Virus record (IMG/VR): IMGVR_UViG_3300027747_001991
Coordinates: 1 to 32,915 of that record
Direction: 5' to 3' (one strand)
DNA from: a virus
Length of the DNA stretch: 32,915 nucleotides
Part shown: piece after piece, positions 1 through 32,915 of the stretch
Position numbering within the stretch: the stretch's first letter is position 1
How the letters are laid out: each line of letters starts with the position of its first letter
Translations under genes and position numbers: made by a program
The notes under the pieces: generated by a model
The model's input: only the letters and a program-made list of their open reading frames with translations
What the model was told of the DNA's origin: nothing
Database searches by the model: none

Positions 1-426
1 ATGTTTGGTACATTACCAGAGCGTGATGACAAGTCAAAAAAGTTCCATAAAAACTTTGATACATTCATTGAGGCAAGAAGTTTCGCTACATTGGATATGA
101 TGCCAGGAGCTATTGCACTTATTCGTTCATTGGAACAAATGTATGAAGAATATGGTGTACCAACAGAGATTCTTTCCTCTACTGCATCACCAAAACGACA
201 TGATGAAATTAAAGTACAAAAAGAAGAATGGCTGCAAAAACATGGAGTTACATTCAAACAAAATTTTGTTCCAGGCAAACAACTGAAATATAAGTTTGCT
301 GAACATGATGCACTAATTATTGATGATACCGTAAGTGTTATTGATGATTGGCGTAGAGCAGGTGGTCTTGCAATTTGGCATAATAATGTGCCAGCCACCT
401 TGGCAATGTTGAAAGTTTGGCTTTGA
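1..426 (+). CDS. HAD-superfamily 5'-nucleotidase-like protein, 5' end missing
   Basis: This looks like the C-terminal part of a HAD-fold phosphatase of the 5'(3')-deoxyribonucleotidase type, which removes the phosphate from nucleoside monophosphates. What is seen is an ILSSTAS stretch (about residues 57-63) fitting HAD motif II, several lysines around 93-98 that could supply motif III, and LIIDDTVSVIDDW (about 105-117) with the paired aspartates of motif IV. The N-terminal DxDx(T/V) nucleophile motif is absent. Since the reading frame is open from the first base, the true start probably lies upstream and the ATG at position 1 is probably an internal Met. The role in phage nucleotide metabolism is inferred from the family. 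A radical alternative function is unlikely, but substrate specificity cannot be read. Confidence 0.6.
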   Translation: MFGTLPERDDKSKKFHKNFDTFIEARSFATLDMMPGAIALIRSLEQMYEEYGVPTEILSSTASPKRHDEIKVQKEEWLQKHGVTFKQNFVPGKQLKYKFAEHDALIIDDTVSVIDDWRRAGGLAIWHNNVPATLAMLKVWL

Positions 427-431
427 ACTAG

Positions 432-439
432 GATAAATA
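432..439 (+). promoter_or_regulatory. Candidate T4-type late promoter (GATAAATA)
   Basis: The octamer GATAAATA matches seven of eight positions of the T4 late consensus TATAAATA and fits the NATAAATA form described for T4-like cyanophages. It lies 25 nt before the ATG at 465, leaving room for a start site and for the good ribosome site TAGGAGA at about 453-459. A short AT-rich match could occur by chance, but spacing and an intergenic location support it. Confidence 0.5.
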
Positions 440-464
440 TAATATAATATCTTAGGAGACACTC

Positions 465-1247
465 ATGGAATACAAATCATTTCAACACAAAATCTACATG
501 GAACGTGCCGGACTTCTTAAAAAAAATGAAGAAGTTGAACAGATTGATGAATCATCCGGAGAATTAACGCCATCTAAACATGGTAGTTTTTCGGTAAAAA
601 GCAAAGTCATTTCACCAAAAGAAGGTTTTCATAAAGGAGAGCATGTTGGAATGGATACATTGGTACACAAAGGAACTGTTCAACATAAGGACAATTCAAA
701 ACCTAGCAAATTTGAAGTTCATAATCATGTAAATCGTGGACTTATTTTCCAGACACATCATTCTGATGAAGAAAAACAATCCATAAAACAACATTTGGTA
801 AAGAACAAGATGGCTGGTAAAGGAACAAATATTACAGAGTGTGCTGGATTAGTTAAGGAAGACTGGGACCAGTTAATTTCAGAATCATATGACTATGATG
901 AAGATGATATTGCTACTCTTATTGGTCTTGCTGAAGAAATTCAACAAGTTCTTGAAGCTCTTCCTAAAGCAGCTTATGTTAGTGCAATGAGGTCTGCTAC
1001 TGATCCTGAGGGTGAAGGTAAAGCTGACTCTGATAAAGTTGTGGCTCGTGCAAAGAAATACCATGGTGAAAAATTTGCTAAAGATTTAGAATCTGGCGCA
1101 GGTAAAATGCATTATCCTAGAGCTAATCATACATATGGATCTGATAAATTGGCAAGCCGCAGCAAGGCACCTGTTACTAAGTCTGGTAAAGCCAACAAAA
1201 TACATATACAAGGCTTAAAAAGCAAAATTAAATCATACAGCAAATAA
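465..1247 (+). CDS. Uncharacterised 260-aa phage protein
   Basis: I do not recognise a function. The start is well supported by TAGGAGA about 6 nt upstream and a late-promoter-like octamer before it. The N-terminal 140 residues are charged and rich in His and Lys, with two acidic patches around 22-30. Residues about 145-165 (YDEDDIATLIGLAEEIQQVL) look like an amphipathic helix. The C-terminal 90 residues are strongly basic, with AYVSAMRSATDPEGEGKAD followed by a Lys-rich tail ending in KSKIKSYSK. No signal peptide, membrane segment or catalytic motif is evident. The basic tail would suit nucleic-acid or capsid-interior binding. Position beside gp32 and a late promoter would suit a virion or DNA-handling role, but this is inference only. 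Confidence 0.75.
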   Translation: MEYKSFQHKIYMERAGLLKKNEEVEQIDESSGELTPSKHGSFSVKSKVISPKEGFHKGEHVGMDTLVHKGTVQHKDNSKPSKFEVHNHVNRGLIFQTHHSDEEKQSIKQHLVKNKMAGKGTNITECAGLVKEDWDQLISESYDYDEDDIATLIGLAEEIQQVLEALPKAAYVSAMRSATDPEGEGKADSDKVVARAKKYHGEKFAKDLESGAGKMHYPRANHTYGSDKLASRSKAPVTKSGKANKIHIQGLKSKIKSYSK

Positions 1248-1268
1248 TAAAATATACTAAAAAAATTC

Positions 1269-1297
1269 TTGACACAGGTTTAGGCCTGTGTTAGAAT
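1269..1297 (+). promoter_or_regulatory. Sigma70-type promoter for gp32
   Basis: A perfect -35 hexamer TTGACA (1269-1274) is separated by 17 bp from a five-of-six -10 hexamer TAGAAT (1292-1297). Transcription would start near 1304, about 70 nt before the gp32 ATG. This is the best host-type promoter in the window and would let the ssDNA-binding protein be expressed by host RNA polymerase early in infection, unlike its late-promoter neighbours. Confidence 0.75.
1272..1291. promoter_or_regulatory. Perfect 7-bp inverted repeat in the gp32 promoter spacer
   Basis: ACACAGG (1272-1278) and CCTGTGT (1285-1291) are exact reverse complements separated by six bases, TTTAGG. The dyad begins in the last bases of the -35 box and ends one base before the -10 box. 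A dimeric protein bound here would block RNA polymerase, so it is a candidate operator. It lies upstream of the expected transcript start, so it is not an RNA hairpin of the gp32 message made from this promoter. Confidence 0.45.
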
Positions 1298-1303
1298 ACA
1301 AGA

Positions 1304-1373
1304 ACATTATGAATAATGTGGATAATCCGTTTAATAAAATTTTATACTCCGTTAATACTAGAAAGGTAATACA
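1304..1373 (+). promoter_or_regulatory. AU-rich gp32 leader with short hairpin
   Basis: The predicted leader starts with a short inverted repeat, ACATTAT (1304-1310) and ATAATGT (1313-1319). It is followed by an AU-rich, weakly structured stretch holding the near-repeat CCGTTTAATA / CCGTTAATA (from about 1328 and 1350), and then the ribosome site GAAAGG (1361-1366). T4 gp32 is known to repress its own translation by binding a folded element plus unstructured AU-rich leader RNA. The same arrangement here suggests comparable autogenous control, which is inferred from layout and not shown. Confidence 0.35.
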
Positions 1374-2252
1374 ATGGTAGATTTTTCAAAAATGAAAAAG
1401 AGTTCAGGCAATCTGGACAAACTCAAAACAGCCGTAGAAGCTCTTAACGCTTCATCAGAAGGGGCCTCTGACAAAGAGAAATTCTGGCGTCCCGAAGTTG
1501 ACAAAGCAGGGAATGGTATGGCAACAATCCGATTCTTACCAGCATCACCAGCCGATGGTGAAGATGGTTTGCCTTGGGTTAAAATCTTTGGTCATGGTTT
1601 TCAGGGTCCTTCTGGTTGGCTTATTGACAACTGCTTGACTACTAAGAATCAGCAATGTCCTGTGTGTGAACACAATTCTACTTTGTGGAATTCAGGCATT
1701 GAAGCTAACAAAGAAATTGTACGCAAACAAAAGCGTAAATTGAATTATGTTGCTAACGTATACATTGTCAGCGATCCAAAACATCCTGAGAATGAAGGTA
1801 AAGTAATGTTGTTCAAATTCGGTAAGAAAATCTTTGATAAGATTACCGAAGCAATGAATCCTCAGTTTGAAGATGAACAAGCAATAAATCCATTTGATTT
1901 GTGGAAAGGTGCTAACTTCAAGTTGAAGATTCGTAAAGTTGAGGGTTACCAAAACTATGACAAGTCTGAATTTGAATCTCCATCAGCATTGTTGGATGAC
2001 GATGAAGAACTTGAAAAGGTTTGGAAATCAGAACACGCTTTATCAGAATTGGTTGCTGATAAAGAATTCAAGACCTATGATGCTCTGAAAGACCGTTTGG
2101 AAAAGGTCCTAGGGTTGAATGGTGATAAACCTATCACTAAGACTACTGTCGAACAGATGAAGTCTGCACCTAAGAAACCTGCAGCTGAACCTGATATGGC
2201 AATGGCCGATGATGATGACATGGCATATTTTGCCAAGTTGGCACAAGATTAA
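1374..2252 (+). CDS. gp32: Single-stranded DNA-binding protein gp32
   Basis: Homologue of T4 gp32, which coats single-stranded DNA cooperatively during replication, recombination and repair. The 292 residues compare with 301 in T4. The N-terminal basic segment (residues 1-20, KMKKS near 6-10) corresponds to the cooperativity region. The OB-fold core begins near residue 35 (EKFWRPEVDKAGN). The zinc site is intact: His74, Cys87, Cys95 and Cys98 match the T4 His-Cys-Cys-Cys arrangement. KQKRKLNY near 118-125 fits the basic LAST-like strand. The C-terminus ends in an acidic run of aspartates followed by MAYFAKLAQD, as expected of the tail that recruits replication partners. The gene has its own sigma70-type promoter, a leader suited to autoregulation and a strong terminator, so it is an isolated transcription unit. 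Identification is firm. Confidence 0.96.
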   Translation: MVDFSKMKKSSGNLDKLKTAVEALNASSEGASDKEKFWRPEVDKAGNGMATIRFLPASPADGEDGLPWVKIFGHGFQGPSGWLIDNCLTTKNQQCPVCEHNSTLWNSGIEANKEIVRKQKRKLNYVANVYIVSDPKHPENEGKVMLFKFGKKIFDKITEAMNPQFEDEQAINPFDLWKGANFKLKIRKVEGYQNYDKSEFESPSALLDDDEELEKVWKSEHALSELVADKEFKTYDALKDRLEKVLGLNGDKPITKTTVEQMKSAPKKPAAEPDMAMADDDDMAYFAKLAQD

Positions 2253-2283
2253 ACAAAAGCTCCTTTCTCAGAACTTTGTTTAG

Positions 2284-2306
2284 ACCCCGCTTCGGCGGGG
2301 TTTTTT
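2284..2306 (+). terminator. Rho-independent terminator after gp32
   Basis: A six-base-pair GC stem, CCCCGC (2285-2290) and GCGGGG (2295-2300), closes a TTCG tetraloop and is extended by an A-T pair. Six T residues (2301-2306) follow. This is a textbook intrinsic terminator for rightward transcription, 32 nt after the gp32 stop. The reverse strand lacks a T-run after the stem, so it should not end the converging leftward transcripts efficiently. Confidence 0.95.
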
Positions 2307-2311
2307 ATTGG

Positions 2312-4318
2312 TTAAACCGTAACTGTTAGATTGGATATTGTTTTTGTCAAAGCCAAATTTCTGGATGATATTTGTGATAAAGGTTTTTCTGGAACACTTT
2401 CATCATTTTTAGCCATTAGAACATTATCTTTTTGTGTAGAACTTTGATTTGTAGGTGTATTTTTATTAATATTTAAATCTAGATTTGCCATCTGTTTCTG
2501 GTCAAGTGTATCATATATTTTATTGGTATTATCCACAGGTTCTGATTTTGCCATTGCTGTTTGAATATCTTGCGAATCATTACTTATAGGAGAAGTTAAA
2601 GATTTTTTATCCAATGCACCTAAATTAATAGATTTTATTACTTCTAAATCTTTACTCAAAGTTTCAACATTCAATCCATTATGGTTATATGTCCTAGTGT
2701 ATGTTCCATCAGAATTTAATTTCCATTTACCCATAAATCTTTTGCTTTGTGGGTCTTTAGGATTATATTCATATTCTTTTGGATTTATCCAATCATTATC
2801 TTTTTTATTATATACATAACCTCTGTTAACTATTTCTTTTTGGATTTCATCTTTTGACCAACCTGTTGGTAATTGATAATTATCAGGTACACCCCACTCA
2901 GCTGGAAATTTATTATTATCATTACTAACTGGAGTAGCAGATTGTTTACTTACATCTTGTGTTTTGTTGGTATCATTATTTTCTTCTCGAAATTTTTTTA
3001 ATTCTTTATCCAATTCTATTTGGTGTGTATCTCTTTTTTCTTCAAGGGATCGAATATTATCATAACTTCCATATTTGTTGGCGGACATACGTTTGTTACG
3101 GGCCTGAGAAATTTCGTCATTTAATGACTTTATAGTTGTCATACGATCCTGAATGTGTTGTGGCATAACTTCTTCTGTCGGTGGTTTGCCGTTTTCCCAT
3201 TTCTTAGATGGCCCAACTATATTTTGTACTGCATCAGTTACAACTTTCAATTTACTACCAAAATCTTTATTGCCTTTATCTTTTTCTGGATAATTACCCC
3301 AAACTTCTTTGTAAACTTCTCTTGTAGCTGCATATATGTCAATAGCACCGGAAGCTGCCATACCACCAGCAACTGCAAGTGGATGAAGTGTGAAATAAGG
3401 AACTGTGCCTATGCCAGCAGAAGCAGCGTGTAAAAAGGCACCATATAAATCACCATCCATAGCAGATTTGGCGGCCTCCCACATACCATAAGCAAGTGTC
3501 ACACCAGGAATAACTTTTGTTGCAGTAAATTTAGCAACACTACCAAGTATTTTTTTGGCAGCTACAACAGCGGTTGCTTCTTTGGCTGCTATTTCTGCAG
3601 CTGTTATAGAAACAGTTTCAGTTGCGGCTGTTGTAGTTGCTCTAGTAGTTGCAATAGCCGCTGCATTAACACCAGTTTTAGCTAGTGCTTTGCCTGCAGC
3701 TAATTTAATTTTATCTCTTAACGATTTAAATATATCTAATTTTTTCTTAGGTTTTTCTCCCTCACCACCACTCCCACCAGAAATTCCTGCCAACACTTTT
3801 AACATTTCATTGTGGCGTCTATCATCTGCCAGTTTATTGGATTCTTTAAAATTATTTTCTTTTTCTTGCAAAGTAACTTCTCTGTCATAACTTTTATTAA
3901 GAAACGTTAGTATTTTATTCAATACCGTTTTTATACCTTTGATATTGTCACTTTTATCATTTTTAGTTCTTTTAGGAGATTCTTCATCTCCATTATCTTG
4001 CATTTGTGATATTTGTGATATCTTGTCAAATATTGGCATAGCTCTGCCTGCAAAATATTCAATATCTTTCTTAGAACGACCAAGCATCTTACCAACCAAA
4101 GCAGGACCAAGGCGAGAACCACCAGTTAAAACTTTTGCAATATTCAATGGATCAAATTTTTCTTTAAAACCTTTTGAAACTGCTTTTGATTTTAAACTCA
4201 ATACATTCTTAAATCCTTCTTTGTATCCTTTACCAGCAATTAATTGGTCAGCAAATAAAGAACCAATAGATTGTTCTCTTATTCTACCTGCTTGTTGATA
4301 ATTTAACTCTTTAGCCAT
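2312..4318 (-). CDS. Large tail or hub protein with Ala/Gly-rich hydrophobic segment (tape-measure or ejected-protein candidate)
   Basis: 668 residues, last gene of the leftward unit, starting 3 nt after the stop of the M23 protein, so the two are probably translationally coupled. No enzyme motif is seen. In order: a basic N-terminal region (1-90); a low-complexity charged stretch (105-128); a charged helical segment (128-176); a Gly/Ser linker (178-190); an Ala/Thr-rich helix (207-255); a hydrophobic Ala/Gly-rich segment (256-332) that could contact membrane; and a polar C-terminal half with Asn-rich repeats. The N-terminal order of basic block, charged helix and linker resembles the neighbouring M23 protein. 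Such composition is common in tape-measure and ejected tail proteins. Its position after a gp26-family gene also fits a T4 gp29-like hub or tape measure. Function is inferred. Confidence 0.55.
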   Translation of the reverse strand: MAKELNYQQAGRIREQSIGSLFADQLIAGKGYKEGFKNVLSLKSKAVSKGFKEKFDPLNIAKVLTGGSRLGPALVGKMLGRSKKDIEYFAGRAMPIFDKISQISQMQDNGDEESPKRTKNDKSDNIKGIKTVLNKILTFLNKSYDREVTLQEKENNFKESNKLADDRRHNEMLKVLAGISGGSGGEGEKPKKKLDIFKSLRDKIKLAAGKALAKTGVNAAAIATTRATTTAATETVSITAAEIAAKEATAVVAAKKILGSVAKFTATKVIPGVTLAYGMWEAAKSAMDGDLYGAFLHAASAGIGTVPYFTLHPLAVAGGMAASGAIDIYAATREVYKEVWGNYPEKDKGNKDFGSKLKVVTDAVQNIVGPSKKWENGKPPTEEVMPQHIQDRMTTIKSLNDEISQARNKRMSANKYGSYDNIRSLEEKRDTHQIELDKELKKFREENNDTNKTQDVSKQSATPVSNDNNKFPAEWGVPDNYQLPTGWSKDEIQKEIVNRGYVYNKKDNDWINPKEYEYNPKDPQSKRFMGKWKLNSDGTYTRTYNHNGLNVETLSKDLEVIKSINLGALDKKSLTSPISNDSQDIQTAMAKSEPVDNTNKIYDTLDQKQMANLDLNINKNTPTNQSSTQKDNVLMAKNDESVPEKPLSQISSRNLALTKTISNLTVTV

Positions 4319-4321
4319 TTG

Positions 4322-6133
4322 TTATCCTAATTTCTGAGTATATGGATTATTATCGTCAACTTTTTCATTATTCATATTGATATTATTTTTCTTCATAATA
4401 ATTACATTTTGATTATTTGTTGTTTCACTTGAAGATGCAATCAAATCTTGTTTATAATTTTTATTTTCAAAAGACAATGTATCAACTGTGTCACCAATGT
4501 TATTTTCTAATGATGCAACAAACTTTGACTTACCAATTTTTTCCAATTTGTTTATTGTTTCTTTATCTTTAACAATTGTTTCTTTATTATCATTTATAAT
4601 ATACCAAAGTCCGTCAGTATTTTTTATTGCTTCTCCGGTCAATCCAATTGTTTTTAATTCTTTCGCATCAATTTTTGTTCCAGCTAAAAGACCATATGTA
4701 TTGAATATCCATCTTCTTTCGGCAGAGTTTTTTTTCTTTTGGTCAGTTACCAAAGTACCATCTTCATAATACCAATTACCTTTATAATCCCTTTGCAACT
4801 TATTTGGATCTACTTTAGAAAATGCTTTTGCTAAAAATCCAGAATAACCAAAGTCATTATCTTGTAATTGAACCTTTCCATCAGGCATAAGTTCAGGAAC
4901 TTTTGATGCAGAATTATCTACAGATGCAGTTGTAGGTGATACAGGTGATGCATTTTTGGGATTGACACTATTATTATCAACTGCTTCTTTTTTTGGAGGA
5001 GATTTTTGTTCTTCCTTGCGTTTATTCACAACTTCTGGTGGATTTAAAGTATATTCCATTTCTTCTTTACTAGGCTGTATTGATTTGCCTTGACTGTCAC
5101 GTACTCCAAAATGAAGGTGTGGATATTTGGAATGACCTGTGTTTCCTGTTTTTGCAATAAGAGTACCAGCACCAACCTTATCTCCTTTTTTAACAACAGA
5201 CGTATCACTCAAATGTAAGTATTCTCCATTACGACCATCATCATATTGAATTTTTATAAATTTTCCATTTTCGGGACTTTCATTAACTTCACTAACTGTA
5301 CCAGGTCCTTTTGAATATACTTTTGTTCCAACTGGAGCACGAAGGTCTACACCTTGATGATTTTCAGTTCTATTTGAATTATATGGATCTAATCTAGAAC
5401 CAAATCCACTTGTTACTGTAGCCGCAGTATAAGATACTGGTTCTGCCGTCTGAGTTTTTTCAATTTGTGCTGTAGTTTGTTGTGATGCATTTGCATTTTT
5501 TGGTGATGCAACAGGTGCTGTATTCGTTTCTTGATGTGACTGGCCAGGTAATCTACCACCAGGTATAGGCAAGATTGGTGGTTTGACTGGTGGTGTTCCA
5601 GGTGTTCCTGATGTAGAGGCTGGAATATTTGCAGTGTTTGCTTTTTCTTTTGGTTCTTCTTCTGATTTTTTAGGAACCAATCCCATTAAAGCTTTGATTA
5701 TTTGTTTATGTTTTCTATTTTTATCTTGATTTTGTTCTTGCAAATGATTTTTAGTCTCTTGATATTGTAATTTTCTATATGTATCAAGCTTAACCATTGC
5801 TTTATAAATCATACCTAAAAGTTCTTTAGGTGTAAGTTTTGTTTTTTTGGCTGTTTCTTCACTTTCATTTGATTCTTTTCGTGAAAAAAGTCCTAACAAA
5901 TTAAAGTGGCCACCTTCAGGTCCTTTATAACCAAAGTCGGATGAAGCTAATTTTAAGAGGCGACCACCAATGTCTTTCCATCCCATCTTTTTGGCATTTT
6001 GTTTAGTTTCTTCTTGTGGTTCAGGTGTTTCTTTAGGTTTATCGTTATTATCTTTAGGATTATTAGATTGAGTTTGAGGAGCAGCTGCTGGTTGAGCATT
6101 TTGTGTAGGATTTGATGTACTTCCTCTCGCCAT
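4322..6133 (-). CDS. Virion hub or tape-measure-like protein with M23 (LytM) peptidase domain
   Basis: 603 residues. The N-terminal 50 residues are Pro/Gln/Asn-rich. A charged helix covers about 98-150 and a Pro-rich linker about 160-235. Residues about 239-345 are a complete M23 zinc metallopeptidase domain: SGFGSRLDP, the HQGVD motif (His259, Asp263), YLHLS (His307) and the HLH motif (His339, His341). His259, Asp263 and His341 are the expected zinc ligands, with His307 and His339 catalytic. This family cuts peptide cross-bridges in peptidoglycan, so the protein probably opens the cell wall during DNA entry. The C-terminal 240 residues are unrecognised and end Asn-rich. The start follows AAAAGG by a short gap and lies 2 nt after the stop of the -1 frame described upstream. 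The enzyme call is firm; the virion location is inferred from neighbours. Confidence 0.8.
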   Translation of the reverse strand: MARGSTSNPTQNAQPAAAPQTQSNNPKDNNDKPKETPEPQEETKQNAKKMGWKDIGGRLLKLASSDFGYKGPEGGHFNLLGLFSRKESNESEETAKKTKLTPKELLGMIYKAMVKLDTYRKLQYQETKNHLQEQNQDKNRKHKQIIKALMGLVPKKSEEEPKEKANTANIPASTSGTPGTPPVKPPILPIPGGRLPGQSHQETNTAPVASPKNANASQQTTAQIEKTQTAEPVSYTAATVTSGFGSRLDPYNSNRTENHQGVDLRAPVGTKVYSKGPGTVSEVNESPENGKFIKIQYDDGRNGEYLHLSDTSVVKKGDKVGAGTLIAKTGNTGHSKYPHLHFGVRDSQGKSIQPSKEEMEYTLNPPEVVNKRKEEQKSPPKKEAVDNNSVNPKNASPVSPTTASVDNSASKVPELMPDGKVQLQDNDFGYSGFLAKAFSKVDPNKLQRDYKGNWYYEDGTLVTDQKKKNSAERRWIFNTYGLLAGTKIDAKELKTIGLTGEAIKNTDGLWYIINDNKETIVKDKETINKLEKIGKSKFVASLENNIGDTVDTLSFENKNYKQDLIASSSETTNNQNVIIMKKNNINMNNEKVDDNNPYTQKLG

Positions 6134-6135
6134 TT

Positions 6136-7055
6136 TTACCTTTTCATCCTTTCTTTTATCTTTTGATTTTCTTCCTCAATATACTGTATCAACATTGCAA
6201 CATATATTTCCCTTTCCCATGGCATCATATTATCTAATTCTGTCAAACTATACTTGTGATGTTGCATTAATGAGAAATTTGTTTTATAATGATTTCTCAA
6301 GTTATCATGGCGAAAGGTTATACGAAAAAACTTTCAAGTCCCTCCACCTCAATTACATGGTGGTAACTACATTTTTTACAAGTCATTTCAATTTTTTCTT
6401 TTAACTTTGGTAGATTGTTAAAGAATTCTTCTACTTTGGCAAATGATTCAGGTGGCATAGTTTCAACAAATTCAATCAATTCGTTAAGTGGTGTTTCATG
6501 TGAATAATAGAATTGGTCGCCGTCATAAATGTATTCAATGCTTTGAGCCAACATAACAAATGTCAGTTCATCTTCATTACTGTATTGCATAGAATCTTTA
6601 ATTATACCAAACTCCGGATATTTCAATTTGATTGATAAATTTTCATTCAATTTAATTTCATCAGAAACATCATCTTTCTTTTCAACTTTAACCTCTAAAA
6701 GGTTCAAAGAACTTTCCATAATATTTCGGCATTCATGTGTACCTTTATCGTCAGTCACTAGATTATTGCAACGATATTTCGACTCTACAACCTCACCTAC
6801 AGACTTTGCTCTAAGATGAATAAAGTAATATTCCACATCAATGATGGGCAATTTATCAATATCAATATTTTCAGTCAAAGTACAATTATAAAGAATATCA
6901 CGTATTGCAGAATGTACTGTTGCAGAATCATCACCTTCCATGGCCATCAAAAGATTTCTCTGTTCTTTGACTAAGAATGGACGATATTTAATTTTTTTCT
7001 TTGAAAGTGGTAACTCAACCTCATAAGTCGGCACATCAATTTTTGGTAAAGCCAT
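6136..7055 (-). CDS. Predicted -1 frameshift fusion of the gp26-family protein (GT-like tail assembly chaperone)
   Basis: Predicted product of 306 residues: the first 244 residues of the gp26-family protein, then 62 residues read in the -1 frame from 6324 to the TAA at 6136-6138. The extension has no stop from the slippery site onward and ends in a protein-like sequence: HHKYSLTELDNMMPWEREIY followed by a charged helix with EEENQKIKERMKR. This resembles the short second domain of tail-assembly chaperones made by frameshifting (lambda gpGT and equivalents), which bind the tape measure. Independent translation from the ATG at 6265-6267 (43 residues) is possible, but I see no good ribosome site before it, and an independent gene would not require the preceding 19 codons to be open. 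Frameshifting is inferred from sequence and is not demonstrated. Confidence 0.7.
6271..6345 (-). promoter_or_regulatory. Programmed -1 ribosomal frameshift signal
   Basis: Read on the minus strand: an internal Shine-Dalgarno-like GGAGG (6345-6341), 10 nt of spacer, then the slippery heptamer T TTT TTC (6330-6324) in the correct zero-frame phase (AGT TTT TTC). One codon (GTA) follows and then the zero-frame stop TAA (6320-6318). Downstream, TGAGAAAT (6299-6292) and ATTTCTCA (6278-6271) form a perfect 8-bp inverted repeat. The GGAGG spacing equals that of the known stimulator in E. coli dnaX. The hairpin starts 24 nt after the heptamer, farther than usual, so its part is uncertain. Confidence 0.7.
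6318..7055 (-). CDS. gp26: gp26-family baseplate hub / tail assembly protein
   Basis: 245 residues against 208 in T4 gp26, with the family's pattern of a beta-rich start (LPKIDVPTYEVELPLSKKK) followed by YRPFLVKEQRNLLMAMEGDD and a helical core. Four cysteines, Cys96, Cys109, Cys226 and Cys229 (the last two as CKKC), form a plausible zinc-binding set. T4 gp26 is genetically needed for hub assembly. The start is fixed by a strong AAGGAG (7061-7066 on the opposite strand), 5 nt before ATG. The gene sits between a tube-fold protein and the M23 protein. Its last codons carry a frameshift signal, so this zero-frame product is probably the major form, with the longer form made by slippage. This suggests a chaperone role comparable to lambda gpG; that point is inference. 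Confidence 0.8.
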   Translation of the reverse strand: MALPKIDVPTYEVELPLSKKKIKYRPFLVKEQRNLLMAMEGDDSATVHSAIRDILYNCTLTENIDIDKLPIIDVEYYFIHLRAKSVGEVVESKYRCNNLVTDDKGTHECRNIMESSLNLLEVKVEKKDDVSDEIKLNENLSIKLKYPEFGIIKDSMQYSNEDELTFVMLAQSIEYIYDGDQFYYSHETPLNELIEFVETMPPESFAKVEEFFNNLPKLKEKIEMTCKKCSYHHVIEVEGLESFFV

Positions 7056-7073
7056 AATAACTCCTTAATAATA

Positions 7074-7081
7074 AATTTATA
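7074..7081 (-). promoter_or_regulatory. Weak candidate late promoter before the gp26-family gene
   Basis: On the minus strand TATAAATT matches the T4 late consensus TATAAATA at seven positions. It overlaps the stop codon of the tube-fold gene and lies 18 nt before the gp26-family ATG, with the ribosome site between. AT-rich chance matches are common, so this is tentative. Confidence 0.3.
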
Positions 7082-7607
7082 TAATTTTTTCCCAACGGGT
7101 ATATGCAAAACTAACAGTTAAATTTTGAAATGTTTCAGAACTCCAATCCAAATCCAACTGATTCATTGATATTGGATATGCTTCAACAAATTTTATTTCT
7201 TTGATTACATTCGTATTATCATCATATTGTGTTACGATGATATCTGATTGATAATTCACTCTATAAGCAAAATCATTGGTATCAATTGGATTAATAACGT
7301 TCATCCATTCAGTGAAGTCATCATATATGTTTCTTTGTTTTGCAGATACATAAAAAGTCAAATCCAAATCATTATATGTTGTCAAGTATGGGAATTTTTG
7401 AATAGGTCCATATGTTTTTTGTTCAAGTGTTGCAAAAGTTTTACCAGGCAATTGTGCTGTGTGACAAAGATATTGAGTTCCTTCACCAATACGATATTGA
7501 TATTCACTTTTTTCATTAGATCCTACAATTCTAACGAGAAAACGATTCGCTTTTGCTGGGTTTATTATATTATTTAATAAATTTGATAATGCTGATACTT
7601 CTGCCAT
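7077..7607 (-). CDS. gp19-fold tail tube protein (tube subunit or gp54-like tube initiator)
   Basis: 176 residues with the T4 gp19 family pattern: ANRFLVRI near the N-terminus, LPGKTFATLEQKTYGP in the middle, FPYLTTYNDLDLTFYVS, then FVEAYPISMNQLDLDWSS and a C-terminal FAYTRWE that lines up with the DYWE ending of T4 gp19 (163 residues). These proteins stack as hexameric rings to form the inner tail tube. T4 gp54 and gp48 share the fold. Because gp19 in T4-like phages normally lies beside sheath and portal genes, not seen here, this may be the first ring on the baseplate (gp54 role). It is preceded by AAGGAAG. It directly follows the stop of the 212-aa gene and precedes the gp26-family gene, matching the tube-chaperone order of other tailed phages. 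Confidence 0.75.
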   Translation of the reverse strand: MAEVSALSNLLNNIINPAKANRFLVRIVGSNEKSEYQYRIGEGTQYLCHTAQLPGKTFATLEQKTYGPIQKFPYLTTYNDLDLTFYVSAKQRNIYDDFTEWMNVINPIDTNDFAYRVNYQSDIIVTQYDDNTNVIKEIKFVEAYPISMNQLDLDWSSETFQNLTVSFAYTRWEKII

Positions 7608-8246
7608 TTATGACTTCCTTATTTCTTCTACTGATTCTTTCCAGACTTTTGCTGCCGTGGCTTTTTTGAACTGTTGTACTGGTAAATACATGGCAATATC
7701 CCATTCTTCAGGTTCAACGGCAAGTATCCTAGACCTTATATGTGAATACAGATATCGTTTGACACAGGGCCTAAACTCTTTATATCGTCTGGTGGCGTCT
7801 AGGATTTCATATGATATACGCAAACGCATAATCTCATTGTCATCGTTTAGGATAGCTCTTGGCATCAGTTTACGCATAAGTGCAAGTCTGTACCGCATTG
7901 GTAGATAATGTATATTTAAACCTAAGAAACCATCCGGATATGATTCAAGTGGTATTACCAATGGAAATCTGTCATAATAATCCAATTCATTCTTACCTTT
8001 TGGATCATAAACAAAGAAATACATACTACCAATTCTAAATTTCCGATTGACTCTAGGTACAGGTATTGCCTTCCTTGGAACATACCTGTTCTTTTCTTTG
8101 GTCATAGGAATAGAAATAGATGTTGGATTTTTCAGGTTTGCAACCTTTTGTGCCAGCCATCTCAATGACTCACGGCTCATCGTGTGCAACTCTGCAACAG
8201 ATTTTTCTTCAGCAAGTGTGGTAAGGAGTGAGGGTTTTGTAGCCAT
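7608..8246 (-). CDS. Conserved T4-like phage protein, probable DNA end protector (gp2)
   Basis: 212 basic residues. The centre carries RIGSMYFFVYDPKGKNELDYY, then YDRFPLVIPLESYPDGFLGL and NIHYLPMRYRLALMRKLM, a pattern I associate with a protein conserved in T4-like phages of aquatic bacteria, where it is often labelled gp2. T4 gp2 caps the ends of packaged DNA against host RecBCD and works with gp4 in head completion. In T4 genes 2 and 4 are adjacent, as this gene is to gp4 here, which supports the assignment. The Arg/Lys content fits DNA contact. No nuclease motif or membrane segment is seen. The ATG follows ATAAGG by a few bases and lies 11 nt after the gp4 stop. The link to gp2 rests on memory of the family and context, so it is provisional. 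Confidence 0.5.
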   Translation of the reverse strand: MATKPSLLTTLAEEKSVAELHTMSRESLRWLAQKVANLKNPTSISIPMTKEKNRYVPRKAIPVPRVNRKFRIGSMYFFVYDPKGKNELDYYDRFPLVIPLESYPDGFLGLNIHYLPMRYRLALMRKLMPRAILNDDNEIMRLRISYEILDATRRYKEFRPCVKRYLYSHIRSRILAVEPEEWDIAMYLPVQQFKKATAAKVWKESVEEIRKS

Positions 8247-8257
8247 GCCTTATTTAG

Positions 8258-8692
8258 TTAGAGTCCAAGGTGGTCTTCGGTAATCAGTTTGAATTCCCAA
8301 TTTCGGTCTAAACAGTACTCGGTTGCAGCCTTCCATTTGGCTTGATTGACACCCCAAGTAGTGACCTCAGTAATGTACCTTTTGGTAACTCGTCTTTGTT
8401 GTTCAGGTGCTTTGGTTTGTTTCTTTGGTTTAACTTCTAACATCATGGTTTTCAATGTACCATTCTTATCTTTGACCTTGACCACGAAATCTGGAAAGTA
8501 TCTGTGCCATCTTCCATCAACTGGAGAAATGTAAGGTACAACAACTTCTTCTGATGCCCAAGACACAATACTTGGATTTTTGTCGAGCCAATTCATCACT
8601 CTTGCTTCCCAAGAAGAGCGATATATGATGTTTTTATAGTCCCCAACGTATTTTTGAGGATTTGAAGGTTTAAATTGTCCTGAATATGCCAT
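8258..8692 (-). CDS. gp4: Head completion protein gp4 (PD-(D/E)XK-like nuclease)
   Basis: 144 residues against 150 in T4 gp4, which is needed after DNA packaging to make heads able to accept tails. The conserved start FKPSNPQKYVGDYKNIIYRS is evident. It is followed by SSWEAR (Glu29), PYISPVDGRWHRYFPDF (Asp68) and LEVKPKKQTKAPE (Glu86, Lys88). The Glu...Asp...ExK set matches a TnsA/PD-(D/E)XK-type nuclease active site, and nuclease activity is established for the T4 family. It is the first gene of the leftward unit. Its ATG overlaps the rightward late-promoter candidate at 8690-8697. Identification is firm. Confidence 0.93.
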   Translation of the reverse strand: MAYSGQFKPSNPQKYVGDYKNIIYRSSWEARVMNWLDKNPSIVSWASEEVVVPYISPVDGRWHRYFPDFVVKVKDKNGTLKTMMLEVKPKKQTKAPEQQRRVTKRYITEVTTWGVNQAKWKAATEYCLDRNWEFKLITEDHLGL

Positions 8693-8697
8693 AAATA
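8690..8697 (+). promoter_or_regulatory. Candidate late promoter for the rightward hub operon (CATAAATA)
   Basis: CATAAATA fits the NATAAATA late motif and lies 34 nt before the gp48 ATG, in the 39-bp divergent gap. Its first three bases are the reverse complement of the gp4 start codon, so rightward promoter and leftward coding sequence overlap. No equally good promoter for the leftward unit is visible in the gap. Confidence 0.5.
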
Positions 8698-8731
8698 GTA
8701 TATAGCGTTTTTCTAAAAAACAAGGAATAAA

Positions 8732-9655
8732 ATGACAGCTCCACTTGCAGCATTAGCACAAAAAAGTCAAAGTTCGAATCTAAGTTATCCGTTGGATTTG
8801 GGTTCCTCTGCAAAGAATCATTACATAATATTCAATGTGTTCAAAACATCTGGACAATTAGATACCAACACCACACAAAATGCTGCGTTAAACAGTTCAG
8901 TTATTGGTTATGATGCAAATGGTAATGCACAATATCAACAACTTGGTGGTGGTGCAACTCTTGCTCAGAATTTTGCAAGTAATGGAAAAACAATTAATTC
9001 AACAGATGGAGTTTTAAATAAATTAGATTCCAATCAGGAAGGATTTACTAGATTTAATGTAGCTACAGATACAGTTCCCGGAGAACAAATAGCATTATAT
9101 ATTCCAGAAGAAGTGAATTTAAATGAGAGTGCTCAATATGGTAAAGAATCATTTATTGATGCTTTAGGTGATTTATCTTTTGGAGCAATTAAAAAAGCAA
9201 GTAGTTATATTGATAAAGGTGGTTCTTCACTATTGAGATTAGGATTAAATAAAATTGGTTATGTTTTCAATCCACAAGAACAACTTATGTTTGAAGGTAT
9301 AGATTTTAGGTCATTTGAAATGACCTTTACATTCACTCCTTATTCTGAAAGTGAAGCAGAGGCTGTCAAAAATATTGTTCAAACATTTAGAAAAAATGCA
9401 GCACCAAATATTGGTGGTATTCTTGGTTTCTTTTTTATACCACCTTCACAATTTAATATAACATACTATAATGGTGAAAAACCAAATACATATCTTCATA
9501 AATTTAAAAGGTCTGTTCTGGAAAATGTAACAGTGAATTATGCACCGAATGGATGGTCAGCACATAAAGGCGGAGCACCAGTTCAAACTACAATGTCATT
9601 AACATTTAAAGAATTAGAATTAGTGACTAGAGATGATATTGAAAACGGATATTAA
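8732..9655 (+). CDS. gp48: Baseplate tail tube cap gp48
   Basis: 307 residues against 364 in T4 gp48, which forms a ring at the top of the baseplate hub where the tail tube begins. The N-terminal half is Asn/Gln/Ser-rich. The conserved part is C-terminal: VFNPQEQLMFEGIDFRSFEM at about 190, followed by TFTPYSESEAEAV, FFFIPPSQFNITYY and LENVTVNYAPNGWSAHKGG, ending LTFKELELVTRDDI. This C-terminal pattern is the gp19-like tube fold as adapted in gp48. The start follows CAAGGAATAAA. It leads a rightward run with gp53 (1 nt after its stop) and the gp27-like hub, all parts of the baseplate centre. Identification is good. Confidence 0.85.
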   Translation: MTAPLAALAQKSQSSNLSYPLDLGSSAKNHYIIFNVFKTSGQLDTNTTQNAALNSSVIGYDANGNAQYQQLGGGATLAQNFASNGKTINSTDGVLNKLDSNQEGFTRFNVATDTVPGEQIALYIPEEVNLNESAQYGKESFIDALGDLSFGAIKKASSYIDKGGSSLLRLGLNKIGYVFNPQEQLMFEGIDFRSFEMTFTFTPYSESEAEAVKNIVQTFRKNAAPNIGGILGFFFIPPSQFNITYYNGEKPNTYLHKFKRSVLENVTVNYAPNGWSAHKGGAPVQTTMSLTFKELELVTRDDIENGY

Positions 9656-9656
9656 A

Positions 9657-10253
9657 ATGCAATATTTTCAAACATTACCAAAAATAATTATAACAGACCC
9701 AAATAATAAGTCAACACTTTTTACAAATTTAATGGCTCGAGCATCTGTTGTTCAGAGTTTGTTGACAAATCCATTGGTTTTTTATGAGTATGATATTCAG
9801 GAAGGTGACACACCTGAAATAATTTCACACAAATATTATGGTAGTGTTGACCAATTTTGGATAGTTTTATTTGCAAACCAAATAGTTGACCCCCTATGGG
9901 AATGGCCTTTGAATAATAAAGATTTTAACAATTATGTTAATGCAAAATATACTCCAGAAGAACTTAATCAAATAAATCATTATGAAAAAATTGTAACAAA
10001 AAAAGATATTTCAACAAATACTGTGACTGTTGAGAATTTTGTTATTGATGAAGATGAATATAATAGTTTACTAGAATCAATAAATTTTTATGATTTTACA
10101 ACAGGTACAGTTTCAGTTGCCGTAAAAAAAATGGCTATTTCTAATTTTGATTATGAATTGATTATGAACGAAAGTAAAAGAAGTATCAAATTGATTAATA
10201 AATCATATGTTACACAACTTGAAGATGAATTCAAAAAATTGATGTTGGTATAA
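9657..10253 (+). CDS. gp53: Baseplate wedge protein gp53
   Basis: 198 residues from the ATG at 9657, close to the 196 of T4 gp53, which joins wedges into the six-fold baseplate. I chose this start because the gp48 stop lies one base before it and gp53 homologues begin near this point; an in-frame ATG at 9633 would add eight residues overlapping gp48. Residues about 43-90 (YDIQEGDTPEIISHKYYGS, then QFWIVLFANQIVDPLWEWPL) are the LysM-like domain of the family. The remainder is a charged alpha/beta region ending in FKKLMLV. Initiation probably depends on termination at gp48, because the ribosome site is weak. Confidence 0.87.
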   Translation: MQYFQTLPKIIITDPNNKSTLFTNLMARASVVQSLLTNPLVFYEYDIQEGDTPEIISHKYYGSVDQFWIVLFANQIVDPLWEWPLNNKDFNNYVNAKYTPEELNQINHYEKIVTKKDISTNTVTVENFVIDEDEYNSLLESINFYDFTTGTVSVAVKKMAISNFDYELIMNESKRSIKLINKSYVTQLEDEFKKLMLV

Positions 10254-10263
10254 AAGGATAATA

Positions 10264-11586
10264 ATGGCTATTAATGATACAGGTCCAAATTTAGTTGATT
10301 CACCCGCCGGTGTAGATTATTTTCCGCAATTTGGTGCTATTGATGACTTATCTATTGTATTTGCTGATGGTTCAAAACAAAACATCAAAGGATTATTAAT
10401 TGATTTTTCATATTATGAAGATATTTTTAGTTTTGTTGTTTCCGGTCATCTTAGATTGAAAGATGCGGCTGGTATTGTTGAACGATTTGGACTAACAGGT
10501 AAAGAATTTCTTACAATAGATTTTGGTAGATCCAGAGGCGACCCTAGACCTGCACAAACTTTTAGATTATATTCAATACCAAAAAGAGACCCTATAGGTA
10601 ACTTGGCCAGTGAATTTTTAGATTTACATTTTTGTTCAGAAGAATTGTTATTATCAGAACAAATTAAAATTGTTAAATCATACAAAGGTATGGAAATATC
10701 TAATATGATTAGAGGTATTTTAAGAGATTATTTGAAGGTTGGTAGTACAAAAAATTCAATCATACAAGACACCATTGGTAAATATGATTTTATTATTCCA
10801 ACGAAAAAACCACTTGAAGCAATAAGCTGGTTATCTACGTATGCTTTACCATCAGTTAATGGTGGTGCTGATATGTTATTCTTCGAAACTGTTTGGGGTT
10901 TCTATTTTCAATCATTGGGTACATTATATCAACAGGAACCAATTGCTACATATAAATATGACCAAAAAAGTCTTACTGGTCAATCATTTAATGAAAGTAG
11001 TATTTCTGTTTTAGATGTTGAATTTATTAAAACATTTGATAGTTTGGATGAAATTAAAAGTGGAAGTTTTGCAAATAGGCTTATCTCTTTAGATCCAATA
11101 ACAAGAACGAGAACAGTTACTGATTTTGATTACAATAAGTATAAAGGTACTGCTTCAAAAATGAATCCAGGAAATCTACTAAGTGCTTCCAGAAATAGAT
11201 TAGGATTAACACAGAATGAAGCTTATGCTGGTTCTTTGAAAGTGGTGACAAGCAACTCAAATCAAAAACACAAATTGCCAAAAGATGCTCAACTTTCTGT
11301 TGCAGAAGATATCTTCATAGAAAAAACAGTACCAAATAGAACTGCTCAATTAGCTTTGATTAATCATACAAAATTAAAAATAAAAATTCCTGGAAACTCT
11401 TTGTTATCTGCTGGTGATACAATTAATTTTGATTTATTATCGTATATTGGTGGAGCAAACAGAAAATTGGATAAATTGTATTCAGGTAAATATCTGGTGA
11501 CTGCTATCAGACACAATATAACAGGTGATGGCAAATATCTATGCCTTGTTGAAATATCAAAAGAAAGTACACCCGTTCAGGCTTAA
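10264..11586 (+). CDS. gp27: Baseplate central hub protein, gp27-like
   Basis: 440 residues against 391 in T4 gp27. This family forms the trimeric ring that joins the tube to the gp5 spike. The N-terminal region (DDLSIVFADGSKQNIKGLLI, then FSFVVSGHLRLKDAAGI) and the C-terminal beta domain (IKIPGNSLLSAGDTINFDLL, then GKYLVTAIRHNITGDGKYLC) follow the two-barrel pattern of gp27 and gpD/VgrG hubs: duplicated beta-barrels and a final barrel that meets the tube. Sequence similarity to T4 gp27 itself is low, so the call leans on pattern and on location between gp53 and the gp5 OB-domain gene. The start follows AAAGGATAAT and the protein has no transmembrane helix. Confidence 0.7.
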   Translation: MAINDTGPNLVDSPAGVDYFPQFGAIDDLSIVFADGSKQNIKGLLIDFSYYEDIFSFVVSGHLRLKDAAGIVERFGLTGKEFLTIDFGRSRGDPRPAQTFRLYSIPKRDPIGNLASEFLDLHFCSEELLLSEQIKIVKSYKGMEISNMIRGILRDYLKVGSTKNSIIQDTIGKYDFIIPTKKPLEAISWLSTYALPSVNGGADMLFFETVWGFYFQSLGTLYQQEPIATYKYDQKSLTGQSFNESSISVLDVEFIKTFDSLDEIKSGSFANRLISLDPITRTRTVTDFDYNKYKGTASKMNPGNLLSASRNRLGLTQNEAYAGSLKVVTSNSNQKHKLPKDAQLSVAEDIFIEKTVPNRTAQLALINHTKLKIKIPGNSLLSAGDTINFDLLSYIGGANRKLDKLYSGKYLVTAIRHNITGDGKYLCLVEISKESTPVQA

Positions 11587-11614
11587 TGACTATATATTAT
11601 TTTAGGATAGAAAA

Positions 11615-11947
11615 ATGCAGAATTTTTTAGGTAAAGACAATTTTATTTGGTGGGTTGGCGTGATTGTAAACACATTCGACCCATTAGGCCTTGGCCGTTG
11701 TCAGGTGAGAATATTTGGTTGGCATGACGATGGCTCTCCCGAAGCGTTGCTTAAGATACCAGTAACAGATTTACCATGGGCTCTACCATTAGTGCCTATA
11801 AATGGCACTAAAAGTTTTTCAGCACCTGAATTGGACGATTGGGTTGTGGGTTTTTTCATGGATGGAATGGCAGGTCAATTTCCTATAATGATGGGAATGT
11901 TGCCTGGTTATAGAGCATCAAATCCATTTATTAAATCTTACAAATAA
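11615..11947 (+). CDS. gp5: gp5 N-terminal OB-fold domain as a separate protein
   Basis: 110 residues matching only the first domain of T4 gp5, the OB-fold that mounts the spike on gp27. The diagnostic stretch is WWVGVIVNTFDPLGLGRCQV followed by RIFGWH, which lines up with WFVGVVEDRMDPLKLGRVRV of T4, and then LPWALPLVPI and GTKSFSAPELDDWVVGFFMD. The T4 protein continues into a lysozyme domain and a beta-helix needle (575 residues in all). Here translation stops after IKSYK with a TAA and a new gene begins 12 nt later. The needle is encoded separately at 13196. No lysozyme catalytic sequence is seen in either piece. A simple frameshift is unlikely since the needle follows a full 407-codon gene. 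Confidence 0.85.
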   Translation: MQNFLGKDNFIWWVGVIVNTFDPLGLGRCQVRIFGWHDDGSPEALLKIPVTDLPWALPLVPINGTKSFSAPELDDWVVGFFMDGMAGQFPIMMGMLPGYRASNPFIKSYK

Positions 11948-11958
11948 TAGGAATAAAA

Positions 11959-13182
11959 ATGATACCAACGACAACAACAACTGGTGCAGAGGTAGTTTCG
12001 AGCGTAGTTTCAGCTCCAGTAACCTCTCAAACTACTATTACTAGTACGAATTTGGGGTCACCATCTACAACAACTACTACTACTACTACAACACCATTAT
12101 TGTCACCATCCGAATCAATCGCTAATGCAATTGCAGGAGGCCAAGCAAGCCAAGGACTCGTAAATGCGACAACAACTGGTTATGGACAAACTCAAGCAAA
12201 CATTTATGGTAGTCCAACAGCAGCAAGCCAATCAGCAGCACAAACATTTATAAATGAAACCAATAGAAACATATTAACAGCAGTAAATCTTCCAAAAAGT
12301 GTAATTAAAGATGGAAAAGTTGTACCAGTAATTGATCCTTATTCTACTTTCTATACATTTAAAGTTGGTGTACAGTCAACTTCTGCTTTATCCAGAGGAT
12401 ATGTAAAAGGTTCTATCATAGATTTGTTAAATGGTAATTTAGACCATGTTTGTGACTTTAAATTCATTTTTCCTGACCTTAATTCAATTCTGGCACAAGT
12501 AGGTTTAGTGAATCCAGTAACTGCTATAAGAGATGCAATTAAAAATGCAAAATTAAAAGCCACTAATACATTGAGAAAACTTATACAGGAAGCTGTTACA
12601 GCAATAAGAACTGCATTAAATGCCACTATTACTGTTTTGGGTTTGGATGCAACCGGAATATTTTCGTTCAATATTTCTGCGTTAAAAGCAATTGCAGCAC
12701 AAATTAATTCAGCAGTAAAAAGAGTTGCTGCTGCAGTTGAAGCTGTTTTAGAATATGTATTTCTTGCTCAACAGATTATACAATTAATCAATTGGATTAA
12801 AACGCTACCAGCAAAATTACAACAACTATTACAAAATTGTTTGAATCAATTTGGTGCTTCAATAACACAAGTTGCAAATCAAATTAAATCTATACCAGAC
12901 CAAATTTCTAGTTTGACAACTTCTCAACTTACTAATATCGCCAATGAATTTACACAAGCTGGTCAATTAGCATTGGATGCAGCAAATATCAATACAACAA
13001 ATAGTAGTATGCCAGATGCTGTTGCACAAGCTTTTAGCCAACCTGATAGTGTTACAACAGCCATGTCATCAACTGAGACTATTGAAACCAGCTTAAAAGA
13101 ACATTTGGCAGAAAAACAATCAATAATTTCAAATTATACTGCCACGTTAATGGACCCTAAAACAATGACAAAATCACCATGA
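11959..13182 (+). CDS. Uncharacterised protein encoded between the gp5 halves
   Basis: 407 residues with no family I recognise. The first 60 residues are Thr/Ser-rich and include a nine-Thr run (37-45). Residues 60-100 are Ala/Gln/Asn-rich. Residues about 115-175 look like a compact alpha/beta region (IDPYSTFYTFKVGVQ, then HVCDFKFIFPDLNSILAQ). From about 180 to 330 there are repeated amphipathic helices rich in Ala, Ile, Leu and Gln (VKRVAAAVEAVLEYVFLAQQ, ending LIQLINWIKTLPAKLQ-type sequence), which suggests coiled coils or a helical bundle. The C-terminus is polar. It has a good ribosome site (AGGAATAAAA). Its place between the OB domain and the needle suggests a hub-associated part, but nothing in the sequence proves this. 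Confidence 0.7.
   Translation: MIPTTTTTGAEVVSSVVSAPVTSQTTITSTNLGSPSTTTTTTTTTPLLSPSESIANAIAGGQASQGLVNATTTGYGQTQANIYGSPTAASQSAAQTFINETNRNILTAVNLPKSVIKDGKVVPVIDPYSTFYTFKVGVQSTSALSRGYVKGSIIDLLNGNLDHVCDFKFIFPDLNSILAQVGLVNPVTAIRDAIKNAKLKATNTLRKLIQEAVTAIRTALNATITVLGLDATGIFSFNISALKAIAAQINSAVKRVAAAVEAVLEYVFLAQQIIQLINWIKTLPAKLQQLLQNCLNQFGASITQVANQIKSIPDQISSLTTSQLTNIANEFTQAGQLALDAANINTTNSSMPDAVAQAFSQPDSVTTAMSSTETIETSLKEHLAEKQSIISNYTATLMDPKTMTKSP
12067..12093 (+). repeat. Thr-codon microsatellite, mostly (ACT)n
   Basis: Nine consecutive Thr codons, mainly ACT and ACA, give a trinucleotide run inside the linker of the 407-aa protein. Gain or loss of units would stay in frame, so length could vary between relatives. 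It may be a simple flexible linker. Confidence 0.7.
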
Positions 13183-13195
13183 AAGCTTTAATATA

Positions 13196-14113
13196 ATGTC
13201 ACATGAACAATATAAACCAGATTTTGTAACAGCTTGGACAGAACCGGAATCTGCTGCAAATACAAATTATCAACCAGTTTATCCATATAATAATATCACC
13301 GCAACAAGAGCCGGACATTCATTTGAGATGGATGACACTCCAACAAGAGAAAGAATTCGCCTTCAACACGGAAAAGGAACATTCATTGAAATGCATCCTA
13401 CAGGTGAATATGTTCATAAAATTGTTGGTAATGGTTATTCAATAACTTTAGGTGACCACAATATTAAGATTGGTATTGATGATGGCAACCTTGCTAAAAA
13501 ATTAAACATCACGGTTTATGGTGATTGTTATATGAATGTCAAAGGTGATAAAATTGAACAAATTGATGGTAACTTTGAACAACACATCAAAGGACATTAC
13601 ACACAAACAGTTGAAAAAACATCTACAGTAACTTCTTTTGGTGATATGCAAATTAATGGTGGTTCTTCTTTAACTGGAAGTTTGGAAATTAATTCATCAA
13701 CTTCTGTTGTTATGGGTGCGGACTTAGTAGTCGGTGGAGAAATTATGTGTGCCAAGCTTGTTGCTTTAAGTCGTGTAGATGCCGGTTCTGGAATGAGTAT
13801 TGGTGCTTCAGGACTACAAGCAGTAGCAGCAATCGCAGGTTTACCAGGTGGAAATGCAGGATTAGTTGTACATGGTACTGGTGGTATTGGTGTTGGATTA
13901 CCTGTAGCCGTTCCTGGTAGTATTACCTGTGTCGGTCCTATTACGTCTTACACAATAATGTCAGCAACTTATTCATCCTCAATAATATCAGGATCAATTC
14001 TAAAAAGTGACATTGTTAACTCAATTTTGAGAAAATTACACTTTCACATTGCTCCGCTAGGTGCTACATCACCTTGGGTAGGTACCGGAGAAACTAAAGC
14101 ATCATTCTCTTAA
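13196..14113 (+). CDS. gp5C: gp5 C-terminal beta-helix needle with HxH tip motif
   Basis: 305 residues matching the last part of T4 gp5, the trimeric membrane-piercing needle. The junction sequence FEMDDTPTRERIRLQHGKGT and EMHPTGEYVHKIVGN lines up with EFDDTPGQERYRLVHPTGTY of T4. Residues about 107-140 contain at least four VxGxxxxx-type octads (VYGDCYMN, VKGDKIEQ, IDGNFEQH, IKGHYTQT), as expected of the triple-stranded beta-helix. The next part is Gly/Ser/Val-rich. Near the C-terminus LHFHIAPLGATSPW contains His282-x-His284, which resembles the iron-binding tip of P2 gpV-type spikes. In T4 the needle is released from gp5 by proteolysis; here it is a separate gene. The ribosome site before ATG is weak (GAAAGC at distance). 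Confidence 0.85.
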   Translation: MSHEQYKPDFVTAWTEPESAANTNYQPVYPYNNITATRAGHSFEMDDTPTRERIRLQHGKGTFIEMHPTGEYVHKIVGNGYSITLGDHNIKIGIDDGNLAKKLNITVYGDCYMNVKGDKIEQIDGNFEQHIKGHYTQTVEKTSTVTSFGDMQINGGSSLTGSLEINSSTSVVMGADLVVGGEIMCAKLVALSRVDAGSGMSIGASGLQAVAAIAGLPGGNAGLVVHGTGGIGVGLPVAVPGSITCVGPITSYTIMSATYSSSIISGSILKSDIVNSILRKLHFHIAPLGATSPWVGTGETKASFS

Positions 14114-14144
14114 CTTAATATGATAAAAATGATAGGAATATAAT

Positions 14145-15020
14145 ATGGCTAGCGTATACGGAAGATTAGGATTTAATGCATCAAATCCAGTAGCAAATTC
14201 AATGGTACAACCATTGGATCCAGACCTTTTAACACAAATGAAGTTCATACCTCCTTGGATGAATGATTGGCAAACAAAAGACGTTGCAGAATCCAATACT
14301 GATGGTTATTTTCAGAATCCAATGGCAACTACACTATCAAATGTAAATATTGTTGCAAATACGATGATGAACATGGTTTCAAATAATATATCAATAACTG
14401 GAAGTACTGGAACTATTACAGCATTGTTGGCCAACACGATGACCAACGCAATATCTATTGGTTATTCAAATACGCAATTATCTATCACCTCGGAATATGA
14501 TAAATGCGTATACATTACCAATCGTTTGTCGAATGTAGTTGATATGGATGCAAATATGTCTGTGCCACACTACCAAACAGCAACTGGATATGGTACACTT
14601 TTAAGTTATCTTACAAATCAAACAGATGGAATACAAAATAATTCACCAGTTATTGGATGTTTTACAAGTTTATACACACAGAATACTTTGGATCCGTTGG
14701 TTGCAAATACCACGCCACTTTTGGTGATATTGAAAAATAGTATAACACATTCGGTGGTTATATCTCCTCCATCAGAATCTTACACTTCAAACATAAGTTT
14801 GTCTAATGCACAAAGTCTGGATAACAATATGGCTGCAATTTTTAACACAATGTATGTGTCCAGAACCAGCGACACTGCATTTTTTCAAAATTCTCAAGCG
14901 GTTGTGAATGATTATAACCATGTTTCACAATTTAGTAACATGGGACAAACTCATAACAAGTTAATACAAGAACGTATAGGATCACCTAAACTACTTTCAA
15001 GGTTAAATGCAAATACCTAA
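14145..15020 (+). CDS. Uncharacterised protein between gp5 needle and gp25
   Basis: 291 residues, not recognised. The start has a clear AGGAATATAAT before it. The sequence is rich in Asn, Ser, Thr and Met, with FIPPWMNDWQTKDVAES near 34-50, and a middle region of short alternating hydrophobic and polar strands. There is no signal peptide, membrane helix or catalytic motif. Composition resembles the surrounding virion proteins more than an enzyme. Location between the spike and the wedge gp25 suggests a baseplate or spike-associated structural part, by context only. It ends the hub run; the next 89 bases hold no gene and include the late-promoter-like octamer before gp25. Confidence 0.7.
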   Translation: MASVYGRLGFNASNPVANSMVQPLDPDLLTQMKFIPPWMNDWQTKDVAESNTDGYFQNPMATTLSNVNIVANTMMNMVSNNISITGSTGTITALLANTMTNAISIGYSNTQLSITSEYDKCVYITNRLSNVVDMDANMSVPHYQTATGYGTLLSYLTNQTDGIQNNSPVIGCFTSLYTQNTLDPLVANTTPLLVILKNSITHSVVISPPSESYTSNISLSNAQSLDNNMAAIFNTMYVSRTSDTAFFQNSQAVVNDYNHVSQFSNMGQTHNKLIQERIGSPKLLSRLNANT

Positions 15021-15097
15021 AAAATCGAAATTTTGCGTTCCGGCCCAAGAATTTTCTCCGACAGCTTCAAAAGTCCAAAAAAGCGTTTTACTTTTGC

Positions 15098-15105
15098 GAT
15101 AAATA
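15098..15105 (+). promoter_or_regulatory. Late-promoter-like octamer just before gp25 (GATAAATA)
   Basis: GATAAATA is identical to the octamer at 432 and lies in the longest gap of the rightward structural run. However, it ends only 4 nt before the gp25 ATG. With normal T4 late-promoter geometry the transcript would start at or within that ATG, so either initiation differs or this is not a promoter. Confidence 0.35.
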
Positions 15106-15109
15106 AAGA

Positions 15110-15502
15110 ATGGCAACCTTACAAAAAATATACTCAGATATAGATTTCATGTTCACCAAGAAACCGGTGACGGGGGATATCGCACTTAGTTATGATGCAC
15201 AATCGGTTTCACGTTCAATTAAAAATTTACTACAAACCAATCGTTTTGAAAGGCTTTGGAACCCAAACCTTGGATCAAATGTCAACCACTTGTTGTTTGA
15301 ATTGATATCTCCAATAACCGCAAACGCATTAGAATTTGAGATATCCAATTTAATAAAAAATTATGAACCAAGAGCCATTTTAAATGAAGTAATAGTTACA
15401 CCGTTACCTGACAAAAATGCTTACAATGTTTATTTGAGTTATTACCTCCAAAATGCAACTCTACCAACAACAATAACAATTCTTTTAGAGAGAAACAGAT
15501 AA
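15110..15502 (+). CDS. gp25: Baseplate wedge protein gp25
   Basis: 130 residues against 132 in T4 gp25, a sheath-initiator wedge part that is conserved in all contractile tails and type VI secretion (TssE). The start MATLQKIYSDID matches MANINKLYSDID of T4. SVSRSIKNLLQTNRFERLWN and the NYEPRAIL segment with the signature Glu86-Pro87-Arg88 are intact. No good ribosome site precedes the ATG, and a late-promoter-like octamer sits almost on it. The gene is followed at once by gp6 (stop 15502, next ATG 15504), the same partner it binds in the baseplate. Identification is firm. Confidence 0.95.
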   Translation: MATLQKIYSDIDFMFTKKPVTGDIALSYDAQSVSRSIKNLLQTNRFERLWNPNLGSNVNHLLFELISPITANALEFEISNLIKNYEPRAILNEVIVTPLPDKNAYNVYLSYYLQNATLPTTITILLERNR

Positions 15503-15503
15503 A

Positions 15504-17585
15504 ATGGCTGGTGCTAATTCAAATATACAGGTAACAGATTTAGATTTTAATAATATTAAAAACAATCTAAGAACGTTCCTACAATCACAAGACACTTTAA
15601 AAGATTATAACTATGATGGTTCAGCCTTAAGCGTTTTATTGGATGTTTTGGCATATAACACGCAATATAATTCATTTTATCTGAATATGGTTGCGAATGA
15701 AATGTTTTTGGATTCGGCTCTGTTAAGAAATTCAGTTGTTTCTCATGCCAAATTATTAAATTATTTACCAAAAAGTGTAAGAGCACCAGAAGCTAATATT
15801 AATCTTACAGTAAACCAAGTTATTGATTCTTCTTTGACACTACCAAAATTTACAAAATTCATGTCAGAGGCAGTTGATGGTATAAATTATGATTTCGTAA
15901 CAACAGATTCGGTAACAGTGAATGTTGTAAACAACCAAGCGGTCTACAACAACCTACCAATCAGACAAGGAACACCAGTAACAAATTCATTTGTGGTTGA
16001 TTCTGTAACTAATCCAACTTGTCTTTTTAAGGTACCAAATACTAATGTCGATACAAGTACTATAGTTGTATCAGTTCAAACATCATCATCAAATAATTTA
16101 ACACAAACATATACTCTATCGACAAATCAGTTAACAATTAATGAAAATTCAACTGTATACTTCTTGCAAGAAGGTTTAGAGGGTTATTATGAAGTTTATT
16201 TTGGTGACGGTGTTCTTGGTAAAAAATTAGTTGATGGTAACATAGTTATTATATCTTATTTAAAAACATCCGGATCATCGGCATATCTGGCAAACAATTT
16301 TGTTTTGATGGATTCTATTGGTGGTTATGGAAATACAAGCATACAATCAGTATCTGCCGCATCAAAAGGTTCGGCAAGAGAATCAATACCTTCAATCAAA
16401 TTACAAGCACCTAAGAACTATGCATCACAAGGTCGTGCCGTTACAAAAGAAGATTACATCACTGCAATACAACAAAACAATTTGGGTTATTCTTTTGATG
16501 CCGTTAATGTTTGGGGTGGCCAAGAAAATAATCCACCAATTTATGGACAAGTATTTGCATCAATTAAACCAGCAGGCGGTTATTCTTTAACTCAAATACA
16601 GAAACAAAAGATAATTGAAGAGGTTATTAAACCTATTTCTATGATGACTGTCGTACCAACTTTGGTTGATCCGGACTATACTTACATCCAGATTACTGCA
16701 AATGTTTATTATGATCCAAAGAAAACATCATTGACTGCTGCACAAATTAAAGAAAATGTAAGAACGGCTATTTTTAACTTGTCACAAACTTCTTTGAATA
16801 CTTTCAATTCTACATTTGTTGCAACAAATTTTACAGATGCAATTAACTATAGTAATCCTGCAATCATAACAAACGAAATTACTTTACAGGTACAGAAAAA
16901 ATTCTATCCAAATTTAACCACACCAACAACATACAAGTTCTATTACGGAGCACCATTGAAAAAAGGTATGTTTTTAAGTGGTGTTAATAGTTCTCCTGCT
17001 GTACAATTTAGAGACAAATTAAACCTTACAAACATCATTGATGGCATTTACATTGAAGAAATTCCATCATCAACAGGTGGTGTAGATTCTATCACAGTTA
17101 TTAACCACGGTTATGGTTATCAATATGCACCAACAGTTACCATTAAAGGTGATGGTACAGGTGCAACTGCATCGGCTGTTTTAAATGTTGATGGTACTAT
17201 TAAGCGTATTGATGTTTTAACTGCCGGCAATAATTATACCAGTGCGATTGCAACTATCACAACATCATCTGGTGATACAACTGGTAATCTTGGTGCAGTT
17301 GTTGTTAATTTAATGGGTCAATATGGAACACTAAGAACTTATTATAACAATACAGATAATGTAAAGACAATCTTTGATCCAGCTATAGGAACAGTCGATT
17401 ATAATAATGGTATTGTAACCTTGAATTCTTTTGGTCCATTACAAGTTGATAATCCTTTAGGTCAATTAACCATTTCTGCCAATCCAACAACAAGTATCTT
17501 ATCATCTTCATACAATAGAATTATTACTGTAGACCCTTATGATCCTGGTGCGATTGTTGTTAATGTAACTGCCAAAACAACATGA
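15504..17585 (+). CDS. gp6: Baseplate wedge protein gp6
   Basis: 693 residues against 660 in T4 gp6, which dimerises to form the continuous inner ring of the baseplate. The N-terminal region is typical (LKDYNYDGSALSVLLDVLAY, then YNSFYLNMVANEMFLDSALL), as is the central gpJ-like part (GRAVTKEDYITAIQQNNLGY, then AVNVWGGQENNPPIYGQVFA). Residues about 525-600 carry a Gly-rich beta module (ITVINHGYGYQYAPTVTIKG, GDGTGATASA, and a second strand set ending in NNYT) that is also found in gp7, gp8 and the 2312-aa protein. The last four bases overlap the gp7 start (ATGA), so the two are translationally coupled. Confidence 0.93.
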   Translation: MAGANSNIQVTDLDFNNIKNNLRTFLQSQDTLKDYNYDGSALSVLLDVLAYNTQYNSFYLNMVANEMFLDSALLRNSVVSHAKLLNYLPKSVRAPEANINLTVNQVIDSSLTLPKFTKFMSEAVDGINYDFVTTDSVTVNVVNNQAVYNNLPIRQGTPVTNSFVVDSVTNPTCLFKVPNTNVDTSTIVVSVQTSSSNNLTQTYTLSTNQLTINENSTVYFLQEGLEGYYEVYFGDGVLGKKLVDGNIVIISYLKTSGSSAYLANNFVLMDSIGGYGNTSIQSVSAASKGSARESIPSIKLQAPKNYASQGRAVTKEDYITAIQQNNLGYSFDAVNVWGGQENNPPIYGQVFASIKPAGGYSLTQIQKQKIIEEVIKPISMMTVVPTLVDPDYTYIQITANVYYDPKKTSLTAAQIKENVRTAIFNLSQTSLNTFNSTFVATNFTDAINYSNPAIITNEITLQVQKKFYPNLTTPTTYKFYYGAPLKKGMFLSGVNSSPAVQFRDKLNLTNIIDGIYIEEIPSSTGGVDSITVINHGYGYQYAPTVTIKGDGTGATASAVLNVDGTIKRIDVLTAGNNYTSAIATITTSSGDTTGNLGAVVVNLMGQYGTLRTYYNNTDNVKTIFDPAIGTVDYNNGIVTLNSFGPLQVDNPLGQLTISANPTTSILSSSYNRIITVDPYDPGAIVVNVTAKTT

Positions 17586-20560
17586 TAGTAGAAGATAAAA
17601 GAATTTCAACACTGGTAGAATCGCAACTACCAGGATTTGTCCGTGACAATCCGGATTACCAAAACTTTTCTCTTTTCCTTAAAGCATATTATGAATGGAT
17701 GGAACTGGCTAATGCAGCCAACTCATCAATCACTACAGCCAATACAACAGGTCAAGGTCTAACATACGCATCAAAAAATTTAACCAACTATTCGGATGTT
17801 GACTCAACGATTGATGGCTTTATTGATTACTACACCAATGATTTCTTACCATATTTTCCTAATGATATATTGGTTGACAAAAGAGAAGCGATAAAGTTTG
17901 CAAGACAATTATACCAATCTAAAGGTACACCAGCTTCTTATAAATTTCTTTTTAAAATACTATACAATTCAGACTTTGATTACTTCAATACAAAAGATGC
18001 CATTCTAAAGGCATCTGATGGTAAATGGTATGTTGCAAAAAGTTTAAAATTAGCCTCATCTGATACTAATTGGTTGAAATTAAACGATCCAATAAATGGT
18101 TCTCTTAGATTGTTTGGAGAAACAACTAAATCTGTTGCAACTGTTGAAGCATCTACAGTTTCTGGTACAAAAACGGAAATTTTTATTTCAAATATTGAAC
18201 GTCTGTTTCAATCAGGTGAATTTGTACGTGTTGTAGATAATAGAAATCAAACTGTATTGTTTAATGGTCAATCATTACGTGCAAAGATTGTTGGCCAAAT
18301 CAGTCAAGTTAAAGTTAGTCCAACTAACAGAGGTCTACTATATCAACCAGGTGACCCTGTTATCATCTATGGTGGGTTAAATTCAAACACAGCTATCGGT
18401 GCATCAGCATTAGTTTCTACCACCACAACAGGTTCCATTCAACGTATTAACGTGGTCAATGGTGGATATGGATATAGAGCCGATCCAAATACAGTTATAT
18501 CAATTACCAATGCAACTGGTGCTATTGCTAATGTGGCAACATTAAATTCAGCAGGAGGTGCCAATGTTGCATTAATTCCTATTGATAGTATTGCACTCAA
18601 AAGATTCATAACACTAAGTAACACCAATTTTTCTTTTGCTAACGTTGCTATTACATCAAATATAGCTAATGTAAAAATATCCGATGCGCTTACTTTTGTA
18701 TCATTCGCCACCTATCCAATATCATCCGTATCTGTTAAAAATGGTGGCGGTGGCATATCACAGACACCTTCAGTATCTGCGGCATCTGTATACCAAGGTG
18801 AAACCAGTGCAAACACAGTATTTTTAGCAGCACTTGGTATATTAGCACCAATTCAAATTGTCAGCGGCGGAAATGGTTATCAAGCAAATGATAAGATTGT
18901 TTTCTTGGGTGGACCAGGTTCAGGTGCCGCTGCAAATGTAACTTCAGTCAGTGGCACCGGTGCAATTACTGGTGTATCATATGTTTATAGTACATCAGGC
19001 ATATATCCATTAGGTGGTATGGGTTATAAAACATCCAACTTACCTGTTCTTTCTGTAAATTCAGCCAATACACAGGCAGGTGGCGCAAGTCTATATGTTC
19101 CAGGTATATTAGGTGAAGGTGCCACATTCTCTGTTGTTGTTGATAGAGCTGGTTCAGTTTCAACAATTAAACTAACAAATGCCGGTGAAGATTATGTTTC
19201 AACACCTAATGTTTCATTAAAAGTACAAGACATTGCAGTATCAAATGTATCTGTATTAACATTACCACAGAAAGGTGATTTTGTTTATCAAGGTGCCAAC
19301 TCAAACGTGGCCACTTATACTGCAACAGTAGATTCTATAACAAAATTATCCAATGATAATAATCCTAATTTAAGTATCTATAACCTAAGGGTATATAATT
19401 ATAGTGGTTCACCAAGTGGCGGTACACCATTAAAAGTTGGCAATCGTATTAATATGAATATGGTAAACACAGCTTTACCACAATTTGTTTACTCATATAG
19501 TGGAACACTTGATAACAATGGAAAACCTTATACAAGAACATACAATAGTAGTGGTGTAATTACATACGGTGACGGTAATGCACAAGGCACTGCATCATTC
19601 TTAGATGGTTTGGTAATTAGCCAAGGACAATATTTGAATTCACAAGGACAACCAAGTTCTTATGACATTTTACAAAGTAGTAATTACAATAACTTTACAT
19701 ATCAGATAACTGCAAATAAAGAAATTGCAAAATATAGAGATGTATTGTATAACTTATTACACCCATCAGGTACAAAAGTTCTTGGTCGTTATACATTAAA
19801 ATCAAGTAATAATTACATTACAACCGGTTCATCAAGTTTAAGAACTGGTTTCACATTGGCACATTACACTGGTTATCCAGGTTCATTTGGTTTAATGTCA
19901 ACAGATTTTACCAATAAGAGTTCATCTGTTGTTCAATTCTATAGTTTACTTGGTGCAAACATAGAAAATTTCATAACAACTAGCAGCACTGTTTCTTTAA
20001 CTGATAAAAATGGTTACCAAGTAATATCGGATGTTATTGATGTATCTGGTTCATCCATTGAAGATTTAATGATAGATGGTGTCACAGTAGATTTGATGCT
20101 TGAAAGTAGTACAGAAGATTTGATGGCTCAAGGAGCTGATACAATTACTTTAGATGATACTTATTGGTTAACATATCCAAATGTTGCTATCGTGACGGCC
20201 AATTCTGGTTCTAACGTCATAAATATAACATCATTGACTGGTGGTTATGACATTATAAACAATGGTGTTTATAGTAACACCGCATATCCATTAAAAGACA
20301 TTGTATTTGCTGGCGACTATGTTTTAATTGATAACAATGGAAGTAACTTAGTCACATCGGTTGATTATGTTAATGGTAAAATAGTTGTAGCAAGTAATTT
20401 TACAGCAAATTCAAATTCTTATTTGACGGTCAACAGAACATTCGTTGCAACAGACGTAAAGATTTATGGTCCTACTGGAATACAATACATTCCTGAGTTG
20501 ATAACAGAAGATGGAAATACATTGGTAACAGAAGCCGGAAACATAATCCTTGTGGGGTAA
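17582..20560 (+). CDS. gp7: Baseplate wedge protein gp7
   Basis: 992 residues against 1032 in T4 gp7, the large wedge part that binds gp10, gp8 and gp6. The N-terminus (VEDKRISTLVESQLPGFVRD, then FSLFLKAYYEWMEL) and the segment around 95-130 (REAIKFARQLYQSKGTPASY, then KFLFKILYNSDFDYF) follow the pattern seen in gp7 of aquatic T4-like phages. Residues about 270-555 are an array of Gly-rich beta modules of the kind GxGY...GxGAxA. The C-terminal 200 residues include STEDLMAQGADTITLDDTYW and an end rich in TED/TEA motifs. Overlap with gp6 and the following fibre-like gene 8 nt later mark it as part of one operon. Confidence 0.87.
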   Translation: MIVEDKRISTLVESQLPGFVRDNPDYQNFSLFLKAYYEWMELANAANSSITTANTTGQGLTYASKNLTNYSDVDSTIDGFIDYYTNDFLPYFPNDILVDKREAIKFARQLYQSKGTPASYKFLFKILYNSDFDYFNTKDAILKASDGKWYVAKSLKLASSDTNWLKLNDPINGSLRLFGETTKSVATVEASTVSGTKTEIFISNIERLFQSGEFVRVVDNRNQTVLFNGQSLRAKIVGQISQVKVSPTNRGLLYQPGDPVIIYGGLNSNTAIGASALVSTTTTGSIQRINVVNGGYGYRADPNTVISITNATGAIANVATLNSAGGANVALIPIDSIALKRFITLSNTNFSFANVAITSNIANVKISDALTFVSFATYPISSVSVKNGGGGISQTPSVSAASVYQGETSANTVFLAALGILAPIQIVSGGNGYQANDKIVFLGGPGSGAAANVTSVSGTGAITGVSYVYSTSGIYPLGGMGYKTSNLPVLSVNSANTQAGGASLYVPGILGEGATFSVVVDRAGSVSTIKLTNAGEDYVSTPNVSLKVQDIAVSNVSVLTLPQKGDFVYQGANSNVATYTATVDSITKLSNDNNPNLSIYNLRVYNYSGSPSGGTPLKVGNRINMNMVNTALPQFVYSYSGTLDNNGKPYTRTYNSSGVITYGDGNAQGTASFLDGLVISQGQYLNSQGQPSSYDILQSSNYNNFTYQITANKEIAKYRDVLYNLLHPSGTKVLGRYTLKSSNNYITTGSSSLRTGFTLAHYTGYPGSFGLMSTDFTNKSSSVVQFYSLLGANIENFITTSSTVSLTDKNGYQVISDVIDVSGSSIEDLMIDGVTVDLMLESSTEDLMAQGADTITLDDTYWLTYPNVAIVTANSGSNVINITSLTGGYDIINNGVYSNTAYPLKDIVFAGDYVLIDNNGSNLVTSVDYVNGKIVVASNFTANSNSYLTVNRTFVATDVKIYGPTGIQYIPELITEDGNTLVTEAGNIILVG
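18400..19240 (+). repeat. Array of Gly-rich beta modules within gp7
   Basis: Diverged copies of a module of about 60-80 residues lie in tandem: INVVNGGYGYRADPNT with ITNATGAIANVAT; VSVKNGGGGISQTPSVSAAS; IQIVSGGNGYQANDKIVFLG with GPGSGAAANVTSV; and IKLTNAGEDYVSTPNVSLKV. Each has a strand, a (N/G)GGxGY turn and an Ala-rich GxGAxA strand. Related single copies are in gp6, gp8 and the 2312-aa protein. Confidence 0.65.
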
Positions 20561-20568
20561 AAAAATAA

Positions 20569-22182
20569 ATGAGCTCAGTAAAAATATCACAATTAAATTT
20601 AATTACGCAACTTAATGCAAACACACAGAACACGTTGTTTGTTGCAGTTGATGTGCCCTCAGGTATAACTGGTAAGTTTACTGGTCATACATTGGCACAA
20701 GGATTATATTCAAATGAAGTGTTGAATGTAGGAAACAATTCAGTTGTTTTTCCAAACACAATCGCACAGTTTGCTGGTAATTCTACATCATATTTGCAAA
20801 TTAATATGCAGAACTTTACATCAAATGGTTCTGCCGATATGATTATTACCGCAGATACCGGTACAGATTCTACCAGTTATATTGATTTGGGTATTAACAA
20901 TTCAAATTATAGTCAACCATCCTTCAGTGCAACAAGAAGTCTAGATGGTTATTTGTATGTGGCTGGTCCATCTACTGCGGGTGCAGGAGGCAACTTAGTT
21001 ATTGGTACCGCATCTACATTGACAAATGTATTGTTCATAGTTGGTGGTACAACTTCAAGTAATATTGTGGCTAAAATGACAAACAGTGGTTTGACTTTAA
21101 ACACTCAGTCTTATATTACATATGGAGATGGTTCAATACAATCAACTGCTGCAGCACCATTTGTATACACCAATACAATTTATGATTTAGCCAACACAAC
21201 ACCATTTGTATATACACAATCAAATGCATCGTTCTTACAGGCCAATGCGGCATATGCGATGGCATTGGCTGGTATCGGTACCGCTAACTCAGCAACAACT
21301 TTGGCCAATGCATCGTTTGCTAAGGCCAATACTGCACTCGCCAATACAACAGGTACATTTGCGGGTGATTTGACGATAACAGGTAATGTTATCACTCAAG
21401 GTTTTATTGACTTTAATAACTCATCTTTCAATCCAAATACGGCATTCATTAATATTACCGCAAGTAATAATTATGCCGTTGTGGCGCCATCAAATACGAA
21501 TTATATGTTACAGATAACTGGTAAAGCCAATTCTGTAACAAGGTTAGTACTTGATAGTTTTGGTGCAGCCACATATCCTGTTGTTGTTGGTCGTATGGGC
21601 CGAGGTTCTGCTGATATACCAGGCGCTGTAGCAAACAATGATGTGTTAATGCGTATAGTTGGAAATGGTTATACTGGTACACAATTCGCAGCATCAAGTC
21701 CAACTAAAATAGATTTTATTGCATCTGAAAATTTCTCTGATACTAACAGAGGAACACGTATTGAGTTTTATAATACACCAACAGGATCAAATACAATACA
21801 AAGAGTTGCATCATTTAATGCAGATTCTGTAACCTTTAGTGGTCGAGTTGAACCACAAAAAGGATTCGTATATACACCAACCGTATATCCAGGCAATCAA
21901 ACAGCAATTACAATTGATGTTGCAAACACAGCTGTTACAAAAGCTAATACAACAGCCGGTTTGGTTGTAACTCTTTCTAATTTATTGGCAGGCAAAGAAA
22001 CAGTTCTATGGGTTGTTAATGCATCAGGAACAAATCAAACATTTACACATGGTTTGAGTGCATTGAATTCAACAATCAATTCAACTACTTACAATATACC
22101 AGGAACATCATCAATTTTGGTAAGATATATGTGTATAGATAATACCTTGGCAAATACTTTTGTAGCAGTTACACATGCTTAA
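20569..22182 (+). CDS. Fibre-like virion structural protein between gp7 and gp8
   Basis: 537 residues of a type common in aquatic T4-like phages. The N-terminus (MSSVKISQLNLITQLNANTQ, then NTLFVAVDVPSGITGKFTGH) is probably the virion-attachment part. A beta-rich region follows with SYIDLGINNSNY and DGYLYVAGPST. Residues about 215-265 hold Ala/Asn-rich helical repeats (QANAAYAMALA, ANASFAKANTALAN), which suggest a trimeric coiled-coil stalk. The second half is beta-rich with GDLTITGNVITQGFIDF and ends VRYMCIDNTLANTFVAVTHA. No enzyme motif is seen. T4 has no gene between 7 and 8, so this is an insertion relative to T4. It may be a short fibre or gp9-like connector, but that is inference. The stop overlaps the late-promoter-like octamer before gp8. 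Confidence 0.7.
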   Translation: MSSVKISQLNLITQLNANTQNTLFVAVDVPSGITGKFTGHTLAQGLYSNEVLNVGNNSVVFPNTIAQFAGNSTSYLQINMQNFTSNGSADMIITADTGTDSTSYIDLGINNSNYSQPSFSATRSLDGYLYVAGPSTAGAGGNLVIGTASTLTNVLFIVGGTTSSNIVAKMTNSGLTLNTQSYITYGDGSIQSTAAAPFVYTNTIYDLANTTPFVYTQSNASFLQANAAYAMALAGIGTANSATTLANASFAKANTALANTTGTFAGDLTITGNVITQGFIDFNNSSFNPNTAFINITASNNYAVVAPSNTNYMLQITGKANSVTRLVLDSFGAATYPVVVGRMGRGSADIPGAVANNDVLMRIVGNGYTGTQFAASSPTKIDFIASENFSDTNRGTRIEFYNTPTGSNTIQRVASFNADSVTFSGRVEPQKGFVYTPTVYPGNQTAITIDVANTAVTKANTTAGLVVTLSNLLAGKETVLWVVNASGTNQTFTHGLSALNSTINSTTYNIPGTSSILVRYMCIDNTLANTFVAVTHA

Positions 22183-22188
22183 TAAATA
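22181..22188 (+). promoter_or_regulatory. Weak late-promoter-like octamer before gp8 (AATAAATA)
   Basis: AATAAATA fits NATAAATA but ends 7 nt before the gp8 ATG and overlaps the stop codon upstream. A transcript starting from it would have almost no leader. No clear ribosome site precedes gp8, so translation may couple to the upstream gene. Confidence 0.25.
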
Positions 22189-22195
22189 AAACACT

Positions 22196-23563
22196 ATGGC
22201 AAATAAAAATCTTTTAGTATACGGTTCTAAGGTAGCACAGGTCAAACAGGCCTATTACTCACCTGCATTGGTCGTTAAATCAAGCCCAACCAAATCTGTT
22301 TCGGTAACATATTGTTTTTTGTCTAAGGTTGATCCTTGGTCAGATGAAGGCAATCCAGATGTACCAACACAGGACCAAAAGTCAATTAAAAAAGTATTCA
22401 AAAATATATTTGCAACCAAACTATTAAATTCATCTGATATATCTCCTGTTATTCAACGTGTAGATTGGAACTCAGGTACAGTATATGATTATTATCGTGA
22501 TGATATTGATATGTTTGCACAAGATATTAATGGACTTAAAGTATATAATTATTATGTAAAGAACAAATACGACCAAGTATTCAAGTGTCTATGGAATTAT
22601 AATGGTTCACAATCTATTGTAGAACCTTTCTTTGAACCTGGTTCTTATGACACAAATAATATTTTCACTGGTTCTGATGGTTACAAATGGAAATATATGT
22701 ACACCATTGACACTGGTTCAAAATTAAAATTCATGGACTCTACATGGATGCCAATCATCGTTAAGGCAGGTACACCAAACCCATTATATTCAGCCGCAGG
22801 TGTTGGTAGTGTTGATGTTATTAATGTAACAAATGGTGGTTCAAGTTATAATCCAGTAAATGCTGCCATCACAATTACTATTACTGGTGATGGTACAGGT
22901 GCCGCAGCATCTGCCAATGTTGTTAGTGGTTCCATTAAAGATATTGTTGTTACATCATATGGTAGTGGTTATACTTACGCTAATGTGGCTATCACCTCCA
23001 CACAAGGTTCTGGTGCTGTAGCGATTGCACCAACCTCACCAATTGGTGGTCATGGATACGATCCTATGTCAGAATTAGGGTGTACCCACGTAATGTACAC
23101 GGCTGAGTTTAATGGTTCTGAAGGTGGACTTATTCCTACAGACATTGATTATCACCAAATTGGTTTGATAAGTAATCCATTGGCATTAGATACCACACCA
23201 AGTTTTGCAAATGGTTCAGTGTATTCCACAACAACAGATTTGGTTGTAGCACCAGGTTTTGGTGCATATCTAAATGATGAATATGTTTATCAAGGTACAA
23301 GTGCTAATAATAGTACATTTATTGGCACTGTTTTGAGTTTTAATACATCAACCAATGTGGTTAAGATTCTAAATACAACAGGCACTCTAACAACAAATGC
23401 TCCACTTTTTGGAAATTCTTCAGGTACAACAAGAACATTGTTGTCATATAGTTCTCCAAAATTTGTTTTATCTTCTGGTAATATTCTTTCTATTGAAAAC
23501 AGAACAGGCGTCCAAAGAAGCACAGATGGAATAGAACAATTCCGATTTGTCTTAGGTTATTAA
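22196..23563 (+). CDS. gp8: Baseplate wedge protein gp8
   Basis: 455 residues against 334 in T4 gp8, which forms dimers in the baseplate wedge between gp7 and gp10. The N-terminus contains SVSVTYCFLSKVDPWSDEGN, then QDQKSIKKVFKNIF; the conserved region follows with VFKCLWNYNGSQSIVEPFFE and GSDGYKWKYMYTID, matching the YVFKC...NNGGPSTVEP pattern of the family. The extra length is mostly an inserted Gly-rich beta module at about 202-280 (VINVTNGGSSYNPVNAAITI, then GDGTGAAASANV) shared with gp6 and gp7, and a C-terminal region with YLNDEYVYQGT. The gene ends with FRFVLGY and is followed 10 nt later by the giant structural gene. Confidence 0.9.
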   Translation: MANKNLLVYGSKVAQVKQAYYSPALVVKSSPTKSVSVTYCFLSKVDPWSDEGNPDVPTQDQKSIKKVFKNIFATKLLNSSDISPVIQRVDWNSGTVYDYYRDDIDMFAQDINGLKVYNYYVKNKYDQVFKCLWNYNGSQSIVEPFFEPGSYDTNNIFTGSDGYKWKYMYTIDTGSKLKFMDSTWMPIIVKAGTPNPLYSAAGVGSVDVINVTNGGSSYNPVNAAITITITGDGTGAAASANVVSGSIKDIVVTSYGSGYTYANVAITSTQGSGAVAIAPTSPIGGHGYDPMSELGCTHVMYTAEFNGSEGGLIPTDIDYHQIGLISNPLALDTTPSFANGSVYSTTTDLVVAPGFGAYLNDEYVYQGTSANNSTFIGTVLSFNTSTNVVKILNTTGTLTTNAPLFGNSSGTTRTLLSYSSPKFVLSSGNILSIENRTGVQRSTDGIEQFRFVLGY

Positions 23564-23573
23564 AAGGAAAAAA

Positions 23574-26500
23574 ATGGCTCTAAATTTTAATGTTGATCCG
23601 TACTACGATGATTTTGATCCGGCAAAAAATTTCCATCGTGTATTGTTTAAGCCTGGTGTGGCCGTACAGGCCAGAGAACTGACTCAATCTCAAACAATCC
23701 TACAAGACCAGATTTCCAAATTTGCAGATAGTATCTTTACACAAAATACACCAATCAATGGTGGTAAAGTTACAACAAACTTTAAGTGTTACTATTTAAA
23801 GTTGAACAGACAATACAATGGCGCAAACATTACTGCTGCCAGTTTTGCAAATAAAATTATTCAAGATTTAACTGGTACTATTCTTGCAAAAGTAATTGCA
23901 ACATCAGAGGCCACAGGTACAGACAATACATCTGGTGATCCTCCTACATTGATTGTCAGTTACCTTTCTGGTGGTTCTACAGGTCAATTCACAGACCAAA
24001 TGGATATCTTTTGTGCTGACGGCACCAACTTTGTTGCAACTACAATAGGCATTTCTGGTGGTTCAACTTGTACTGGTTACTCCTCTGTTGCATCTATTTC
24101 TGAAGGTGTTTTCTATGTCAGAAACGGATACTCAACATCAGGTACACAAAACCAAGACGGAACATATTCAAAGTATGCCATTGGTAATTTTGTTTCTGTA
24201 CAACCACAAACAGTTATTCTAAACAAATACAGTAACACACCTTCATATCGTTTAGGTTTGTCTATCACAGAATCAATTGTAGATTACATTGGTGATTCTT
24301 CTCTACTCGACCCAGCTGTTGGTGCATCAAACTATCAAGCTCCTGGTGCAGACAGATATCAAGTAACATTAACACTACTTACATTGCCATTAGAATTAGG
24401 TAACGATGACCAGTTCATTGAATTGGTTCGTATCAATAATGGTGTTATTGTTAAACAAGTTGATAGTACAGTGTACTCAACGATTGATGATTACTTTGCA
24501 AAGAGAACATATGATACTAACGGAGACTTTATTGTCAATGATTTTAGTTTGTCTCCAGTTGCCAATACATCAAACACTTCAACATATGATTTAAAAATCA
24601 GTAAAGGTTTGGCATATGTACATGGTTATAGAGTAGAAGTTCCATCTGATACTAGATTGGTTAATCAAAGAGCCAGAACAACTCAATCAGAAAATAATAA
24701 TTATTCTTTTATTGATTATGGTTCTTACTTCTATGTTGATAATGCTAACGGTGTTTTTGATGTAACTACAGCATTCCCTGTGGACTTCCACAGCGTAAGT
24801 GCAACCAATATTGCTACTGCAAACACAACAACCTATACATCAACATTGGTTGGTTCTGGTTATATGCGTGGTTTGACATACGTTCAAAATACTACTGATA
24901 CAAATACAAAATCGTATGTCTTTAAGGCACAAGTATATGATGTTACCACAAAGTCTTTAAGTGGAACAATTGCATCTGCGAACTCTACATATGTTTTGTT
25001 TAATAGTACAGGTGGTCAATTATCACCTACTGCAAATGCATATTACAATACTATATTAACAGTTGCAAATTCTAGTTATAGAGGACAAATTACCTCTTAC
25101 AATCCAGTAAACAAATCTGCAAGTGTTAACCCACCATTCACAATAGTACCAAACAGTTCAGATGTTTTCGTAATCAAATTTGATCCAGCTGATATTGAAT
25201 CTATTGCAAATACAGTAAGTGGTACTACAACTCTTAGTGCTTCCGCAAATATCAATACTTTAGGTAAAGTTGGTAATGTTATAACTGGTGATACCATATT
25301 CCAAAATGCTGGCAGTCCAGAATTATTATACACATTAGGTTATCCATATGTGTCATCTATAGCTGACAGTTCATATTCATCTACTAAGGTGTTTAGAAAC
25401 AAAGCATTCAGTGGTTCTGGACCAACAACACTAACACTTACTTTACCAACCGGCATACAAAACTCTGTTGACTTTGCTGGTGGTACAGGAACATTAAGTA
25501 CTGATTCCATTAAACAAAACTATACAGTAATTGTTACATCAGGTACAGGTGAAAAAGGTATTGGCCAAGTATTAGATTTCACTGCTTCTGGTAATACAGT
25601 AAGTATTTCTTCAGATAAAAATAGTGTAACTTTTAGTTCAAATTACTATACAACACCATTAACAGTCTCTGTTATTGCAAAAATTAATATCACCAATGCA
25701 GATGATACAACAAGTATTTTAAGAACAAAAACACTTGTATCAGGCAATACATCAGTTGTAAGTTATTCTGGACCTGATGGTACTGTTAATACAAATACAA
25801 AACTTGACTTAACCAATGGACAAGTATACATCGCAGCAGCTGGTCTTTTGAGTACAGGTCAATCACAATCTTTGTATGTTACGGATATTAAAAACATTGT
25901 TAAGATTATTGATACTAAATCTTCAAGTGCCGTTCCAACTACAGGTATGTTAACTGATACACAGTATGATGTAACAGCAAACTATTCTTTCAATACTGGC
26001 CAAAAAGATAGTTATTATGACCATGGTTTCTTGGTGTTAAATCCTGGTGCACCAAAACCAACAGGTAACCTTTTGGTTATTTTCAATTACTATTCACATT
26101 CTTCTTCTGATGGTTATTTCAGTGTCATGTCTTATACCAATGAGGCATACGGACAAATTCCATCATACACAGCCACAAATGGTAAATCATATAGCCTAAG
26201 AGATTCTGTAGACTTTAGACCAACTCGTAAAAATGCAACGAGTTCGTTCATATTTGAATACTCTGCAAGCCCAAGTTCAAACGATACTGGTTTTTATATT
26301 CCACAAGACTTGTCGAATTGGTTAAGCGACTATTCATATTACCTTGGAAGAAAAGATAGATTGGTATTAACAAGAGATAGAAATTTCCAAATCGTTAAAG
26401 GAAATCCATCTGTTAATCCAATTCTACCAACACAACCAGATGGTTCATTGGTGGTTGCAAACTTAACTCATGATCCATACACCGCATATTTACCAAGTGA

Positions 26501-29500
26501 ATCATCTAAGGGTTCACTACCTAATCTTTCCGTAGAGAAAGTTAAACACAGACGTTGGACGATGAATGATATTTCTGATATGAATACTCGTATCAATAAT
26601 ATTGAATACTATACAACACTGAATGCTTTGGAACAAAATGCACAAAGTCTACAAGTCAAAGATAATAATGGTTTGAATAGATTTAAGAATGGTATTCTTG
26701 TTGATGACTTCACCACATATGGTGTAAGTGATACAGGCAATCCTAACTTCTCTGCATCAATTGATAGAATCGCAAAACAAATGACGGCTTCTCAGACCGT
26801 ACAAAACTATCCATTACACGCAGCAGGTTCATACATGGCGTTAGGTAATTTTGCTACATCTGCAAACACATTAGGATACCAGTTACACAATGTTGGTAAA
26901 GGTACAAACATCTTTACCTTACCATATACAACTACACCTATTATTACACAACAGTTAGCAAGTCAAACAGTTAACATAAACCCATTTGCGACACCGACAT
27001 ACCAAGGTGTTTGTTATTTGAATCCTCCAATGGATAACTGGGTAGATAACACAAAAGAACCTGACTTGTTATTTGTTGATCCTAACTTACAAATATACCA
27101 ACAAAGTGATACATTAAACACTTTAAATGTTACTAACTGGCAAACAATTCCTGGTACACAGAAAACACTTTCTTCATCTAGTATAAATGTTGAAGGTCAT
27201 AATGTTAATCCAAGTCCATATGGATATCAAGGTTACACAAAGACCACAACAGTACAAGAATTGACACAACAACAAACTATAACACAAGGTTATTGGAGTA
27301 ACTTAGGATCATCATACAATAGTGTGAATGGTTATATTACTGATATCAGTATTCAACCATATATTCGTCCACAATCTTTATTGTTCAGAGCAAAAGGATT
27401 AAAAGTTAACACACCAGTTCAAACATTCTTTGATGGTGTTTCTGTAGACCAATACATTATCAATCCAGATATTGTTGAATTGACAAATGTATCTGGAACA
27501 TTTAATGAAGATGATGTTATTGGTTATTCAAACACAGCTGATGGATTGTTCTTACCATTAGCCACAGTTGTTTCTGTTTACAATTATCCAAATAGTAAAA
27601 ATGTTCGTTTGTATGTTGCAAGTAATTTCCACACAACATTGGATTCGTTTACAACTGGTATTGTTAAAAATGGTTTCTTTGATTCTGATGGTAATTATGT
27701 TAACAGCACAGCATCTGGTACAAGTGCATACAGTTCAATCATTTCATTCAACAATTCTGGATATGTTTCATCTGCTGGTGGTACATTCATAGATGCAGCT
27801 GCACAAACAATTAGTTTATATCGCCAAGCAAATCCAAGATACTGTTCATTCTTAAACCAACATGGTGTTTGGAATGTTCCAAGTGCGGGTGATGGAAATA
27901 GAACATTTAATGCTTCGTTTACAGTTAACTTTACAGCAAATGGAAGTTATACATTTACAGCATCATGTGATAACACAGCAACTATATTGTTGGATGGTAC
28001 TTCAATATTAACAGCACCTGGATATCAAACAACATATTCAACCACTAAAACAGTTACTGCTGGTAACCATGTAGTTAGATGGCAAGCCACAAACACTGGT
28101 GGTCCTGCAGCAATTGGTTTAACAGTTACAGATTCAACTGGAAAAATTGTATTTGATTCTGCGGCCGCTCAAGTTATTCCAACTGGAGTTGATACAGTTT
28201 ATGGTATGACAGGTGGTGGTGCATACTTCACCGGTGTTACACAAATTGGTTTGAACCCATCCTCATCAACTGTAGATGGATTCTATATTGGTACAAAAAT
28301 TAATATCACAACAACATATGTGTCACAACAATATGTTGGTGGACCAGCAACAAGAACAACTCAAACATATACAAGAACAATTACTGGTTATACTGGTGCA
28401 ACCAGAATGGCATCATGGGATACTGGCCAACCAATTACTTTATCTATGGGTTCTAACAGTTTGATTGGTGGTATATTAACTTCTACTTATTCTATGGTTG
28501 GTACAAAACCAAGTTACAAATATGTTTTGTCACAAGGAGGTCAGCCAAATCTATCAACAAATGAAAATGGAGACTTTGTTGGTATATTCAATCTACCAGA
28601 GAAAACATTTAGAACTGGTCAAAGAGTATTCCGTGTTGATAATAGAACAACAATTAATGATCCAAATTCAGCAACTACATGGACTGAAGCAACATTTACT
28701 GCTTCTGGTTTATCAACTAAATCACAATCAATTGATTTCTCACCATCAATTTCTGCTGCAAAAAATGTATTCACAGAAACTAAGGCTCAAACAATAACCA
28801 ATACAATTGTTACATATAACCCATGGGATCCAGTTGCACAGGCATTCATAATTGATTCTGTAAATTATCCAAATGGTGCGTTTATTAGTTCTGTTAAGTT
28901 GTTCTTCCAAAGTAAACCAACAACAACAAACATTCCAATTGACTTGTCTATTGTTGGCACATCTAATGGTTTCCCAAATGGTGCAACTTTAGACCACTCT
29001 ATTGTTTCATTGACACCAGATAGAGTTAATACAAGTACAACTCCACACTATTTGGATTCAACAACATACACTGAATTTACTTTTGATGTACCAATTTTTA
29101 TTCAACCTGGTATTCTTTATGCCTTCTTGTTGAAGTCTGCATCACAAGATTATAACATCTATGTGGCTGCACAGAACGCAACTGCATTACCATCTAGTGT
29201 TAAAAATCTACCAACAGATGCAACACCAACAACAATCACAAAGATTGGTAGCTCTCCATATGTTGCATCGTTGTTTGAATCACAAAATGCTATTACATGG
29301 ACAGCAGACCAAACTAAGGCTATGATGTTTGTGGTTAACAGATGTTCATTTAAAACTGATGCAAATCCTACAATTAGTTTTGTAACACCAAAATATTTGC
29401 CAACAAGAAAAGGTGTTCTACAAGATATTCAATCGTATTATGATCCTGCACTTGTAAATAATTTGTATGGAAATTATTCAATTATGAATGAAGAAGTTGA

Positions 29501-30512
29501 TGCAATTAATGTTTCAGTAACTGATTTTGTTCCAACAAAAACAAGTATTAATTATACTTACCAATCATTATTAAGTTCAACTAATTTATATGATTCAGCA
29601 AAATCAATTATTCCTGGTAAATTTGGTACACCAACATTTGACCATATCTATCTGAACGATGGTAAAGGTACACGCCTATTACAAGCAAACAATGCAAACT
29701 CATTCTTCTTGAATGCCTCATTGTCATCACCTGATCCTTTGTTATCTCCAATTATATCAGATGATGGTACATCATTATACAACATTCAATGGAACATTAA
29801 CAACTTAGGTTTGTCAAACAGTTCTATTGCTTTGATTTCTGGTGGTACATCATATAGTAATAACACAACAGGAAATGTTACTGTTTCTATTTCTGCACCT
29901 GATGTATCTGGTGGTTCACAAGCATATGCAACTGCAAACGTTGCTAATGGTGTTGTTCAATCTGTTACACTTACCAATGCAGGTAGTGGTTATTTGGCCA
30001 CACCAACAATCAATATCGTGGATGCAAACACAACACCTGGTTCTGGTGCTATCATAACTGCTACATCAGAATATTCTTCATCTGGTGGTAATGCAATGGC
30101 ACGTTATGTTACCAAGAAAAATACATTGGTTGATTCTGCTGAGTCAGCAGATGTGCGTGTGTTTTTTACTGCATACCGTCCAACAGGTTCAAATATCTAT
30201 GTATTCTATCGCATACAAAACAAGAACGATTCACAGACATTTGAAAATGGTTCATGGCAATTAATGACCTATGTGAACAACACAGGCAACGGATACTCAA
30301 CATCTAGAGGTGATACAATGGAGTTTGAAGTTGCACCTGGTATTAATGGTGTTGCAAACGGACAAATTTCATATACAAGTACAACAGGAACAGTGTATAC
30401 AACCTTCAATCAATTTGCACTTAAAATTGTATTGACAACCAATGACAACACAAGTGTTCCATTCTTAACAGATATCCGTGCATTAGCACTACCATCTGGA
30501 ACAGGAATCTAA
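23574..30512 (+). CDS. Giant DUF4815-type baseplate or fibre-connector protein with PA14-like domain
   Basis: 2312 residues. The N-terminus (NVDPYYDDFDPAKNFHRVLF, then KPGVAVQARELTQSQTILQD) and the segment at about 985-1025 (VKHRRWTMNDISDMNTRINN, then IEYYTTLNALEQNAQSLQ) are signatures of the DUF4815 structural family of T4-like phages. In gene order it takes the place of T4 genes 9-10, although T4 gp10 has only 602 residues. Residues about 1420-1540 form a PA14/lectin-like beta-sandwich: ASFTVNFTANGSYTFTASCD, then TILLDGTSIL and TVTAGNHVVRWQAT. This may bind sugar or decorate the fibre base. Residues about 2083-2162 are another copy of the Gly-rich module found in gp6, gp7 and gp8. A good ribosome site (AAAAGGAAAA) precedes the ATG. 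The role as wedge-to-fibre connector is inferred. Confidence 0.8.
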   Translation: MALNFNVDPYYDDFDPAKNFHRVLFKPGVAVQARELTQSQTILQDQISKFADSIFTQNTPINGGKVTTNFKCYYLKLNRQYNGANITAASFANKIIQDLTGTILAKVIATSEATGTDNTSGDPPTLIVSYLSGGSTGQFTDQMDIFCADGTNFVATTIGISGGSTCTGYSSVASISEGVFYVRNGYSTSGTQNQDGTYSKYAIGNFVSVQPQTVILNKYSNTPSYRLGLSITESIVDYIGDSSLLDPAVGASNYQAPGADRYQVTLTLLTLPLELGNDDQFIELVRINNGVIVKQVDSTVYSTIDDYFAKRTYDTNGDFIVNDFSLSPVANTSNTSTYDLKISKGLAYVHGYRVEVPSDTRLVNQRARTTQSENNNYSFIDYGSYFYVDNANGVFDVTTAFPVDFHSVSATNIATANTTTYTSTLVGSGYMRGLTYVQNTTDTNTKSYVFKAQVYDVTTKSLSGTIASANSTYVLFNSTGGQLSPTANAYYNTILTVANSSYRGQITSYNPVNKSASVNPPFTIVPNSSDVFVIKFDPADIESIANTVSGTTTLSASANINTLGKVGNVITGDTIFQNAGSPELLYTLGYPYVSSIADSSYSSTKVFRNKAFSGSGPTTLTLTLPTGIQNSVDFAGGTGTLSTDSIKQNYTVIVTSGTGEKGIGQVLDFTASGNTVSISSDKNSVTFSSNYYTTPLTVSVIAKINITNADDTTSILRTKTLVSGNTSVVSYSGPDGTVNTNTKLDLTNGQVYIAAAGLLSTGQSQSLYVTDIKNIVKIIDTKSSSAVPTTGMLTDTQYDVTANYSFNTGQKDSYYDHGFLVLNPGAPKPTGNLLVIFNYYSHSSSDGYFSVMSYTNEAYGQIPSYTATNGKSYSLRDSVDFRPTRKNATSSFIFEYSASPSSNDTGFYIPQDLSNWLSDYSYYLGRKDRLVLTRDRNFQIVKGNPSVNPILPTQPDGSLVVANLTHDPYTAYLPSESSKGSLPNLSVEKVKHRRWTMNDISDMNTRINNIEYYTTLNALEQNAQSLQVKDNNGLNRFKNGILVDDFTTYGVSDTGNPNFSASIDRIAKQMTASQTVQNYPLHAAGSYMALGNFATSANTLGYQLHNVGKGTNIFTLPYTTTPIITQQLASQTVNINPFATPTYQGVCYLNPPMDNWVDNTKEPDLLFVDPNLQIYQQSDTLNTLNVTNWQTIPGTQKTLSSSSINVEGHNVNPSPYGYQGYTKTTTVQELTQQQTITQGYWSNLGSSYNSVNGYITDISIQPYIRPQSLLFRAKGLKVNTPVQTFFDGVSVDQYIINPDIVELTNVSGTFNEDDVIGYSNTADGLFLPLATVVSVYNYPNSKNVRLYVASNFHTTLDSFTTGIVKNGFFDSDGNYVNSTASGTSAYSSIISFNNSGYVSSAGGTFIDAAAQTISLYRQANPRYCSFLNQHGVWNVPSAGDGNRTFNASFTVNFTANGSYTFTASCDNTATILLDGTSILTAPGYQTTYSTTKTVTAGNHVVRWQATNTGGPAAIGLTVTDSTGKIVFDSAAAQVIPTGVDTVYGMTGGGAYFTGVTQIGLNPSSSTVDGFYIGTKINITTTYVSQQYVGGPATRTTQTYTRTITGYTGATRMASWDTGQPITLSMGSNSLIGGILTSTYSMVGTKPSYKYVLSQGGQPNLSTNENGDFVGIFNLPEKTFRTGQRVFRVDNRTTINDPNSATTWTEATFTASGLSTKSQSIDFSPSISAAKNVFTETKAQTITNTIVTYNPWDPVAQAFIIDSVNYPNGAFISSVKLFFQSKPTTTNIPIDLSIVGTSNGFPNGATLDHSIVSLTPDRVNTSTTPHYLDSTTYTEFTFDVPIFIQPGILYAFLLKSASQDYNIYVAAQNATALPSSVKNLPTDATPTTITKIGSSPYVASLFESQNAITWTADQTKAMMFVVNRCSFKTDANPTISFVTPKYLPTRKGVLQDIQSYYDPALVNNLYGNYSIMNEEVDAINVSVTDFVPTKTSINYTYQSLLSSTNLYDSAKSIIPGKFGTPTFDHIYLNDGKGTRLLQANNANSFFLNASLSSPDPLLSPIISDDGTSLYNIQWNINNLGLSNSSIALISGGTSYSNNTTGNVTVSISAPDVSGGSQAYATANVANGVVQSVTLTNAGSGYLATPTINIVDANTTPGSGAIITATSEYSSSGGNAMARYVTKKNTLVDSAESADVRVFFTAYRPTGSNIYVFYRIQNKNDSQTFENGSWQLMTYVNNTGNGYSTSRGDTMEFEVAPGINGVANGQISYTSTTGTVYTTFNQFALKIVLTTNDNTSVPFLTDIRALALPSGTGI

Positions 30513-30513
30513 T

Positions 30514-30738
30514 ATGTCTTTTGTTCGTGTTACTGGTACGAATTATGTGAGAGACACCAAAGGTATGGTTCTAAACAATACCGATGATGTTTCTCGCAAC
30601 GAATATTATGCTAAGGTACAAATGTTAAAGACCCAAAAACAAGAGATAAATACTTTAAAATCAGAAATGGAAAGCATCAAGGGTGATGTTTCAGAAATAA
30701 AACAAATGATGCTCAAACTAATGGAAAAGGTTAATTAA
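30514..30738 (+). CDS. Small coiled-coil protein upstream of tail fibre
   Basis: 74 residues. The N-terminal 28 residues are polar (MSFVRVTGTNYVRDTKGMVL). From about residue 30 to the end is one amphipathic helix with heptad-like spacing (YYAKVQMLKTQKQEINTLKS, then MESIKGDVSEIKQMMLKLME), suggesting a coiled coil. Similar small proteins are common just before tail fibre genes in aquatic T4-like phages. The ATG lies one base after the stop of the giant gene and the TAATG junction overlaps the next start, so all three are coupled. A fibre-assembly or attachment part is plausible but unproved. Confidence 0.75.
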   Translation: MSFVRVTGTNYVRDTKGMVLNNTDDVSRNEYYAKVQMLKTQKQEINTLKSEMESIKGDVSEIKQMMLKLMEKVN

Positions 30739-32915
30739 TGGCTAATACAGTTTCAACTTTAAGTTATGCCAATACGTTTGGTGAATGGGTTGTTGCCACT
30801 CAGGGTCTAATTGCAGAAAACAATGTATTGGCCGCAAGTGATTATACAAAAGATTCGGGCACACTCTACCTAAACGAAACAACAAAAAGTTCTTTACAAG
30901 CAAACGGAAATGTTATTGTACAAGGTGCATTTGTTTCTCAAGGTGTTGGTTCATCAGGATATATTCAGAACAACTTAACAGTTGGTGGCCAAATATATTT
31001 TACCAACACAACTTTAGGTATAACACATACAGGTCAAGCAAACCTTAATGGTCTTGTTGTTGTACAAGGTCCAAATTATGGTATCTCTGTTGCCAATAAC
31101 GCATACGTTGGTGGAAATACCAGCATTAAATATCGTTCAATATCTGATACAGTAGTAGCAAACACTTCTGTTAATACAGTAGATGTATATACAACCAATT
31201 TAACTGCAAATACAAAAATTGATGCCAACAATGCAACAGCATACATGAAAGGTATTATTGTTGGTTCAGGTGGTTTAACTGTTGGTGGTAATTTTGTATT
31301 GACAGGTCAAACTATATATTCTGCAAACACATTCTTATTAAGTTCTGGTGTAAATACGGCAATTAATAGTTATTACAACGTTGACCGTGGTGGTTCTGGT
31401 CGTAATGCAAGTATACGTTGGAATGAAAATTTAAAACAATGGGAAATGTTAGACGTAGATGGTGCGGCATATTACCGTATACTGTGGTCTAAAGAAATTC
31501 CATTACCGTTGGCTGAAGGTGGTACAGGTGCAACATCAGCATCAGGTGCATTGTCATCATTGACTTCTGGTTTACCAAATTCATCTGTTGCTGGTTATGT
31601 ATTGGCAACTGGAGGTCCAGGAAACTACTATTGGGCTGCGGGTGGAACAGGCGGAGGTAGTGGCGGGGCAACACCAGGCACTACAATTAACTCAACTCGT
31701 CTATCATATATAGCAAACGGTGTTGCAGGTTATAGTGGTAACTCTTTCACTACTCCAGTATTTTCAGGAACAACACAAGTCAGAGCATACATTAACGGTG
31801 TAAGACAATTTGAATCTGAATATAATTTAAATCAATCAGCAAATACAATTTCATTTACTACAACTCCACCAAATGGTGATAACATTTTAATTGAAGTTGA
31901 TGGATATGTTTACAATCCATACTATGCAAACAACATTGGATTTACTACACCATTTGGCGAAATTACCGATTCTTCAAATACAATTCAGTTAGCAATTCAA
32001 TCTTTAGAAACAAAAAAAGCAGCATTATCTGGTGCAGCTTTCAGTAATGTTGTAACTGGTATTACAGTATCTGATGCAAGTATAAGTAATACTGCATTTG
32101 CAACAACAGCCTACGTTCAATCTGTTAACTCATATGCATCAGGTGTTACTGCGGGTATATATGGTGGTGGTGTTACTGCATCAAATCACCAAGTTCCAAT
32201 TCTTACAATCAATGCACAAGGTAAAGTTACACAAGCATCTAACGTAACAGTTACAAGTACAGCTGTATATGCAAACAGTGGTCAATTAACAGCGAATGCT
32301 GCGGTTGGTGTCGTTGCATTAGGATTACCAGTACTTACATCAGGTTCTGCTGGCACTACATTTGGTTCCGGCACACAAACTCCACAAATTGTTGTTGATG
32401 ATTATGGTAGAATTGTAAGTATACAAGCAACAACAATTACTGGTGGTTCCGCTGGTATTGGTGCAACCACATACAATAGACAAAGTACTACTGCAACAGC
32501 TGGTCAAACAGGCTTTACTGTAACTGGTGGTTACACAGTTGGTTTCTTACAAGTATATCTAAACGGTGTTTTGTTAAATGCTTCAGATTATACTGCATCA
32601 AACGGCACAACATTTGCATTAAGTGCCGCAGCATCAGCTGGTGATATTGTAGAATCATTTGCTTATACAGTTACATTGGTTAATAACGTATCACCAACAT
32701 ATGCTGGTGGTCAAGGTGGTTCGGCTGGTCAAGTATTGTACCAATCAGCAGCTAATACAACCAGTAATACAGCAGTTGGTACATCAGGTTATCTATTACA
32801 AAGTAATGGTTCTGCTGCACCAACATGGGTCAATCCAGGTTCATTATTGGTTAATAACGTATCACCAACATATGCTGGTGGTCAGGGTGGTGCAGCTGGT
32901 CAAGTATTGTATCAA
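30738..32915 (+). CDS. Long tail fibre protein, 3' end beyond window
   Basis: Open from the ATG at 30738, which overlaps the upstream TAA by one base, to the end of the window: 726 codons with no stop. The N-terminus reads MANTVSTLSYANTFGEWVVA followed by TQGLIAENNVLAASDYTKDS, a baseplate-attachment type seen in aquatic T4-like phages. Around residue 255 is LAEGGTGATSASGALSSL, the widespread fibre motif. Two modules with the pattern VRAYINGVRQFESEYNL and FLQVYLNGVLLNASDYTASN (about 345-400 and 590-650) are beta-sandwich fibre repeats. ISNTAFATTAYVQSV (about 450) is another standard fibre motif. From about residue 647 a 57-residue repeat begins and continues past the window. The protein probably recognises the host surface; the receptor-binding tip is not in this window. 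Confidence 0.85.
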   Translation, partial: MANTVSTLSYANTFGEWVVATQGLIAENNVLAASDYTKDSGTLYLNETTKSSLQANGNVIVQGAFVSQGVGSSGYIQNNLTVGGQIYFTNTTLGITHTGQANLNGLVVVQGPNYGISVANNAYVGGNTSIKYRSISDTVVANTSVNTVDVYTTNLTANTKIDANNATAYMKGIIVGSGGLTVGGNFVLTGQTIYSANTFLLSSGVNTAINSYYNVDRGGSGRNASIRWNENLKQWEMLDVDGAAYYRILWSKEIPLPLAEGGTGATSASGALSSLTSGLPNSSVAGYVLATGGPGNYYWAAGGTGGGSGGATPGTTINSTRLSYIANGVAGYSGNSFTTPVFSGTTQVRAYINGVRQFESEYNLNQSANTISFTTTPPNGDNILIEVDGYVYNPYYANNIGFTTPFGEITDSSNTIQLAIQSLETKKAALSGAAFSNVVTGITVSDASISNTAFATTAYVQSVNSYASGVTAGIYGGGVTASNHQVPILTINAQGKVTQASNVTVTSTAVYANSGQLTANAAVGVVALGLPVLTSGSAGTTFGSGTQTPQIVVDDYGRIVSIQATTITGGSAGIGATTYNRQSTTATAGQTGFTVTGGYTVGFLQVYLNGVLLNASDYTASNGTTFALSAAASAGDIVESFAYTVTLVNNVSPTYAGGQGGSAGQVLYQSAANTTSNTAVGTSGYLLQSNGSAAPTWVNPGSLLVNNVSPTYAGGQGGAAGQVLYQ
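32676..32915 (+). repeat. 171-bp tandem repeat in the tail fibre gene
   Basis: The DNA from 32676 recurs from 32847, a period of 171 bp (57 codons), with few differences over the 69 bases visible before the window ends. The unit encodes LVNNVSPTYAGGQGG, AGQVLYQSAAN and GYLLQSNGSAAPTWVNPGS. More copies may follow. The near-identity suggests recent duplication or recombination that can change fibre length. Confidence 0.85.

Follow-up and report, generated by a model that had tools for sequence, protein, structure and literature searches.

The end of a gp26-family gene in a T4-like virus raises the question of whether two proteins are made there from one gene, through a ribosome that slips back one base shortly before the stop codon. 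The gene lies in a 32,915-base virus record, analyzed whole and referred to here as the window, which carries a T4-like structural module composed of an ssDNA-binding protein, tail tube, DNA end protector, head closure, tube cap and baseplate wedge proteins. The 245-aa gp26 matched profiles PF12322 (E=8e-56) and phrog_150 (E=9e-61) as a whole protein, and frame 0 closes with AGT TTT TTC GTA TAA, the stop lying 10 nt past the start of the heptamer T_TTT_TTC. Frameshifting is reportedly conserved in several groups of T4-like phages, and T4 is said to use genes 26 and 51. We conclude that a one-base backward slip of the ribosome is very probable where gene 26 ends and would yield a second, longer chaperone. 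As a whole, the locus is read with high confidence as coding for the two tail-assembly chaperones of a T4-like myophage, gp26 and a gp26-gp51 fusion produced by a -1 frameshift (Table 1).

Table 1. Features of the gp26-gp51 locus in the window
Feature	Positions	Strand	Basis
gp26-family gene, short chaperone form (TAC-N), 245 aa	6318..7055	-	PF12322, phrog_150, AlphaFold model
Internal Shine-Dalgarno-like GGAGG, 10 nt upstream of heptamer, probable stimulator	6341..6345	-	anti-SD pairing
Slippery heptamer T_TTT_TTC in X_XXY_YYZ phase	6324..6330	-	sequence, conservation, frozen synonymous sites
Frame-0 stop TAA, end of short product	6318..6320	-	sequence
-1 extension, TAC-C = gp51 domain, 62 codons + stop	6136..6324	-	phrog_634, pN/pS
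8-bp inverted repeat (6299-6292 / 6278-6271), 24 nt past heptamer; judged no stimulator	6271..6299	-	folding z
Two large downstream genes (603 aa with M23 peptidase; 668 aa), expected tape-measure place	2312..6133	-	position

The sequence-only reading of this DNA had described the gene end with its in-phase heptamer, a GGAGG exactly 10 nt upstream and a -1 frame of 62 codons giving products of 245 and 306 residues, and all of these were found as described. Most ribosomes would stop at the TAA and release gp26 (TAC-N). A minority would pause over the internal GGAGG and, after a -1 slip on T_TTT_TTC, read 62 more codons into the gp51 domain, yielding a 306-aa gp26-gp51 fusion (TAC-NC). By analogy with G/GT of lambda, both products would cover the tape-measure protein and bring in tube subunits while the tail is being assembled.

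Relatives were gathered by searches with the gp26 protein and T4 gp51 in IMG/VR and phage records, giving 279 loci for which the heptamer was no selection criterion. An in-phase T6 run was present in all but 3 of the 248 loci of the window, S-PM2 and Mosig groups. Two of the exceptions, L274 and L288, are loci of the T4 type with no frameshift, and in the third, L002, a premature stop interrupts the gp26 frame upstream; none was retained as a counter-example. Within the three frameshift groups no intact relative lacked an in-phase T6[C/T/G], and the run was also found in Cr30, phiM7, AS-zj, VmeM-32, phi-Grn1/KVP40/D481, RL38J1 and Mendera. A further candidate exception, IME-SM1 (NC_054952, L281:2180-2330), has five T by a 1-nt deletion relative to other Menderavirus records such as Mendera (L291), which has six. 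The shorter run is probably a sequencing error and, because the record is one base short, its annotated gp26 extends to 280 aa.

Among 166 dereplicated loci the heptamer was TTTTTTC in 147, TTTTTTT in 18 and TTTTTTG in 1, and the distance from its start to the frame-0 stop was 10 nt in 136, 7 in 14, 31 in 15 and 13 in 1. The synonymous sites of the heptamer were frozen across this set: the base ahead of the two Phe codons was T in 166 of 166 loci (103 expected given the encoded amino acid) and the first Phe codon was TTT in 166 of 166 (123 expected on the same basis), counts that are inflated by relatedness and come from a set itself defined by the T6 run. This definition left out almost nothing within the window, S-PM2 and Mosig groups.

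In the window the -1 frame stays open for 62 codons past the heptamer, up to a TAA at 6138-6136, so the fused product would be 306 aa long, with SFFRITFR as the predicted junction, the same peptide that the sequence-only reading had given. A run of 62 open codons arose by chance in 13 of 5000 dinucleotide shuffles of the -1 segment. The -1 tail was conserved across the 166 dereplicated relatives and matched phrog_634 (gp51, annotated as "baseplate hub assembly catalyst") at E=3e-28, which puts a name to an end previously noted only as domain-like. The public records of S-WAM1 (L083), vB_VmeM-32 (L280) and SUMAE (L287) each contain a -1 gp51-like domain that carries no annotation.

Alternatively, gp51 could be a separate small gene translated from its own start codon, through coupling or reinitiation past the gp26 stop, which is how GenBank annotates the cyanophages. 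It is annotated from an ATG right behind the gp26 stop in S-PM2 and P-SSM2, an ATG overlaps that stop in Mendera and Limestone-type phages, and the Shine-Dalgarno (SD)-like GGAGG might serve a start codon. However, no start codon was present between the opening of the -1 frame and codon 17 in 84 of the 166 loci, and these start-less codons were still conserved at the protein level. Similar observations were made in the window's own clade, comprising 41 loci labelled "freshwater" after the nearest IMG/VR relatives (a label that is an impression) and having a gp26 about 35-37% identical to that of cyanophage. ATG, GTG and TTG were absent from the first 18 -1 codons in 31 of the 41 members, and purifying selection was strong, with a pN/pS of 0.08 for -1 codons 4-17 compared with 1.52 and 1.22 in the other two frames; the overall evidence for the extension was a pN/pS of 0.08-0.10 in the -1 frame. 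The selection and the missing start codons together indicate that conserved -1 residues start where translation can only come from gp26. Moreover, conserved homology of the tail begins already at the heptamer, reinitiation has no need of frozen synonymous sites in that heptamer, and the T4 counterpart is one full-length fusion. A separate gene was, therefore, considered improbable as an account of the locus, although -1 codon 8 of the window is a TTG and codon 19 an ATG, and some separate gp51 fragment could also arise.

The proposal that a programmed -1 frameshift yields a short and a long product, as in G/GT, was supported, as was an SD-like stimulator. On the DNA evidence, the frameshift signal is real and strongly conserved, and the -1 frame is translated from the heptamer on; the frameshift event and its efficiency we infer.

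Stimulatory elements were examined on both sides of the heptamer. The anti-SD duplex at the window site was -10.6 kcal/mol, against -6.4 in synonymous resamples, and the mean over the 166 loci was -6.81 against -5.29 kcal/mol. GAG codons (z=6.6) and GGR codons (z=9.5) were over-used at this position, and some SD-like core was present in 145 of 166 relatives. Exact GGAGG was found in just 38 of 166 and was rejected as a strict requirement. Part of its GG encodes an invariant Gly of a protein motif, which T4 gp26 keeps as well (GLKEFF). The upstream SD-like element is, as judged from codon choice, real and favoured at synonymous sites, and it is a probable stimulator. Conservation in relatives, which the sequence-only reading had proposed as a check, was found for the heptamer, its synonymous sites and the -1 frame but not for the exact GGAGG.

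That reading had also pointed to an 8-bp inverted repeat downstream. The repeat exists, but in the window it folds no better than chance (z=+0.57, with 136 of 200 shuffles as good), and no hairpin was detected in the 45 nt after the heptamer in the window's clade (mean z=+0.63 over 41 members); the repeat was, therefore, rejected as a stimulator. The comparison drawn with dnaX of E. coli was accordingly borne out in part. An SD-like element lies about 10 nt upstream of the heptamer in both, and its pairing in the window exceeds synonymous expectation, whereas dnaX combines A_AAA_AAG with a downstream hairpin and the window has T_TTT_TTC with no stem-loop beyond chance.

Marine relatives often have a hairpin 4-6 nt past the heptamer, with a mean z of -2.2 in the S-PM2 group and -1.5 in the Mosig group (controls, +0.4 and 0.0, respectively). 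Strong hairpins of differing sequence but near-identical register were seen in coding DNA at L081, L144, L151, L164, L214 and other marine loci.

Lineages without a canonical heptamer were also found. A TAC-C-like domain occurs in the -1 frame after gp26 in Ackermannviridae (L086:2220-2405, L253-L267, L284 and L290) and in Vibrio phages K369 (L286) and SUMAE (L287), and the stop is preceded in all of these by just (A/C)TTTTC. The -1 domains of Mutine and K369 matched phrog_9633 and, weakly, phrog_634; that of SUMAE gave no profile match. A single-tRNA slip on T_TTC is a possible -1 route in these phages. Reinitiation is another possibility in Agtrevirus and Limestonevirus, where the gene ends in TAATG, and less so in Kuttervirus (TAATT), whose gene end reads GATTTTCATTTAA.

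The remaining explanation, that the fusion arises from slippage of RNA polymerase rather than of the ribosome on the T6 run, is less probable still: the conserved core is indeed a homopolymer run, but polymerase slippage usually needs runs of about nine or more A/T, which T6 falls below, it has no need of an SD-like element at a fixed distance or of a hairpin 4-6 nt downstream, and Ackermannviridae retain the -1 domain with just four T.

T4 gp26 and gp51 are encoded by separate, divergent genes with no frameshift. In profile-profile comparisons, T4 gp51 (249 aa) matched the whole gp26-gp51 fusion over 240 columns (P=99.1, E=1e-18), whereas eight other T4 proteins reached at most 0.6. The gp26 profile matched the N-terminal 205 residues of T4 gp51 (P=96.8), the -1 domain matched its C-terminus (P=97.2, E=4.7e-11), and PHROG 150 matches both T4 gp26 and gp51. 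By homology, T4 encodes the two products as paralogous genes, gene 26 being the counterpart of the window's short form and gene 51, a permanently fused homologue, that of the whole fusion; the window has instead one gene with a -1 signal. That the long form exists in T4 as a separate paralogous gene had been missed in the sequence-only reading. Cyanophage gp51 has been described as lacking the first ~200 residues and gp51 as missing in Aeh1 (Sullivan et al. 2010, PMC3037559). A long form that is a gp26-gp51 fusion would explain the ~200-residue gap, as gp26 would supply the missing part.

Stimulators of the frameshift may, on these comparisons, have turned over within one homologous gene, a proposal for which we judge the balance of probability to be even. 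In marine phages the stimulator would be a hairpin 4-6 nt past T_TTT_TTC, the window's clade would have dropped the hairpin and rely on the heptamer and the SD-like element, T4 would have a second gene instead, and Ackermannviridae would have the -1 domain without a canonical heptamer. The gp26-gp51 family also offers a natural series in which to study the gain and loss of frameshift stimulators.

In databases, gp51 is still entered as a gene of its own in cyanophages and relatives. The correct product would, on the homology described above, be a fusion of gp26 and gp51 that has full-length T4 gp51 as its homologue, and getting the annotation right matters to structural and proteomic studies of phages that are among the commonest in water.

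The sequence-only reading had implied that such a frameshift would be new for relatives of T4 gp26. This does not hold, as Vladimirov, Gautam and Davidson (2022, Virology 566:9-15) assigned frameshifted chaperones to T4-like phages and named genes 26/51 as the tail-assembly chaperones. Their work is cited by PMC10885494 on T4-like phages in which the short and long forms are separate genes, and by PMC12846349 on the poly-T -1 signals that TAC-N genes of this phage group contain. Because frameshifting in T4-like phages was published in 2022, the window locus is no discovery; it is a well-supported new example. The protein families, the short/long logic and, as cited by PMC12846349, the poly-T -1 signal are common to those phages and the window; the window's clade differs in having no downstream hairpin while retaining the SD-like element.

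T4 gp26 and gp51 have been listed as hub assembly chaperones (PMC3004832). The window has the G/GT type of layout, in which a short ORF runs into an overlapping -1 extension coding for a C-terminal domain. The slippery sequence of lambda G/GT, a member of the dsDNA-phage family of Xu, Hendrix and Duda (2004), differs from that of the window. When the AlphaFold model of the window gp26 (pLDDT 87.6) was compared with the PDB, 2ob9, the tail assembly chaperone of HK97, ranked first and fourth, the top match having a probability of 0.47 and an E value of 0.9, which is below significance. Other fold matches mostly had probabilities of 0.06 or less, with 0.25 for the uncharacterised protein 3fgx. 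Likeness of the modelled gp26 to HK97 2ob9 is only suggestive, and no significant sequence or fold match of gp26 to lambda-type or HK97 chaperones was obtained. A model of T4-type gp51 gave no HK97-chaperone-like fold match, and a sequence search of solved structures with gp26 and gp51 gave no match. A chaperone role in the window phage would thus follow from family and layout, as the E value of the HK97 match is near 1 and the gp51 model gave none.

Beyond the -1 stop, blastp and hhalign comparisons of the 603- and 668-aa proteins with gp29 and annotated tape measures gave no match; the matching gene is named tape measure by the depositors of Cr30 and HTVC008M. Hub/lysozyme profile (gp5-type) matches in the window fall on two separate ORFs (11615-11947 and 13196-14113) with an unassigned 407-aa ORF between them (11959-13182). 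The 603-aa protein (M23; 4322-6133) and the 668-aa protein (2312-4318) have a weakly similar stretch in common (25.7% identity, E=6e-4), which suggests partial paralogy of the two.
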